Source: Fibrobacter succinogenes
GTDB taxonomy: Bacteria > Fibrobacterota > Fibrobacteria > Fibrobacterales > Fibrobacteraceae
Assembly (NCBI GenBank): GCA_902762795.1
Contig: CACWPM010000014.1
Span: 1 to 58,054 of the forward strand
Direction of reading: 5' to 3'
Length of the DNA stretch: 58,054 bases
The notes below the pieces were generated by a model. That model searched no databases. It was not told where the DNA came from and saw only the letters and a list, made by a program, of their open reading frames with translations. Shown here in pieces: positions 1 through 58,054 of this stretch (positions within the stretch are counted from its first letter, which is position 1; the number at the start of each line of letters is the position of its first letter). The translations under genes and the position numbers were made by a program.

Positions 1-1467
1 CACCTTGCCGCTCGGGGCGAACTTTTCGTCAAGGTCCGTCACGGTAAGTTCTGCATTGTCGCCACCCTTGAGGTTCTTCCAGATTTCTTCGTAGATGTCA
101 TCGGTTTTTGTTTCCTTGTTGGCCTGCACCGGGAAACGCACGACAACATGTTTCTTGTACACCTTGGCGAGGTTCTCGTTCACGACTGTGAACGGGATTT
201 CCATCTTGGTCTCGGCGTCGCCGCACTTGATGGTCACGGTGATGATAGCCTTTTCGTTGTCGCGGACTGTATCCACGATGGCGCAAGACTTGTTTTCAAG
301 TTCAGCGTTCCAACTGCTGTAAGCATCACTGAACTTGTTGTCGATATCTTCGCCGAACTTGTCCGTTGCAGAGCTCAAGTTCTTGAGGGCGTCATCGACA
401 TCCTTCTGGTTCTTGGCAGAAGCGCTGCTCAAGCTATTGAGAGCATCGTCAATGTCCTTCTGGTTCTTGGCAGAAGCAGAGCTCAAATTATTGAGAGCGG
501 CATCAATTTCGCTCTGGTTCTTGGCAGAGGCGCTGCTGAACTTGGCATCAATACTATTGTTGATGGCGTCCATATCGGCGTCCTTACCGTTGGAGCCGTT
601 CTTACCAGCTTCACCCTTCAGGGATTCAAGCCATTCCTTTTCAGTACCCGTGAATCCGTTTTCCTTCGCAATTTCGTAGGCGGATTTACCATTTGATCCG
701 TTGGTGCCGTTCGTTCCATTGATACCGTTCTTACCGGCTTCACCCTTCAGGGATTCAAGCCATTCCTTTTCGGTGCCCGTGAATCCGTTTTCCTTTGCGA
801 TTTCGTAGGCGGACTTACCATTCGTTCCGTCGGAACCGTTCGTTCCATTGGTACCGTTGGCGCCATTCTTGCCGGCTTCACCCTTCAGGGATTCAAGCCA
901 TTCCTTTTCGGTACCCTTGAATCCGTTATCCTTCGCGATTTCGTAGGCAGACTTACCGTTCGTTCCGCTGGTGCCGTTAGTTCCGCTAGAACCATTCGTT
1001 CCATTGGTGCCGTTCTTGCCATCGGCACCATCCTTGCCGTTAACGCCGTCCTTACCATTGGTACCATCCTTACCGTTAACGCCGTCCTTACCATTGGTAC
1101 CGTCCTTGCCGTTAACGCCATCCTTGCCATCCTTGCCGTTATTGATGACACCAATCGTATCGCCATCGCAAATAATCGCGAAGCCGGACTTGTCCTTGAG
1201 TTCCTTGGATTCGCAACGATACTGGATAGCATCTTGGTCATTCAAAGCAATCCATTCGCCTTCGGAACACACGTACATCGTGGCCTTGGACTTCAGAAAA
1301 GCCATGGAACCTTCGGTCTTTTCATTACATTCATCAGGATCAAGAGCACCTACCGTCGAGAAAGATTGATGTAGATCCTCCGATACGAGCACGTCATCAC
1401 CACAAGCAGCAAAAAACAGCGATGCGACCAAAAACGCAACGCCAAGTTTCATAGAATGATTTTTCAT
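1..1467 (-). CDS. Collagen-like repeat lipoprotein (3' end outside window)
   Basis: Open frame running off the left edge, 489 codons visible and no stop. Residues 1-22 form a lipoprotein signal ending FFAAC, so it is probably anchored at Cys22 and exposed on the cell surface. After about 85 residues of unique sequence come Gly-x-x triplets (NGKDG, NGTNG) from about residue 110. They are interrupted by three near-identical modules containing SAYEIAKENGF and EKEWLESLKGEAG, at about residues 172, 212 and 259. Residues about 300-375 hold four 19-residue repeats (SSASAKNQKDIDDALN type) that look like a helical or coiled stalk. The Gly-x-x plus SAYEIA/EWLxSLKG combination is known from phage fibres and Gram-positive and Bacteroides surface proteins. 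An adhesin or stalk role is inferred. GAAGGA lies just upstream of the chosen ATG; the Met at residue 6 is an alternative start. Confidence 0.85.
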   Translation of the reverse strand, partial: MKNHSMKLGVAFLVASLFFAACGDDVLVSEDLHQSFSTVGALDPDECNEKTEGSMAFLKSKATMYVCSEGEWIALNDQDAIQYRCESKELKDKSGFAIICDGDTIGVINNGKDGKDGVNGKDGTNGKDGVNGKDGTNGKDGVNGKDGADGKNGTNGTNGSSGTNGTSGTNGKSAYEIAKDNGFKGTEKEWLESLKGEAGKNGANGTNGTNGSDGTNGKSAYEIAKENGFTGTEKEWLESLKGEAGKNGINGTNGTNGSNGKSAYEIAKENGFTGTEKEWLESLKGEAGKNGSNGKDADMDAINNSIDAKFSSASAKNQSEIDAALNNLSSASAKNQKDIDDALNSLSSASAKNQKDVDDALKNLSSATDKFGEDIDNKFSDAYSSWNAELENKSCAIVDTVRDNEKAIITVTIKCGDAETKMEIPFTVVNENLAKVYKKHVVVRFPVQANKETKTDDIYEEIWKNLKGGDNAELTVTDLDEKFAPSGKV

Positions 1468-1522
1468 TGTTTTCCTTCACTTAATAGAGGGCTCTGCCCC
1501 ACCATTTATAAAATTGCAGCGA

Positions 1523-1551
1523 AATATAGATTTCACCCCCCAAAACGTAAA
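1523..1551 (-). promoter_or_regulatory. Possible sigma-70 promoter for the collagen-like lipoprotein
   Basis: On the minus strand TTTACG (1546-1551) and TATATT (1523-1528) are separated by 17 bp, 56 bp upstream of the start codon. Found by eye only. Confidence 0.4.
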
Positions 1552-1696
1552 GTATCAGAGACACTTTTTTTCATAACCCATTTGGGCTATAGCCATGGGA
1601 AAAATCGCAAAAAAAACGCGTTTTTCACCAAGAATTAAGACATTTTGACATGTAAATTTTGAGATAAGAAACGCTCGATAGGGACATTCCACCACC

Positions 1697-1712
1697 TGTG
1701 ATTTCAATCACA
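1697..1712. promoter_or_regulatory. CRP/FNR-type palindrome
   Basis: TGTGATTTCAATCACA is a perfect 16-bp palindrome and fits the CRP consensus TGTGA-N6-TCACA exactly. It lies in the 400-bp divergent region between the collagen-like lipoprotein and the HD-like gene, 155 bp before the latter's ATG. It could serve either gene. The rest of 1468-1866 is AT-rich with no credible gene. Confidence 0.5.
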
Positions 1713-1866
1713 CATGCAAAAAAAATATCAAAGAACACTTTTGGACCCCTAAAAAAGGTGTTTTTCATCTCAATTGCAAAAAAACAGACGAATATTTAGC
1801 TATGCTTTATGTATATTCAAGGCAAGGGCATCATCGATGCTCGAAGTTTTTAAAAAAAGGTTAATA

Positions 1867-2391
1867 ATGCTCTCTTATCAAGACGCCTACAAAATAGCAG
1901 ATACCGTTCACAAAGGTCAGCAAGACAAGGCTGGCGGCCCCTACATCGAATTTCTCCAAAATGTCGCTGATTACCTCAAAAACAAAGGCGAATCAGAAGA
2001 CGTCCAAGTTCTCGCTATTCTGCAGGATTCCATTACATCTTCTACAAACAAGACTCCGGACGACATGATCAAGATGGGCGTTCCGGCTGACTTGGTCGAA
2101 CTCATCCAAAAGATGACTTACCACAAGAACCAATCCTGGATTGACGAGTATAGTTGCCATCTCATGGAAAAAGGCGTGCCTGCCGAAGACGCCACCTACG
2201 ATGCTCGCGAAAAGGATTTCGTCCGCTTCGTCGAAACGCTCAAGAGCAATCCGACTGCGGCAAAGGCAAAGAGCGCCATTTTGAACGTGCTCCTCGAAGA
2301 CAAGTACATCCACCGCCAGGAACGCCGCGAACTCAAGACAAAGTTCCGTCTCAAGAAGTACAAAGCAGCCATCCAGGCACTTGGAGTATAG
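1867..2391 (+). CDS. Degenerate HD-domain protein (RelA/SpoT-type HD fold)
   Basis: 174 residues. The N-terminal third matches the start of the HD domain of (p)ppGpp hydrolases: AxxVHKGQxDKAGxPYI, then an alternating helical core, then PDDMIKMGVPADLVELIQKMT where the family has its post-HD helix. The two metal-binding histidines are missing: Phe29 sits where YIxHP has His, and the HD pair reads Gln53-Asp54. The C-terminal part is basic and unique (RRELKTKFRLKKYK). Hydrolase activity is therefore unlikely, and a binding or scaffold role is possible. The ATG at 1867 is preceded by an AGG at good spacing; a longer frame from a TTG at 1774 has no SD. Confident on fold, not on function. Confidence 0.75.
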   Translation: MLSYQDAYKIADTVHKGQQDKAGGPYIEFLQNVADYLKNKGESEDVQVLAILQDSITSSTNKTPDDMIKMGVPADLVELIQKMTYHKNQSWIDEYSCHLMEKGVPAEDATYDAREKDFVRFVETLKSNPTAAKAKSAILNVLLEDKYIHRQERRELKTKFRLKKYKAAIQALGV

Positions 2392-2392
2392 C

Positions 2393-2505
2393 TTAGTCGG
2401 AAGTTGGAAGTAGGCAGTCGGAAGAAAATTCCAATGCCTGCCCACTTGATACAATATGTCATCCTGAGCGAAGCCCGCAAGGTCGAAGTCGAAGGATTCA
2501 TTATT
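2393..2505. repeat. Intergenic dispersed-repeat fragments
   Basis: The first half (about 2395-2425) carries a degenerate AGTNGGAAGTAGG tract, also seen near 37350 and, inverted, near 47730. The second half (2459-2500) begins GTCATCCTGAGCGAAGC and ends GAAGGATTC, a REP-like form that recurs near 3832, 9220, 37390 and 48705. Confidence 0.5.
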
Positions 2506-2510
2506 TCTAG

Positions 2511-2546
2511 AAAGCCCCGCCTTTTACGGCGGGTTTCTCGTTTTTT
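2511..2546 (+). terminator. Rho-independent terminator
   Basis: Stem CCCGCC/GGCGGG with loop TTTTAC, followed by TTTCTCGTTTTTT. It ends the HD-like gene's transcript. Confidence 0.75.
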
Positions 2547-2646
2547 GGAGCAATATATTCTATTGCCACTCCACTGCCTATTTACTAATTTTACACCGTA
2601 ATTTTTTTAGCCCTGACGGGCACAACCCCTAAAAAGGAACACAACA

Positions 2647-3753
2647 ATGGCAAATAAAGTCTATAACTTTAGCGCAGGACCGTCTGTCCTGCCGGAACCG
2701 GCACTCAAGGAAGCATCTGCTGCATGCATCGACTACGCAAATAGCGGCATCAGTATCCTCTCCATGAGTCACCGTTCAAAGCCGATTGAAAATATGTTTG
2801 CGGAAACCGAACAGTTCCTCCGCGACTTGATGGGCATTCCTGAAAACTACGATATCGTGTTCCTCGGTGGTGGTTGCTCACTTTTGTTCTGCATGCTCCC
2901 GATGAACTTCCTCGACCAGAACGCTACGGCCGACTACGCTTTGACCGGCGTTTGGGCAAACAAAGCCTACAAGGAAGCGAAGCTTTTCGGTAACGCTCTC
3001 GCCGCTTGCGACACCAAGTCCGAAACTTACAGCCGCATCGACAAGAACCTGAAGCTCAGCGACAACGCCACGTACCTCCACGTGACCGCGAACAACACGA
3101 TTTACGGTACGGAATGGCACAACTTCCCGAAGCCGAAGTCCGGCTTCCTCATGGCCGACGTGAGCTCCGACTTCCTCGCCCGTAAAATCAACGTGTCTGA
3201 CTTCGGCGTTGTGTACGGCGGCGCCCAGAAGAACATCAGCTGCGCTGGCGTGACCGTGACCATCATCCGCAAGGACTTGCTCGGCAAGGTGAACCGCACC
3301 ATCCCGACCATGCTCAACTTCCAGACTCACATCGATGCGAAGAACATGTTCAACACGCCTCCGGTATTCGCCGTGTACGTCATGAACCGCACGCTCAAGT
3401 GGCTCAAGGAATTCGGTGGCGTGGATGCTATCGAAAAGGTGAACCGCGGGAAGGCCGCTCTCCTCTACAGCGCACTCGACAACTCCAAGGTGTTCGTCGG
3501 AACCGCTGCCAAGGAAGACCGTTCCATCATGAACGTCCCGTTCGTGTTCAACAAGGACGTCGTTGCAGCAGACAAGGCTGACGATCTCGCCAAGGAATTC
3601 CTCGAGTTCGCCAAGGCCCGTGGCCTCCAGCAGCTCAAGGGTCACCGCTCCGTCGGCGGCTTCCGCGCTTCTATCTACAACGCCATGCCGGTCGAAGGCG
3701 TTCAGGCCCTCGTCGACTGCCTCGGCGACTTCGAAAAGAAAGTTCTCGGGTAA
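2647..3753 (+). CDS. serC: Phosphoserine aminotransferase
   Basis: Converts 3-phosphohydroxypyruvate and glutamate to phosphoserine in serine biosynthesis (cytoplasmic, PLP-dependent). 368 residues, normal for SerC. It starts with the family signature NFSAGPSVLPEPAL. The PLP lysine lies in YGGAQKNISCAG (about residue 198), and the C-terminus has GHRSVGGFRASIYNAM. The start is preceded by AAGGAACACAACA. A small GCCC-TGAC-GGGC hairpin lies about 20 bp before the SD. It stands alone, with serA and serB not adjacent, and is followed by its own terminator. Confidence 0.97.
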   Translation: MANKVYNFSAGPSVLPEPALKEASAACIDYANSGISILSMSHRSKPIENMFAETEQFLRDLMGIPENYDIVFLGGGCSLLFCMLPMNFLDQNATADYALTGVWANKAYKEAKLFGNALAACDTKSETYSRIDKNLKLSDNATYLHVTANNTIYGTEWHNFPKPKSGFLMADVSSDFLARKINVSDFGVVYGGAQKNISCAGVTVTIIRKDLLGKVNRTIPTMLNFQTHIDAKNMFNTPPVFAVYVMNRTLKWLKEFGGVDAIEKVNRGKAALLYSALDNSKVFVGTAAKEDRSIMNVPFVFNKDVVAADKADDLAKEFLEFAKARGLQQLKGHRSVGGFRASIYNAMPVEGVQALVDCLGDFEKKVLG

Positions 3754-3769
3754 TTAGCCCAAAACTTGG

Positions 3770-3905
3770 ACTTGAGCGACAGCGAAAGTCCAACGTCTAA
3801 GGCTAACGAGATGCCGCGCGCAGTATCATCCTGAGCGGAGCAACGCAAGTTGCGAAGTCGATATATGAAACTTGGCAACTTGTTGCCTTAGTTGAATTAG
3901 GTTCG
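3770..3905. repeat. Composite dispersed intergenic repeat
   Basis: Contains an ACTTGAGCG...AGCGAAAGT hairpin (also at 17701), a GTATCATCCTGAGCGGAGC REP-like segment, and a GAAACTTGGCAACTTG...TTGAATTA segment resembling 43118-43155. It lies directly after serC and has no coding potential. Confidence 0.55.
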
Positions 3906-3934
3906 AAGGAGCAGGATCTAACGCATTTGGGAAA

Positions 3935-3966
3935 GTCTCGGCCATAGCGCCGGGGCTTTTTCGTTT
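3935..3966 (+). terminator. Terminator of serC
   Basis: Eight-pair stem GTCTCGGC/GCCGGGGC (with G-U pairs), loop CATAGC, then TTTTTCGTTT. Confidence 0.65.
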
Positions 3967-4007
3967 ATTGCGTTTAAGGGAGACGCCCCCGTCAAACGTA
4001 AAGGATG

Positions 4008-4247
4008 AAAAAAGAAGAACCCCCTCATGAAACCATGAGGGGGCCCTATTTTTTGTGTTAGGAGTACGCCATTACGGCGCCTTGGAGGAGGATTTCGTGG
4101 CACGTATATCCCCGTGCCGGGCATTTTACAAGACCTACCAACCAAACATGATCTTGTAAAACAACCGAGAAGAGTTTAGAGCCTCCTTTTTGTTCTCAAA
4201 ATAATGACCCACGTACACCCAAAGGCTTTAGCTTTCTCGTTTTTACA
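4008..4247 (-). ncRNA. Candidate structured non-coding RNA, about 240 nt
   Basis: A minus-strand unit bounded by a consensus-like promoter (4254-4282) and a strong terminator (4009-4043), with no plausible ORF. Inside are several self-complementary parts: a 10-pair stem TTTTACAAGA/TCTTGTAAAA around an 18-nt loop (about 4122-4160), GGCACG/CGTGCC (about 4098-4117), a CGCC/GGCG hairpin, and AGGAGG (5' part) facing CCTCCTCC (3' part), which could close the whole domain. It lacks the SRP GGAAGG/GCAGC core, the RNase P conserved start, and a tmRNA acceptor end or tag frame. Its size and one-long-helix-with-bubbles shape could suit 6S RNA, but that is only a guess. The CCUCCU run also resembles an anti-Shine-Dalgarno sequence. 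Confidence 0.6.
4009..4043 (-). terminator. Terminator of the candidate RNA
   Basis: Ten-pair stem CCCCCTCATG/CATGAGGGGG with loop GTTT, followed on the minus strand by TTCTTCTTTTTT. Confidence 0.85.
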
Positions 4248-4253
4248 TATATA

Positions 4254-4282
4254 AAGATACTCTTTTAATTTAGCAATGTCAA
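4254..4282 (-). promoter_or_regulatory. Sigma-70 promoter of the candidate RNA
   Basis: On the minus strand a perfect -35 TTGACA (4277-4282), a 17-bp spacer and -10 TATCTT (4254-4259). The predicted start is near 4247. It is the cleanest promoter seen by eye in the window. Confidence 0.7.
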
Positions 4283-4458
4283 TAGAAAAAAGCGTTTTTT
4301 AAGATTATTTACCAAAAATTTGCTAAATATCACACCTTTGAAATGTTCTCAAAAATTCAAAAAATTTTAAGAGTACAAACAACAAGAGAAAAAGACCAAT
4401 AAAATTCTTTTTTTAACCAAAAAGCCATTATCGATCGGTATGACATAGTTTTTTATGA

Positions 4459-4488
4459 TACAAAAAATAAAGCCCGCTCAAGGCAGGC
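4459..4488 (-). terminator. Terminator of the GerW-like gene
   Basis: Minus strand GCCTGC-CTTGA-GCGGGC followed by TTTATTTTTTG. The stretch 4283-4458 is AT-rich and shows nothing recognisable. Confidence 0.6.
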
Positions 4489-4544
4489 GTAATTCATGTA
4501 GAGTTATATCCCCAAATCACTTTACTGGAGACAGCACACTCACT

Positions 4545-4880
4545 CTATTCAACATTTTTTTTCGAAGAGAATTTATTCATAACTTCCGGGACGATCTCCA
4601 TCACTTTCGAAGCGAGAGAACTGTCCTTGGTAATCGGCATGATGCGAACATCGTCACCCCTGATGACCAGGAAAGCCACCGGTTCCACCGAAGCACCACC
4701 ACCAGATGCAGATGTATCACCCTTGTTTTGGTGACCACCAAAGCCAAAGCCAACGGATACGCGGCTTACAGGAATAACGGTGGATTCCCCCGCCTGGATG
4801 GGTTCGCCAATAACGGTTTCCGCGTTCGTGATGAAGCGGAGCTTTTCTAAAAGAGTTTCAGCAAGTTTTTCAATAGCCAT
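4545..4880 (-). CDS. GerW/YtfJ family protein
   Basis: 111 residues. It matches the small YtfJ (Spore_YtfJ/GerW) family: an N-terminal helix, then VIGEPIQAGESTVIPVSRVSVGFGFGG, a Gly/Ser-rich insert, and PVAFLVIRGDDVRIMPI. The family was named for a Bacillus germination protein but is widespread in non-sporulating bacteria, where its role is unknown. No signal peptide, so it is probably cytosolic. It is a single gene with its own downstream terminator. Confidence 0.85.
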   Translation of the reverse strand: MAIEKLAETLLEKLRFITNAETVIGEPIQAGESTVIPVSRVSVGFGFGGHQNKGDTSASGGGASVEPVAFLVIRGDDVRIMPITKDSSLASKVMEIVPEVMNKFSSKKNVE

Positions 4881-4959
4881 GGTTTGAATATAGCAAAAGG
4901 AATTGCAAGCTATGGGGCATGGGGTCGCACCTTCGGTGCTTTGGGGTATGGGATTTAAT

Positions 4960-5039
4960 GTTTAATACACATTATTCAGCTAAAGCCTGACAACCTCAAA
5001 GCGAAGCGAGCCGAGAGGGCAAAGCCCGAGCCCATAGCC
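4960..5039. repeat. Intergenic dispersed-repeat fragment
   Basis: AACCTCAAAGCGAAGCGAGCC ... GAGCCCATAG. The same two blocks recur at about 48866-48915. Non-coding. Confidence 0.4.
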
Positions 5040-5906
5040 CTAATACCTAGCGCTATAGACGCGATCGCTAGCGGTAAAGAACTTGCGTTCTAAATCCGAC
5101 CAATCCAAGTAGCCCCATGCGGCAACAACGCGTCCACCAGGAAGTCTCGTCGCCATGCCGTTCACGCCTTCACCAGCGGTAAAATAGAGTGTCGAGGCTT
5201 CGCGATAAATACCCTTCGGACGCACAATGTTCAGTTGACGCCCCCAGGCAATAAAATCGTTTTCTTCCACGAGGTCCCAACTGCGGGCAACATTCCACTG
5301 CAAGTCGGAGTCCCTATAGCTCTGAGCTAGCACCGGGAAATATGCCTTGACGCCAATAAAATACTTTGTTTGGATAGCCGTCCGTCCCGGTTCGCGGTGT
5401 TCAAACGGGAGACTCAGGAACTCTTGAGGAAAACCGCCATGACGAGAATTCGAAAACTGCCTTACGTAATTTTCAAGACTACTACGTTCGTACCGGCGAA
5501 AGCTGTCGTGCTTAAAAATGAAAATACGAGCTCCGGAACGAATACTTTGTTCAAGAAAAGCGCCACGCAAAATAGGAACTATTCCCTGAAAACGTCCACT
5601 ATTGATGTAATAGTCTAGCGCATAAACATCGCTTTTAAATTCGAGTATAGTTACATCCAACGTATCACCAAGCATCATCGGGTATCGCAGATCTATGCGT
5701 TTTACAAGAGCTTTGATATCGCCATTCGGACTTTCGTCTACACGGATTTCGTCCATCGGCCACATATCATTATAACAAACTAACGTATAATCAATATTTT
5801 CTTCGATTTTCTTTTCGCAGGCGCACAACAGCATCGCGGCAACGCAAATACAAACAAACTTTGACAGCACTGAAAAAAAACTATTCATACTCATAAAATT
5901 TAACAT
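5040..5906 (-). CDS. Lipoprotein of unknown function
   Basis: Up to 288 residues. The N-terminus is a lipoprotein signal ending MLLCAC, so the mature protein starts at a lipidated Cys followed by EKKIEENIDY. Three in-frame ATGs (5906, 5894, 5888) precede the hydrophobic stretch and none has a clear SD. The 5906 start is given because it follows the upstream stop by 3 bases. The body is mixed alpha/beta (LEFKSDVYALDYYINSGRF, IFIFKHDSF, GGRVVAAWGYLDW) with no catalytic motif I recognise. It is the last gene of a probable psd unit (7631 to 5040). Family unknown. Confidence 0.75.
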   Translation of the reverse strand: MLNFMSMNSFFSVLSKFVCICVAAMLLCACEKKIEENIDYTLVCYNDMWPMDEIRVDESPNGDIKALVKRIDLRYPMMLGDTLDVTILEFKSDVYALDYYINSGRFQGIVPILRGAFLEQSIRSGARIFIFKHDSFRRYERSSLENYVRQFSNSRHGGFPQEFLSLPFEHREPGRTAIQTKYFIGVKAYFPVLAQSYRDSDLQWNVARSWDLVEENDFIAWGRQLNIVRPKGIYREASTLYFTAGEGVNGMATRLPGGRVVAAWGYLDWSDLERKFFTASDRVYSARY

Positions 5907-5909
5907 ACA

Positions 5910-6740
5910 TCAATCACGTTTGTGGACTTCGGCATAGCTGCAATACTCATAAAGAGGGCACTTGGCGCAACGAGAAGTCCACTCACGACAAATAAAACCG
6001 TCCGAGCCATTTTCTAAAAAAAACTGGAGCGAATGAGCCGCAAAATATGGGTTTTCATGCATAAGCGCAGCAAAGTACTCATTCGCAAGCCTCTGTTTCT
6101 CGGACGGTTCAAGCTCTGAAAAAACAGTATCCTTAGCAGGACCAAGCATTGCAAGAAACCTGCGGGCGCCCATCGTAAGCGGTAGTGGAGGCATTTTAGA
6201 ACTGTCTCGGCACGCAAGTCCAAGACCAAGAGGTTGAGGCGCCAGCATACGATAAATCGCGGTACACGCCTTCGGACGCGGATTCGAACGACCCATAAAA
6301 TAAATTTCGCCCAAATCACGCCACATTTCTTCGGGAGTGTGTTCTCGCACCCAAGACTCCAAATCAAGATGACGGCGGACAAAAAGTCCTACACTCCAAA
6401 AAATTCCGGCGACGTTTTCAAAGACCGTCCAGTTCCGGCTATTGAATGTCTGTTCAACAACATCTTCAATTTCAGACTTTTTGGGCACTGGGAGCGTCCA
6501 AAGTTTATCACCCGAAAAACGTTCGTAGAGATTGATCAAAAGCCGCACAATATCCGGATACGAGCGGTCCTGAAAAAGAACCGTCCCTAGCAGCATCCAA
6601 GCAATCTGCTCATTTCGCGAAGGCATTTTGCAGGCAACATAAACAATAGGGTCGGCGCACTTTAAAAACTGCGACACGAAGGCTTTCGAGGCCTTGAAAA
6701 GAGCGGGCTCGTCGTGAATGAACCTTTTAACAGAAACCAT
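5910..6740 (-). CDS. Divergent endonuclease III-like Fe-S protein
   Basis: 276 residues. The C-terminus has Cys251-x6-Cys258-x2-Cys261-x5-Cys267, the exact spacing of the [4Fe-4S] loop of endonuclease III/MutY DNA glycosylases. The N-terminal helical region (SRNEQIAWMLLGTVLFQDRS) fits the start of the HhH-GPD fold. Lys157 in NPRPKACTAI can be aligned with the catalytic Lys of LPGVGRKTA, but the hairpin glycines are gone. The motif matching VDTHVxRxxxRLG reads LTMGARRFLAMLG, so Thr189 stands where the essential Asp should be. Either a non-catalytic DNA-binding relative or an enzyme with altered chemistry. It follows psd by 33 bp. Confidence 0.7.
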   Translation of the reverse strand: MVSVKRFIHDEPALFKASKAFVSQFLKCADPIVYVACKMPSRNEQIAWMLLGTVLFQDRSYPDIVRLLINLYERFSGDKLWTLPVPKKSEIEDVVEQTFNSRNWTVFENVAGIFWSVGLFVRRHLDLESWVREHTPEEMWRDLGEIYFMGRSNPRPKACTAIYRMLAPQPLGLGLACRDSSKMPPLPLTMGARRFLAMLGPAKDTVFSELEPSEKQRLANEYFAALMHENPYFAAHSLQFFLENGSDGFICREWTSRCAKCPLYEYCSYAEVHKRD

Positions 6741-6773
6741 CGCGACCCAAAACAGGGAATGCGCCGGGCACTC

Positions 6774-7631
6774 CTAAAGCGCCTCGCCCACCTTCACCGC
6801 CTGTCCAAGACGAGACTCGAACAAGTTCGGATGGCGTTCGCGGATTTTTTTATCGACCACAAGAATCACCGTGCTGCCCATTTCAAAACGGCCAAGTTCA
6901 TCACCCCGTTCAAATGAAAATTCACGATTCGGAATCCAGTCCATCCGCTTTTCGCCACGCGGGAGCTTGCCTGCATTCGTCAGAATGGAATCGTTATAGA
7001 CAACACCAATACGGCCAACATTTGTCGCGCCGACCTTGACAACGAGCACTTCGGAGCCGTCCGCCAAGCGGAGTTCACTCGTCAAGCGTTCGTTGATGCA
7101 AAAAAGACCTTCGACACGTTCGACACTACCGGCATTCACCGGCCAAAGTGTGCCCGGGCAGTAGCTCGAAAGCACCAAGTCGCCCTTTACGGGGCTGTGG
7201 ATACGATGGTAATTGAATGGTGCAAGGTAAATCGTAGCAAAGGCACCGCCCTTAAACCGTTCCGCCAATTCATCGTTACGTAAAAGGCTTTTGAGCGTGT
7301 AAGTTTTGCCCTTCGCCTGAATTAAATTCTGATTATCACCATCGAACGTTCCCGTCTGCGAAAGCACACCATCAACAGGGCTTACGATTTCCGCCTCCTC
7401 TGCAACAGGACGCATTCCCGGCTTGAGCCTGCGGATAAAAAGCTCGCCAATATTCTTGTAATGGCTCAGCGGGTATTCCGCCTCAGACATGTCGAGCTTG
7501 TAATAGCTGGCAAAAGCGTTGCGAGCAATCTTGCTCAAGAACGGGATACGCAAACGCGTGAAGGCACCAAAGACACGGCTTGCCGCATTCTTCGGCAAAA
7601 GCTTCATAAAAACGTAGAAAGGAGTATTCAT
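6774..7631 (-). CDS. psd: Phosphatidylserine decarboxylase proenzyme
   Basis: Makes phosphatidylethanolamine from phosphatidylserine at the inner membrane, using a pyruvoyl group made by self-cleavage. 285 residues. Family features: RRLKPGMRPV, SPVDGVLSQTG, the APFNYHRIHSPVKG block, and the cleavage motif FEMGSTVILV near residue 255, where the Gly-Ser bond is cut and Ser becomes pyruvoyl. A phosphatidylserine synthase gene is not adjacent. The start ATG at 7631 follows a low-complexity tract. Confidence 0.96.
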   Translation of the reverse strand: MNTPFYVFMKLLPKNAASRVFGAFTRLRIPFLSKIARNAFASYYKLDMSEAEYPLSHYKNIGELFIRRLKPGMRPVAEEAEIVSPVDGVLSQTGTFDGDNQNLIQAKGKTYTLKSLLRNDELAERFKGGAFATIYLAPFNYHRIHSPVKGDLVLSSYCPGTLWPVNAGSVERVEGLFCINERLTSELRLADGSEVLVVKVGATNVGRIGVVYNDSILTNAGKLPRGEKRMDWIPNREFSFERGDELGRFEMGSTVILVVDKKIRERHPNLFESRLGQAVKVGEAL

Positions 7632-7644
7632 GATTGCAATAATA

Positions 7645-7775
7645 GATTTTTAGACGAAAGACGAAAGACGAGAGACGAGAGAAAATGCAATAAGAACAGT
7701 TCATTTTTTTCGCGTAGCACCTTAAAAATCTTTAGTCTCTCGTCTGTAGGTTCGAAGAGCCGTTCTCTCGTCTAA
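7645..7775. repeat. Inverted low-complexity tract (AGACGAGAGA type)
   Basis: Degenerate tandem units AGACGAAAG/AGACGAGAG at 7651-7682 are answered by two copies of the reverse complement (TCTCTCGTCT) at about 7735-7745 and 7762-7773. The tract fills the gap between psd and the next lipoprotein. No gene seen. Confidence 0.5.
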
Positions 7776-7776
7776 A

Positions 7777-8604
7777 TCAGTGGTTTTCGAAATGCGCAAC
7801 ATCGGTGTTGAGCAACTTCCAGAGTCTCCCGGCGAACGGCGTTGCCCATTCTTTTTCAGGCGCCACGCGACTCATCGTCGCAGCTGTAAATTTTGAATAA
7901 GTGAGGCAAACAAGCTCGCCATAGCGGGCATCCCACATGCTCCACACGATTTGCCATGTGAAGCCACCTTTTTTGCCCAAATCAGGATCCATCGAAACAT
8001 CCAAAACAAGAGGAATTGTCAGATAGCGAAGTTCATAACGACTTGCAATGCTACTCAGCAAGTCCTTCAGCTTAAACGGCAATTGTCGCGATAAAGTTTG
8101 TTCGACTCCATCGCGATTTACCCAAGGAGAGACATCATCAAGGCGTTTGCCTTCCACGAATTTTTCTGCGAGAAGTTTTGCGGACAAAGAATCTACATAC
8201 ATAGAATCCGCATCCGGAACGCGCATGCCGACAATCATCAAGTCGCGCTGCATTTTCGGGAATGCTTTTGCGAACAAAGAATCTTCCACGCGAGCGAGGT
8301 CAAAATCAAGGGCATCGGCGCTAAAGCTGTGGCACATTTTGCAATCTTCGGGGCGGGTCGCCGTCACCTTGAGTGACGGGAAAACGCCCACAACCGCATT
8401 AGAATCTATGCGACTAAATGCGACAGGATTCCATTCGCGATAAAATTTTTCATCCATAATTTTCAGTTCAATTTCACCTTGCGTGCCACATTCCGTGCAA
8501 GGAGTATCGGCCATGTCGCCGCTTTCAGGAGCGCTATCACGCGAACCTGCGCATGCGACGAAAAGCATTGAAGCGGACAACAACATTAATTGCAAAACTT
8601 TCAT
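7777..8604 (-). CDS. Lipoprotein with a CxxC and a CxxCH motif
   Basis: 275 residues from the ATG at 8604, which directly opens a lipoprotein signal (MKVLQLMLLSASMLFVAC); the longer frame to 8679 would put 25 unrelated residues before it. The mature N-terminus contains CTEC, and about residue 84 contains CKMCH, which is formally a c-type haem attachment motif. The rest is mixed alpha/beta with no axial-ligand pattern I can recognise and no known family. Metal binding or a redox role is possible but not shown. Confidence 0.75.
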   Translation of the reverse strand: MKVLQLMLLSASMLFVACAGSRDSAPESGDMADTPCTECGTQGEIELKIMDEKFYREWNPVAFSRIDSNAVVGVFPSLKVTATRPEDCKMCHSFSADALDFDLARVEDSLFAKAFPKMQRDLMIVGMRVPDADSMYVDSLSAKLLAEKFVEGKRLDDVSPWVNRDGVEQTLSRQLPFKLKDLLSSIASRYELRYLTIPLVLDVSMDPDLGKKGGFTWQIVWSMWDARYGELVCLTYSKFTAATMSRVAPEKEWATPFAGRLWKLLNTDVAHFENH

Positions 8605-8605
8605 A

Positions 8606-8748
8606 AAGTACTCCGCAAATATAATACGAGAAATAATGGATGGGGCAAGCCCCAACCTCATAGGCTCAGTTATATCCATACAAGTATGGCAACAACGCTC
8701 GCCTTTTGAGGTTGTCCCTCATTTCGTTCGATGATGACGTAAAAGAGG
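8606..8748. repeat. Intergenic repeat-like DNA between dtd and the lipoprotein
   Basis: Holds GGGGCAAGCCCC and TGAGGTTGTCCCTCA self-complementary bits and sequence resembling the intergenic modules near 37465. No gene or clear terminator. Confidence 0.3.
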
Positions 8749-9186
8749 TCACTCTAACATTATAGTAAATGGACCGTCGTTGACAAGGCTCACCTGCATG
8801 TCCGCACCGAATTTTCCCGTTTCGACAATTGCAATTTCTTTTTTGCATTGCGCAATAATGTACTCGTAAAGTTCATTGGCTAGTGTCGGATTGCCTGCAC
8901 CGTTAAACGTTGGACGGTTGCCCTTATTGCAATTAGCATACAACGTAAATTGAGAAACGAGCAAAAGCGAACCGCCCACATCTTTGATGGAGAGGTTCGT
9001 CTTTCCGTTTTCATCGGCAAAAATGCGGAGCGCAAGCATTTTCTTAATAAAGCGGTCGGCAATTTCGCGGGTATCGCCCTCGCCCACGCCAATCAGCACA
9101 AGGAATCCCTTGCTGTCAATTTTACCGACAGTTTCGCCTTCAATATCGACTTGGGCTTTTGTGACACGTTGAATAAGGAATTTCAT
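8749..9186 (-). CDS. dtd: D-aminoacyl-tRNA deacylase
   Basis: Removes D-amino acids (and glycine from tRNA-Ala) mischarged on tRNAs. 145 residues, the usual DTD length. Full family pattern: MKFLIQRVTKAQVDIEGE, VLIGVGEGDT, the active-site SQFTLYANCNKGNRP and the second signature NDGPFT near the C-terminus. Cytosolic, single gene. Confidence 0.96.
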   Translation of the reverse strand: MKFLIQRVTKAQVDIEGETVGKIDSKGFLVLIGVGEGDTREIADRFIKKMLALRIFADENGKTNLSIKDVGGSLLLVSQFTLYANCNKGNRPTFNGAGNPTLANELYEYIIAQCKKEIAIVETGKFGADMQVSLVNDGPFTIMLE

Positions 9187-9303
9187 AATTTTAGCTCTCT
9201 AGATTTTACTGGATCCTCTACACAAGAGCATGACGAGAAATAATGGTTCCCCTCCGCTTCGCTTCGAGGATGACTGCTCCAGGATGGCAGGCTTCGAAGA
9301 TGA
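9187..9303. repeat. REP-like intergenic element
   Basis: Two head-to-tail versions of the GGATGAC...CTTCGA/GAAGATCC theme lie between dtd and the asparaginase gene, related to the copies near 2460, 37545 and 48760. Confidence 0.45.
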
Positions 9304-10407
9304 CTATGAGCACGAAGATCCTAACATTTTTTGAATTTCTTGGGGATCTTTCGTGACGGTTAACGCTAAGCGCAAAAGCACAGCCGCTTTTGCGGGTGGC
9401 AAATCGTAAGCGGCAATCGTTCCCGGCACAAGGAGCTGTTCCGGGCCAATGCAACCACGATTAATTCTCGTAGAAATCACCACAGGAATTTTACTTTTAG
9501 AAACAGCATCCGACAAAGCGACCGCCCATGCTTGCGAAAATTCGCCGGCGCCAGCACCGGCAATCACAAGCCCAGCAGAGCGTTCTGCCGCAAAATGCAC
9601 GAGTTCCACATCGGCATCCGCATTGAAGTAAAGGACAGAGACGCGCGGCAATTTTTGCAAAGAAGAGATGTCGAATGCGGGCATGACACTTGCACCAAAC
9701 CCGCCACCATTCACCTCATCAAACGCATCCAAATCATTCGCATGGATTTTTTGCACCGAACAGGCATTCATTAATTTGCCTGAAAATGCGATGTAAACGC
9801 CTGCGGCATTTTCCGCACTCATTTCCACAGCACTTTTCACGGCGAACAGCAGGTTTGCAGGGCCATCCGGTTCTGCAGCAGTCGCAGGCCGCATCGAGCC
9901 CGTCAGCACCACCGGCTTTGCGGCTTTCCAGACGTCACTTGCACAGTCTACACTCTGCCCCGCGCCTCTCGAAGCAAAGCCTCCAAGCGTCAAGCACAAG
10001 AAAAATGCGGTTTCTTCCATCGTATCGGTCCCGTGCATTAGCACAAAACCATCGACATTTTCATGCGAGGCGCCAAACCCATTTTCACTTAGTTCTTTTA
10101 TCCGGCGAGCAAGCCTTATCCAAATTTCAGAGGTGATGTCGTCCGAATTGATATTGCAAACTTGCTCCACAAAAATATTCGCCACATTTTTTAATTCCGG
10201 GATTGCATCAATCAGCGTTTGCGCTTCGATGGATCCAGACTTGTATCCAACATCCTTCCCTAACTCGCCCGCGCCAGCAATCGTCCCTCCCGTTGCAAGA
10301 ATCACGATATTTTTTTGAGAGACATCCCATACAACTTCACGGACTGCGACATTTTCCGATGCAGAATTTTCAACAGCAACATTTTTCATTTCCGATATAG
10401 CACTCAT
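9304..10407 (-). CDS. L-asparaginase
   Basis: Hydrolyses asparagine to aspartate and ammonia. 367 residues. The first catalytic motif is ILATGGTIAGAGE (about residue 35), the second is MHGTDTMEETAFFL (about residue 130), and the substrate-side GSMRPATAAEPDGPANL follows. The layout is closest to type II (AnsB) enzymes, but there is no signal peptide; instead a 30-residue polar N-terminal extension precedes the fold, so the product looks cytosolic. The start overlaps the stop of the metallopeptidase gene as ATGA, indicating translational coupling. A later Met at residue 7 is possible. Confidence 0.92.
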   Translation of the reverse strand: MSAISEMKNVAVENSASENVAVREVVWDVSQKNIVILATGGTIAGAGELGKDVGYKSGSIEAQTLIDAIPELKNVANIFVEQVCNINSDDITSEIWIRLARRIKELSENGFGASHENVDGFVLMHGTDTMEETAFFLCLTLGGFASRGAGQSVDCASDVWKAAKPVVLTGSMRPATAAEPDGPANLLFAVKSAVEMSAENAAGVYIAFSGKLMNACSVQKIHANDLDAFDEVNGGGFGASVMPAFDISSLQKLPRVSVLYFNADADVELVHFAAERSAGLVIAGAGAGEFSQAWAVALSDAVSKSKIPVVISTRINRGCIGPEQLLVPGTIAAYDLPPAKAAVLLRLALTVTKDPQEIQKMLGSSCS

Positions 10408-11444
10408 CGAATCGACTCCAACAAATCTTTAGCGGTTGTTCCGTAATGCTTTTGCAACGCGCCATCCGTTCCTAGTTTGCGCAAATCCTGCAAGCATTTT
10501 GCAAAAATACGGAACGCTTCAGTTCCACCGCCGTTACGCAGCAAAAGTTCCTCGACCATTCTCTTCGAGAACCAATAAAGTTTTTTTGCCTTTTCAGTAT
10601 TCGTTTCGTTCACAAAAGATTTTCTCAACGCTTCAATGCTCGGAGTGGCCCCCGTTGGGCGTTCTTCATTGTTATGCGAACCGTCAATCACCTGGGCTAT
10701 ACCTTCGTTCATCCAGCACGGCACATTCGAACGCGTCATTGCACGAACAAATGAATGAGTAAGCTCATGGAACAGCACCGGGCGATAAACTTCACGATAC
10801 GCCATCAAGTTCACCGGCACACGCAGCTTTCCGTCAAAAACAGCAGCCACCCATTCCGGGCGCGCGCCCACCCCTTGATATTCCTTTTCTTGATACAGCA
10901 CCAAGCTCATCTTATTTTCCGGCAAGAAATCAAACAAATTACTAATCGAATCATACGCCACTTCCAAAACCGCAAGAGCTTCCATCACATCTTTTTTGGA
11001 AGGTCCGCCATCAAACTCCAAACGGAAATGCATGGATTTTTCGACACCTAATTGTTCCATTTCCTGTTCCAAAGCTTTTGACTTTTCTACAAGATAATCC
11101 AAATCCTCGTGTTTAAAAGTCAACTTTTCAATGTAATTGATGCATTCTTTATAACGTTCCTGTTCAAATAGGATTCCTGCCATATGCATCTGCAAGTTTG
11201 TGTCGTTCGGTTCCGATTCCAGAAGTTCCCGGACATTTTTCTCGGCACATTTCCAGTCACCAACTTTTAGACACTCATTCGTTACATAAATCATGTCTTC
11301 ATGTCGAATGCGTTCTTCGACTTTTTTTTCGTAATACTGGTACCCCAAGAATATAACAACGTAGAATAGCAAAAAGCAAACGCCCCGCCGAACCCTATTA
11401 GATTTCTTTTTTTTCACAACGCAATTTCCGTTAAATAGGTCCAT
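10404..11444 (-). CDS. Membrane-anchored TPR/MA-type metallopeptidase
   Basis: 346 residues. A basic N-terminus and one membrane segment (about 22-39) anchor it with the bulk outside the cytoplasm. TPR-like helices (about 55-120) follow. The zinc site is HELTHSF at about residue 226, with NEGIAQ about 20 residues later supplying the third ligand, as in gluzincins of the peptidase MA family. The substrate is unknown. It precedes and overlaps the asparaginase gene, although no functional link is evident. Confidence 0.8.
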   Translation of the reverse strand: MDLFNGNCVVKKKKSNRVRRGVCFLLFYVVIFLGYQYYEKKVEERIRHEDMIYVTNECLKVGDWKCAEKNVRELLESEPNDTNLQMHMAGILFEQERYKECINYIEKLTFKHEDLDYLVEKSKALEQEMEQLGVEKSMHFRLEFDGGPSKKDVMEALAVLEVAYDSISNLFDFLPENKMSLVLYQEKEYQGVGARPEWVAAVFDGKLRVPVNLMAYREVYRPVLFHELTHSFVRAMTRSNVPCWMNEGIAQVIDGSHNNEERPTGATPSIEALRKSFVNETNTEKAKKLYWFSKRMVEELLLRNGGGTEAFRIFAKCLQDLRKLGTDGALQKHYGTTAKDLLESIR

Positions 11445-11572
11445 ACAATTCTAGTAACCAAATCCGTTTACACGCGATCGAGACAGTTTTTCGCCTTTAG
11501 ACAAGAAAAATTCTCCAAAATAATTTTTTATAATTCTAGTAAATTTCACCCCAACCTCATTAAAAGACTTTG

Positions 11573-12208
11573 ATGGATAATCTCTTTACACAGCTAAAAA
11601 AACTCGTCGTTTGGCTATACGATGTTGTCAACTGTGGAAGGGACTTTGACGGGACAGCAATCGTAAGCGGGATAATTCTCGTAGCACTCATTCTCACCCC
11701 CGTCATCGTGGGGTTTATCCTCAACCTTCTAGAGCGGCTTGAATTCAAATTTTTCTGCTATTTTTTTGGTTACAAGGCAGCTTTCTATATCGTAAACTAC
11801 GTCACCCTCGCGGGGACTATCCTCCACGAACTATCACATACTTTATTTGCTTTTATCACCGGAGCTAAAGTCACTGAAATAAGTTTTTTCGACCGCGATG
11901 GCGAGGCCCTTGGGCACATCGCCTACCGGCCGCAAGGTCCGTTCTTTTTGCAAGCCATCCAGCATTCGCTTACGGCTTGCGCCCCAGTCATTATGGGTTT
12001 TGCAGGCTTCGTAATTACCTCGTACTTTTTTCTTACAACAACTTATGGAGTTTGGGCACAAATTCTATTAATATACCTGGGGATTTCCATCATAAACCAC
12101 TCCTCCATGAGTTCCATCGATATCAAGCACTACTTTCAAGGAATCTGGGCCGTTTCCATCCCCCTATTCATCGCTATATTCATTTTTTGCCGCTTTGCCA
12201 TCTCCTAA
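11573..12208 (+). CDS. M50-like integral membrane metallopeptidase
   Basis: 211 residues with about five hydrophobic segments. HELSH lies at residues 85-89 inside a membrane helix (TILHELSHTLFAFITGAKV), the arrangement of M50-type intramembrane proteases and relatives. Asp in SSIDIKHYFQG near residue 184 could be the distal zinc ligand. The family could also be a non-proteolytic M50-like protein. The ATG at 11573 is used; a TTG lies one codon upstream. It is divergently oriented from the MA-type metallopeptidase gene. Confidence 0.75.
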   Translation: MDNLFTQLKKLVVWLYDVVNCGRDFDGTAIVSGIILVALILTPVIVGFILNLLERLEFKFFCYFFGYKAAFYIVNYVTLAGTILHELSHTLFAFITGAKVTEISFFDRDGEALGHIAYRPQGPFFLQAIQHSLTACAPVIMGFAGFVITSYFFLTTTYGVWAQILLIYLGISIINHSSMSSIDIKHYFQGIWAVSIPLFIAIFIFCRFAIS

Positions 12209-12308
12209 GGGGCACCCAAGATCCACAAAGCATCCAAAGAGCCCTACCGTATGCAAAATACAAGTGCGTAGATAAAAAATTTAAAGTATATTTAGCATAG
12301 GTTTGGTT

Positions 12309-13139
12309 ATGGCAGAAATCTTTGATTACGATGACTACCGGGACATGATCAAGGATTATTACCTGGAGCACAAAAAACACAACTCCTTGTATTCCTTCAG
12401 CACTCTCGGCAAGATGCTTGGCTTGGATTCAAGTCACGCTTATTATATAGTTCAAAAAAAACGAAATCTTCCCGTTCATGCGGTCCCTGCCGCCAAAAAA
12501 ATGCTCGGGTTAGATGGTCGTGGTGCCGCATATTTTGACTTGTTGATTGTCGCGTCACGCACAAAGTCCGAAAAAACTAAAGCGGAAATTTTGCAAAAGG
12601 CGTTCCTGCTTCGCGATGTAAAGCGCCATCTGCTCAAGGATAACGAGCTCAAGTATTTAAGCGCCTGGTGGACCATCGTCGTGAGAGCTCTCATCGAAGT
12701 GAAACATGGTAACGTTGACATTCCGGAAATCGCAAACAGCGTCATTCCGCCCATCACCGAAGAACAGGCACAAGAAAGCATCGAAATTTTAAAATCGCTC
12801 GGCTTTATCCAACCGATCAACAATAACAACAAAGTCCGACTTTCCGACCCGCACATCACGGTTCAAGGCGCCGAAAAAGCCGAAGCCATCCGCAGTTTCC
12901 ATTCGAAAGTCATGCAGTTCGGCATCCGCTCGTTAAGTGAAATTCCGCCAGAGAACCGGGACATTTCAACCATCACCATGGCAGTCGATTCCAAGGGCTT
13001 CGAAGACCTCAAGAAGATGCTCAAGGAATTCCGCAAAGAAATTCAGATCCGTGTCGACAAGTGTATTGTGCCCGATCGAGTGATGCAATTGAACCTAGCC
13101 TTATTCCCCGTCGCACTCGATAAGAAGAAGGAAAAATAA
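12309..13139 (+). CDS. TIGR02147 family regulator (Fibrobacter paralogue family)
   Basis: 276 residues. It fits the TIGR02147/DUF4423 pattern: FDYDDYRDMIKDYYLEHKK, an N-terminal helix-turn-helix-like part (FSTLGKMLGLDSSHAYYIVQKKRN), a middle winged-helix-like stretch (ITEEQAQESIEILKSLGFIQ), and a C-terminal block ending RVMQLNLALFPV. The second copy in this window (56390-57229) has the same architecture and ends YRLNLQLFPL. Probably a DNA-binding regulator of the lipoprotein gene that starts one base after its stop codon. The ATG at 12309 is chosen over a TTG at 12303. Confidence 0.85.
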   Translation: MAEIFDYDDYRDMIKDYYLEHKKHNSLYSFSTLGKMLGLDSSHAYYIVQKKRNLPVHAVPAAKKMLGLDGRGAAYFDLLIVASRTKSEKTKAEILQKAFLLRDVKRHLLKDNELKYLSAWWTIVVRALIEVKHGNVDIPEIANSVIPPITEEQAQESIEILKSLGFIQPINNNNKVRLSDPHITVQGAEKAEAIRSFHSKVMQFGIRSLSEIPPENRDISTITMAVDSKGFEDLKKMLKEFRKEIQIRVDKCIVPDRVMQLNLALFPVALDKKKEK

Positions 13140-13140
13140 A

Positions 13141-14679
13141 ATGAAAAACCTTAACAATCTTCTTTATTTTATCCCCTTTGGACTTCTCGCTGCTTGCGGA
13201 TTGGGCAACGATTCCGCCGGGAACACGACGGAAATCGAAAACGCCATCGCTATCCGGGTTTTTGACGACGGAGCACCTGCCGCTAACGTGCGCTATCAAG
13301 TACTTCCGTCCTGGTATGTCGCAGATACGGCCGAAACAAGTGCCGTAAAATACATCTATCAAGGAACCACCGACTCCGATGGCTGGGTACACATCAACGG
13401 TCACAAGGACGGGTCCTACACCATCAACTTTACCAAGGGCGATTCTTCAATCGTCCTGCAATACACGCTCAACAATCTCAATCACGAATACACGCTCGAC
13501 AGCGCAGCGCTCGAAGCCGCCGGCACGGTCATGGGACTCGTTGATTTGCCGGACTCCTCGGACTATGCATGGGTCGCGGTCCAAGGGATAAACACAATTG
13601 TCAAGACCGATTCGCTTGGGCAGTTCGTCATCCGTAAAGCACCCTGTGGCAACCTCATCGTAAGCGCCTGGGATGCCGAAGAACTCAGCGCCATCGGCGA
13701 GACTTCTGCAAGCGTGACCTCGAACGACACAATTGACCTCGGCCTTATCGAGAATCCGAACAAGGAAATCCCCGAGAACGCCATCCGCTTTATGCCCTCC
13801 GACTTGATTTCGGACTGGATGCGCCCGCTCAGCTTCCCGACCGTTCTCATACTGCGTCTGGACAAGCACAACTTCGACTTCTCGAAGGCTGAAAAGGACG
13901 GTAGCGACATCCGCCTCTATGACGGGAAAGGCAACCTAATTCCATTTGAAATTGATGGTTGGGACACGACAATCAACAGCGCAACACTGAACATCCGCGT
14001 CGAAAGCGCAGCCGACACCGTAAGGCCATGGATGCTCACATGGGGCGACAAGAAGGCTCCAAAACTCGACAGCGCCAACGTCTGGAAAGACCTCAGCGAT
14101 TCGCTCCTCGCCTCCCTCAACAGCGTTGAAATTTTGAACTTTGATGAAGGAACTCAGTACAACGCGCTCCCAGAACCGCTACGCAACTACTGGTACATCC
14201 AGCCGCACGATAGCGCAACCCTTAGCGACGCCATGAAAAAAGACCTTCTCAACGGCATCGTGAAAGCCGACAGTTCCATCTTCGGCAAGAAAGTCCTCCA
14301 TATAGAATATTCCGCTGACGGAGACAAAGGTCAGTATATCGTCTTCGGGACCCGCATTGCAGCCCACCAGCACGACCTGAGCAGGCTCGACTCCGTAGAA
14401 GTTTGGCTTAAAGGCAATGGAGACTTCGAAATAATCCTCGAAACTATCGTCGAATCCGATACAAACTACAAGACCTCATATCAAGGAAGCGTCAATAAGG
14501 AATGGACTCGCATCGTAGTTCGTCCATCTGACTTTACAAACTCCGACGGCAAGAGTTACCATGGTTGGGACGTGACTCGCAACAAAATAACGCGCTTTAC
14601 CATTTTTGCCTACAACGGTACAGACCTTTGGATTGACAACGTAAGAATGTACGGGATAAACTTCGACGATTTGCTGTAA
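13141..14679 (+). CDS. Lipoprotein with DUF2341-like and C-terminal jelly-roll regions
   Basis: 512 residues. The lipoprotein signal ends LLAAC. Residues about 35-215 look like two carboxypeptidase-regulatory/Ig-like beta domains (IAIRVFDDGAPAANVRYQVLP; GTVMGLVDLPDSSDYAWVAVQG). Residues about 230-310 match DUF2341 (FDFSKAEKDGSDIRLYD, PFEIDGWD, WMLTWG). The last 190 residues resemble a carbohydrate-binding beta-sandwich of the CBM11/CIA30 type (VEVWLKGNGDFEIILET, WTRIVVRPSDF, ITRFTIFAYNGTDLWIDNVRMYG). Likely a surface protein that binds polysaccharide. It is in an operon with the TIGR02147 regulator. Confidence 0.85.
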   Translation: MKNLNNLLYFIPFGLLAACGLGNDSAGNTTEIENAIAIRVFDDGAPAANVRYQVLPSWYVADTAETSAVKYIYQGTTDSDGWVHINGHKDGSYTINFTKGDSSIVLQYTLNNLNHEYTLDSAALEAAGTVMGLVDLPDSSDYAWVAVQGINTIVKTDSLGQFVIRKAPCGNLIVSAWDAEELSAIGETSASVTSNDTIDLGLIENPNKEIPENAIRFMPSDLISDWMRPLSFPTVLILRLDKHNFDFSKAEKDGSDIRLYDGKGNLIPFEIDGWDTTINSATLNIRVESAADTVRPWMLTWGDKKAPKLDSANVWKDLSDSLLASLNSVEILNFDEGTQYNALPEPLRNYWYIQPHDSATLSDAMKKDLLNGIVKADSSIFGKKVLHIEYSADGDKGQYIVFGTRIAAHQHDLSRLDSVEVWLKGNGDFEIILETIVESDTNYKTSYQGSVNKEWTRIVVRPSDFTNSDGKSYHGWDVTRNKITRFTIFAYNGTDLWIDNVRMYGINFDDLL

Positions 14680-14991
14680 TTGTCATGCAATTTTGCAAAG
14701 TACAAAAAAAGGCCGTTTGGGATTAGAAACTCTGTTCGGCCAAGGTCCTATTCTTTATTATTGTCATCGCGAATAGCGCACCAAGTCTCCATCCGATACA
14801 GAAGCAATCAATTCTCCAACACTAATTGATGCTAGTGGTATCCAATCCCAAATCGGCAGTGTATTTGGATACCCTTAAATTACGTTTATTTGGGCTATTT
14901 TTCGCAAAAACGCAAAATCCGTTCATTGACAAAATGTCAAGTAATTGGCAATATCGCCCATACGCGCAAAAACGTTAACAAACGTTTACAA
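14680..14991. other. 312-bp intergenic region with structured, terminator-like DNA
   Basis: No gene seen. Read on the minus strand it holds the perfect inverted repeat TTGACATTTTGTCAA (14926-14940), then GGTATCC/GGATACC and CACTA/TAGTG stems, and ends in GGCCG-(21 nt)-CGGCC followed by seven T (14711-14741 and beyond). It could be the long 3' UTR of the MATE gene or a separate small RNA; I see no good -10 for the latter. Confidence 0.4.
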
Positions 14992-16341
14992 TCAAAATTT
15001 TATGTGTTTTACCCGGTAAATATATATCCCGGCCAAGACCAAGATTGTTACAATCCAACTCAGCGGATAAACCACCATCAGAGAGGCGAAACTACGGTAT
15101 TTCGGGAACGCAAAAATCACCCAGAGGATTCGTATTCCGCAGACGCCGACCACGCAAGTAAGCGCAGGAGCCAAGGACTGTCCCATGCCTCGAAGCGCTC
15201 CGGAAAAAACATCCAAGAAGACGTTGATAAACAGTAATCCCACTACAACATACATGCGGATAGAACCTGTAGCGATAATTTCTGGATCGGACGTATATAC
15301 AGAAAGCAAAGGCTTTGCAAAGTAGCAGCAAAGCAGGCTCAACGCAAACGTAGATGTCGTCGCAAGCAAAATGGTCCACCGGACCGCACGACGGCAGCGT
15401 TCCAAATTTTTCGCCCCGTAGTTCTGTCCCACAAAAGTCACACACGCATGCGAAAAAGAATTGAGCCAGTAATAGACAATGAACTCGTAAGTGAGTGCCG
15501 CGGCAGAAGCCGCCACAGTCGCAGAGCCAAGACTGTTAATTGCCGACTGGAGGCAGACATTGCTAAACGAGAACACAACGCCCTGAAGCCCAGCAGGGAG
15601 CCCCACGCGCATGATGCGCCCAAGAAAAACAGGCGTGATTTTGAGCTTCCAGAATTCGAGTTTGAACGGTCCGACTTCGTGGAGCAAAAAATAGAACAAA
15701 GTAGCAGCGCTTAGTGCATTTGCAATCACGGTCGCAAGCGCGACACCCGTAACGCTCATGCCAAAACCGGCGACAAAAATCAAATTCAGGACAACATTGA
15801 TTGCACCCGTCGCGAGGAGCACGTAAAGCGGACGCTTGGTATCGCCCTTGCCCCGCAAAATCGCCGCCACAAAGTTGTACAACATAACAAATGGAATTCC
15901 GGCAAAATAAACCTGCAAATAGCGCACCGCCATGTCCAAAACATCCAAGGGTGTTGAAATCGCAGAAAGGATCGGCCTTGCAAAAAAGATTCCGACAAAC
16001 GAAAGCAGAATTCCACTAATAAACGAGACAATTACCGATGTATGGACACTGCGGGTAACGGCACGGTAACTTTGTGCGCCGATCGAATTGGCAACAACGA
16101 CATTCACGCCAACGGAAATGCCAACGAATAAGTTAATCAACATGTTGATAACGAAAGTATTTGCCCCGACAGCCGCCAAAGCCTTGTCGCCAGCAAACTG
16201 ACCGACCACAGCAATGTCAGCCGCATTGAAGAGTTGCTGCAAAATACTCGTTGCCGCAAGCGGAATGGCAAACCGCAGAATTTTACGACCGAGCGGCCCG
16301 TTCAACATATCCATATTCGTCTTTAACGCATCCGTTGCCAT
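14992..16341 (-). CDS. MATE family efflux transporter
   Basis: 449 residues with about 12 membrane helices. Typical MATE features: GPLGRKILRFAIPLAATSILQQLFNAADIAVVGQFAG at the N-terminus, repeated in the second half as IMRVGLPAGLQGVVFSFSN, and the conserved RGKGDTKRP loop. Cation-coupled export of drugs or metabolites is the family role; the substrate cannot be told. Single gene. Confidence 0.93.
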   Translation of the reverse strand: MATDALKTNMDMLNGPLGRKILRFAIPLAATSILQQLFNAADIAVVGQFAGDKALAAVGANTFVINMLINLFVGISVGVNVVVANSIGAQSYRAVTRSVHTSVIVSFISGILLSFVGIFFARPILSAISTPLDVLDMAVRYLQVYFAGIPFVMLYNFVAAILRGKGDTKRPLYVLLATGAINVVLNLIFVAGFGMSVTGVALATVIANALSAATLFYFLLHEVGPFKLEFWKLKITPVFLGRIMRVGLPAGLQGVVFSFSNVCLQSAINSLGSATVAASAAALTYEFIVYYWLNSFSHACVTFVGQNYGAKNLERCRRAVRWTILLATTSTFALSLLCCYFAKPLLSVYTSDPEIIATGSIRMYVVVGLLFINVFLDVFSGALRGMGQSLAPALTCVVGVCGIRILWVIFAFPKYRSFASLMVVYPLSWIVTILVLAGIYIYRVKHIKF

Positions 16342-16508
16342 ATAACACCTTAAAACCGCGGCAAATTTAAATTTTTAATCTTTAAGCTCAAAGGGCAATT
16401 TTCTACCTTTACATCGCAAAAATCAGGCGATTGAATTGTTATGGAATAGAGCGATTACAAGCGCCACAAAATCAGTTGGCGGTGAACCCGCCCAAATCGG
16501 AGATTATC

Positions 16509-17606
16509 ATGGGTTTTAAATGCGGCATCGTAGGCCTCCCGAACGTAGGCAAGAGCACAATCTTCAACGCAATCACTAACGCAGGCGCAGAATCCGCCAA
16601 CTATCCGTTCTGCACCATCGACCCGAACGTCGGCATGGTCAGCGTCCCGGATGCCCGCCTCGATGAACTCGTCAAAGTCTACAACCCGAAATCCATCGTC
16701 CCGGCCGTTACAGAATTCGTGGACATCGCAGGTCTTGTAAAGGGGGCTTCCAAGGGCGAAGGTCTCGGCAACCAGTTCCTCACCCACATCCGCGAATGCG
16801 AAGCCATCATGGAAGTGGTGCGCTGCTTTGACGACGAAAACATAATCCACGTGAACGGTTCCGTGGACCCGATCCGCGATGTTGAAGTGATTGAAACTGA
16901 ACTCATCCTCAAGGACTTGGACACTGTCGAAAAGCGCCTCGCCACCGAAGCCAAGAGCGCACGTACCGGCAACGCCGAAGCCAAGGCTCGCCTCGCCGCT
17001 TGCGAACTTCTCAAGACGACGATGGAAGAAGGCCGCGCCGCCCGTACCATGATGCACGACAGCGAAGAAATGGAAGGCATCGTCAAGGATCTCGGCCTCC
17101 TCACTGCAAAGCCGCTCTTCTACTGCGCAAACGTCAAGGAAGACGATATCCTCACCGGAAACGCTTACGTGGACCAGCTCAAGGAATACGCTTCCAAGCA
17201 CGGTCACGACGTAATTGTCATCAGCGGCAAGATCGAAGAAGAGCTCTCCGCAATGGAACCGGCTGACAAGGCGGAATTCCTCAAGGAATTAGGCATGAAG
17301 GAATCCGGTCTCGACTCCGTTGTCCGCAAAGGCTACGAAATTCTCGGGCTTCGCACGTTCTTCACCGCAGGCGAAAAGGAATGCCGCGCCTGGACATTCC
17401 ACGCTGGCTTCAAGGCTCCGCAGTGCGCAGGCGTTATTCACACGGACTTCGAACGCGGCTTCATCCGCGCAGAAACCTTGAGCTACGCCGACTTCCTCAA
17501 GCATGGCAGCTGGAACGCCGCCAAGGAAGCAGGGCTTGTCCGTACGGAAGGTAAGGAATACCTCGTGCAGGACGGCGACATCATGTACTTCCTGTTCAAC
17601 GTTTAG
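16509..17606 (+). CDS. ychF: Redox-regulated ribosome-binding ATPase YchF
   Basis: 365 residues from the ATG at 16509 (GGAG SD upstream; the frame extends to 16431 but the family begins here with MGFKCGIVGLPNVGKST). OBG-family P-loop ATPase: G1 GLPNVGKST, G3 DIAGLVKGASKGEGLGN, a NxxE/ANVKEDD region instead of the GTP-specific NKxD, and the C-terminal TGS domain (AWTFHAGFKAPQCAGVIHTDF). Binds the 70S ribosome and is linked to translation and stress control. Followed by its own terminator. Confidence 0.97.
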   Translation: MGFKCGIVGLPNVGKSTIFNAITNAGAESANYPFCTIDPNVGMVSVPDARLDELVKVYNPKSIVPAVTEFVDIAGLVKGASKGEGLGNQFLTHIRECEAIMEVVRCFDDENIIHVNGSVDPIRDVEVIETELILKDLDTVEKRLATEAKSARTGNAEAKARLAACELLKTTMEEGRAARTMMHDSEEMEGIVKDLGLLTAKPLFYCANVKEDDILTGNAYVDQLKEYASKHGHDVIVISGKIEEELSAMEPADKAEFLKELGMKESGLDSVVRKGYEILGLRTFFTAGEKECRAWTFHAGFKAPQCAGVIHTDFERGFIRAETLSYADFLKHGSWNAAKEAGLVRTEGKEYLVQDGDIMYFLFNV

Positions 17607-17614
17607 CGACTCCG

Positions 17615-17735
17615 CCGCAGTAGGCTGGATGAAGTAGGACAAATGCATAAGCCGAGAGTCGCGCCAAAACTTGTTTTGGCATGACCGAGGCTAGCTTTGG
17701 TACTTGAGCGAAGCGAAAGTACAAGTAGAAAGAAC
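17615..17735. repeat. Dispersed intergenic repeat
   Basis: Carries GCAGTA...CGAGAGTCGC...CATGACCGAG, the same ordered blocks as 43038-43098, followed by TACTTGAGCGAAGCGAAAGTA as in 3772-3795. Confidence 0.5.
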
Positions 17736-17746
17736 TGCTACAGAAA

Positions 17747-17775
17747 AGGCCGCGATTGCTCGCGACCTTTTTTTC
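17747..17775 (+). terminator. Terminator of ychF
   Basis: Nine-pair stem AGGCCGCGA/TCGCGACCT with one mismatch, loop TTGC, then seven T. Confidence 0.8.
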
Positions 17776-17799
17776 GGCTTTCTTCAATGGAGATTTTTA

Positions 17800-17952
17800 T
17801 TAACCAAATTCATCGTCATATCCGTCAATTTCTTCAATATCGACGTGATCGTCATCAGGCTCTGATGAACTCAACAGATTGGCCACCCGATCGAGTTTCA
17901 TGATTTCCATATAGGGCGGCATATATTTTTTCTTTTCTATCTCAATATTCAT
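17800..17952 (-). CDS. 50-residue acidic-tailed peptide, uncharacterised
   Basis: A short frame found by reading past the end of the secreted-protein gene. It starts with ATG at 17952, ten bases after that gene's TAG, which itself supplies AGGA for an SD. The N-terminal half is basic/hydrophobic (MNIEIEKKKYMPPYMEIMKLD), then VANLLSSSEP and a strongly acidic tail (DDDHVDIEEIDGYDDEFG). The pattern K-x-Y-xx-P-xxE(V/I)-x-K(L/M), followed by LLxxS, is like many short uncharacterised Bacteroidetes peptides found beside surface-protein genes. No signal peptide. It could be a precursor, a chaperone or a regulatory peptide; function unknown. Confidence 0.7.
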   Translation of the reverse strand: MNIEIEKKKYMPPYMEIMKLDRVANLLSSSEPDDDHVDIEEIDGYDDEFG

Positions 17953-17962
17953 TTTGCCAGTC

Positions 17963-18901
17963 CTATTTAATGACTACCATTTTTCTATTGTTATAATAGG
18001 TACCCTTTGCTGTCGGTTTGTGCTGAAGTTTACGGCCCTTCATATCATACCAACGATCGTCATTTTTGATAAATTCGCCCGTATAAGTATTGATTCTTCC
18101 GAGAGACGTCGTGCCGCTATCCGCATCAACGACGCGCACTTCGATTGTTTCAGGCAAATTATCCAAAGTTTCTTCAGCCACCTTGGCCAAGCCTTTCACT
18201 GCAGACGCCTTCTTAGTCATGGAACACTGGAGATAGGCCCTGAAAGGTCTGATAAAGGCACAGCTCTTTTCGTTGCAAGCCGCCTTCTTGAAATCACCCA
18301 TTTTCGTTTCATTCTTATTTTTCGCGGCAAAGCCATAAATTCCAGCAGGCTTCGTGAACTTGATGTACTCGTAAGTTCCGATAATGTTCCAGTCGTAACT
18401 ACCACGAGTGAACAAAGCACCCTTCGACTTATTGGTCGTATTGAGCGTCACATAGCTAGGGTTAAGGTCTTTCAGGTTAAAAGATATAGCCAGGTCCCTG
18501 CCCTCGGAGATGACCACATAAGGCGTATTCGCTTTAACCTCTTGAGAATAATTCGTTCTGACATTGATTCGATATTCGCAATTATCGCAATCCTTAACGA
18601 CATCGACATATTCAAAAACAGACAAACCTGTTTTCCAAGTCGGCACAGAAAAAGGCAACATCAACGTCGAAGGAACAGAAGCCTTGAACACACGGCTGTA
18701 ATAGACGGAATCCACATTGATATCCTTCTCAATCACCGGAGTTTCATTCGATTCGTCATCAATAAAGGCAACGGTCTTATCCCCGACTTTCTTTATAGTG
18801 ATGGCACCGTACTTGCCGACAATTTCTTCATCGGCAGCCAAAGTTGTTCCCGCGAACCCGAGAACAAAAGCGATAGTAGAGAGTGCTTTAAAATATCTCA
18901 T
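17963..18901 (-). CDS. Secreted protein with C-terminal sorting-like tail
   Basis: 312 residues. Cleavable signal peptide (MRYFKALSTIAFVLGFAGTTLAA). The body is beta-rich with paired cysteines (CDNCEY; CNEKSCAF). The C-terminus reads RWYDMKGRKL...KGTYYNNRKMVVIK, the form of C-terminal tails on many Bacteroidales secreted proteins and close to type IX secretion targeting domains (G-x-Y ... KxVIK). Fibrobacter is reported to have a type IX system, so surface export by it is plausible. The start overlaps the kinase stop as ATGA, and the 50-residue peptide follows by ten bases. Confidence 0.8.
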   Translation of the reverse strand: MRYFKALSTIAFVLGFAGTTLAADEEIVGKYGAITIKKVGDKTVAFIDDESNETPVIEKDINVDSVYYSRVFKASVPSTLMLPFSVPTWKTGLSVFEYVDVVKDCDNCEYRINVRTNYSQEVKANTPYVVISEGRDLAISFNLKDLNPSYVTLNTTNKSKGALFTRGSYDWNIIGTYEYIKFTKPAGIYGFAAKNKNETKMGDFKKAACNEKSCAFIRPFRAYLQCSMTKKASAVKGLAKVAEETLDNLPETIEVRVVDADSGTTSLGRINTYTGEFIKNDDRWYDMKGRKLQHKPTAKGTYYNNRKMVVIK

Positions 18902-21120
18902 TGCTTACCCCCAAATTTAGAGCCTAACAAAAAGAACAATGAAGCTAATGAAAAGCGCTTATAATCCTGTTTTTTGCAATAATATTCCTTCTCGTAGTAA
19001 CCGTAATGGCCCGGTTCATATTCGCAATGGTTCAATACTATTGCACCCGGTTTACTAGAATAGCGAGAAATCTTAGCCAACGTTTCCTTGATATCTTCCA
19101 TACGATGACATCCATAGCGCAAAACGAACAGCGAGAAATCCACCAACGGGCAAATCAGCTCGGCATCGGTCACCAAATTCAGCGGCGGAGTGTCCACAAT
19201 GACCATATCGAACTTCTGGCGAGCTTCCTTGAGCAACTGGTCCATTGCATCCCTACGAAGCAAGGCGCAAGAAGTCATATCGGTTCTTCCAGAACCAAGC
19301 ACAAAGAAATTCTCCATATATTTGTTCTGCACAGTAGCATCCAGCGTTGCAGTTCCCAAAAGGACATCCGCAAGACCGCGCTTCGAACGATCGTGAAGAA
19401 CGCCGCGACGCATATCGGCATCTATCAACAGCACCTTCTTTCCGTTAGCAGCCATCGTTGCCGCCAAATTCTGCGAAACAAAGCTCTTGCCGACTCCCGA
19501 GACAAGCCCCATCACAAGAATTACAGGATGTTCCACCTGCGATGGCAACGAGAACTTCACGGCAGTCATCATGGATTCGAAAGCTTCCGTCACTTGGGCA
19601 TCCGTTTTGCGGAGCACAAAGGGCATTGTATTGAACACGCTCTTTTTTCTGCGCAACATTTTATTCTTGGACAAAGGAATCTTCACCAACACGTTAACGC
19701 CAGTTTCGCGTTCGATTTCGGTTGCACTACGAGCACCGTTTCTCAACATATACACAAGGAATACAAAAAGAATACCCACCATAAAGCCCGCAGCAACAGC
19801 ACATGTTACGATATTGAGCCTTTTCGGTTTAGAAGGAACCGATTCGATCTGCGCATAATCAACGATACGCACATTGCCCACTTCGCCAACGCGCACAACT
19901 CGCAACTGCTGAATGTTGTTGAGCATGTTCGTATAAATTTCGCTGTTCACGGCCACTTCTTCTTGCAAGCGTAAAACTTCCTGCTGGGAAAGAGGCATTT
20001 TTTCGGCACGTTTCTTGAGATGAGAAAGTTCAGAGCGCAACTTGTTCTGGCGTTTTACAAGCGTCACGACGCTCGGATGTTCCGCCTTGAACAAGCGCAA
20101 CGCTTCTTGTTTTTTCTGTTCCAAATCAATAATCTGTCTCTGCAAATCGTTTTCTTTCGAAATGTGGGCTCGGGTTTCGCTATTCATATCAATAGAACCG
20201 ATTTTATAGCGATAATCAGCCAAAACTCTTTCTGCACTATCGAGTTTCGCTTTGACTCCCGGCAACTGGCTTTCCAAGAATTCGAGCGTCTTTTCTGCTT
20301 CGGCACTGCGCATTTCAATGTTCTGGCGCAAATACGTCTTTGCAATCGTATTCAAAATAGACGCGGCACGGTCCGGATATCGATTACTGTAGCGCACCGT
20401 GATAATTCCGGTCTTTTTGCCACGTTCAGCAACACTCAAAGCCCCCATCAGAGAACGAGCCGCGCTTAGCGTAGAAGTTTGTTTTAAAGCAAACTTCTGA
20501 CCTTCTTTAGCGAGCATGAAACCGACTTTAATAACAAGGGAATCACCGGCGTACTTGACGGAACGGATTTCACCGACTTTGGCATTTTTAATAACAGACG
20601 TTCCATCAGGCGCAATTACAGAATAAGCATCACCATCTTCACCCACTGCAACAGCGGTCCACTTTTCAATACGCATCTTTACAGGAATATACAGGGAATC
20701 CAAGTCCATGCGACCTTCCTGATGCAACAAGCGATCCCAAAAGCTAACCGGAACCGCTTTTAGATGAAGGTGTTCCTCCGCGGCAACAGTGTTAAGCACC
20801 ATTCGGCTCTTGATAAGTTCAATTTCAGCATCGGCCGGGCTAGCCACATCAAGGACCTCGCCCATTTCACCCATAGCCTTAGTAGACTTGCTGCTAGCGC
20901 CCTTTCCATTCACCTGAAGAAGAACATCACTAGAATACTGGGGACGAGCCCACATCGCATAACCGACACCGATCAAAGCCCCGACAAGGACAAAGAGCAG
21001 GATTGTCCACTTTTTCTTCCAAAGGATAACGAACGCTTCTTGCAGCGTAATCGTGTTGTCCGTTCTCATTGTTGGAACCATGGGGATTCCCGAAGCTATT
21101 ATTTTATCTTGTTCCGACAT
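18898..21120 (-). CDS. Wzc-like polysaccharide co-polymerase/tyrosine autokinase
   Basis: 740 residues. N-terminal Wzz domain with membrane helix at about 37-57, a long periplasmic coiled-coil region (about 250-420), a second helix at about 440-462, then a cytosolic BY-kinase: Walker A GLVSGVGKS (about 535-543), Walker A' LLIDADMRRG (about 570), Walker B MVIVDTPP. The C-terminus has the autophosphorylated tyrosine cluster (YEPGHYGYYEKEYYCKKQDY, about 700-720). The family controls capsule or exopolysaccharide chain length with Wzx/Wzy and an outer membrane exporter. None of these, nor any glycosyltransferase, lies here; instead it is coupled to a secreted protein and a small peptide. Confidence 0.92.
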   Translation of the reverse strand: MSEQDKIIASGIPMVPTMRTDNTITLQEAFVILWKKKWTILLFVLVGALIGVGYAMWARPQYSSDVLLQVNGKGASSKSTKAMGEMGEVLDVASPADAEIELIKSRMVLNTVAAEEHLHLKAVPVSFWDRLLHQEGRMDLDSLYIPVKMRIEKWTAVAVGEDGDAYSVIAPDGTSVIKNAKVGEIRSVKYAGDSLVIKVGFMLAKEGQKFALKQTSTLSAARSLMGALSVAERGKKTGIITVRYSNRYPDRAASILNTIAKTYLRQNIEMRSAEAEKTLEFLESQLPGVKAKLDSAERVLADYRYKIGSIDMNSETRAHISKENDLQRQIIDLEQKKQEALRLFKAEHPSVVTLVKRQNKLRSELSHLKKRAEKMPLSQQEVLRLQEEVAVNSEIYTNMLNNIQQLRVVRVGEVGNVRIVDYAQIESVPSKPKRLNIVTCAVAAGFMVGILFVFLVYMLRNGARSATEIERETGVNVLVKIPLSKNKMLRRKKSVFNTMPFVLRKTDAQVTEAFESMMTAVKFSLPSQVEHPVILVMGLVSGVGKSFVSQNLAATMAANGKKVLLIDADMRRGVLHDRSKRGLADVLLGTATLDATVQNKYMENFFVLGSGRTDMTSCALLRRDAMDQLLKEARQKFDMVIVDTPPLNLVTDAELICPLVDFSLFVLRYGCHRMEDIKETLAKISRYSSKPGAIVLNHCEYEPGHYGYYEKEYYCKKQDYKRFSLASLFFLLGSKFGGKQ

Positions 21121-21364
21121 AGTACCTTTTTTGTAATGGGTTTAAACACAAAAATGAATACAAATCCGACAAAAAAAACCGGAATAACGACCAAGACAAC
21201 AAAACACAAAGAAGACACAGATACACAAATAACTCATTATAGGGTAGTTGGCGTACGCGAATGTAAATATAAGTTAAGGCTTTCATTAATGGAAGCACTA
21301 CAATGGTGCCTTTTTTTTTTTATTTTCATTGCATTTTTACTACAATGTGATATACAAACCAGCA

Positions 21365-21380
21365 TGTGACTACAGTCACG
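21365..21380. promoter_or_regulatory. CRP/FNR-type site upstream of the Wzc-like gene
   Basis: TGTGACTACAGTCACG matches TGTGA-N6-TCAC(A) with one mismatch at the end. It lies 245 bp before the kinase start and is similar to the site at 1697-1712. Confidence 0.4.
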
Positions 21381-21544
21381 CAAAAAAAGCAAAAATAACG
21401 AAAACATCTCAAAAACGTCACAAAAAGAAAAGTTTGTAATTTTTATAATTTGACGTGTTTTATACACTCGTTTAAAACGCTTTATCCCTCCCTCCCCCTT
21501 TTTTGTTCCATATCAAGCTACCAAAAAGGAATTTTCGGAAGGTG

Positions 21545-21763
21545 GTACCTATAAAAAACTGAAAAATCATGCTTTATAGGTACAAAAACAGAAATAAAAA
21601 CAGCAGCATCCTTTCATCGGACATTAAAGTACCTATAAACAACAAGAAAAGCGTTTTTTATAGGTACAAAAATTCCATTTTCCGCGCTTATTTTTAGTTA
21701 ATTTATACAAAATTTACTAAAATTGTACCTATAAATAGATAAAAAGAACAAATTTATAGGTAC
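21545..21763. repeat. Three equal inverted-repeat units GTACCTATAAA-N17-TTTATAGGTAC
   Basis: Units at 21545-21583, 21629-21667 and 21725-21763. Each is exactly 39 bp: a perfect 11-bp arm, a 17-bp spacer, and the perfect inverted arm. Arms are identical in all six positions while the three spacers are unrelated except for being A-rich; the gaps between units are 45 and 57 bp. AAA follows every right arm. They lie in the 698-bp gap (21121-21818) between two minus-strand genes, 425-643 bp upstream of the Wzc-like gene. They may be operators, recombination sites or RNA hairpins. The rest of the gap is AT-rich without a gene. Confidence 0.9.
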
Positions 21764-21818
21764 AAAGCCCCCAAAACAGCCGCTTCATCGCAACTTTTTC
21801 GAGTAAATTGTATTTATT

Positions 21819-22409
21819 TTACTTAGTCTTCTTGTTTTTCTTGCGGGCACGTCTTGCAACAACCGCCGGACGAACAAGCGTTGCTATATTCATCGCAGTT
21901 CCAATCAAAATCAAAAAACTCGTGCAATAAAGACCTATTCCCGCATTCACTTTTAAAAGCGGTATTCCAAGCGTATCCCCAAGCTGCGAAAGTTTCATCA
22001 AGAGGGACCAAAGCGATATCATCGATAAAAGTCCCATGATTGTCGAAGCTAGCGGAACGACCCAGGCAAACGCTGCTGCCAAAAACACGGCCACAAGAAT
22101 TCCATATAAATGTTTTACAGGTTCCATTTTCGGAAAGTTCGGGATCAGACCTTTAAAATGGTCCAGGACCTTCGGATTTTCCTTGAACATGCGACGCATC
22201 TGGCCAAGCGCCGGATCCGCAATCGCTTCATCCAAATCTACCCCCGATGCAACTTCATAGAAAGTAATTTCAGCGATAGGTTTGCTATCGTCCTTGGCCG
22301 AGCAAGAAACATTTGCCAACGGCATCAATAAAGCGAGAAAAACCAGCAAATAAGGGATTGCGGTCAATTTTTTGAATAAACTCTTTTCCTTATTGGAATT
22401 TTGACTCAT
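21819..22409 (-). CDS. Uncharacterised membrane protein
   Basis: 196 residues. One N-terminal hydrophobic segment (about 18-36, ending near Cys36 in NVSCSAK, possibly a lipoprotein-like signal), a soluble stretch of about 65 residues, then three membrane helices (about 103-123, 125-140, 152-175) and a very basic tail (RRARKKNKKTK). Family not recognised. Its start overlaps the stop of the FGE-fold gene as ATGA, so the two are co-translated. Confidence 0.75.
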   Translation of the reverse strand: MSQNSNKEKSLFKKLTAIPYLLVFLALLMPLANVSCSAKDDSKPIAEITFYEVASGVDLDEAIADPALGQMRRMFKENPKVLDHFKGLIPNFPKMEPVKHLYGILVAVFLAAAFAWVVPLASTIMGLLSMISLWSLLMKLSQLGDTLGIPLLKVNAGIGLYCTSFLILIGTAMNIATLVRPAVVARRARKKNKKTK

Positions 22410-24700
22410 TTTTCTTTTTCCTGAATAATTCTTTCGAGGGGGAACACGCAGCGGAACCCGATGTGATCAGACCAATAACGCGGATCTTCATCATCACGAA
22501 CCGTCATATTCAAATTTTTCACATTGTCTTTCCAAGAACCACCCTTCAAGACCTTATTCGTTCCCCAATAAGAACCTGTCGGATTGGAATTTTCAATCGA
22601 GAACGTAATGGCAAAATAATTATCGCGAGTCCATTCGGCAACATTTCCCGACATGTCGTAAATTCCCCAATCATTCGGATCCTTTGTCGCCACATCATGC
22701 GGACCATAGGCGTCATCCTTCTTGCCCTTGTTCAGGGAATTTCCTGCATACACCGCATATTTGTCCACGTCCATGGAGTCGTCCGATTTCCAGAGGGTTC
22801 CATCGTTGCTACCTGCACGCCCAGCAAATTCCCATTGCGCTTCGGTCGGCAAATCACCGCCAAGCACTTTACAAGCGTACTGGGCATGTTCCCAAGTGAT
22901 ATTCTGGACAGGCTTGTTTACACCCTTGAATAAAGAGCGATCCGGAACACGCTTTGTCGAATCTACAAGTCCCATTATCTTATGGAAAAATTCCTGGGTC
23001 ACTTCGGTCGTATGTATGGCATACGCCGACATAGCAACGACCTTGCCACGATAACGGAACGAGCCGGAATCAACAACAACGATGGTTCCGCGTGTAGCAT
23101 GTTCGATAATTTTTTTACCCGGTTTTGCCTTAACTGTATCTACCACCGCAGAAGACGAACTTGCGACAACGGAGGACGATGATGAAACCGGCATCTTCGG
23201 TTTAAGCCACTGAACGACTTCCGGTTCGATAGCTATATGCAAAGGTAAAATAAATTTGCCCTTGCCATAGTAAACGGAATCGCCTACCTGGAATCCAACT
23301 TTTTCATAACGATACTGGTAACGCCCGACAAGGCGCCCCTCCTTGAAAATCCACACCGGCTTATTATTCACGAGGAAAAGGGTGGTCTTAAGGGAAGAAT
23401 CTTTTTTCTCGATCAAAGCCGCAAGAGAGTCCATCGAAAAACCTTCAACGTAGCCTTTCCAGACAACATCTATACGGCCTCGATCCGTGCCAAAACGCAA
23501 TTTCAGAGAATCCGCATTGACCAAGGAATCAATCTTTACCGATGAATCAACCTTAGCCATATTCGCCGCCGTCACAATTTTTTCAACAGACGTAGGCAAC
23601 ATATCGATTTGAAGTGGAAATGACTGAAGACTATCCAGTTTTGCATGGAAAGCCTTGTATATATCGCTCACCACTCCTAACTTTTTAGTGCGCCACAGAG
23701 TTTGAGCTTCGCTACGCTTTAAATTGTAATGAGTCACATACTTGCGATAGACCTTGCCCGAATCGACAAGTCCTAAGGAATCCGCCGGTTTTATCTTGGG
23801 ATAGACGTTCGAGAAAAAGGTTGTATCTACGCGATTGACATTTTTGTCCACATCGATAGAGAATGTATCGTAAAGAGCTTCAGTCTCCTCAAGCGTTTTA
23901 AGAGCAAGCACCTGATCAAGCGTGACAGACGGTTTCACCGAAACGGAAGCACTAGAATCAAGAGATTTGGCACTGGAATCCACCGAAGCGTCGGAAGCAG
24001 CATCAATAGATTCAATGGCCGGAAATTTCACGTTGAACGAAAGCACTTCGCCCGGCTTGAGCACTCCGGCATCCACATAAGGCAACTTGTCCGGAGCATT
24101 AAACGAAAACACATAGACACCACTTTGTGCCGGATAAATCGCCCGCGTCCCTACCTTTAGCTTAGAATTTAAAGAAACGATTTCAAAATTCTTTTCGTCA
24201 GAATTGAATTGCACCATTCCAGGATGAACGCATTCATTCAGGACCTGCCACTTGCCATTTTTCATGAACAGGAGCTTTGACACTCGTGGCGAATAAATAT
24301 AATCGGCATCAAAATATATGTCGGCCTCATCCTGGAAAGCCTTGTACTGGCGCGATGCATACAAGCGCAGTCCAAGAACTTCTCGTGCACCCAAATTATT
24401 GTCCTTGAGACTAAAGGCATGTAGTTTCTTGTAATCATCCGGTTTTGCATGGCCAGAAAACCACAGATATTCCTTCGCCGACTTTTTGTATCGAAGGTAG
24501 AGTTGGTTCGGTTGCAATGGGAATACAGGTTCCTGAGAGATCGCTACAGCCTGGTCCAATTCAATAGCCTTCTTGGCCGCATGTTCCATGACACCACCGA
24601 CTTTAAAATTTTCCGATGTCAATTTAAAGTTGCGATCATCATCGGCCATTGTAAGCGCCGGGACCAGCAACAAAAGCGGAAGCAATCGGGAAAATGTCAT
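22406..24700 (-). CDS. Secreted protein with C-terminal SUMF/FGE-fold domain
   Basis: 764 residues. The signal peptide ends ALTMADDD. A long beta-rich N-terminal part has serine-rich runs (about residues 240-255 and 512-523). The C-terminal 210 residues are a formylglycine-generating-enzyme fold: HTTEVTQEFF, VQNITWEHAQYAC, LPTEAQWEFAGRAG, GIYDMSGNVAEWTRDNY, VLKGGSWKD and GFRCVF. The copper-binding cysteines of true FGE, which follow GGSW, are absent (KDNVKNL), so it is a non-catalytic, probably ligand-binding copy. Fibrobacter encodes families of such proteins. Translationally coupled to the following membrane protein. Confidence 0.85.
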   Translation of the reverse strand: MTFSRLLPLLLLVPALTMADDDRNFKLTSENFKVGGVMEHAAKKAIELDQAVAISQEPVFPLQPNQLYLRYKKSAKEYLWFSGHAKPDDYKKLHAFSLKDNNLGAREVLGLRLYASRQYKAFQDEADIYFDADYIYSPRVSKLLFMKNGKWQVLNECVHPGMVQFNSDEKNFEIVSLNSKLKVGTRAIYPAQSGVYVFSFNAPDKLPYVDAGVLKPGEVLSFNVKFPAIESIDAASDASVDSSAKSLDSSASVSVKPSVTLDQVLALKTLEETEALYDTFSIDVDKNVNRVDTTFFSNVYPKIKPADSLGLVDSGKVYRKYVTHYNLKRSEAQTLWRTKKLGVVSDIYKAFHAKLDSLQSFPLQIDMLPTSVEKIVTAANMAKVDSSVKIDSLVNADSLKLRFGTDRGRIDVVWKGYVEGFSMDSLAALIEKKDSSLKTTLFLVNNKPVWIFKEGRLVGRYQYRYEKVGFQVGDSVYYGKGKFILPLHIAIEPEVVQWLKPKMPVSSSSSVVASSSSAVVDTVKAKPGKKIIEHATRGTIVVVDSGSFRYRGKVVAMSAYAIHTTEVTQEFFHKIMGLVDSTKRVPDRSLFKGVNKPVQNITWEHAQYACKVLGGDLPTEAQWEFAGRAGSNDGTLWKSDDSMDVDKYAVYAGNSLNKGKKDDAYGPHDVATKDPNDWGIYDMSGNVAEWTRDNYFAITFSIENSNPTGSYWGTNKVLKGGSWKDNVKNLNMTVRDDEDPRYWSDHIGFRCVFPLERIIQEKEK

Positions 24701-24769
24701 AAGCTCTCCTGTCTTATTTAGGAACCTTCTTGCCTAGAAAAATAATTTCTTCTAAGAAAAGTAGTTCCA

Positions 24770-27700
24770 TCATTTTGACGAATTAACACTCATTTCGAGC
24801 AAATAACCACCCTTTGCACCACCAACAGGTCCCAATTCAACTTTCCAGTCGGCCAAACGGATAATATCGGGGTGGTGTTCGATGACAATCACCGTATCGC
24901 CACGCGCCGAAAGCCTGCGCAACAGGTTCCAAAGAATCTGGATATCCTTCAAGTGGAGGCCCGTTGTCGGCTCGTCAAGCAGGTAGACCATTTCCGTTGC
25001 CGAGCGTCGGCAAAGTTCCGCGGCTAGCTTCAAGCGTTGCGATTCGCCACCGCTAAGCGTCGTGACCGGCTGCCCGAGCTTGACATACGGAAGTCCAACG
25101 TCACGGAGGCATTCGAGCTTCGGCAAAATCTTCGGTTGATCCTTGAAGAATTCGCAAGCTTCTACAATGCGCATGTCAAGCACGTCGGCAATGTTCTTGC
25201 CCTTGAAAGTGACCGTGAGCGTTTCTTGATTGTAGCGTTTGCCACCGCAGACTTCGCATGTTTCCCAGATGTCCGAAAGGAAGTGCATCTCGACCGCGAC
25301 CGCGCCACGGCCTTCGCAAGCAGGGCAACGCCCACGTGCAAGGTTATAGCTAAAGCGACCGTAATCGAAGCCCTTCATCTTGGACTGTTCGAGTTTTGCA
25401 AACAGCTTGCGGATATCGTCAAAGACACCCGTGAAGCTCGCCGGCGTACTGCGCGGAGTCCCGGAAATCGGGCTTTGGTCGACAAGCAGTACTTCGCCGC
25501 TCTGCTTCTTGCGACCACGCGCCTGAAACTGCTTTTTGAGTGCCGGGAAAATTTCATCGACAACAAGCGAACTCTTGCCCGAACCCGAAACGCCACAAAC
25601 AACGCTCACCGCACGCTTCGGGAATTTTACAGACAAATTCTTCAAGTTGTTTGCATTGAGGTTCTTGAATTCATAGAATTCCGTATCGTCCGTGATGCGC
25701 ACGGGCTCCAGCTGGTTTGCCACCGGAGTCGAATACGTGAGGAACTTGACCGTCTCGCTGCGCGGGAATTGTTGCAACGCATACGGTTTTGCAAGTTCTG
25801 CAGGCGAGCCTTCGGCAACGACTTCACCGCCGAAATCGCCCGCACCCGGGCCCATATCGATAATGTGGTCTGCGGCCTGCATCATCTTGAGGTCGTGTTC
25901 TACGACCACGAGCGTATTGCCGAGGTCACGCAAACGGTAAAGCGTATCGAGAAGTTTCGCGGTATCGCTTTCATGGAGGCCGACGGTCGGTTCATCAAGT
26001 ACATACAAGACGCCTTCAAGGCCGCTACCGATTTGGCTTGCCAAGCGGATGCGCTGGGATTCACCACCCGAGAGCGTGTCACCCGCACGGTCGAGGCCGA
26101 TGTAGCCAAGTCCCACGCTAATCAAGAAGTCCAAACGGCCAATGATTTCGCGGAGGAGCGGAGATGCAATCGTCGTCTTGCTTTGGATGGATGCAGACGT
26201 CGCATTTTCTTCGTTCGCAAAATCGACTTTCGCAAACCAGTCGCGGGCTTCGGCAATGCTCATGTGATGCACGTCCATGATGTTCTTGCCCAAGATGCGC
26301 ACCGCAAGATATTCAGGCTTCAAGCGTTCGCCATGGCAATCCGGGCATTCTTCGCCATCCTTGAAATGACCAAGGCCGAGGCAAGTTTCGCAAGCGCCCC
26401 AATGCGTATTAAAGCTGAAATGCTTCGGGTTAAGAGCCGAATCCATATACCAGCCACATTCCGGGCAGCCCGGCTTTTCGCTGGCCGAGAGGCGTTCCTC
26501 GCCATCGCAATCCACGTAGAGAATACCGTTACCGTCGCGGTAGCCGCGTTCAAACGCTTCGACCAAACGAGCGCGGTTTTCTTCCTTGACCACCACGGAA
26601 TCGACCACGGCAAGCAACGTCTTTTCGCGTGTCGGGACTTTCGGCAGCGGGAGTTCCACAAGCTTTTTGCCGAGATACGCCTTGCGGTAACCCTTTTCCG
26701 TCAAAATCTTAGATAACTTAATTTCGTCCTTGATTTCGAACGGGGCAAGAACTGTCACCATTTTGTTGAGGTCGCGGTCAAATGCAAATTGCATCAAGTC
26801 GCCAGCGGCATAAGAGTTCACCGGTTTTCCGCAATGGAGGCAGTGGGCAGTTCCCACGCGGGCCCACAAAATGCGGAAGTAATCGTAAATTTCGGTAAGC
26901 GTTGCCACCGTACTGCGAGGGCTCTTGCTCGCGCTCTTTTGGTCAATGGCAATGGCTGGGGCGAGGCCCGAAATAGAATCGATGCTACCGCGGTCGGGGC
27001 GGCCCAAGAAGCGACGGGCATAAGTGCTAAGGGTTTCCACAAAGCGACGCTGACCTTCGCTAAAGAGCGTATGGAACGCGAGACTCGACTTGCCCGAGCC
27101 CGAAACACCCGTAATCACCGTGAGCTTGTGGCGCGGGATCGTCACGTCAATGTTCTTGAGGTTGTGCTTACGCGCACCGTGAACTTCGATGTCCAGCGAG
27201 TAATTTTCGCCCTTTTCGTCCGAGCGTTCAAAATGCTTGTTTTCGCCATGTTTTTTCGCCAAGACCGGAGCCAAGTAACGCCCCGTCTCTGACTTTTTGC
27301 ATTTGGCAATTTGTTCGGGAGTTCCCGTGGCGATAATGCGACCGCCATTCACGCCCGCATCTGGGCCCAAATCAATAATCCAGTCCGCGCACTTGATCAC
27401 GTCGAGGTTGTGTTCAATCACCACGACGCTGTTGCCGAGACTGCGCAAGCGGTTCAAGCATTCGAGCAATCGGCGGATATCTTCAAAGTGCAAACCGGTT
27501 GTCGGTTCGTCGAGCAAGTAAAGCGTCTTGCCCGTACCCGGACGGCGGAGTTCCGAAGCAATTTTTACGCGCTGCGCTTCGCCACCGCTCAAAGTTGTGG
27601 AAGGTTGCCCCAGCGTCAAATAGCCAAGGCCCACTTCGCAAAGAAGCTTGAGCGGTTCAGCAATTTTCGGAATGTCCTTGAAAAATTCAGCAGCATCGGC

Positions 27701-30085
27701 AATGCTCATGTCGAGCACTTCCGAAATATTCTTGCCCTTAAAGTAAACTTCACGAGTCGCTTCGTTAAAGCGCTTGCCGTCGCAAACATCGCAAGTGACT
27801 TGAACACTCGGCAAAATGTGCATGTCAATGACCTTCACGCCAGCACCTTCGCAAGCGTCACAGCGACCGCCCTTCACATTAAAGCTAAAGCGGCTCTTCG
27901 TGTACCCGCGCACCTTGCTTTCTTCCATACCCGCAAACAAGTCGCGAATGTCATCCCAGATTTTCGTGTAAGTTGCCGGGTTACTGCGCGGGGTGCGTCC
28001 AATCGGCGTCTGGTCAATTTCAATGACCTTGTCGATGTTTTCTAGACCTTCCAAATGGTCAAACTTGCCGACCGGCTCTTCGGAATTGTAAAACACACGG
28101 GCGAGTTCACGGCGCAAAATCTGGTTCACGAGCGTACTCTTACCCGAACCCGAAACGCCCGTGACTACGGTAAACGCACCGCCAAGCGGGATTTCCACAT
28201 CGATGTTCTTGAGGTTGTTTTCACAGGCACCGCAAATCTTGAGCTTCGGCGTATTCTTGTCAATCTTCATGCGCTGCGACGGGATTTCAATCGATTTGCG
28301 ACCGCTCAAGTACGCGCCCGTAAGCGAAGACTTGTTCTTTTCCAGCTCTTCGACCGTGCCCGCCGCCAAAATGCGACCGCCCTCGACACCCGCGCCAGGG
28401 CCCACGTCAATCACGCAGTCCGCATGGCGCATCGTATCCTCGTCGTGTTCCACGATGAGAAGGCTGTTGCCTTGGGCTCGCAAGCGCTCGAGCATCTCGA
28501 GCAACTTATCGTTGTCGCGTGGATGCAAACCAATGCTCGGTTCATCAAGCACGTAAAGCACACCCTGCAAGCCCGCACCCACGGCACTTGCGAGCCTGAT
28601 ACGCTGCGCCTCACCGCCCGAAAGCGTCGAAGCCTTGCGGCTAATGTCCAAATAGCCAAGTCCCACCGCCTTCAAGAATCCCAGGCGCCCGCGAATTTCC
28701 TTGAGCACTTCGCGACCGATGCGCTGTTCCTTGGGGCTCAACTTGAGCTTGTCAAAAAATTCAACGGACTTTTCGACGGACCATTCCGTCATCTCGCAAA
28801 TGTTATGACCGTGGAAATCGACCGCCGCCGCAATGCGGTTGATTCGCGTGCCGCGACATTCCGGACAAACACCTATCTGCATGTACTTTCGGAAGTGGTA
28901 AATATGCCACATATCCCAAAGTTCCTGCATAATCGTCACCACGCCGCGTTCGCTCCCGCTCGGAGTCCCGTATAGCACGGCATCCTGTTGCGCTTTCTTG
29001 AGCTTTTTCCACGGCGTATCGAGCGAAAAGTGCATTTCGTTTGCAATCGTGCGCAAATTGCGCCAGCCAAAATCGCTAAAGATGATGCAGCCGTCATCCT
29101 TCTTTTGCGGGGCAAGGCAGCCCTCCTTCAAAGACAAATTCGGATTCGGCACAATCAAGTTCATGTCAAATTCACAACTTTCGCCAAGACCCTTGCATGC
29201 GGGGCATTGACCCTTCGGATCGTTAAAGCTAAAGAATCGCGGTTCGAGTTCCGGGATAGAAATTCCGCACTTTGGGCAAGCAAGCTGCGTACCCTGCAAG
29301 CGGTATTCTTCCTTCGCAGAAGCCCCCTGCGATGCATCTGCGGCACCATCCGAGCCCGCCTCCGGAGAAGTCAACAAAAACGACACGAGCTTTCCGTCCG
29401 TGAGCTTCAAGGCACCTTCAATCGCCTCGCGCAAACGGCTCATGTTCTTGCGTTCGAGCGTCAAGCGGTCAATCACCACTTCAATCGTGTGCTTCTCGTA
29501 ACGCACCAGCAGCGGCACATCTTCGAGCCTGTAAATCGTTCCGTCCACACGTACACGGACAAATCCATTTTCCTTGAGCTCCGCGAGTTCCTTGCGGTAT
29601 TCGCCCTTGCGCTCCTGCACAATCGGCGCCATCACCAAAATCTTTTTATTCTCGTCACTGGCGTACAAGTTATCGACAATCTGGTCGACCGACTGCGCCT
29701 GGATCACCTTGCCGCACTTGGGGCAATGCGGAACGCCGAGGCGCGCAAACATCAAACGGTAATGGTCCAAAATTTCGACCACCGTACCCACCGTACTGCG
29801 CGGGTTACGGTTCACCGTCTTCTGGTCAATCGAAATCGTCGGCGAAATCCCGCGAACGCTTTCCACATCCGGATGCTTCATGCGCCCGATGAACTGGCGC
29901 GCATACGCCGAAAGCGACTCCACAAAGCGGCGCTGCCCTTCCTGGAACACCGTATCAAACGCCAAGCTCGACTTGCCCGAACCCGAAACGCCTGTGACCA
30001 CGACAATCGAGTCGCGGGGAATCGTCAAATCGACATGGCGGAGGTTGTGTTCATGAGCATCGCGGATTTCAATAGATTTCGTCAT
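24770..30085 (-). CDS. uvrA: Double-length UvrA (excinuclease ABC subunit A, tandem fusion)
   Basis: 1771 residues, against about 940 for ordinary UvrA. Residues 1-960 form one complete UvrA and 963-1771 a second, so the chain holds four ABC ATPase domains. Walker A GVSGSGKS occurs near residues 32, 645, 998 and 1498, and LSGGE near 487, 832, 1337 and 1677. Both halves keep CxxC zinc modules: CPKCG..., [25 protein letters not shown] in half 1; CLHCGKP, CPECG...[25 protein letters not shown] in half 2. UvrA dimerises to find DNA damage for UvrB/UvrC, so here a single chain could mimic the dimer. Chlamydial UvrA has a similar double length. No frameshift at the junction. Confidence 0.96.
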
Positions 30086-30235
30086 GACCGCAAATATAGA
30101 AAAAGAGGCCCCAAATGTCTAAAATTAGTGAACATTTGAATAGAAAAATAGTACAAAAAAATTTCTATATAGAAGATGATAAAAAATTACACAAGGACAA
30201 GTAACATTTTTCAAAACTATAGGTGTTACACGGTT

Positions 30236-30736
30236 ATGGATTTATTCTGGATTATATCGTTTCCGATTGCATTTATCATTCATGATGCCGAAGAAATTTT
30301 CGTGCAGCATAAATGGATGTTAACGCATAAAGAGGACTTAATCAAAAAATTCCCGAAAGCAAAAAAAATCATTCACCACTTGAGCAGTCTCACGACCAAA
30401 GCATTTACAATCGCAGTCCTTGAAGAACTGATTTTATTGGTTTTCGCAACAGTTTATATTTTTGCAAAAGGACCATTCTCAAACGAGTTATGGACAGCTC
30501 TGTTCATGGCATTTTCGGTGCACTTTTTGGTTCATATGGCACAAGGGATTATCATCAGGAGCTACACTCCCGGACTTGCCACGTCTATCCTGATGTTACC
30601 ATACGTTTATTTTGGCATAAACTATATTTGCGAAGGAATAAATTATGATAAGCTGGCATTACTCAGCATCATAGGAATTATGATCATGATTATAAACTTG
30701 AAATTCGCCCATCGTCTTGCGAAATTCTTTTTATAA
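30236..30736 (+). CDS. HXXEE domain membrane protein
   Basis: 166 residues from the ATG at 30236; the frame opens at an ATG at 30176 but neither has a strong SD, and the family begins near FPIAFIIHDAEEIF. Four or five membrane helices. The His-Asp-x-Glu-Glu motif (here HDAEE) defines the HXXEE family, with a second conserved part FLVHMAQGIIIRSYTPGLATS. The function of the family is unknown. It lies 25 bp before the double flavodoxin gene, probably in one transcript. Confidence 0.8.
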   Translation: MDLFWIISFPIAFIIHDAEEIFVQHKWMLTHKEDLIKKFPKAKKIIHHLSSLTTKAFTIAVLEELILLVFATVYIFAKGPFSNELWTALFMAFSVHFLVHMAQGIIIRSYTPGLATSILMLPYVYFGINYICEGINYDKLALLSIIGIMIMIINLKFAHRLAKFFL

Positions 30737-30761
30737 GGTTAAGTACAAATTCGAGGATAAA

Positions 30762-31979
30762 ATGACTTTAGTATTAAACACGTTGGAAACAAACGATTAT
30801 ACCACTGAACAAATAAAAGCGCTACTCGCCGACAAAGACGCCGACATTGAAATAGTCGACACAGCTGATTTTAAAATCAAGCACTGCATGGGCTGCAACA
30901 ATTGCTGGCTCAAGACGCCAGGCATTTGCAGCATCAAAGACGATTACGAATTTATCATCAAGAAAATGGTTAAGGCAAGCAATTTATGGCTTGTAACGGA
31001 TACAGAATTTGGTTTTGTCAACTATCGTGGCAAACGCATAATGGACCGTCTGATGCCAATGCTGAACATGACAATCGAAATCCGAGACGGTTGGGAACGC
31101 CATCAAGTACGTTACCACGCAATGAACGTGGGCGTCATTTACAAAGGCAACGGCAACCAGGAATTACTCGAAGAATGGAGCGAGCGTACCGCAGTAAATA
31201 TCGGAGGACATTCTCTAGGCGTATTCAGGATCGATAAAGACGAGGCGCACGAAAGCTCCGTTTCCGGGAATGCCACGACAATTTCATCTGCAACGTCGCC
31301 CGAGAAGATGGAACACATCGTTATCATTAACGGAAGTCCACGAGTCCAAAAGTTCAGTAACACAGACAAAATAATCAAATCATTTACGCAAGGGTTAGAA
31401 AGCGAGGGCATCTCGCACGAACTTTATTCCCTTTCAAACCGCTCGGAATGGGACAAAGCTCGCGAAGCGTTTATGAACAACACGCAAATCATCATCGCAT
31501 TACCCCTTTATGTAGAATGCGTACCGGGAACTTTACTGGAATTCCTGACTACAATTTCCACGGAACGCAAGCAACCCGCACAGATTTCATTTATCCTTCA
31601 CGGTGGTTTTGAAGAAGGTCATCAACTGCGTCTTGGCGAAAAATTTTTGCAATCACTTCCAGCACAACTCGGTTGCACATACGGCGGAAGCCTTATCAAA
31701 GGAGGAACATTCGCGCTCCGTATGCGCGATAACGAGTATATAAAAAAGATGACTCAAAAAATGTTGGATTCATATGCAACGATGGGTAAATTATTTGCTC
31801 AAAGCAATAATTTCATGTTCCCGGAAGCAAAAAAATTCACAGGACACGAAAAGAATCCTTGGATATTCGCTTTGCTGTTCAAGCTTTTTTTCAAGCGCCT
31901 TGTCAAAAAGAATTTCGAACGTTTCGCAAAAGCGTGGGGATGCACCCGTCCACTAGACGATAAAGTGTACAGCGAATAA
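30762..31979 (+). CDS. Fusion of two flavodoxin/NADPH-dependent FMN reductase-like domains
   Basis: 405 residues from the ATG at 30762 (GAGG SD). Domain 1 (about 1-180) has HCMGCNNCWLKTPGICSIKDDYEFI, the cysteine-rich block of Isf/WrbA-like flavoproteins, but its N-terminus (MTLVLNTLETNDYT) lacks the FMN phosphate loop. Domain 2 (about 198-370) has the loop intact (IVIINGSPRVQKFSNTD) and the ALPLYVECVPGTL strand-loop. A basic, hydrophobic tail follows. Probably an oxidoreductase in which one half binds FMN; substrate unknown. Confidence 0.8.
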   Translation: MTLVLNTLETNDYTTEQIKALLADKDADIEIVDTADFKIKHCMGCNNCWLKTPGICSIKDDYEFIIKKMVKASNLWLVTDTEFGFVNYRGKRIMDRLMPMLNMTIEIRDGWERHQVRYHAMNVGVIYKGNGNQELLEEWSERTAVNIGGHSLGVFRIDKDEAHESSVSGNATTISSATSPEKMEHIVIINGSPRVQKFSNTDKIIKSFTQGLESEGISHELYSLSNRSEWDKAREAFMNNTQIIIALPLYVECVPGTLLEFLTTISTERKQPAQISFILHGGFEEGHQLRLGEKFLQSLPAQLGCTYGGSLIKGGTFALRMRDNEYIKKMTQKMLDSYATMGKLFAQSNNFMFPEAKKFTGHEKNPWIFALLFKLFFKRLVKKNFERFAKAWGCTRPLDDKVYSE

Positions 31980-32072
31980 AAAATATACAACCGCCTACCT
32001 CCAGTAGAGGTCCGCCCATCCACTTGCCAAAAGAAGTTTGTTTAGCTATATTCTGCCGGCAATCAAAGCAAT

Positions 32073-32145
32073 GGGGATATAGCTCAGTTGGTAGAGCGAC
32101 AGGTTCGCAATCTGTAGGTCATGGGTTCGACTCCCACTATCTCCA
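32073..32145 (+). tRNA. tRNA-Ala (anticodon CGC)
   Basis: 73-nt cloverleaf: acceptor GGGGATA/TATCTCC, D arm GCTC-AGTTGGTA-GAGC, anticodon arm ACAGG-TTCGCAA-TCTGT with anticodon CGC reading GCG, T loop TTCGACT, discriminator A. The G3-U70 wobble pair, the identity element of tRNA-Ala, is present. CCA is not encoded. Confidence 0.97.
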
Positions 32146-32151
32146 CGCAAA

Positions 32152-32177
32152 AGGCAAGCGAAAGCTTGCCTTTTTTT
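32152..32177 (+). terminator. Terminator after tRNA-Ala
   Basis: Perfect eight-pair stem AGGCAAGC/GCTTGCCT with a GAAA tetraloop and seven T. Confidence 0.9.
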
Positions 32178-32231
32178 ATACACATCCCTGTCAACGTCCT
32201 ACTTTCTGCCGCCTACTGCGGCAAAGCAGCC

Positions 32232-33368
32232 CTAAATGTCCCACTTGACACCGAGCTTGAGTTGCGAGAGTACAGATTTTTTACGATTAATTCCAGCATA
32301 GGCACGTGGTAAAAAATACCGGTTGTATTTATGCTCTAGCCCCAGATAATAATTCATCTTCCAATACTTCCACGAGAAGGTCGCACTCCAGAAGTTACTG
32401 AATTTCTTAATTTTTTTATATTCATTGTTAGGGCCGCTGATTGCAAAACCAAAATACAAATTCATCTTCAATTCAAGCGCGATACGGTTTTTAAATTTAT
32501 ACGAAATTCTAGAACGGAAAACAGATCCAAACAAAGTCCCGGTCTCTTCGCGATGTCCCCATTCTTCATCCGTGACAGAAGAATCTACATCAGGAGAAAC
32601 ATTGTATTCATTGATATAGATGGAATCGATTTTATTCTGAAAACTCACCCCCACATAGACGGAACCGTTCAACCCCTGGGGAACGGTTCTACGCCATGAG
32701 CCATACAAATTTAACGACATCGGACCAGAAGTTTGATAATACGCCCCCGCCACTAAGCCCAAGCGCTGTTTTTCATAGCGGTACAGGTCCTGTTCGAACC
32801 ACGCATAAAAATCAGACGAAAGTTCTTCGCCCTCGATATTAAAAACGTAGCCCAAATCCAAAAGCATGGAACGTCCGAACAAAGTGTATTCAAGCCCCAA
32901 AAAAAAGTTCCAGTCGTTCGTATCGAGCAACGACAATTCATCGTTATTCAAGAAATAGTCGCTCTGGACCGAAGCTGCAAACGTATGCGACCAAGCGCCA
33001 GGTGCATAATCGACATACGGGTTCACATACAAAAAAAGTTCCCCGCCAATTTCGCGGTCATCCATGCCCGTCGCTTTATAGCGCATGCCATGAAATCCAA
33101 GCTCTCCCGCCACATGGAACTCCCATGGATTCTCGATTGCAGTATCGCCACTCGGTTTCCCGAGCGCTACATTGTAATCGCGGATAATTCCTTGAATTTC
33201 CTCGGTATAATCTCCCGGCAAGGCGGCAGCTTCTTCAAACGCCTGCAAAGCAGCAGGAATATCGCCCGCCTCTTCGGCCTTCATGGCACGATAATATGCT
33301 TCCTCCTGCGTCTCGGCAAAGAGCGCAGTCGCAAACATCAACACCATCAAATAAAAAAAACGTTGCAT
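32232..33368 (-). CDS. Outer-membrane beta-barrel protein with TPR-like N-terminus
   Basis: 378 residues. Signal peptide (MQRFFYLMVLMFATALFA), one TPR-like helix pair (about 22-66: AYYRAMKAEEAGDIPAALQAFEEA), then about 300 residues of alternating amphipathic beta strands ending KLGVKWDI, as in outer-membrane barrels of the surface-assembly or porin kind. No family name assigned. Last gene of the cluster 37265-32232; its ATG directly abuts the preceding stop. Confidence 0.8.
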   Translation of the reverse strand: MQRFFYLMVLMFATALFAETQEEAYYRAMKAEEAGDIPAALQAFEEAAALPGDYTEEIQGIIRDYNVALGKPSGDTAIENPWEFHVAGELGFHGMRYKATGMDDREIGGELFLYVNPYVDYAPGAWSHTFAASVQSDYFLNNDELSLLDTNDWNFFLGLEYTLFGRSMLLDLGYVFNIEGEELSSDFYAWFEQDLYRYEKQRLGLVAGAYYQTSGPMSLNLYGSWRRTVPQGLNGSVYVGVSFQNKIDSIYINEYNVSPDVDSSVTDEEWGHREETGTLFGSVFRSRISYKFKNRIALELKMNLYFGFAISGPNNEYKKIKKFSNFWSATFSWKYWKMNYYLGLEHKYNRYFLPRAYAGINRKKSVLSQLKLGVKWDI

Positions 33369-33866
33369 CTATTTTTTTGGGAAAATACCCTTATCCCAAC
33401 CAATCGGCTTAATGGGTTTAACTTTAGGATTATTTTTGCGTTCATGCGGATTGAACGGACGCACAGGCTCCATGCGAGCGGGACCAAACGGCAAATTACC
33501 CAACGGGCCCTTTTGCAACTCTTTTTCGTCCATTTTCTTTTCACGGACAAAATCATCCTTCGGCGTTTCGATATTCTTTTCTTCAATTTTTTCAGGAACA
33601 GGCGGCTTGACAGCGACATCTCGCAACTCGTTCTTTTCGATTGCCGACTTATTTCTCAAGTCTTCAAGGATTTGTGCACGAGCGGCGCGACGTTCTTCGC
33701 GCATTTTCAGCCAATCCCCTTTTTCTTTTTCCGACATTTTCGGAACTTTGTCAAAAGCGTCACGAGTTTCGACTGGCGTCGGGACGCTGGCTTCTGGGCG
33801 AGACCCCAGATCGCCCGCCATGGCGGTTGCCGCCACCACTGCGGATGCCATTACGATTTTTTTCAT
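33369..33866 (-). CDS. Secreted Lys/Glu/Pro-rich protein
   Basis: 165 residues from the ATG at 33866, which has AAGGAGA at proper spacing; the frame extends upstream to 33890 without an SD. Signal peptide (MKKIVMASAVVAATAMA). The mature protein is highly charged: a helical stretch MSEKEKGDWLKMREERRAARAQILEDL, then a proline-rich, probably disordered tail (PVPEKIEEKNIETP; PIKPIGWDKGIFPKK). No homologue recognised. It may bridge periplasm and the barrel protein encoded next. Confidence 0.75.
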   Translation of the reverse strand: MKKIVMASAVVAATAMAGDLGSRPEASVPTPVETRDAFDKVPKMSEKEKGDWLKMREERRAARAQILEDLRNKSAIEKNELRDVAVKPPVPEKIEEKNIETPKDDFVREKKMDEKELQKGPLGNLPFGPARMEPVRPFNPHERKNNPKVKPIKPIGWDKGIFPKK

Positions 33867-33903
33867 GAAGAGTCTCCTTAAGATTAACATTTTTCAAACA
33901 TCC

Positions 33904-35358
33904 TCAAACCTTAAAGTCATCCTTTTTCAAATTCAAGCGTTCCATGATTTCACGCAGCACTTTGCGGTCGATGCCAAGAATTGTTGCGGCGAGCGTAAGG
34001 TTTGCGCGGGTATCCTTGAGCGCACGCGAAATAACATCGCGTTCGACAGCCTCGCGAGCCTCCTTGAGCGTGCGCGGAGATGCTTTTGCCTGTACCTGCA
34101 TGTCGTCAAGCCCCAAATCCTTCGGCTGAATAACGCCATGCACGGCCTGAACCAAACCTTTCTGCACGCGGTTTTCAAGTTCGCGTACATTCCCGGGCCA
34201 GTGATAACCGAGCAGCGCTTTTTCGGCATTGCGGCTCAAGTGGAATTTTCCACGGCCATACTCTGCGCCAAAACGTTGAATAAAATTCTCGGCCAAGAGC
34301 ACCACGTCCTGCCCGCGATCGCGAAGTGGCGGAAGTTCAATCGGCAACACCTGAATACGGAAATACAGATCTTCGCGGAAGCGCTTTTCACGCACGGCTT
34401 CTTCCAAGTCCACATGCGTTGCACTGATAACGCGCACATTCACCGGAATTTCACGATTGTCGCCCACACGCGTGATGTGTTTCTCTTGCAAAACGCGCAA
34501 AAGCTTTACCTGCATATTGAGCGGAAGCTCACCAATTTCATCAAGGAAAATCGACCCACCATCAGCTTCTTCAAAAAAGCCCTTCTTGTTTTCAATAGCG
34601 CCCGTAAACGATCCCTTCGCATGTCCGAACATAAGCGATTCCATCAAATGCTCAGGAATAGCACCGCAGTTCACCGCAATGAACGGTTTCTCGGCACGTG
34701 GACTATGCTTATGGATATAACGCGCCATCACTTCCTTGCCTGTTCCCGTTTCACCACGGATAATTACCGGAAGCGGAAGCGGCGAAAGTTTATCGGCCAT
34801 CGCAATAACATCAATCATCGGCTTGGACGAATAAACTATTCCATCCTTACGGACAACATTTTTCAAAGCATCAAGCGTTTCCTTGTCGCGCAAACGGTCA
34901 TACGCCGCAAAGGCGAATTTTTCGCAAACCGCCACAAAAGAATCAAAAAGAGCACTATCTTCTTCGGTAAACGGCTCCTTGCGGGCGGCACGCTGCAAGT
35001 AGAGATACCCAGCCTCGGAATCCGGCGTGCGGAAGGGCGATACCATGATGCTCGTGAGTTGGTTTTGCACAATCGACTTCGACAAGTCAGCCGTTTCGTC
35101 GTCTAGCTGATTCCACACGACAGCGCGCTTTTCGTTTTTAGCAAGCCTGACTGCCGAAATAGAAATTGAAACTTGTTCCGGGTTCGAAAAATGAAGAGGT
35201 TCTTCACCTCCAATATCCAAAATCGCAGCATCAGCATGCAAAACATCCTTCGCCACATCCAGAATCTTTGGAAAAAGGGCCTCAGGCCGCTCCTCGTCCA
35301 AAAGAGTCTTGACCACATCAAGCATTTTTTCCGTGGCAAGCATCGATTCCGATTTCAT
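33904..35358 (-). CDS. GAF-AAA+ sigma-54-dependent transcriptional activator
   Basis: 484 residues. GAF-like sensor domain (about 10-165), AAA+ domain (about 180-410) with Walker A GETGTGKE, the sigma-54 contact loop GSFTGA (a known variant of GAFTGA), Walker B SIFLDEIGELP and the R-finger region FREDLYFRIQVLP, then a Fis-type HTH (ANLTLAATILGIDRKVLREIMERL). No receiver domain, so it is switched by a ligand or by protein contact. Located between the Ser/Thr kinase gene and the secreted and barrel genes, which are its obvious candidate targets. Confidence 0.93.
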   Translation of the reverse strand: MKSESMLATEKMLDVVKTLLDEERPEALFPKILDVAKDVLHADAAILDIGGEEPLHFSNPEQVSISISAVRLAKNEKRAVVWNQLDDETADLSKSIVQNQLTSIMVSPFRTPDSEAGYLYLQRAARKEPFTEEDSALFDSFVAVCEKFAFAAYDRLRDKETLDALKNVVRKDGIVYSSKPMIDVIAMADKLSPLPLPVIIRGETGTGKEVMARYIHKHSPRAEKPFIAVNCGAIPEHLMESLMFGHAKGSFTGAIENKKGFFEEADGGSIFLDEIGELPLNMQVKLLRVLQEKHITRVGDNREIPVNVRVISATHVDLEEAVREKRFREDLYFRIQVLPIELPPLRDRGQDVVLLAENFIQRFGAEYGRGKFHLSRNAEKALLGYHWPGNVRELENRVQKGLVQAVHGVIQPKDLGLDDMQVQAKASPRTLKEAREAVERDVISRALKDTRANLTLAATILGIDRKVLREIMERLNLKKDDFKV

Positions 35359-35379
35359 AACAAAATCCTGTAAATTGCG

Positions 35380-36531
35380 CTATTGTTCGGACGCGGGCAC
35401 AGGGAGATCTAAAAGCAAACTATCGACCTTCAAAACCGGAGTATTCTCGATTTCCGTAGATGATTCCATGACCCTCGACCGCTTTAATAGCTGGTCCCCC
35501 GTTGCATCGATACCGAAACGCATTGTCCCACCCGAAAGCAACAGAACTATCAAAGCTAATATAAGAATCGAAACACCCAAAGCGCCCCATTTCAACCAAT
35601 TATTTTTCTTATGGACGGCAAACGGGAAGTCCTTTTCTAAGCGGTTTGGAACTTTTAGTACCGCATTCCTATCGCAGTCCGGGCGATTTATGGATTTGGC
35701 ATATTGGGTAACGCAATTAGCAAGCGCAATTTCCCCATGCACCACTTTGTCAAGCGCAATTTCCAAAAGTTCATCGAGTTCATCGAAATCCTCGATACGC
35801 TCCGTCAAACCGGAACGGAGAAGTCCCGACCAAAGAGGCTCCAATGCGGCAAGCTGCACGGCGCCCTCAGGCGTTCCGAAAAAGCCTTTTGCATAAAGGG
35901 TTTCCGTGATATTCACGCTATCGATGTTCGTCATTTGCTCCGCAAATGCTTCGAAACCATCAGCTTTAATCAAGTCTTCACCCGCAATCCAGCGGTACAG
36001 CAAAAGCCCGAGACTGAACAAGTCGCTTTTTTCGTCAGCAAGCTTACCCTGGAACCGTTCCGGAGCCGCATACGAAAGCGCGCCCGGCCCGACAATTCCG
36101 CAGTCGATGAGAACCGTGCGCAGTTCATTCCCATCCCCCGAAAAAATCACATTTGCAGGATTCAGGTCCCCGTGTGAAACGCCCTGTTTCCGCAGCAAGG
36201 ACAAAGTCGCGACGACCTGACGGAGCGCCACAAGTGCAACCGCTACGGGAATTACTCCTAGTTTATCCGAAGGAATTCCATCGACATAATCGTAAACCAA
36301 GTACAGGGATTCATTTCGTTTGCCCCACTCTTCTATGCGGTACAGCCCCGGCATGTGTAATTTATTCGTATTTTTTATAACATTTTCATTAAACGAAAAA
36401 CCGTCATTGTACCACTTGAGCACGTAAGGAGCGCTACCAACATTCAAAAGATAAATGGAAGCCTCGCCACCTTTGTGCAGCAATAGACCTCCCGTCACGG
36501 AGTCCAAGAGTGATTTTTCGGATTTTTTCAT
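35380..36531 (-). CDS. Transmembrane Ser/Thr protein kinase (Hanks type)
   Basis: 383 residues. Gly-rich entry HKGGEASIYLL, invariant Lys in YVLKWYND, catalytic loop HGDLNPANV (about residue 140), metal site IDCGIVG (DCG for DFG), and YAAPERF. A cytosolic kinase domain is followed by a membrane helix (about 322-342, GALGVSILILALIVLLLSG) and a 40-residue outer tail. Catalytic residues are present, so it is probably active. Its gene lies 21 bp before the sigma-54 activator gene and follows the TPR lipoprotein, suggesting a signalling set. Confidence 0.85.
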   Translation of the reverse strand: MKKSEKSLLDSVTGGLLLHKGGEASIYLLNVGSAPYVLKWYNDGFSFNENVIKNTNKLHMPGLYRIEEWGKRNESLYLVYDYVDGIPSDKLGVIPVAVALVALRQVVATLSLLRKQGVSHGDLNPANVIFSGDGNELRTVLIDCGIVGPGALSYAAPERFQGKLADEKSDLFSLGLLLYRWIAGEDLIKADGFEAFAEQMTNIDSVNITETLYAKGFFGTPEGAVQLAALEPLWSGLLRSGLTERIEDFDELDELLEIALDKVVHGEIALANCVTQYAKSINRPDCDRNAVLKVPNRLEKDFPFAVHKKNNWLKWGALGVSILILALIVLLLSGGTMRFGIDATGDQLLKRSRVMESSTEIENTPVLKVDSLLLDLPVPASEQ

Positions 36532-36542
36532 AGATTACCCGC

Positions 36543-37265
36543 TCACAATTTACCCGAATAAACCATTGCCTTGAGCGAGTCTTCCGCAATGCGAGTCCAC
36601 TTGGCAAGCACCGGATCTTGCGGCAAAGCCTCGTGCCCCATCGACCAGATATCCCATGCAGATTCGTAATCGTGAACATTCCAGTAAAGGTTTCCGAGAT
36701 TCACGTACGCCGAAGCAAATTTCGGTTCGCGCGTCACGATATACGCATAAATTTTTTTTGCTTCGTCCGTATCGCCCTGTCCAGCAAGGATTAGTGCCTT
36801 GAGGTTATAGCTAAAGTAATTTTCCGGGTCAAGCTGGATAGACCTGTCCAAAAGCGGCATCACCTTGGACTGTGCGTTTTCGGCAAGCATGGCGCGAGCC
36901 AGATAAAACAACGATGTCGAATACATAGGCTTTGATTTTTCACTACTATCGACTACAGATAAAATTTTAAATTCACGAACAGTGCGTTCCCAGAACGCAA
37001 GTGTATTTTCTTTTAATCGTTCCTTGTCCTCGGCTATGGCGTAATAAGCAATCGCAAGGCCATAGCGTGCATCCCTGTTCGTGGGTTCCATGTCCAAGAC
37101 TTTCGAGAAGTTCACGATGGCGCGGTCGTAATCGCCAATCCGGAGCGCCTCGTCACCCCGGTTCAAGTCTCCTTGATTGCAAGCACAAAGAACCGCCACG
37201 ACAAACATCGCAGCGAGAACTTCAATAATGCTATACAAACGATTATAGACAACCCGACATTGCAT
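36543..37265 (-). CDS. TPR lipoprotein
   Basis: 240 residues. The hydrophobic N-terminal segment ends VLCAC (lipobox). At least four TPR units follow (GDEALRIGDYDRAIVNFSKVLDMEP; MPLLDRSIQLDPENYFSYNLKALILAGQGDTDEAKKIY; NLGNLYWNVHDYESAWDIW). Such proteins commonly act as periplasmic scaffolds. First gene of the cluster, 11 bp before the kinase. Confidence 0.8.
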   Translation of the reverse strand: MQCRVVYNRLYSIIEVLAAMFVVAVLCACNQGDLNRGDEALRIGDYDRAIVNFSKVLDMEPTNRDARYGLAIAYYAIAEDKERLKENTLAFWERTVREFKILSVVDSSEKSKPMYSTSLFYLARAMLAENAQSKVMPLLDRSIQLDPENYFSYNLKALILAGQGDTDEAKKIYAYIVTREPKFASAYVNLGNLYWNVHDYESAWDIWSMGHEALPQDPVLAKWTRIAEDSLKAMVYSGKL

Positions 37266-37562
37266 GGTAGTAAGTATATATAAAAATTGAGTTACTAGTT
37301 ATTTGTTACGAGTTATTAGTATTGTTTATTTGTCAGTAGTTGGTAGGAAGTAAGCGGCAGGAAGTAGTTACTAGTTATTAGTCAGTAGTTAGTGGTATGG
37401 TCATTCTCGACTGAGCAACGCGAAGGAGGGAATCCATACATTGTATTACGGGACATTATGGATGGGGCAAAGCCCCTCCCTTTAGGGAGGTAAAAAGAAT
37501 ATACAAACGTATTCAGAACTGTATGAATCCTCCTAGTGGAGGATGACATGGTCGCGACGTTT
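37266..37562. repeat. Intergenic repeats: AGTTATTAGT tract plus REP-like element
   Basis: 37290-37395 is a tract of degenerate AGTTACTAGTTATT/AGTCAGTAGTTAGT/AGTTGGTAGGAAGTA units. 37397-37555 is a REP-like element opening GTCATTCTCGACTGAGC and closing GAATCCTCCTAGTGGAGGATGAC, with GGGGCAAAGCCCC and CTCCCTTTAGGGAG hairpins inside. The reverse complement of the first tract recurs at 47630-47700. No gene. Confidence 0.6.
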
Positions 37563-37598
37563 AATAAAAAAACGCTCTCCGGATATCCAGAGAGTGTT
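37563..37598 (-). terminator. Terminator of the DUF3332 gene
   Basis: Nine-pair stem AACGCTCTC/GAGAGTGTT (one G-U) with a self-complementary GGATATCC loop. The minus strand continues with TTTTTTTATT. Confidence 0.85.
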
Positions 37599-37622
37599 CT
37601 AATGACGATATTTGCGAATCGA

Positions 37623-38060
37623 TTACTTTTCGATTTCGTACTGGGCAACGAGGTTGCCTTCCGCATCAAGGGCGCGGACAACATTTTCATCGCGCAGGAG
37701 GGTGAGGTTCGTGGTTTCGCCATTGGCAGCGGTGTACTGCACGGAGAGAGAACCATCTTCGTTCTTCACGGCGGCAACGGAATTGCCCTGTTCGTCCTTT
37801 TCAAAGTAGGAGTCGCCCGAAGCCATCGGGTTTTTGCCTGACCAAAATTCAAACGAGTTAAAAATAAGAATGTCACCCAATATACAAAGTTCATAGACCG
37901 GAAGAATCCAGAACAACGCATGTACGCCAAATTTGGCCCACTTGTTGCCAAAGGAACCATTCCATTTATGGAATCTGTTAAAAGCGGCATTGCTACCATA
38001 GCAGCCAGAAAGGGCTGCTATCATACCAGCGCAAACAAGCGCGAGAATTCCTTTTTTCAT
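37623..38060 (-). CDS. DUF3332 family lipoprotein
   Basis: 145 residues. The signal ends MIAALSGC. The family core follows: a single hydrophobic hairpin with HKWNGSFGNKWAKF and ALFWILPVYELCILGDILIFNSFEFWSGKNP, then a small beta domain that restates the input (VQYTAANGETTNLTLLRDE). Function unknown; DUF3332 proteins are widespread in Gram-negatives. AAGGAG SD. Single gene with its own terminator. Confidence 0.88.
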   Translation of the reverse strand: MKKGILALVCAGMIAALSGCYGSNAAFNRFHKWNGSFGNKWAKFGVHALFWILPVYELCILGDILIFNSFEFWSGKNPMASGDSYFEKDEQGNSVAAVKNEDGSLSVQYTAANGETTNLTLLRDENVVRALDAEGNLVAQYEIEK

Positions 38061-38157
38061 AATTACAAACTCCTTATATTTAAGTGTTTTCTGAAAAAAA
38101 AATATAAGAAAGAAGCTGAAAAAAAGCTAGTGGAGAGTCTCTTAGCATGTTACAAAT

Positions 38158-38535
38158 TTACCATGCGAAGCCGAACTGCGTGAGGAGCGTCACATAAGGT
38201 TCCAGAACCCGTAGTCGCCTCATATTTTGCGGTTTCACCCACCGAAAATCATCATATCCATATATATGGAAAAAATTTTTGTACAGATCAACTCCATACG
38301 CCAAAATCCGAAAGCCCTCGCCATACGAAAAATCAACCGCACCGACGGAACGCAAAGTCTGTATTTTTACCGTCAATCGTTCAAAAAAAGCTCTTTCCAG
38401 GGAGTCTTCAGCAGAATCCTCGCCTTCCAAAATCTCGGTCGGGAATTCCCAATAACCCGGAAATTGCATTCCGACCGCCCTCCTGCACATCAAAAATCGA
38501 CCTTTTTTTCGCACAATCCCGCAAACAGCCAGCAT
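38158..38535 (-). CDS. Degenerate Nudix hydrolase-like protein
   Basis: 125 residues, MutT-like: VCGIVRKKGRFLMCRRAVGMQFPGYWEFPTEILEGEDSAEDSL matches the fold up to the Nudix box. The box itself (REUxEE) reads RAFFER, so the metal-binding glutamates are mostly lost, and the opening Gly after WEFP is Thr. Hydrolase activity is doubtful. The GAGGGGG SD is strong, so it is expressed and probably not a pseudogene. Transcribed towards the DUF3332 gene, 97 bp away. Confidence 0.75.
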   Translation of the reverse strand: MLAVCGIVRKKGRFLMCRRAVGMQFPGYWEFPTEILEGEDSAEDSLERAFFERLTVKIQTLRSVGAVDFSYGEGFRILAYGVDLYKNFFHIYGYDDFRWVKPQNMRRLRVLEPYVTLLTQFGFAW

Positions 38536-38657
38536 TTTTCCCCCTCATTGATCATCAACCAAAAGATTTTTGCTTGCATTTCTTTTATCTTTTTAATAAA
38601 TCTACAAATATCGTACGTAGATAATATTTTTGGAGTGTAGGAATCAGGAGGTGAAAA

Positions 38658-40208
38658 ATGAAAGCTATAACAAAGCTTGTAAGCATCATTGCAACGATTG
38701 CCGTTTCGTCCATTTTTGCTGCTAAGGCACCCGTAGCCCAAAACGAGGTTAAACAAGGACCTTTAACCGTCTGGATTATGCCCAATGGCGCATCACCTCA
38801 AGAAAAACTCGAACAGCGGCTGAACCTTTTTACAAAGAGAACCGGTATCAAGGCCAGAGTGGCCGTTTTGGACTGGGGCGAAGCCTGGAATCGCATTTCG
38901 ACAACGCTTGCCAACGGGAAAGACGCGCCGGACGTGCTCCAGCTCGGAACCACATGGATTCCGTATTTTGCAGCACGTGGCGAAATCAAGGCTTTGAACC
39001 CGTGGCTTACATCCATAGACTCTTCCAGATTTGTGTCTGTCAGCTGGAACACCACCCATATCGATTCCGATACGACAATTTATTCTATCCCGTGGTTCAT
39101 CGACATCCGCTCCATTCTTGCAAACAAGCGAGTTCTCAAGAAGCACAATATCCAACCCGAAGACGTTGCAACGTTTGATGGATTTGTAAATGCCACCCGC
39201 AAGATAAGAAACAGCCATGAAGTACTAGACGACGGCACCAAGGTTCTAGCGTTTGCATTCCCGGGCAAAAGCGACTGGAACATTCCGCATAATTTTGCGC
39301 CCTGGATTTGGAGCAATGGCGGAAACTTTATCGAAAAAGACAACAATGGCAAATGGAAAGCAAGCATCCTCACACCTAAAACCATTTACGGTATTGCGAA
39401 ATACCTTGGCTTTGTTCTAGATACGCTGGTGAGCACGGACGCATTGCAGATGAACACTGCTCAAATCGTGCAACACTTTAACGCAGGCGAGCTGGCCTTT
39501 ATCGTGAACACGTCCGAAGTCATCATGCAAACACGTATCGATGGCGCTAAAGGAGGGCTTTCCAACACGAGAATAGGCAAGGACAGTGTAATGGCGCTCC
39601 CCATTCCGACAGGCACGGAAGGTTCCATCACCTTCATCGGAGGAAGCAACCTCGCGATCCCAGCCGGAAACGACAAGCCGGAAGCACTGGAGCTTCTGTT
39701 GTTCCTCACAAACGACGAGAACCTGAATTCTTACACGAAACAAATCGGCATGCTCCCCGCCTCGAAAAAGGTGCTCAAAAGTTGGTCCAAGGACAACGAC
39801 TATAAGACGCTCGTCAAAATGCTCGAATCCGGAAAAACCTACACCGGCATTCCCGAATGGGGCGATATTGAACAAATTCTTGTTTCGATGTTTAGCGCCA
39901 TCTGGGACCATCTTGAAATCCCGGCACTTTATTCCGAAGAAAAGATTTACGAAATTCTCACAAACTATTCGAACGAAATCAACAAACGCCTAAACTACAA
40001 AAATCAGGACAACCTCACATTTGCCGAGTTCCGTTCGACATGGCACAAGGCTCTTGGCATCAAGGACAACGAGAATACGCGCCATATCACAGAACAACCC
40101 AAGCCAGTGGCAGAAGTGGATTCTGGATTTAGCCGTACTCCTTGGATCTTCGCCATCGCGGTACTTTTAGGATTCATATTCGCATTCAACCGTAGAAAAA
40201 AGCGATAA
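38658..40208 (+). CDS. Membrane-anchored extracellular solute-binding protein (family 1)
   Basis: 516 residues. N-terminal signal (to about residue 22), then a sugar-type SBP fold: LTVWIMPNG, FTKRTGIKARVAVLDWGEAW, APDVLQLGTTW, NIPHNFAPWIWSNGG, FIGGSNLAIP and LLLFLTNDENLNSYTKQIGMLP. Unlike transport SBPs it ends in a membrane helix (TPWIFAIAVLLGFIFAF) and a basic tail RRKKR. No ABC permease or ATPase is near. The AGGAGG SD is very strong. The gene ends 32 bp before the diguanylate cyclase gene, so it probably acts as a ligand sensor for it. Confidence 0.88.
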   Translation: MKAITKLVSIIATIAVSSIFAAKAPVAQNEVKQGPLTVWIMPNGASPQEKLEQRLNLFTKRTGIKARVAVLDWGEAWNRISTTLANGKDAPDVLQLGTTWIPYFAARGEIKALNPWLTSIDSSRFVSVSWNTTHIDSDTTIYSIPWFIDIRSILANKRVLKKHNIQPEDVATFDGFVNATRKIRNSHEVLDDGTKVLAFAFPGKSDWNIPHNFAPWIWSNGGNFIEKDNNGKWKASILTPKTIYGIAKYLGFVLDTLVSTDALQMNTAQIVQHFNAGELAFIVNTSEVIMQTRIDGAKGGLSNTRIGKDSVMALPIPTGTEGSITFIGGSNLAIPAGNDKPEALELLLFLTNDENLNSYTKQIGMLPASKKVLKSWSKDNDYKTLVKMLESGKTYTGIPEWGDIEQILVSMFSAIWDHLEIPALYSEEKIYEILTNYSNEINKRLNYKNQDNLTFAEFRSTWHKALGIKDNENTRHITEQPKPVAEVDSGFSRTPWIFAIAVLLGFIFAFNRRKKR

Positions 40209-40240
40209 GCCGATAGCCAAACATCAATCAAGATAAAGCC

Positions 40241-41935
40241 ATGAGCACGTTAAAAATTTCAAGCGTCACAAACAGTATCATTATCAAGAGCCTTTTGCTG
40301 TTGATTATATCGATGCTTCTTATCGTGATGATCGGAACTTACGTTTTTACCCAAAGGCAAATGAAGACGACTCTAAAGCTGAGTTACGATACAAACGAAA
40401 CCCAGTTGCAGCAGCTCGCCAACACAGCGAACAACGAAATGGAACAATTCGCAAGCCGACTTACACTTTTGGCAAAGACGTCCGAAATCCAAAGCATGGA
40501 CAAACTCACTGCAGCAGGTTATCTCAAAAGTTATAATATTTCTTCGTTATTTATCTCGGGCGAATCCATTTCGCTTTTCGACAGAAATTTCAACCTTATC
40601 TGCAACAATTCCATGATGGGCAGCGCAAAGATCAGCTACCCCATAGAATTCAATCGCATTTCTCCACACAGGCCAACAATTTCACCATGGTACCGCGATG
40701 CGGACGGCACGCCTAAACGCGCCTTTGGAGTCGTTGTCACAGATCGTGCTTTTGGTGACGGTCGATTAGTTTCAAGTTTTTCCATCCGTCGTTTATGGAA
40801 ATACTTTTCCGAATACAAGGTTGGACAAAACGGTATTCTCATCGCCTGTAACGGTCAAGGCGAGATTCTATACCATCCCGACATGAGGACATGGCTCAAC
40901 GGAGTCCACAAAATTACGGAACTTGGACTTGGGGACATGAACATCAAAAAGGACGATAACGACAACATCCGTTTCTTGACGCTTGAAAACGGCTCGACAT
41001 ACCTTATCAACAGGACGTTCAATCCGACATACGACCTCGGCCTTATAGCTCTCCAGCCCAAGACGGAAATCGATGCGATGGTTTCTTCAGTCCAACATGT
41101 CAGCCGTATTATTTTGTACAGTTCCATCATCGCGATTTTACTCGTGTCCCTCTGGCAAATATTGATCGTGTGTAAACCGCTCAATAACTTGATTGACCAC
41201 ATTACTCAAATCACAGAAGGGAATCTCAACATCGAAGAATTCAAGACGAAGAGAAGCCAAGACGAAATAGGCAGACTTGCAAAAGTCTTCAACCAGATGC
41301 ATGCGACCATCAAGCGACAAATCCAAGAATTGAACGCACACAGGGACTTGCTCGAAAAAGAAGTCAAAGAACGCACGTATGAACTAGAACAAGCTAATAA
41401 AAAACTCGATTTGATTTCGAGAACCGACGAACTCACGCAGTTGCCAAACCGACGCGACATGCAAAGAACCATTGAGAAAGAAGTGGATCGTGCAAACCGC
41501 TTTAATAAAGCTTTCAGCATCATCTTCCTGGATATTGACCATTTCAAGGATGTGAACGATACTTACGGGCACGCCGCTGGCGATGCCGTGCTCAAGTCCG
41601 TTGCTAGCACCATCCGTAGTCTACTCCGCAAGTACGACGTGCTTGCACGTTACGGTGGCGAAGAATTCTTGACTCTTTTACCTGAAACGGAATTGAAAGA
41701 TGCCGCGCACGTTGCCGAACGTTTCCGTAAGCAAATCGAGAACCAGACTATATTCTTTGGCGGTAAAGAAATCAAGGTCACAATTACACTTGGTGTAGCT
41801 CAATTCGACAGCGGGCTCGGCGCAGAACGTTGCATCCAATTTGCAGACAAAGCGCTTTACGCCGGCAAGGAACATGGCAGAAACAAAGTCATCCTTTGGA
41901 ATAACGAACAAGCCATGGAAAGCAAGCAAGCGTAA
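40241..41935 (+). CDS. Cache-HAMP-GGDEF diguanylate cyclase
   Basis: 564 residues. Membrane helix at about 12-34, dCache-like periplasmic sensor (about 35-285), second helix (about 286-306), HAMP (about 308-362: CKPLNNLIDHITQITEGN), coiled coil, then the GGDEF domain with the active site GGEEF at about residue 472. The inhibitory I-site RKYD lies five residues before it, so product inhibition is expected. Makes c-di-GMP. Paired with the membrane-anchored solute-binding protein just upstream. Confidence 0.94.
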   Translation: MSTLKISSVTNSIIIKSLLLLIISMLLIVMIGTYVFTQRQMKTTLKLSYDTNETQLQQLANTANNEMEQFASRLTLLAKTSEIQSMDKLTAAGYLKSYNISSLFISGESISLFDRNFNLICNNSMMGSAKISYPIEFNRISPHRPTISPWYRDADGTPKRAFGVVVTDRAFGDGRLVSSFSIRRLWKYFSEYKVGQNGILIACNGQGEILYHPDMRTWLNGVHKITELGLGDMNIKKDDNDNIRFLTLENGSTYLINRTFNPTYDLGLIALQPKTEIDAMVSSVQHVSRIILYSSIIAILLVSLWQILIVCKPLNNLIDHITQITEGNLNIEEFKTKRSQDEIGRLAKVFNQMHATIKRQIQELNAHRDLLEKEVKERTYELEQANKKLDLISRTDELTQLPNRRDMQRTIEKEVDRANRFNKAFSIIFLDIDHFKDVNDTYGHAAGDAVLKSVASTIRSLLRKYDVLARYGGEEFLTLLPETELKDAAHVAERFRKQIENQTIFFGGKEIKVTITLGVAQFDSGLGAERCIQFADKALYAGKEHGRNKVILWNNEQAMESKQA

Positions 41936-41964
41936 CGCCTCGCAAAATTTCTATTTTTGCGTAC

Positions 41965-42999
41965 ATGAACATTGACTTCAACCGACGACTATCTATCGCC
42001 CCGATGCTCGATTGCACAGACCGACACGAGCGTTATTTTTTGCGTCTGCTTTCCAAGCACATTTTGCTGTACAGCGAGATGGTCGTCTCTACGGGATTAT
42101 TGCATTGCGAAAACAAGGACCTGTTCCTCGGGCATGAGCCGTTCGAACATCCAGCAGTGTTGCAACTCGGTGGCAGCAACCCGGCAGATCTCGCCGCAGC
42201 GTCAAAGCTCGTACAAGCAGCAGGCTTTAGCGAAGTCAACCTGAATTGCGGCTGCCCTTCGGACCGTGTACAAAACGGGAACTTCGGCGCGTGCCTCATG
42301 AAAGAGAAGAACGTCGTCGCCGATTGTTTCAAAGCGATGCAAGACGCCGTTTCAATTCCGGTTTCTATCAAGTGTCGCATTGGTGTTGATGACCTGGACA
42401 GTTGGGAATTTTTCACAGACTTTATCCAAACCGTGCACAATGCAGGCTGCCGCATTTTCATCGTGCATGCGCGCAAGGCGTGGCTCAAGGGTCTCTCGCC
42501 CAAGGAAAACCGTGAAGTTCCGCCGCTCCATTACGAATTTGTCCACCGCCTCAAAGCAGAAATGCCGGACTTAAACATCAGCATCAACGGCGGCATCAAA
42601 ACGCTCGATCAGATTGAGGAACAACTACAAGACCTGGACGGAGTGATGGTCGGACGCGAAGCATACGAGAACCCGTGGTTCCTGCACGATGCCGACTCAA
42701 GAATTTTCGGAGACAACCGCCCCGAAAGCAACGATCCGGCAGAAATCATCGCCGGGAACGCCCGCCCAGCCACACGAAAGGCTCTCCTCGAAGCCTACCT
42801 TCCCTACGTCGAGAAGCAGACTGCCGAAGGTTGTCCCGCGACAATTCTCGTGAAGCACCTCTACGGGCTTTTCGCAGGACTCCCGGGCGCACGCAAATTC
42901 CGCGCCATGCTCAGCAACGAGAGTCCCCGCGCACAAGCTTACGGAGGCGCCGCCGCCCTCATTAAGAAGGCGATGGAACTGGTTTCAGAAGAGCCGTAA
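41965..42999 (+). CDS. dusA: tRNA-dihydrouridine synthase A
   Basis: 344 residues. FMN enzyme reducing U20/U20a in the tRNA D-loop. Signatures: LSIAPMLDCTDRHERYF, NLNCGCPSDRVQNGNFGACLM (catalytic Cys in the last part) and HARKAWLKGLSPKENREVPPL, which is typical of the DusA branch. It begins 30 bp after the cyclase gene without a visible SD. Confidence 0.95.
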   Translation: MNIDFNRRLSIAPMLDCTDRHERYFLRLLSKHILLYSEMVVSTGLLHCENKDLFLGHEPFEHPAVLQLGGSNPADLAAASKLVQAAGFSEVNLNCGCPSDRVQNGNFGACLMKEKNVVADCFKAMQDAVSIPVSIKCRIGVDDLDSWEFFTDFIQTVHNAGCRIFIVHARKAWLKGLSPKENREVPPLHYEFVHRLKAEMPDLNISINGGIKTLDQIEEQLQDLDGVMVGREAYENPWFLHDADSRIFGDNRPESNDPAEIIAGNARPATRKALLEAYLPYVEKQTAEGCPATILVKHLYGLFAGLPGARKFRAMLSNESPRAQAYGGAAALIKKAMELVSEEP

Positions 43000-43400
43000 T
43001 ATAGTCTTAAAAAAACGTCAGCCTAAGACGCTCCTTCGCAGTAAGTAGCGTGCAAAACGAGAGTCGCATGCGACTGTTTGCAGGCGCACATGACCGAGTG
43101 AAGCCGCTGACGCCTATACGAAACTTGCCACTTTAGTGGCTTAGCTTGAGTTATCCTCTGTGGGGAGTAGGCGTCAAAAGCATCAAAGGCGAATGCTGCG
43201 GTTGTGCTAGCACAAACATTGCTGAGCCGTAATTGCTGATGCTGAAAGCATCCACTCCGAGCTCTCGCCCCGCCCGCATAACGTTCATTATTACATTTTC
43301 AAACCTTTTTAAAGCCTTAAATTTAGTGCTAAAACTTAAGACTCACCCCTTGACAACCGAACAAAATTTTTCTCTATTTGGGGGCGTATTTTTAAGTTTA
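43000..43400. repeat. 420-bp intergenic region of dispersed repeat modules
   Basis: 43038-43098 shares GCAGTAAGTAG...CGAGAGTCGC...CATGACCGAG with 17627-17690. 43118-43158 (GAAACTTGCCAC...GTGGCTTAGC) matches 3866-3905. Other short hairpins such as TGTGCTAGCACA and GATGCTGAAAGCATC follow. No gene found before 43421. Confidence 0.5.
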
Positions 43401-43420
43401 ACCTTTAACGGAGATACAAC

Positions 43421-43516
43421 ATGCCTTGCGGAAAGAAAAGAAAGCGCAGGAAGATTGCGACTCACAAGCGTAAGAAACGCCGTCGTCGTGACCGTCACAA
43501 AAAGAAACTTCGCTAA
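43421..43516 (+). CDS. 31-residue COX24/AURKAIP1-type small ribosomal protein (bS22-like)
   Basis: A short frame, MPCGKKRKRRKIATHKRKK then RRRRDRHKKKLR, nearly all Lys/Arg/His. This is the pattern of the bacterial AURKAIP1/COX24 domain (KKRKRKIxxHKxKKRxRxxRHKKK), related to mitochondrial mS38 and mycobacterial bS22, which sits on the small ribosomal subunit. The SD is GGAGATACAAC; a strong terminator follows at 43553. Single-gene transcript. Identification rests on composition and motif; it is very short. Confidence 0.85.
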   Translation: MPCGKKRKRRKIATHKRKKRRRRDRHKKKLR

Positions 43517-43552
43517 TATCCGTTAGCATTTTCTTGTGATTTCCTGTAAAAG

Positions 43553-43578
43553 ACGGAGTGTAAAAGCTCCGTTTTTTC
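43553..43578 (+). terminator. Terminator of the small ribosomal protein gene
   Basis: Stem ACGGAG/CTCCGT, loop TGTAAAAG, then six T. Confidence 0.85.
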
Positions 43579-43672
43579 GTTTTTCATTTAGGAAAGTGCA
43601 CATTTTTAGCGTCAAATGGATTTTTAATGATCAAAACCGGACGATAATAAAGTTTCGCCCAAAGGAAAAGAA

Positions 43673-44629
43673 ATGATAGATCGCAACAAACACTTCCTCC
43701 GCTTGACCGACTGGAGCGAAGAAAAAGTTCTCGAGACAATCGAGATAGCCTCGCGTCTCAAAGCTGAAGTTCATGCCGGCAAGGTATCTGACCGTCTCCA
43801 CGGCCAGAACATCGCTATGTTCTTCGAAAAACCGTCGCTGCGAACTATTACGACTTTCCAGGTTGGAATGAACCAGCTCGGCGGCCATGCCGTGCTCCTC
43901 GCTCCGGATTCGATCGGCCTTGGCAAACGCGAAAGCGTCAAGGATGTCGCCCGCTGCCTCAGTCGCTGGGTAAACGCCATTGTGGTCCGTTGCTTCAAGC
44001 AGCAGCTTGTCGAAGAACTCGCTGAATACGGCACCATTCCGGTCGTGAACGCATTGACCGACGACTATCACCCGTGCCAGGCTATCGCATTTGCACAGAT
44101 GATCAAGGAAAACCTCGGCGGATTCAAGAACGGCAACAAGCCGAAGACCGTTGCCTTCATCGGTGACGGCAACAACGTCGCGAACTCCTTCCTCGCCCTT
44201 TGCTCCAAAGTCGGTATGAACTTCACGCTCGCCTGCCCGAAGGGTTTTGAACAGCCCGCAAAGGTTGTCGAAGAAGCCCAGGAAGGCTTGAAGAAGCATG
44301 GTTGCAAGTATCAAGTTTTCAACGATCCGAAAGAAGCAGTCAAGGACGCCGACATTCTCTACAGCGACGTGTGGGTTTCCATGGGCCAGGAAGGCGAAAA
44401 GGCAACAAAGCAGAGCCACTTCTTGCCGTTCCAGATCAACGACGAACTCTTGAAACTCGCACCGGCGCACTGCAAGGTCAGCCACTGCCTGCCGGCTCAC
44501 CGCGGCGAAGAAATCACCGACTCCGTGATGGACAATCTCGACGTGAACATGAGCTACGAAGAAGCAGAAAACCGCTTGCACGCACACAAGGCTGTGTTGT
44601 GGCAGGTGATGACTCCGTTTGCCAAATAA
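43673..44629 (+). CDS. argF: Ornithine carbamoyltransferase
   Basis: 318 residues. Makes citrulline from ornithine and carbamoyl phosphate in arginine synthesis. FFEKPSLRTITTFQVGM (carbamoyl phosphate site; usually SxRTR, here SLRTI with Ile in the last place), ALTDDYHPCQAIA, SDVWVSMGQE (ornithine site region) and HCLPAHRGEEI. AAAGGAAAAG SD. The other arg genes are not adjacent. The unusual Ile may mark a lineage variant. Confidence 0.94.
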   Translation: MIDRNKHFLRLTDWSEEKVLETIEIASRLKAEVHAGKVSDRLHGQNIAMFFEKPSLRTITTFQVGMNQLGGHAVLLAPDSIGLGKRESVKDVARCLSRWVNAIVVRCFKQQLVEELAEYGTIPVVNALTDDYHPCQAIAFAQMIKENLGGFKNGNKPKTVAFIGDGNNVANSFLALCSKVGMNFTLACPKGFEQPAKVVEEAQEGLKKHGCKYQVFNDPKEAVKDADILYSDVWVSMGQEGEKATKQSHFLPFQINDELLKLAPAHCKVSHCLPAHRGEEITDSVMDNLDVNMSYEEAENRLHAHKAVLWQVMTPFAK

Positions 44630-44654
44630 GCGGATTTCTCAGAAAAAAAAATTT

Positions 44655-44681
44655 AAGCTCGGCGGTGCCGAGCTTTTTTTG
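44655..44681 (+). terminator. Terminator of argF
   Basis: Perfect nine-pair stem AAGCTCGGC/GCCGAGCTT, loop GGT, seven T. Confidence 0.92.
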
Positions 44682-44702
44682 TTAAGGTGTTTTGAAATCT
44701 TA

Positions 44703-45623
44703 TTAGATGTAGTCAGGAATTACGCCGGTTCGTTGAATTTCTTTGCAATAGGCTTTCATATCCGCCACAGTTTCAGAGAAATAGCGATCGATCTTCCCCG
44801 CCGAGACTTCTTCTGAAACATATTGGGTAACCGTTCTACCATCGCATTCCACGTTCGTTTCTAGGCCTGTCGCATCCCCAAGGTCAAGAGTTTCAGCCTT
44901 GACCTCGGCACAAAACTCATCAATTTCGGCCTGAGAAACCGTATTTTCGAAAACATATTCAGTCGTGACCAGAAGAATTCCGTTCTTATATTCCAAAGAA
45001 AAATACATCGTGCCCGAGTCCGGTTGCACCGCAGCAAATTGGAAGTAGTCACTCAAATCCTTCGTGACACTGCAAGTCGCTCCTGTATCAGACGTTTCCG
45101 ACAGATAAGCATTCATCGTTTTACAAACGTCTTCTGCAGATTTCAAAGCGTCATCAAAGCCCATTCCGGCATCCTCGACTTCGTGAATCGTCATGGAATG
45201 GTCTTCGCATGTTACGGTCGCATTCTTCGTGAGAGCATCTTGCTTGTTCACCTCACACAGCGCCTCAATCTTTGTCGCCGGTACAGATGCATCGTATACG
45301 GTCACGTAATCAATTTCCGCCTGGCCACCTGCAATTGTTGTCGTAACCGTCGACAACGAACTGCCATCATCTATTTTCATGACAAAGGAATTCGCGGAAG
45401 TTTTTTCTACAGAACAAGGAACTTCGGCAGAAGCATTCGAATTGCCTGCATCATCATTCACAGCCGCATTATTTTCAGCAGCATTATTATTCGCCTCACC
45501 AGACTGATCCGTGTTATTTACCTGAGGATGTTCATCGTCTTTTACCGAAGTAGAACTTTCGGAATCGCAAGCGGTAAAAACCAAGGCCACTATAGCGGCG
45601 GACAGAAATAGTTTTTTGAGCAT
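44703..45623 (-). CDS. Lipoprotein with internally duplicated four-cysteine domain
   Basis: 306 residues. The signal ends LVFTAC; then a 50-residue Asn/Ala-rich linker. Two repeats of about 105 residues follow, starting CSVEKTSANSF (about 70) and CSVTKDLSDYF (about 186). Each has Cys in matching places: at the start, in EALC/DEFC, in VTCED/VECDG, and in DVCKTM/AYCKEI. Probably two disulfide-bonded domains outside the cell. No family recognised. Confidence 0.8.
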   Translation of the reverse strand: MLKKLFLSAAIVALVFTACDSESSTSVKDDEHPQVNNTDQSGEANNNAAENNAAVNDDAGNSNASAEVPCSVEKTSANSFVMKIDDGSSLSTVTTTIAGGQAEIDYVTVYDASVPATKIEALCEVNKQDALTKNATVTCEDHSMTIHEVEDAGMGFDDALKSAEDVCKTMNAYLSETSDTGATCSVTKDLSDYFQFAAVQPDSGTMYFSLEYKNGILLVTTEYVFENTVSQAEIDEFCAEVKAETLDLGDATGLETNVECDGRTVTQYVSEEVSAGKIDRYFSETVADMKAYCKEIQRTGVIPDYI

Positions 45624-45713
45624 ATAATCCCCTTTTCGGATTAAAAATTTACCTTCTTAATTTAATATATCTTTTCTATATTTGCATGCGAAAAATGTAG
45701 CAAGGAGCAAGAC

Positions 45714-46685
45714 ATGTCCTTCGTACAAAACCTCAAGGAAAAAGTTCTCGGCGGATACGAAATCAACCGCGACGAGGCAATCCAACTTTTGAACGAAGAT
45801 CTGCAGGAACTCTGCAATGCCGCCAACGAAATTCGTAAAAAATTCTTCGGCAACGACTTTGACTTTTGCGCAATCGTGAACGCCCGCAGCGGACGCTGTT
45901 CCGAAAACTGCAAGTACTGTGCCCAGAGCAGTTACTACCACACGGGCGCACCTGAATACAAACTCATGCCTGAAGAAGAAATTGTCGCAGACGCAAAGCA
46001 GAAAGAAGCTGCAGGCATCCCCCGCTATTCGATTGTCACCTCGGGCCGCACGCTCAGCAACGCTGATGTCGAACAAATTTGCAGCACGATTCGCCACATC
46101 AAGAAAGAGACAAAGCTTTCCGTATGCCTTTCGGCAGGACTCTTGAACCGCGAACAGTTCGACAAGCTCAAGGAGGCAGGCCTCACGCGTTTCCACAACA
46201 ATCTCGAAACGTACCGCCGCCACTTCGCCGATGTATGCACCACGCACACCTACGACGACAAAATCGGTGCACTCCAAAACGCACTTGCAGCAGGACTTGA
46301 AATTTGCAGCGGCGGCATCATGGGACTCGGCGAAACCATGGAAGACCGCATCGACATGTGCTTGGATTTGCGCAAGCTTGGCGTAAAATCTACGCCGATG
46401 AACGTATTGAGCGCCATTCCAGGTACGCCGTTCGAAAACCTCACCCCGCTCACAAACGACGAGTTCTGCCGCATCGTGGCCATTTACCGTTTTATCAATC
46501 CGCATGCATACTTGCGTCTCGCCGGTGGCCGTAAAGTCTTGGGCGATAACGGAGTGAAGGCCTTCAAGAGCGGAGCAAACGCGACCATCACGGACGACAT
46601 GCTCACAACAACTAGTATGCAAAGCGATAGCGATTTCAAGATGATCAAGGAACTCGGCTTTTGTCCACACGGATTTGTTGAGTAA
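45714..46685 (+). CDS. bioB: Biotin synthase
   Basis: 323 residues. Radical SAM enzyme inserting sulfur into dethiobiotin. CSENCKYCAQSSYY carries the CxxxCxxC that binds the catalytic [4Fe-4S]; GGIMGLGETMEDRIDM and the C-terminal ARG/[2Fe-2S]-side region (LRLAGGRK) follow. AAGGAG SD. No other bio genes lie beside it. Confidence 0.96.
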   Translation: MSFVQNLKEKVLGGYEINRDEAIQLLNEDLQELCNAANEIRKKFFGNDFDFCAIVNARSGRCSENCKYCAQSSYYHTGAPEYKLMPEEEIVADAKQKEAAGIPRYSIVTSGRTLSNADVEQICSTIRHIKKETKLSVCLSAGLLNREQFDKLKEAGLTRFHNNLETYRRHFADVCTTHTYDDKIGALQNALAAGLEICSGGIMGLGETMEDRIDMCLDLRKLGVKSTPMNVLSAIPGTPFENLTPLTNDEFCRIVAIYRFINPHAYLRLAGGRKVLGDNGVKAFKSGANATITDDMLTTTSMQSDSDFKMIKELGFCPHGFVE

Positions 46686-46734
46686 GCTCACAAAAAACTT
46701 TTCTTGAAAGCCGTAATTATTTAAATTTTATTCG

Positions 46735-47571
46735 ATGGCTTTCAAAAGTCGCCTCATTATGGGAATTGCAATTATTTGCAGTTTGGGAATGCTCACAAAC
46801 TGCGCTTTTCCTGTACGCCCAGGATACGACAGAAAAACAGGTTCTTACAAGCGTTACAGGGTTCCAAAGCAAGCTCCCGCAGAAATCGACTCCACCGCCA
46901 TCAATCCTCAAGACGAACTGGCCCAGGAAGAAAAACTAGCGACTATTTCTAAAACGCCAGACACCACAAACACGCTTGACGCCCCCAAAACGAATACGCA
47001 AGATTCCACGGCACAGACGGGAAAAACGCAGCCGAACATTCTAGCATCGGTCGACTCGACTGAAAACAAACAAAAAAATTCTGACGAACAAATTCAAAAG
47101 TACGATAATGTAGCGGCAAAAAAAGCAGACAGTACAGCTACAAAAAATGCCACAAAGAAACACGAAAAGACAAAATCTACCGAAAAAAAATCCGTTGCGA
47201 CAAAGCCGACGAATTTGGAAAAATACGCCAAGGAATGGCTCGGAGCCAAGTACGTGTATGGAGCAGCAAGCAAGCGCAAGACAGACTGTTCCGGTTACGT
47301 GATGCAAGTCTATAAAGGATTTTACGGTATCTCACTTGACCATAACGCCCAACACATGTTTGACGACGGACGAGGATATTCCATCAAACGTAAAAAGCTA
47401 AAAGAAGGCGATCTCGTATTTTTCGGAAACTTCTGGAAAATCAGCCACGTAGGAATTTATTTGAAAGGCGAACGGTTCATCCACGCCAGCAGCAGCAACG
47501 GCGTAATAATCACCCCTATGGACGACAACTATTGGGCAGGCAAATACAAAGGCGCAAGACGGTTTAAGTAG
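46735..47571 (+). CDS. NlpC/P60 peptidoglycan hydrolase lipoprotein
   Basis: 278 residues. The signal ends MLTNC; then about 120 residues of Thr/Lys/Asp-rich linker. The catalytic NlpC/P60 domain occupies about 160-278: Cys in TDCSGYVMQVY, His in SHVGIYL, third polar residue in RFIHASSSNG. Cleaves stem peptides of peptidoglycan (gamma-D-Glu-diaminopimelate). It follows bioB by 49 bp without a clear terminator. Confidence 0.92.
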   Translation: MAFKSRLIMGIAIICSLGMLTNCAFPVRPGYDRKTGSYKRYRVPKQAPAEIDSTAINPQDELAQEEKLATISKTPDTTNTLDAPKTNTQDSTAQTGKTQPNILASVDSTENKQKNSDEQIQKYDNVAAKKADSTATKNATKKHEKTKSTEKKSVATKPTNLEKYAKEWLGAKYVYGAASKRKTDCSGYVMQVYKGFYGISLDHNAQHMFDDGRGYSIKRKKLKEGDLVFFGNFWKISHVGIYLKGERFIHASSSNGVIITPMDDNYWAGKYKGARRFK

Positions 47572-47579
47572 GTGTTAGG

Positions 47580-47760
47580 GGTTAGGAAAATGAAATGGGT
47601 ATCGTATCTGCGATAATTACCATGTAAGGAGACAAACGACCAATAACCAATAACCAATGACTAATAACTAATGACTATTGTCCATTGACTAATGACCAAC
47701 CCCTAAATTTTATATTCATTTTCCCTTCCTACTTCCAACTTCTAACTTCCTACTTTTTAT
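47580..47760. repeat. Degenerate short-unit repeat tract (CCAATAAC/CTAATGAC)
   Basis: 47630-47700 consists of imperfect ACCAATAACCAATGACTAAT units, the reverse complement of the 37300-37395 type. 47725-47755 is CTTCCTACTTCCAACTTCTAAC, the reverse of the 2400-2425 type. It ends just before pheA. Confidence 0.6.
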
Positions 47761-47770
47761 ATTTCTTCTC

Positions 47771-48643
47771 ATGAAGAAAATTGCATTCCAAGGCCGTCGT
47801 GGGGCTTATAGCGAAAGCGCGGCATACCACTTGTTCGGAAACGATATCGAAGTCGTGCCAATGGACACGTTCGAACAAATTTTCCAAGGAATCGAAACGG
47901 GGGTTGTTGACGGGGGCGCCATCCCCATCGAAAACTCTACGGCGGGTTCCATTTACGACAATTACGACTTGCTCTACAAGTGGCGCCATCCGATTGTCGC
48001 CGAAGTCAAGTTGCAAATTGAACATACGCTCTGCGTTTTGCCGGGCACAAAGCTCGAAGACCTCCGCGAAGTGCTGAGCCATCCGCAGGGGCTTGCACAG
48101 TGCAGCCGTTTTTTCGGACAACATCCGAACATCAAGAGCACTGCATTTTACGATACCGCAGGCAGCGCCGAAGAAATAGCAAAGCGCGGCGACAAGCACG
48201 TAGGCGCCATCGCAAGCGCCTATGCAGCCAAATTCTATGGGCTTGATATTTTGAAACAGGGGCTCGAGAATTTGCCGGGCGTGAATTTCACACGCTTTTA
48301 CGCCATCCAGAAAACAGCGTATGAATTGCCTGACTTTTCAGCAAATGATGTAAGCAAGCCGCCCATCAAGACAACGCTCCTCTTCATGCTGAGTGATTCC
48401 AGCAAGTCTGGAGCTTTGTACGAAGCGCTCGGATGTTTCGCCAAGCGTAAACTGAACCTCACGCGCATCGAGAGCCGCCCGCATCCAGACCGTCCGTGGG
48501 AATATATATTCCATCTTTCTTTCGAAGGCAATCCGAAAGATCCGAACGTTGTCGAAGCGCTCAAGGAACTGCAGCAATATACGGATTTCATCTACCGCCT
48601 CGGAAGCTTCCGCGAAGGAAAAACGGAGAAACTATCTTATTAG
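47771..48643 (+). CDS. pheA: Prephenate dehydratase
   Basis: 290 residues, monofunctional. Converts prephenate to phenylpyruvate for phenylalanine. FQGRRGAYSE, IPIENSTAGSI, the catalytic FTRFYAI, then a C-terminal ACT domain (LYEALGCFAKRKLNLTRIESRP) that gives phenylalanine feedback inhibition. No chorismate mutase domain is fused. Confidence 0.96.
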   Translation: MKKIAFQGRRGAYSESAAYHLFGNDIEVVPMDTFEQIFQGIETGVVDGGAIPIENSTAGSIYDNYDLLYKWRHPIVAEVKLQIEHTLCVLPGTKLEDLREVLSHPQGLAQCSRFFGQHPNIKSTAFYDTAGSAEEIAKRGDKHVGAIASAYAAKFYGLDILKQGLENLPGVNFTRFYAIQKTAYELPDFSANDVSKPPIKTTLLFMLSDSSKSGALYEALGCFAKRKLNLTRIESRPHPDRPWEYIFHLSFEGNPKDPNVVEALKELQQYTDFIYRLGSFREGKTEKLSY

Positions 48644-48689
48644 ACGAAAGGGAGAGGGCGAAGCCGCGAAGAAAGTAGCCCTTACCCCT

Positions 48690-48950
48690 TTGCAAATCGT
48701 CATTCTGAACCCTTTAGGGTGAAGAATCCAGAAACAATTCTCTTAAAATTGAACTGGATCCTTCCTCCTTACAGTCGTCAGGATGACAATTCATACAAAA
48801 GCAAAGCAACCTACCCCCAAAATCCTTTACTACTTTTTATTCAACTCGCGGCATAGCCGCCAAACTTTAACCTCAAAGGGAACTTCGTGACCGAGCCCAT
48901 AGCTCAAAGCGAAGCGCCCCCAAAGCTCGCTTTGCGAGCGACCCCATATC
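48690..48950. repeat. REP-like inverted element and repeat fragments
   Basis: 48701-48791 is bounded by GTCATTCTGAACCC and GTCGTCAGGATGAC, with GAAGAATCC and GGATCCTTC inside, forming an imperfect inverted pair. 48866-48915 shares AACCTCAAAG...GAGCCCATAG with 4989-5035. The 311-bp gap between pheA and rph holds nothing else. Confidence 0.55.
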
Positions 48951-48954
48951 CACT

Positions 48955-49680
48955 ATGTCCTACACACGAACAGACAGAAAACCTGAAGAATACCGCAATC
49001 TCAAGATGACCACGGGCTTTATCTCGAGCGCCGACGGTTCCGTTCTCATTGAAATGGGACGCACACGAGTCATCTGCAACGCAACGCTCCTCCCGAAAGT
49101 TCCGGACTGGCTCGCCGGTCGCGGCACGGGCTGGATTACGGCCGAATACAGTTTGCTCCCGCAGAGCACGGGCAAGCGCGTGGAACGCGAACGCAAAGGC
49201 GCAAGCGGCCGCACGCAAGAAATCCAGCGTTTGGTCGGTCGTTCGCTGCGCGGCGCAGCCGATCTCGCCGCACTCGGCGAGAACGCCATCGTCGTCGATT
49301 GCGATGTGATTGAAGCCGATGGCGGCACGCGAACGGCAAGCATCATCGGCGGCTTTGTCGCCCTCGCCATTGCCGTCAAAAAAATCAAGGAACGCCTCGG
49401 CATCACGCAGCAGATTCTCAAGCATGGCATTACCGCGATTTCCGTGGGTGTCGTCTCAGGCAACCCGCTTTGCGACCTCTGCTATGTGGAAGATTCTGCC
49501 GCCGACGTCGATATGAACGTCGTGATGCAAGACGCGAAAAATTTCATCGAAGTGCAGGGCACCGGTGAACACGCGAGCTTTGACCGCGCCATGCTCAACA
49601 CGCTCCTCGACCTCGGCGAAAACGCCTGCAAGGAAATCTACAAGAAGCAGATGGAATTGATCGGCGGCGAACTGCCGTAA
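48955..49680 (+). CDS. rph: Ribonuclease PH
   Basis: 241 residues. Phosphorolytic 3'-5' exoribonuclease trimming tRNA 3' ends. RTDRKPEEYRNLKM, GWITAEYSLLPQSTGKRVERE (phosphate site Arg), EIQRLVGRSLRGAADL, DCDVIEADGGTRTASI and QGTGE. The C-terminus ends MELIGGELP. Followed by a dispersed palindrome and a terminator that overlaps the end of the convergent lipoprotein gene. Confidence 0.97.
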   Translation: MSYTRTDRKPEEYRNLKMTTGFISSADGSVLIEMGRTRVICNATLLPKVPDWLAGRGTGWITAEYSLLPQSTGKRVERERKGASGRTQEIQRLVGRSLRGAADLAALGENAIVVDCDVIEADGGTRTASIIGGFVALAIAVKKIKERLGITQQILKHGITAISVGVVSGNPLCDLCYVEDSAADVDMNVVMQDAKNFIEVQGTGEHASFDRAMLNTLLDLGENACKEIYKKQMELIGGELP

Positions 49681-49687
49681 ACAGGAG

Positions 49688-49708
49688 ATGCCCGATCAAG
49701 TCGGGCAT
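49688..49708. repeat. Palindrome ATGCCCGA-TCAAG-TCGGGCAT
   Basis: Eight-bp perfect inverted repeat, flanked by GAG and GAC. A half copy (TAGTCGGGCATGAC) lies at 51351-51364 between two lipoprotein genes. Confidence 0.6.
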
Positions 49709-49723
49709 GACAATCCGATAGAG

Positions 49724-49752
49724 GCTCGCGATTCTTTCGCGAGCTATTTTTT
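49724..49752 (+). terminator. Terminator of rph
   Basis: Eight-pair stem GCTCGCGA/TCGCGAGC followed by TATTTTTTT. It overlaps the stop of the convergent lipoprotein gene. Confidence 0.85.
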
Positions 49753-51303
49753 TCCGGAGACAAAGGGATATACACTTTGTTTGCAAACATTTTTCACATC
49801 GGCATACTTACCGACACCGATAACATTGAACTTGCTCGCAGAGCCCGCATCTCCGTAGGCTGCAAACAAAATCGATGCGACATGAGCCGGGTCGCTAGGG
49901 GTTTCCGCAGCGGAGACAAAATCGCTCCATTTCGAGCACACCGTCTTGGCCTCAGTACTCTTGGGCAACGAAACCTTGGGCAATAGCGCCATTTTCTTGA
50001 TATAGGTAAATGTCGTATCATTGGACATTACCACATCCATATCCGTTTCAGAAGTGTAAGTCACGCACAAACCTCCCCAGGCAGAAATATCGGCAATGTC
50101 CGGGGCTCCATTATTTCCAGACAAAGCTTCCCCGGCAACATTAAAACCGATCCCCACAACGCCCTCACCCTTATATATGAACGTTCCGCAAATACCCTCG
50201 CATACTTCTATAGCTCTATCGACTATATTTTCATATTCAAGTTGCATTACAGGCCAGTCAACGTACGTATTAGCTTCATCATCATCGAAACTGAACCAAT
50301 ATCCGGATGTTTCGGACCCATTATCGAGCCCTGTCGCCACATGATAATCATACTTATTGACAGCCTTCGGACCATACCACATTTCGCTAACGGACTCCGG
50401 AGTAACGCATTCGCCATCGCCACTGCTTGAAGGTGCGGAAGACGAGCTATTCGGATTTGAAGCAACAACTTTGCACGACCCGCCAGCAACGTACTTGCCG
50501 ATCGAAACAATCTTAAACGGTCCAATCATGGACTCACCGCTTCTTATTCCGAATTTAATGTTTCGGACTTTCTTGGCAGCCTCGGCTCCGGGGATTGGAT
50601 TTTCATCATCGTCATAATCAAAATCATTCCAGGTAAAGCATTCTTCTACCAAATCTTCAGATTGGCCCAATTCAACAATCACTTCCGTATTTTCATCAAC
50701 ACCAAGTTTCATGAACAAATTCAGACTCGATGCAAACGTAACGCAAATGCCGCCCCAGTCACTGATATCAGCAGACTTTGGAACTTCTACACTTTCACCA
50801 GGGTTTTCAAAACCGGCCACATTGAATGCCACGCCCACATTAGCTTCACGTGCAGTACCTTTTTTGACATACATTTTTCCACAAAGGCCACCGCAATGAT
50901 CCACAATATACTGCATACAATCCGAACCATCATTGGGGCAATCTACATCCCATTCAACACGAGATACGCCTCCCTCATCGGTATCATCATAAGAATACCA
51001 ATATCCGGCACCACTCTCAGCATCTAGGCCCAAACCCGTATTTACGATGAATTCACCCTTTTTGCCATTCCACAAACATGCGGCGGGATCCACAGAAGCG
51101 CCAGCACTGCTCGACGATACGCCAGCAACACTGCTGCTTGAGGCGTCTTCCATAGCCCCACTACTTCCTGGAGCTGGTTCAATAGACGAGCTGCTTTCGC
51201 CGGCATTAGGTTCGACGAACGGAACCGAGGGATTGTCATCAGAACAAGCGACAACGCCAAGCAACAAGGCTGAAGAGGCGAATACCAAGAATTTTTCAAA
51301 CAT
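49744..51303 (-). CDS. Tandem paralogous lipoprotein A (two-domain)
   Basis: 519 residues from the ATG at 51303, which has AAGGAG at good spacing; the frame reaches 51333. The signal ends LLLGVVAC, then a Ser-run linker (GESSSSIEP, ASSSSVAGVSSSSAG). Two copies of one domain follow (about 80-285 and 310-515), each with GYW(Y/F)S(Y/F)DD, a CxGxCG turn, VGxxFNVAG, ADIS(D/A)WGG(I/L)CVTF/Y, a (C)FTWNDF or CSKWSDF strand, and IGKY near the end. The shape resembles CBM11/CIA30-type jelly rolls, so polysaccharide binding at the surface is likely but unproven. The last 60 residues are almost identical to lipoprotein B. Confidence 0.85.
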   Translation of the reverse strand: MFEKFLVFASSALLLGVVACSDDNPSVPFVEPNAGESSSSIEPAPGSSGAMEDASSSSVAGVSSSSAGASVDPAACLWNGKKGEFIVNTGLGLDAESGAGYWYSYDDTDEGGVSRVEWDVDCPNDGSDCMQYIVDHCGGLCGKMYVKKGTAREANVGVAFNVAGFENPGESVEVPKSADISDWGGICVTFASSLNLFMKLGVDENTEVIVELGQSEDLVEECFTWNDFDYDDDENPIPGAEAAKKVRNIKFGIRSGESMIGPFKIVSIGKYVAGGSCKVVASNPNSSSSAPSSSGDGECVTPESVSEMWYGPKAVNKYDYHVATGLDNGSETSGYWFSFDDDEANTYVDWPVMQLEYENIVDRAIEVCEGICGTFIYKGEGVVGIGFNVAGEALSGNNGAPDIADISAWGGLCVTYTSETDMDVVMSNDTTFTYIKKMALLPKVSLPKSTEAKTVCSKWSDFVSAAETPSDPAHVASILFAAYGDAGSASKFNVIGVGKYADVKNVCKQSVYPFVSGKK

Positions 51304-51373
51304 ACAAGACTCCTTTATTTTGTCTATATACACGACAGGCTCACCACCCCTAGTCGGGCATGACTATTTGCTG

Positions 51374-51402
51374 TGGAACTGATCGGCGGCGGATTGCTCT
51401 AG
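51374..51402 (+). pseudogene. Relic of the rph 3' end
   Basis: 29 bp align with 49652-49680, the last codons and stop of rph, with 23 matches and mostly transition differences. In frame it reads VELIGGGLL-stop against MELIGGELP-stop. It lies between lipoprotein genes A and B, and its TAG overlaps the stop of B on the other strand. Best explained as what is left of rph sequence copied together with a lipoprotein gene. Confidence 0.7.
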
Positions 51403-53117
51403 TCATTGGGTAAAAACTGCCTTGACACAAACGGTTCTGCACCTTGTTTGCAAACGTTCTTTGCATCAGCATACTTACCGACACCGATAACATTGAACTT
51501 GCTCGCAGAGCCCGCATCTCCGTAGGCTGCAAACAAAATCGATGCGACATGAGTCGGGTCGCTAGGGGTTTCTGCGTAGGTGACGAAATCGCTCCACTTC
51601 GAGCAAACTGTCTTGACTTCGGTACTCTTGGGCAACGAGACCTTGGGCAATAACGCCATTTTCTCGACATAAGTATATGTCGTATCGTTGGACAATACCA
51701 CATCCATATTTGTTTCCGCGGCATAGGTCACGCACAAACCGCCCCAAGCAGAAATATCGGCAATGTCCGGGACTTCATCATTGCCATGAAAAACAACCCC
51801 GGCAACATTAAAACCGATACCCGTCACACTCTCATCTATAAACTTGAACGTCCCGCAAATACCCTTGCATTCTTCTACAACCCGGTAAAGGCCGTCCTCA
51901 TATACATATTGCCATTGTTGCAAAGGCCATTCTACATTCGCTTTGCCATTTTCACCATCGAAACTGAACCAATATCCAGATGTTCCAGTTCCATTGTCAA
52001 GTCCTGTCTCTACATGATAATCATAAATATCGATAGCCTTCGGGCCATACCACAGATTGCTAACGGACTCTGGAGATACACAATCGCCACTGCTAGAAGG
52101 TGTGAAAGACGAACTGCTCCCACCCACGCCAGAGCTGCTTGAGCTCCGCAATATAATCGTCCCGACCTCAGCTCCATTGGATGATTTAGTAACGACATAC
52201 GCAAAACCGTCTACTTCGCACGCTCCCTTCGCATCAAATTTACCGATTGCTGCGATATTGAAATGTCCTCTCGTTTCTTCGACGCTTTTCATCACAATTC
52301 TAATGGAATGGGCATGTTTAGCCGCCTCGGCCGCAGTTGATGTCGCTGTTGCGGTTGCACCGACAAATTCACTCCAAGGAACGCACTTTTCCACAAATTC
52401 AGTAGACTTGTCCAGCTTGGCTTCATAAAAAGTGACTGAATCCGCACCAAGCCGCAAGAACATTTCCCTGTCGGCAGCATACGTCACGCAAACACCGCCC
52501 CAGCCACTGATATCGCCATACCGCTGGATATGTTTCGTATAATATTCATCAGGATTTTCAACCCCGGCAATATTAAATCCAACACCCGCTAGAGCTTCAT
52601 TCAAGATGCCTTTTTTCAAGACAATCGCTCCACTATATCCCCCATAATATTCAAGCAAGTTTTCCATGCATTCATACTCGGGAGTTTCAAACACGCAAAC
52701 TTCGGGGAAAACAACTCTTGACATTCCACCATCAGGATCATCGTCAAAATTATACCAAAGTCCGGCGTAATTACCAATATCCACATCAACAAATTCCGTA
52801 TTCACATATGTCTTTTTATCAACGCCCCGCCACAAGCAGGCGGCAGTATTCTTCTTAGGCTTTTCTGCTTTGCTGCTCGAAGAAACTCCAGCCGCCCCGA
52901 CACTGCTCGACGACATGCCTACAGCGCTGCTGCTAGAGACATTTTCCGCACCCTCACTGCTACTGCCTGGCACAGTCCCCTCAAGAGACGAAGAACTTTC
53001 GTGACTCCCGCTAGACCCCGGCAACACGGCATTCGCATCCGCCGGATTGTCATCGGTACAGGCGACAACGCCTAGCAACAAAGCCGAAGCCGCAACTCCA
53101 AGAATTTTCCTATACAT
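51399..53117 (-). CDS. Tandem paralogous lipoprotein B (two-domain)
   Basis: 572 residues. The signal ends LLLGVVAC. The linker is very serine-rich (several SSSS runs, residues about 38-90). Two copies of the array domain follow: the first begins CLWRGVDKKTYVNTEF, with GYSGAIVLKKG in place of CGGxCG and DISGWGGVCVTYA; the second begins LWYGPKAIDIYDYHVETG, with CKGICGTF, DISAWGGLCVTYA and FNVIGVGKYA. Domain 2 is closest to domain 2 of A: 85 bp at the 3' end are identical (51469-51553 and 49802-49886). Confidence 0.85.
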   Translation of the reverse strand: MYRKILGVAASALLLGVVACTDDNPADANAVLPGSSGSHESSSSLEGTVPGSSSEGAENVSSSSAVGMSSSSVGAAGVSSSSKAEKPKKNTAACLWRGVDKKTYVNTEFVDVDIGNYAGLWYNFDDDPDGGMSRVVFPEVCVFETPEYECMENLLEYYGGYSGAIVLKKGILNEALAGVGFNIAGVENPDEYYTKHIQRYGDISGWGGVCVTYAADREMFLRLGADSVTFYEAKLDKSTEFVEKCVPWSEFVGATATATSTAAEAAKHAHSIRIVMKSVEETRGHFNIAAIGKFDAKGACEVDGFAYVVTKSSNGAEVGTIILRSSSSSGVGGSSSSFTPSSSGDCVSPESVSNLWYGPKAIDIYDYHVETGLDNGTGTSGYWFSFDGENGKANVEWPLQQWQYVYEDGLYRVVEECKGICGTFKFIDESVTGIGFNVAGVVFHGNDEVPDIADISAWGGLCVTYAAETNMDVVLSNDTTYTYVEKMALLPKVSLPKSTEVKTVCSKWSDFVTYAETPSDPTHVASILFAAYGDAGSASKFNVIGVGKYADAKNVCKQGAEPFVSRQFLPND

Positions 53118-53351
53118 AATAACCCATCCTTTTTAGTTTAGATGAAACAAACATTTTTCAAAAAACGAAAGTTTCGCAAATTCCACACACCAAACAGAAC
53201 TTTATTTCTATGTCATTTATCCGCAATAATTTACAACAACTTCAATACAGGTATCAGAAGCGCAGTTTATTCACAAGTTACTTTTTTCACATTCTCGCTT
53301 CTTTGTACATTCTACGGTCAACCGCGTGACAGCGCTTGAACTTCAGCAAAT

Positions 53352-54953
53352 CTACATAGTAGAAGAGCTTTTTGAAACAACAGTCTTATCAATGGAGCAA
53401 GCTCCGGTAGCGGAATATTTTCCGATGCCAACAACATTGAACTTGACCTTTTCTCCATCGACATTGCTCTTAATGACAAACTGAACCGTACTTACAGCAG
53501 CCCCCATATTGGGATTTCCCGGCGCAATATCGTCCCAAGTAAAGCATCTTTCTATAAGCGCATTTGTCTTTGGCAAAGTAACCTTGGGTGTACTGTCATC
53601 AGGTACATCTTTTACAAGAAAGTTCAAGTAAGCATCCTTTTCAGAAAAATAAGTGATGCAAACTCCGCCCCAATTCCGGATATCTCCAAAGTTTGGATTT
53701 TCGCCATCATCGTCTGTTACATGAAATCCAATACCACCAGCGGCATATTCGGCGCCTTCTAGCGTAAATTCCATCGTTCCACAAAAACCGGAACATTCAG
53801 CAACAATACCACTATACATATAAGGGTTAATATCCAAGGACGGATAAGCATGGCTTTTAACAGAAACAGAAGCTCCTTCGGGAGACGCATCAAAGCCATA
53901 CAACATGCCCACATATTCATCTAAATCGTTATAGCCAGTTTTCACATGGGTTTCTCCAAGCGTCCCTTTCCACAGGCAAGTCAACGAATCGTCATTTGTC
54001 GTGGTCAAGCCGACATCCCGTCCATTCACGCCACCATCGCGCTTCCACTGCGGGAGATTTTCATCGTAAGTGCTAATACCTACGATATTGAAGTTTACCG
54101 TATCATTGGAATTACCCGCGAGCACAAAGATCAAGGATTTCATTTCTTTAGCGGCCTCTTCACCGGAATAGACTTTGTTCAATTTGTCCTTGTTGTATTC
54201 CGCCCAGCTGGATGTTATAAAATCACTCCATTTGCCGCAACGCGTAATGACGACATCAGGGTTTATCAGATTCACAAGCGATGGTTCATCCGTCACGGTC
54301 TTCGGAAGCGTGATGCCCGGATAAGCCATCATCGGAGACGCGTCCTTAATTGTATCAACGCCACCAACTTCTACAGCAAGGTAAACATCCACCGGATATT
54401 CAGATGCATACGTCACGCAAACGCCTCCCCAAGAGGAAACATCCGCAGTAGAATCTTCCTCGGCAAGCATAAAGCCTATACCCACCCAAGGCTTAGATGT
54501 CGGATGCTGGAATACCGCCTTTCCACATATACCCCCGCAATGTTCAAACACGCCTTTCAACCCATCTTCTGAATACGAGTTGCCCGGCGACACAGGCCAG
54601 CTTACATAAGAATAATCATCACCAAAACTATACCACCAACCCGTATTATCGTTATTGGTATTTACCTTTTCGTCAAATTTGCCATTCCACAAGTCAAACT
54701 TAGGCGTTACCGCCTCAGCGCTACTTGAAGAACTTCTAGAATTGACATGGCTGCTCGAAGAGTTGTTTATGGTCCCATCGCTCGAAGAAATATCCTTTAC
54801 GGCGCCGCTCGAAATTTCAACGACAGACGAGCTGCTTATTCCATAGGCCGTAGGATTGCCATCTTCGGTGACTCCCGCCGTGTTGTCATCGGAACAGGCG
54901 GCTAACCATAACGCCAAAGCGCAAACAACTACTCCAAGATATTCCCTAGCCAT
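53352..54953 (-). CDS. Tandem paralogous lipoprotein C (two-domain)
   Basis: 533 residues. The signal ends LALWLAAC; a TEDGNPTAYG and serine-run linker follows. Domain 1 (about 80-300): GWWYSFGDD, CGGICGKAVF, VGIGFML, DVSSWGGVCVTYAS, CGKWSDF, FNIVGISTY. Domain 2 (about 320-525): VGMLYGFD, CSGFCGTMEF, GGIGFHV, DIRNWGGVCITYFS, CFTWDDI, FNVVGIGKYS. It begins 25 bp after lipoprotein D, so the two are probably one transcript. 234 bp separate it from B, enough for a promoter. Confidence 0.85.
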   Translation of the reverse strand: MAREYLGVVVCALALWLAACSDDNTAGVTEDGNPTAYGISSSSVVEISSGAVKDISSSDGTINNSSSSHVNSRSSSSSAEAVTPKFDLWNGKFDEKVNTNNDNTGWWYSFGDDYSYVSWPVSPGNSYSEDGLKGVFEHCGGICGKAVFQHPTSKPWVGIGFMLAEEDSTADVSSWGGVCVTYASEYPVDVYLAVEVGGVDTIKDASPMMAYPGITLPKTVTDEPSLVNLINPDVVITRCGKWSDFITSSWAEYNKDKLNKVYSGEEAAKEMKSLIFVLAGNSNDTVNFNIVGISTYDENLPQWKRDGGVNGRDVGLTTTNDDSLTCLWKGTLGETHVKTGYNDLDEYVGMLYGFDASPEGASVSVKSHAYPSLDINPYMYSGIVAECSGFCGTMEFTLEGAEYAAGGIGFHVTDDDGENPNFGDIRNWGGVCITYFSEKDAYLNFLVKDVPDDSTPKVTLPKTNALIERCFTWDDIAPGNPNMGAAVSTVQFVIKSNVDGEKVKFNVVGIGKYSATGACSIDKTVVSKSSSTM

Positions 54954-54978
54954 AATCCAACTCCGTTCCTATCCCATA

Positions 54979-56409
54979 TCATTTATTTCCTTTCGGGAAC
55001 CCCAAATACTTCGATTCGTCGATAGCGCACGCTCCGTTAGCAGAGAATTTTCCGATAGCGATGACGCTCAAGCCGACCTCCATATTTTCATCACTCTTGA
55101 CAATGAACTCGATATTGCGAACACTCTTGACCAAGTCTTCAGCCGACATGTCATACCACGTAAAGCACTTTTCAACAGGAGTCACGGATTTTTCCAACGC
55201 GATGCTCTTTTGCAAACTCGAATCGGCAACAAGCACCACGTGCATATCCCATTCCGCCGCATAAGTCACACAGAGACCATCCCAATCGCTGATATCAACA
55301 GCCTTGGGATAGAGATCGGAGCTTCCGGCATCACGACCAACGAGTCGCACTCCAAAACCTGCATAAGCGGCGCCATCAATAGAAGGATCGTTCCACAAGG
55401 AAACCTTTGCGGAAAGACTTCCCCATTCTTTTACGACGTCTGCCATCCATTCGGAGGTGCTCATGTAATTCTCAGGCCATGCCGAACCCCAAATTAAATA
55501 CGAATGGCCGGTCGTTTGGTTATCACGGAGATCGTACCAGAATCCACCTTGCAATTCTTCGAAGCCCATTTTTATCGAATCCAGAGAATCTAAAGGCGAT
55601 CCATTCCAAAGGCAGCGATTTTCTCCAGCAGTCCCCTCTTTCACAATTCCATGCTTGAAGGAACTCACGCCCCTAATATTGAAATAGCCCTTTTCATTCG
55701 GCTTTCCGAAGAACTTGAACTTTATCGAAGTCGCCTTTTTCGATACGTCTTTTCCAGATTTGACATTCAAGGAATCGAGCTTGAAATCGCCCCACTTTGC
55801 ACAGCGGGCAGCCGTAATTCCCTTTACAGTCTTTTCAAAATTGACAAAAGGCATATTCTCCGCAGTTGCACTGACTTCGCCTTCTTTATAGCCAAGCAAT
55901 GCATTCATCGGAAGTTCCGATTCATACGAAACGCACAAGCCGTCCCATCCGGAAATATCGATTGTCGAATCATTTTCCGTAAGCGCAAAACCCACACCGG
56001 CGCTAGATTCCTCCTGTCCGCCGAGTTCGACCGTTCCACACAAGCCGCCGCAATAAGAGACGATTTCCTGCATCGCTTCAGGAGAATGCGTGTTCACCTT
56101 GGCGATCGGGAACTTGACAGACGAGGTTCCACCGTCCGCCTCATCGTCAAAGCTATACCAATAACCCGTTCCAGCTTCACCTGTATTTACAATAGCGCTT
56201 CCATCTGCACCGTTCCACAAATCAAACTCGTAACGCGGTCCCACACTGGAACTGCTTTTCGGAACAACAGAAGAACTACTTTCGCCTATTGACGAGCTAC
56301 TATCAACATAAGAAAAAGGATTCGGGTTACCATCTTCCGTAATCCCAGAACATGCGACCAAGCCAAGCACCATGGCACACACCGACACACTAACGAATTT
56401 CTTTCCCAT
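54979..56409 (-). CDS. Tandem paralogous lipoprotein D (two-domain)
   Basis: 476 residues. The signal ends VLGLVAC; then SGITEDGNPNPF and a short serine linker. Domain 1: GYWYSFDDEADGG, CGGLCGTVEL, VGFAL, DISGWDGLCVSYES, CAKWGDF, FNIRGVSSF. Domain 2: GGFWYDL, WGSLSAKVSL (the Cys pair is lost), AGFGVRL, DISDWDGLCVTYAA, CFTWYDM, IAIGKFS. The ATG lies 20 bases inside the end of the TIGR02147 gene, so it is directly coupled to it. Confidence 0.85.
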   Translation of the reverse strand: MGKKFVSVSVCAMVLGLVACSGITEDGNPNPFSYVDSSSSIGESSSSVVPKSSSSVGPRYEFDLWNGADGSAIVNTGEAGTGYWYSFDDEADGGTSSVKFPIAKVNTHSPEAMQEIVSYCGGLCGTVELGGQEESSAGVGFALTENDSTIDISGWDGLCVSYESELPMNALLGYKEGEVSATAENMPFVNFEKTVKGITAARCAKWGDFKLDSLNVKSGKDVSKKATSIKFKFFGKPNEKGYFNIRGVSSFKHGIVKEGTAGENRCLWNGSPLDSLDSIKMGFEELQGGFWYDLRDNQTTGHSYLIWGSAWPENYMSTSEWMADVVKEWGSLSAKVSLWNDPSIDGAAYAGFGVRLVGRDAGSSDLYPKAVDISDWDGLCVTYAAEWDMHVVLVADSSLQKSIALEKSVTPVEKCFTWYDMSAEDLVKSVRNIEFIVKSDENMEVGLSVIAIGKFSANGACAIDESKYLGFPKGNK

Positions 56410-57229
56410 CGTTTTTATCCTCTCCCCAAGTCAGTGGAAACAACTGTAAATTCAACCTGTAAACCCTTTCGGTACCGCGACTGTTCAAAGCTATTTGCGC
56501 TATTTTTTTTCGACAAGTATCCAGTTCCTGCAAAATCTGCTTATAATCCTCAGCAGAAATCCCCATGGTGAGCCCCGTAAAGTTTCTCTCCGATGGAGCA
56601 AACCGGTTTATCGCCTCTTTGGCAAAGGTCGCCATTTCGCGATGCATTGAACGCAGCGCCATCGAAACGATCGACGACGAGCTTTTCAAATGCTTATCCG
56701 CCTGCACATAGGCATCGCCATTTTTTTTCAAGAGCCCCGCCTTGACCATAAAGTCTAGCGAATTGCGGATATCTCCAGCGGAAACGCCTTGACAACAACG
56801 CCTCGCAATATCGCCCGGAGTCGCCCCCGACATCACCGGCGCAAGTTCTCTCACCACCGGATGCACCCAGGATTCAAAATACCTGAACGCATCGCCATCC
56901 ACAACTTTAACTTTGTTGTTAGACGCGAGTTCCAGCATGGCTTCATAGGCTTCTTTGCGTTCAGGATCCGTCTTGGCATGACAATAAGTCACCATCGTCT
57001 TGAAATACTCAAGTTCAAAACCGGCGAGGTTCATTGCCGCCCCGACCTTTTCTGCCCCCTGAGGAGAAAGACGGGTCTTGCCTTCGCACACAAGCTTCAA
57101 ATAAGTCGGCGAAGTAAAACCAGAGGCCCGCGTATATTCACGCCATGAAAACGACGAAACGCGTTTCCGTTCGTTGTAATAGTCCTGCATATACATGCGG
57201 TAATCTTCGTATTCTGTCACCGACTTCAT
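56390..57229 (-). CDS. TIGR02147 family regulator, second copy
   Basis: 279 residues from the ATG at 57229; the frame extends to a TTG at 57265. Same plan as the protein at 12309: YEDYRMYMQDYYNERKR, an HTH-like stretch (WREYTRASGFTSPTYLKLVCEGKTR), a winged-helix-like middle (GDIRNSLDFMVKAGLLKKNG) and a C-terminal VYRLNLQLFPL. Probably controls the lipoprotein genes D-C (and perhaps B-A) that follow on the same strand. No clear SD. Confidence 0.85.
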   Translation of the reverse strand: MKSVTEYEDYRMYMQDYYNERKRVSSFSWREYTRASGFTSPTYLKLVCEGKTRLSPQGAEKVGAAMNLAGFELEYFKTMVTYCHAKTDPERKEAYEAMLELASNNKVKVVDGDAFRYFESWVHPVVRELAPVMSGATPGDIARRCCQGVSAGDIRNSLDFMVKAGLLKKNGDAYVQADKHLKSSSSIVSMALRSMHREMATFAKEAINRFAPSERNFTGLTMGISAEDYKQILQELDTCRKKIAQIALNSRGTERVYRLNLQLFPLTWGEDKNDGKEIR

Positions 57230-57465
57230 ACTAGGAAATATATACTTTTTTATTCCGTTTCGCAATAGTCTATGATACTTTTATCGTATTTATAAGCAAA
57301 AACAAGCGAAATTTCGCAAAACAGCCAAAAAATGCATATTTTCATGATACTAACTTTTAATCGTTACTTACAGGACATGTCATTAGGAAATTTCTTACCA
57401 AGAAGCTCCAGCAACTCGAAACCTGAAATTTCCGAACGACCACGAACGAAAGTCCTAACGACTAC

Positions 57466-57500
57466 AAAAAAAATGCGGATGAGCATTCGCCCATCCGCAT
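57466..57500 (-). terminator. Terminator of lipoprotein E
   Basis: Nine-pair stem ATGCGGATG/CATCCGCAT, with eight T following on the minus strand. It separates E from the regulator unit. The rest of 57230-57542 shows no gene. Confidence 0.9.
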
Positions 57501-57542
57501 CCAGGTCGTCATTTTGGATTCAGTTAAAACAGTTTCTGCATT

Positions 57543-58054
57543 CTAACGCCCGATTTGCGCCTTGTAATAGTCGATATTTTTGACGTAGTTTTCTTGAATG
57601 TCGCATTCAGAGCCCGAATATTGTTTATACTTGCCCAAGCCCATGATGTTGAAACCCGTCTGAGTAGATTCGTCGCCACGCCAAAGGAACCGGATAGAAA
57701 CAATGTTAGTCGGATCAAAGGTACGGTTCATCGATGAGGTAAATTCGTCCCATTTCACGCACTTTGTCGTCACATCAACGCTTCGCGGCAACGACGCCTC
57801 AAACAAATCTTCAATAGAAAACGCATAAAAAGTATCTTCAGGGGTCCAAAAACTTTCTTCGTCATAAAGTATCGCGATGCTCATATCCGTTTCAGAGGCA
57901 TACGTCACGCACAAGCCGCCCCAGGCAGAAACGTCACCGGCAGCCGGATTTCCAAAGTCCGGATCTTCACCGACAACGTTGAAACCAACACCTACAAACG
58001 GTTGATCGGTTAATGAATCCTTGCTAAAAGATGTTATACCACAAACTCCACCAC
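57543..58054 (-). CDS. Tandem paralogous lipoprotein E (5' part outside window)
   Basis: The last 169 codons of a further member, open at the right edge. One array domain is visible: GGVCGIT, VGVGFNVVG, DVSAWGGLCVTYASE, CVKWDEF, FNIMGLGKYK, then a short unique tail (NYVKNIDYYKAQIGR). The start and N-terminal copy must lie beyond 58054. Confidence 0.85.
   Translation of the reverse strand, partial: GGVCGITSFSKDSLTDQPFVGVGFNVVGEDPDFGNPAAGDVSAWGGLCVTYASETDMSIAILYDEESFWTPEDTFYAFSIEDLFEASLPRSVDVTTKCVKWDEFTSSMNRTFDPTNIVSIRFLWRGDESTQTGFNIMGLGKYKQYSGSECDIQENYVKNIDYYKAQIGR

Follow-up and report, generated by a model that had tools for sequence, protein, structure and literature searches.

The array of three dyads at positions 21545–21763 of the window (the whole stretch of 58,054 bp of Fibrobacter succinogenes DNA analysed here) belongs, in the reading that we favour, to a set of about 15 binding arrays dispersed over the genome, whose common binder would be a PD-(D/E)XK-type protein acting as a nuclease that maintains or spreads its own sites. 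Based on sequence comparisons, this reading as a whole has, in our opinion, an even chance of being correct; the pairing of the protein family with cognate arrays, taken by itself, we hold with high confidence.

The array in the window and its copies in the genome

The six 11-bp arms, of alternating orientation and with 17-bp spacers, were all found where the earlier note had placed them, namely at 21545–21555 (+), 21573–21583 (−), 21629–21639 (+), 21657–21667 (−), 21725–21735 (+) and 21753–21763 (−). No other match to GTACCTATAAA occurs in the window, nor does any appear when 1 mismatch is tolerated; in 100 dinucleotide shuffles the mean was 0.41 and the largest count 4. Each dyad unit measures 39 bp (11 + 17 + 11 bp), with arms GTACCTATAAA and TTTATAGGTAC invariant in all three, and the 17-bp spacer carries a central A-tract in unit 1 (21545–21583), AAAA in unit 2 (21629–21667) and AAAAA in unit 3 (21725–21763); neither the units nor the array is assigned a strand. 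From centre to centre, the units follow each other at 84 and 96 bp, corresponding to 8.0 and 9.1 turns of 10.5 bp. The inter-unit DNA around unit 2 (21584–21724, unstranded) comprises 21584–21628 and 21668–21724; in other arrays DNA of this kind diverges freely in sequence, while its length is kept in phase.

On one side of the array, at 56 bp, is the end of a 196-aa gene without Pfam match (21819–22409, −); on the other lies a gene (18898–21120, −) called Wzc/Wzz-like because of its Pfam matches to GNVR, Wzz and AAA_31, which is the downstream neighbour of the array. In the same window we also observed an FGE-sulfatase domain protein (22406–24700, −), the second gene past the array, a 1771-aa UvrA-like protein with two UvrA_inter stretches (24770–30085, −), which we take to be about twice the usual UvrA length, and a tRNA-Ala (CGC) at 32073–32146 (+). 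The DNA matches of relatives start at or near the end of the 196-aa gene and the DNA beyond differs in them, so that an empty site cannot be read at this locus. One DNA search with the window locus found only single related units and no related array beyond these, so that a copied origin is hypothetical for this particular array.

In the source genome (G000) exact GTACCTATAAA arms occur 45 times in forward and 40 times in reverse orientation, 85 in total, in 15 arrays (the reversed-pattern control gave 3 forward and 0 reverse), and the complete dyad unit is present in 33 copies (control 0). With mismatches allowed, nearly every array has 3–4 dyads, for 54 units, the core arms of which are exact in 104 of 108 cases. 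By mechanical ORF calls all 15 arrays are intergenic, overlapping small ORFs only; many are near gene ends, and convergent gene pairs flank 5 of the 15. The adjoining genes have no common theme (polA, pseudouridine synthase, UvrD, cellulases, an ECF sigma factor, TonB and others), and Pfam detected no recombinase in the genes nearest to the 15 arrays. Nine arrays, present in both orientations, form one homologous family; aligned and judged by eye, their homology ends about 27 bp to the right of the last unit and about 60–70 bp to the left of the first, and neither a target-site duplication nor a precise insertion point was seen at the array ends on this alignment.

These results bear directly on the function first proposed. 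The start codon of the Wzc-like gene is 425 bp downstream of the array, a position in favour of the control, phase-variable or by multiple operators, that had been suggested for the polysaccharide locus, but arrays at 14 other places are beside unrelated genes. We have therefore rejected the array as a local operator of the Wzc gene and give control of this locus a very small chance; a role specific to surface polysaccharides does not agree with 15 arrays next to unrelated genes, 5 of them between convergent ones. It had also been argued that many copies in unrelated contexts would reduce the array to a simple dispersed repeat: such copies exist, and they count against the operator reading, but the second step does not hold, because the units are phased and tied to a cognate gene.

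As for the phasing, the centre-to-centre distances are limited to few values, namely 61–64, 74–75, 84–86, 94–97, 105–106, 158–159 and 168 bp. The best period was 10.50 bp for the arrays of the source genome (n = 32, R = 0.922), 10.50 bp for other Fibrobacter (n = 54, R = 0.927), 10.30 bp for Clostridia (n = 52, R = 0.936) and 10.50 bp for arrays of other words (n = 70, R = 0.943). Pooling the non-redundant arrays gave 10.50 bp (n = 208, R = 0.922), compared with a maximum of 0.254 for uniform random spacings in the same scan. These sets leave out spacings of at least 250 bp, inter-unit sequences similar to one kept, L118 (ortholog of L044), the Clostridia single-dyad loci, near-duplicate other-word arrays, and L176, whose 184-bp spacing (17.5 turns), beside a unit ending in N, is the one clear exception to the phasing. 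The indels between homologous arrays are about one or two helical turns long. We know of no better explanation for this regularity than a protein complex that would read a number of dyads from the same side of the helix. An element acting in RNA, as transcript hairpins or terminators, would agree with a unit that could fold into an 11-bp stem with a 17-nt loop and with the many arrays near gene ends; nevertheless, the 10.5-bp phasing between units has no known reason in RNA, no Rfam family matches the window array and the arm word tracks a protein segment (see below), all of which makes it a most improbable explanation.

A family of predicted nucleases with cognate arrays

The core dyad is present in 18 of the 80 genomes of the genus and in none of the other 62; six dyad-rich genomes contain 50, 39, 35, 28, 20 and 12 dyads. 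A scan of species genomes gave 91 stretches with dyads, of which the 40 non-Fibrobacter ones were read: 28 of these loci have at least 2 dyads and come without exception from MAGs labelled Eubacteriales, Clostridiales or Lachnospiraceae, and 12 have single dyads, some surely by chance. Arrays of the GTACCTATAAA word are found both in other Fibrobacter MAGs and in MAGs of Clostridia, many of them rumen-derived. In one Clostridia MAG (L170:6015-6722) nine dyads of closely similar repeats follow each other at 84 bp.

Clustering of the proteins encoded around the Clostridia arrays revealed one family that adjoins arrays in three MAGs, and the same family adjoins arrays in Fibrobacter, including contig C37 of the source genome; in Clostridia and Fibrobacter together, a family gene is next to an array at 8 of the 91 loci of the dyad scan, and in both groups there is an array directly upstream of such a gene. 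The proteins are 265–300 aa long, unannotated and with a predicted PD-(D/E)XK domain. The cognate gene of the source genome is on contig C37 (L044:6851-7750), with its own array just upstream. At most 50 of the 80 genus genomes match the family, the match being limited in some cases to the nuclease domain of a larger protein, and about 80 of these matches were read. A de novo search upstream of the family genes found a dyad array at 61 of 86 entries, with at least 3 units at 47 of 86, compared with 0 of 430 shuffles; among these 86 entries are many orthologs and two loci that were counted twice (L044/L223 and L104/L229). By the strict detector, 25 of the 86 entries had no upstream array and 10 of 84 had a downstream one. 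Moreover, all six genomes with at least 12 ACCTATAAA dyads have a family member whose own array bears ACCTATAAA. Some arrays, those of G006 and those of G065, G011 and G078, are in genomes for which the loci read gave no cognate gene.

The family gene appears solitary. No partner gene is conserved within about 1.2–1.5 kb of 80 family loci, and no recombinase gene is conserved beside the family genes; a conserved partner was rejected after the recurring neighbours had turned out to be syntenic host genes (MiaB-like, TonB_C, HAD) or probable antisense frames. Genomes contain several family members, and in one member (G000:C9:95183-96061), as in several relatives, each of the two conserved parts gives a match of its own, as if extra sequence had come between them.

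The structure predicted for the family protein L164:5543-6364 (pLDDT 82.8, pTM 0.56) comprises an N-terminal part of a helix, three strands and a long helix, followed by a PD-(D/E)XK-like domain. Over residues 139/167–273 this domain reached Z values of 6–8 with many PD-(D/E)XK domains, among them I-Bth0305I (8.1), TnsA (7.9), Bax1 (7.8), VRR_NUC (6.9), the R2 endonuclease (6.3) and Vsr (6.2). Since the best Z was 8.1 and Foldseek gave no match to the model at E ≤ 0.001, a PD-(D/E)XK-like fold of the C-terminal domain is moderately supported. The positions RSKSE, P and WEH are conserved in 86 of 86 family entries and D227 in 85 of 86; the invariant RSKSE, PDF and WEH positions agree with the predicted fold, the conserved acidic and basic residues fit those of a PD-(D/E)XK active site, and we infer their exact assignment to E, D and (D/E)XK. 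Pfam returned only THUMP and AAA_18, at the level of chance (E up to 10), NCBIfam one chance-level match, PHROGs no assignment, and a sequence search of the PDB no convincing relative.

PADLOC candidates match the nuclease domain (PDC-S68, C-terminal part, best E 1e-25 to 4e-23). This match, the specificity that differs between relatives and the several members per genome could suggest a role in defence, or of the arrays as decoys, in which the nuclease would be inactive on the chromosomal arrays and act on incoming DNA, or the arrays would mark self. The match is limited, however, to the nuclease domain, no partner gene is conserved beside the 80 loci, and dispersed arrays would have no evident reason in such a role, which we regard as improbable. 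A phage origin of the arrays was rejected: IMG/VR has 13 contigs with one dyad each and no array, and its protein-profile search gave no relative of the family protein, while by tblastn it matches 2 of 50,697 phage records, one of them nearly full length (MT839528, 33%), and 8 of 72,556 plasmid records, each over less than 80% of the query.

The members of the family differ in the words of their arms, of which we counted more than fifteen, among them ACCTATAAA, GGCATATAA, GGGGCGTATAA, TTACATAC, TTACGTAC, GGTTACTAA, TAGGACTAAA and TGCTACCAAA, with the inner AAA mostly in common. In 38 non-redundant loci with at least 3 units, the distance between words correlates with that in the N-terminal recognition segment (residues 66–82) when the nuclease domain is allowed for (partial Mantel r = 0.419, 0 of 2000 permutations); with the recognition segment allowed for, the contribution of the nuclease domain is small (0.067). 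From its sequence, the pair L104 and L213 is a natural domain swap, being 100% identical in the middle and 96% in the nuclease part, with 53% in the segment and different words. A prediction set beforehand concerned the second member of the source genome, on contig C23: its word gave 47 further dyads in that genome (control 0), in 15 arrays with a best period of 10.45 bp. This second pair, independent of the first and with the word TTACGTAC, is distributed over contig C23 (L253) and 13 further contig places, and two of its arrays flank the gene itself. Dyads of GGCATATAA and GGCGTATAA occur in 14 and 9 of the 80 genomes, respectively, and neither in the source genome; G018 and G031 have dispersed phased arrays of the GGCGTATAA type besides one at their own family gene.

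Members beside a same-looking neighbouring reading frame carry different words, and for this reason the specificity seems to turn over in place. One such frame recurs beside the family genes of L216, L225, L217, L218, L222, L223 and L299, which have three words. Arrays were also observed upstream of the same DUF4423-type gene in different species with different words (L038:7021-7917, L331 and L334), with only one of the flanks orthologous.

Divergence, patchiness and possible exchange of the arrays

Among orthologous arrays, differences in aligned bases amounted to 12/594 in the arms (2.0%), 53/464 in the spacers (11.4%) and 137/855 between units (16.0%), and among the arrays within the source genome to 192/3080 (6.2%), 847/2403 (35%) and 1243/3649, respectively. 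In both comparisons the arms diverge less than the spacers, which bears out the selection or concerted copying that had been proposed to act on them.

The arrays are patchy. Three genomes, G000, G019 and G096, carry one at the pseudouridine synthase/UvrD site, where ten relatives are without array (estimated gap −13 to 218 bp) and G071 is unreadable. The His_Phos/DUF5683 site is occupied by an array in G000 and G096, and the 13 other genomes in which both flanks are together have gaps of −2 to 198 bp or, in G031, of 518 bp. The search for dyads covered the gaps of G031, G018 and G019; an array of another word at this site was rejected, the 518-bp gap of G031 being without dyad array. Each absence could be a loss. 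At the UvrD site the orthologs of G096 and G019 differ in only 5 of 214 flanking bases, although the array interior of G096 agrees at 94 of 100 positions with a non-orthologous array of the source genome and at 87 of 102 with its G019 ortholog; an interior nearer to a non-orthologous array between nearly identical flanks points to exchange between arrays. Finally, 16 of 20 arms were exact where the cognate gene is lacking, compared with 216 of 224 (p = 0.011) or, taking all six carriers, 355 of 386 (p = 0.083), in a comparison that used, for G071 and others, those arrays that had been fetched and not every array of the genome.

The nuclease-driven maintenance or spread of the sites is favoured because the arrays are mosaic and patchily distributed, occupying an orthologous site in one genome and lacking there in another, and because the gene is solitary with invariant nuclease motifs. 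In the proposed mechanism, a dimer would grip each dyad through the three-stranded β-sheet domain, and a larger complex controlling or licensing the nuclease would be assembled by dyads that share a face of the helix. Cutting at or near the arrays could then lead to their copying into new intergenic sites or to their conversion from other arrays, and the nuclease, by cutting, spreading or homogenising the arrays, would maintain its own set of sites as a two-component element, REPIN-RAYT-like or homing-like but made of unrelated parts.

The selection on the arms at each site fits a host function equally well. The protein might mainly be a DNA-binding organiser or a global regulator, with the arrays as selected anchors, insulators or operators; the arms are in fact conserved at each orthologous site, the phasing implies an assembled complex, and an array is found upstream of the same DUF4423-type gene in G000, G019 and G096 (ACCTATAAA) and in G018 and G031 (GGCGTATAA). 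On the other hand, the dyad is confined to 18 of the 80 genomes of the genus and orthologous sites are without array in relatives, the neighbours are unrelated and convergent at 5 of the 15 arrays, and the positions of the nuclease motifs do not vary, a constraint for which a protein that only binds DNA would have no use. We consider a host role of this kind rather unlikely, if clearly less so than defence.

Extended to the whole family, the nuclease-driven reading would describe solitary nucleases with naturally reprogrammed recognition segments, each sustaining by cutting and gene conversion a genome-wide network of phased arrays of its own word, with at least two independent networks per chromosome and the same word in Fibrobacter and Clostridia. 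We propose this tentatively, and give it slightly less than an even chance.

Comparison with known systems and significance

According to two studies, REPIN-RAYT consists of dispersed extragenic palindromes, some of them with a cognate enzyme gene beside them, and the two components co-evolve into separate pairs (PMC3116915, PMC8266576). The arrays described here are likewise palindromic, intergenic and dispersed, in 15 copies, one of which is beside the enzyme gene (L044:6851-7750). The enzyme, however, is a predicted PD-(D/E)XK protein, whereas RAYT is an HUH (Y1) transposase; REPs are many small single hairpins per genome, whereas here phased multi-dyad arrays of about 200–300 bp occur about 15 times per genome for each word. 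The system has the layout of REPIN-RAYT and is not a member of that class, since it lacks the defining enzyme.

Several spaced protein sites are present also at the ends of Tn7, whose TnsA ranks high among the fold neighbours of the modelled C-terminal domain (Z 7.9), but no partner gene such as TnsB or TnsC is conserved within about 1.2–1.5 kb of the 80 family loci and the arrays are without cargo. The homing endonuclease I-Bth0305I, of Vsr-like fold, is the top structural match (Z 8.1), and one array interior looks exchanged between loci; unlike for homing endonucleases, no intron or intein host was seen and the presumed site is a multi-copy genomic array. Serine-resolvase res sites are composed of several dyad subsites in helical phase, but a recombinase gene was found neither by Pfam near the 15 arrays nor conserved beside the family genes. 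The layout is not that of a terminator, a CRISPR or a dif site, as already stated in the earlier note; compared with CRISPR, the units are dyads, whole arrays including the spacers are homologous between loci, and the nearest genes of the 15 arrays are not cas by Pfam. A search of the open literature gave no description of such nuclease-array pairs, which is a weak negative as subscription literature is mostly uncovered by it.

The arrays are an unusually clean readout, as word and helical phase have both to be right at every site; with them, genome sequence alone could be enough to read the DNA-recognition code of the N-terminal domain. A DNA-binding domain that is modular and sequence-specific, has many specificities in nature and depends strictly on phase would be of practical interest as well. 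If our reading is true, the family would represent a second, unrelated solution to the role of REPIN-RAYT, namely one chromosomal enzyme with its own dispersed sites, and one could test with it whether such arrays are kept by bacteria for their own benefit or under compulsion.

Follow-up and report, generated by a model that had tools for sequence, protein, structure and literature searches.

The window, that is, the whole stretch of DNA analysed here, is the entire contig C14 (58,054 nt) of a 3.93-Mb Fibrobacter succinogenes genome in 89 contigs. The list of its open reading frames contains four complete lipoprotein genes (A to D) and one partial gene (E), all on the minus strand and near a TIGR02147 gene (Table 1). 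The end of the window and contig C9 share an exact overlap of 90 bp. Contig C9 supplies the N-terminus of lipoprotein E including the lipobox, the first domain of E and a separate TIGR02147 gene upstream of E; the joined E protein has 509 amino acids and two domains. A signal peptide with lipobox and cysteine is found for A to D in the window sequence and for E after joining of the contigs. Lipoprotein A probably starts at the ATG at 51303; the listed GTG at 51333 lies upstream of it.

Table 1. Features of the lipoprotein locus, in window coordinates
Feature	Position	Strand	Remarks
Lipoprotein A	49744..51303	-	Two jelly-roll domains, Ser-rich linkers
Domain copy A2	49774..50388	-	Copy modelled with AlphaFold; profile search E 2.6e-74
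Domain copy A1	50464..51081	-	Profile search E 2.6e-77
Lipoprotein B	51399..53117	-	Two domains; diverged post-Cys tag CTDDNPADANAVLPG
Domain copy B2	51444..52061	-	74% identity to A2; profile search and alignment
Domain copy B1	52209..52841	-	Profile search
Lipoprotein C	53352..54953	-	Two domains; gene no. 2 downstream of the regulator
Domain copy C2	53385..53981	-	Profile search
Domain copy C1	54060..54698	-	Profile search
Post-lipobox tag of C, CSDDNTAGVTEDGNPTAYG	54840..54896	-	Sequence and motif
Lipoprotein D	54979..56409	-	Two domains
Domain copy D2	55015..55617	-	Profile search
Domain copy D1	55651..56226	-	Profile search
Post-lipobox tag of D, CSGITEDGNPNPF	56314..56352	-	Sequence and motif
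TIGR02147/DUF4423 regulator	56390..57229	-	TIGR02147 6e-86, 288.3 bits; DUF4423 6.4e-32
-10 box TATATT	57237..57242	-	Ends 7 nt before the regulator ATG
-35 box TTGCGA	57260..57265	-	17-nt spacer
Proximal operator-like word AGTATCAT	57272..57279	-	Six bases upstream of the -35 box
Distal operator-like word AGTATCAT	57344..57351	-	72 bp upstream of the proximal copy
Terminator-like hairpin with T tail	57471..57502	-	Between E and the regulator unit
Lipoprotein E, C-terminal part	57543..58054	-	Gene cut by the contig end
Domain copy E2	57591..58052	-	Partial within the window; profile search

A first-pass annotation of this DNA had described at least five lipoproteins that share a domain of about 200 residues in at least nine copies. 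This is borne out: profile searches find nine copies in the window (E 4.8e-78 to 2.0e-51) and ten with contig C9, which makes all five proteins two-domain, and the lipid anchors and serine linkers that it had noticed are likewise present. It had also placed the array around a TIGR02147 regulator. The regulator stands (288 bits), the single centre does not. We rejected one regulator for the whole array because E has its own TIGR02147 gene on contig C9. The joined locus, with five lipoproteins, ten domains and two regulators, consists of two adjacent units, regulator-E and regulator-D-C-B-A, with the hairpin between them. The first 20 bp of gene D lie within the end of the regulator gene, which suggests translational coupling of the two genes. 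C follows D after 25 bp; the further genes B and A lie behind gaps of 234 and 95 bp and may have promoters of their own. Far from the array the window contains a second TIGR02147 gene (12309-13115, plus strand), followed directly by a lipoprotein gene (13141-14679, plus strand) whose product has the tag CGLGNDSAGNTTEIENAIAI and weak matches to DUF2341 and CarboxypepD_reg.

The nine window copies of the domain align with seven invariant columns, and their pairwise identity is 24-41% except for one pair with 74%. Over 187 copies, W13, W40, C117, Y120 and W163 (numbering of copy A2) are conserved to 90-100% and the four cysteines (those of CxGxCG, C117 and C160) to 85-100%. With hmmscan against Pfam, the five lipoproteins have no match at E up to 1 to any CBM family, PF03425 included, or to CIA30. 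An assignment to a family from sequence had to be given up, as there was no match in Pfam, NCBIfam or PHROGs and the sequences in the PDB yielded only chance matches; in the first-pass annotation, too, the pattern had matched no carbohydrate-binding family that could be named.

The AlphaFold model of copy A2 is good (pLDDT 83.2, pTM 0.84). Its best matches with Foldseek are CBM11 (1v0a, 3.0e-5) and CIA30 (7zkp, 4.9e-5). VIA gives a Z score of 12.4 for 1v0a (rmsd 3.2, 151 residues) and of 12.5 for 7zkq (159 residues), and chains of CBM11 and CIA30 occupy the top five places at Z of about 12. The lower ranks are mostly CBMs and sugar-active enzymes, among them CBM29, agarase modules, CBM30 and CBM4. 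The domain is therefore predicted to be a jelly roll of the CBM11/CIA30 type. This agrees with the likeness pointed out in the first-pass annotation; the structure prediction brought up carbohydrate-binding relatives and no confident match to an unrelated family. CBM11 (PF03425) is represented by CtCBM11 of Lic26A-Cel5E from Clostridium thermocellum (1v0a, 6r31), with which the window domain shares the predicted jelly roll and a similar length. However, the two have no sequence match and only 15% identity in the structural alignment, and the window domain has its four conserved cysteines and stands in tandem on lipoproteins without a catalytic domain. The same genome has a CBM11 match above the Pfam cut-off, in a large secreted enzyme. 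A profile-profile comparison with the CBM11-type modules of the genome itself gave no match, with a template of only three sequences (Neff 1.9). CIA30/NDUFAF1, like CBM11, resembles the domain in its predicted fold, yet it is a mitochondrial assembly factor of complex I with 12% identity and no common biology. Since CIA30/NDUFAF1, no known glycan binder, matches as well as CBM11, the fold leaves the function unsettled.

A link to cellulases comes from a GH8 enzyme of Fibrobacter intestinalis (Pfam GH8, 1.4e-26). Its C-terminal module is matched by the domain HMM built from 28 copies of the window's own genome (i-E 1.2e-6), and the profile-profile comparison between module and domain has a probability of 94.3% over 125 columns. 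Two more GH8-like proteins match the HMM more weakly. From this profile match, the domain appears to be tied to the ancillary modules of cellulases as a diverged relative. The match is distant but significant; the GH8 module has none of the conserved cysteines of the window domain and belongs to a secreted enzyme, not to a lipoprotein. GH8 cellulases whose C-terminal module is a relative of the window domain and has no annotation are encoded at the loci L184 (2457-4658, minus strand), L186 and L196, next to a GH5-type gene. In L184 and L196 these are followed by a secreted protein with one copy of the domain. The array on contig C30 is adjoined by a GH5 gene, too.

The 28 copies of the genome, which include all nine in the window, occur in four settings. 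There are lipoproteins that follow TIGR02147 genes (contigs C14, C9, C30 and C64), other lipoproteins (C15 and C25), secreted proteins that have one domain and end in a basic tail similar to a type IX sorting tail (C37, C4 and C8), and the N-termini of two proteins of 1021 residues (C10). In a relative, the tail of the GH5 enzyme neighbouring a domain gene weakly matches Por_Secre_tail. The two large proteins (L053, C10:18259-21324; L054, C10:37945-41010) are secreted; a diverged jelly roll occupies their N-terminus, and they also contain long cadherin-like stretches of repetitive sequence. Among 151 sampled Fibrobacterota genomes the domain is present in 90, in nearly all Fibrobacter, in fewer genomes elsewhere in the family and in almost none beyond it. 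The named relatives retrieved with the domain are, with one exception, Fibrobacter assemblies. A lipoprotein with the domain is also encoded on a short contig that bears the label Treponema sp. UBA3870 (L200). This contig may be Fibrobacter DNA that was binned wrongly, or else reflect a rare transfer, and we left it out as evidence for the spread of the domain.

Our best guess is that the jelly-roll lipoproteins bind glycans, a reading based on the predicted fold, the cellulase relatives, the classes of partner proteins described below and the lifestyle of the organism. It is also conceivable that the jelly rolls are structural or protein-binding surface domains, which might for instance attach to other cells, act as inhibitors or hold secreted enzymes on a scaffold. 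The equally high scores of CIA30/NDUFAF1, which binds protein partners, would fit such a role, as would the long Ser-rich stalks, suitable for scaffolds or adhesins, and the combination of the domain with Fib_succ_major, a domain of unknown function. The structural matches below the top two are, however, mostly to CBMs and sugar-active enzymes, a relative is the ancillary module of a GH8 cellulase, and sister modules carry CBM_4_9 and pectate lyase domains. We regard a structural or protein-binding role as rather improbable.

The second component of the locus is the TIGR02147/DUF4423 protein. Members of this family are classed as paralogous and have no stated function; the window gene, which scores 288.3 bits where the curated cut-off is 50, clearly belongs to it. 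An N-terminal helix-turn-helix is no stated criterion for TIGR02147, and we examined this part of the protein as the basis for the word regulator. Residues 6-96 are confidently predicted as a helix-turn-helix of the XRE/HigA type, with XRE/HigA repressors and antitoxins as the best structural matches (Z up to 9.0), several of which have been solved with DNA. Weak sequence matches to XRE regulators agree with this fold. The C-terminal DUF4423 half is modelled poorly (pLDDT about 40). Most likely the protein is a cytoplasmic DNA-binding regulator. TIGR02147 is present in 141 of the 151 Fibrobacterota genomes, with about 40 copies in the genome studied here. One copy (L047, C79:18-711) is split into two overlapping frames by a frameshift or an assembly error and another (L070, C20:48970-49506) runs into the contig end.

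The arrangement of the window is one case of a pairing found throughout the phylum, with common tags and with repeated words specific to each promoter, which goes beyond what had been noticed at first. In the window's own genome a lipoprotein gene directly follows the TIGR02147 gene in 36 of 36 intact copies that have downstream sequence. The same holds for 33 of 33 copies at related Fibrobacter loci, which were fetched via the domain and are no independent test of the pairing. Four distant genomes of the Fibrobacterota, which represent other genera, families and classes, show it in 38 of 40 cases. The partner lipoproteins contain Fib_succ_major, carboxypeptidase-regulatory-like, CBM_4_9 or pectate lyase domains, the jelly roll of the window, or no known domain. 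Some of them may be enzymes, in view of a paired lipoprotein with a pectate lyase domain on contig C22 (L057, 4765-6471). The Fibrobacter lipoproteins with Fib_succ_major (PF09603) are partners of the same regulators, lipid-anchored and equipped with the same tag. They represent a separate domain family, although both domain types do co-occur in one protein.

The tag is a motif a few residues past the lipidated cysteine, roughly [AS]G-x-[TS]-E-[DE]-x-N-x-[IVF]-A. When scored by leaving one out, 27 of the 36 paired lipoproteins pass the 99% level of shuffled sequences, as opposed to 0 of 17 background lipoproteins from a 400-kb sample; the background counts, and also the operator counts given below, were taken from selected stretches of the genome. 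In the distant genomes the tags score above background (p 6e-6) and 23 of 38 exceed the 99% shuffle level. Within the window the tag is clear in D and C and worn in A and B. A general export signal for lipoproteins is an unlikely explanation, given that none of the 17 background lipoproteins carries the tag; a role in a special export route is not excluded. We also considered that the regulator senses a lipoprotein-derived pheromone from the cleaved signal peptide. We dropped this idea because the signal peptides vary and the conserved residues belong to the mature protein, past the cysteine. When the type of partner is mapped on a tree of the 36 regulators, it requires 7 changes compared with 20.4 in shuffles (0 of 200 shuffles as low). 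This indicates that regulator and partner are inherited together, although the outer part has apparently been exchanged now and then.

The TIGR02147 promoters of the Fibrobacter expansion are typically sigma-70-like, and TATATT lies some 7 nt ahead of the start codon. From this position of the -10 box the regulator transcripts look leaderless or nearly so. Many of them have, just upstream of the -35 box, a word such as GTnnnAT or similar, and the same word recurs 70-73 bp further upstream. The words vary among promoters (TGTACT, TGTATAG, GTATAAT, TGTAGCAT, GTATCAT) but the two copies within one promoter agree. The distal word is often part of a perfect dyad, for example ATGATAC-ATTT-GTATCAT, ATGCTACAGTGTGTAGCAT or ACTATACAGGATGTATAGT; in the window the distal copy is a half-site without dyad. 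A further dyad upstream of the window regulator, GCGAAATTTCGC, occurs once and is absent from the orthologous promoters, and we set it aside. In the promoters of the genome itself, searched without an anchor, direct repeats peak at offsets of 70-73 with z 5.1, a somewhat generous value as the spacing had been seen by eye before. A repeat of at least 14 bits at offsets 69-74 is present in 8 of 24 promoters, while other offsets give 0.9 on average and block shuffles 0.2. Words are shared more within than across promoters: 29 of 10,000 permutations reach the observed value, and p is 0.02 when each regulator cluster enters with a single representative. The paired words are suggestive of cognate autoregulation of the surface-protein repertoire. 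This falls short of proof, since the distal copy in the window is only a half-site, no clear pair of repeats stands at the expected distance in about half of the promoters of the clade, and we had noticed the spacing before we tested it.

The neighbourhood of TIGR02147 and lipoprotein genes could also be a mere convenience of the operon, with the regulator acting elsewhere and the words belonging to an unrelated global factor. GTATCAT does recur in several promoters and could be the site of one common factor. This explanation is unlikely, however, as the pairing is kept across the phylum (38 of 40), the words differ among promoters and agree within each, and the partner type tracks the regulator tree.

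We suggest that the array exemplifies a module which is repeated many times in the Fibrobacterota. Such a module would consist of a TIGR02147 gene and, directly behind it, one or more lipoprotein genes. The first lipoprotein would combine a constant start (signal peptide, lipidated cysteine and short acidic tag) with an exchangeable extracytoplasmic part, which in the array is predicted to be two CBM11/CIA30-like jelly rolls behind a Ser-rich stalk. The jelly rolls most likely bind glycans and would be displayed at the outer membrane of a fibre degrader; that they are exposed at the surface is suggested by the stalks and the size of the proteins. Each regulator most likely binds the two promoter-specific words 70-73 bp apart and controls its own operon, so that each surface protein would be set by its own self-regulated switch. 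The word next to the -35 box would suit activation or, by looping, repression. As a whole, this model of repeated self-regulated modules with glycan-binding jelly rolls and cognate control by paired words is one that we think has a somewhat better than even chance of being right. That the lipoproteins instead form a variable coat against phages, protozoa or competitors, diversified by selection and not by the range of substrates, would suit the many paralogues with 24-41% identity between copies, the array sizes differing among genomes and the exchangeable outer parts on a constant anchor, but is unlikely considering the well conserved core of the domain over 187 copies and the enzymatic folds in some partners.

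One may go further and imagine a bank of surface lipoproteins across the phylum, with one regulator and its own operator word for each out of dozens of paralogous repressor-like proteins, the tag as the shared address for export or docking, and the outer domains swapped in the course of evolution. We offer this as a speculation that is on balance doubtful. If it were true, independent self-set switches would let every cell combine its surface glycan receptors in a way of its own. A published proteome of the cell envelope of F. succinogenes S85 quantified 49 lipoproteins, of which 40 were lower on cellulose than on glucose (PMC6851124). These data concern the quantified lipoproteins as a whole and call for caution against a simple model of induction by cellulose.

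In the open literature, with subscription papers and preprints outside the scope of our search, we found no description of the lipoprotein partner of TIGR02147, of the tag or of the repeated words. The name TIGR02147 is absent from the literature searched and DUF4423 appears in one paper, in a table of a Bdellovibrio proteome. The genome paper of S85 treats fibro-slime and CBM proteins, and the terms TIGR02, lipoprotein and major domain are absent from it. With this scope of the search, the novelty of these features is provisional.

Polysaccharide utilisation loci of the Bacteroidota (SusC/SusD) pair a local regulator with a glycan-binding surface lipoprotein. The module described here shares this general idea of a local regulator and a surface lipoprotein. 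It differs in that one regulator serves one or a few lipoproteins, and no SusD-like domain is present among the partner lipoproteins scanned with Pfam. Fibrobacter is a leading cellulose degrader of the rumen and has no cellulosomes; how it holds and chooses its substrates is an open question. The present families offer many proteins, so far without annotation, that are candidates for binding fibre at the cell surface and whose predicted fold can be tested. They also link a regulator family of unknown function to these candidates across the phylum and lead us to propose a concrete DNA code by which each regulator could find its own promoter. Finally, one stretch of contig C2 (L064, 2500-22000) contains four TIGR02147 units, each with a lipoprotein of the Fib_succ_major type, and a fifth tagged lipoprotein, and looks like a young duplication cluster.
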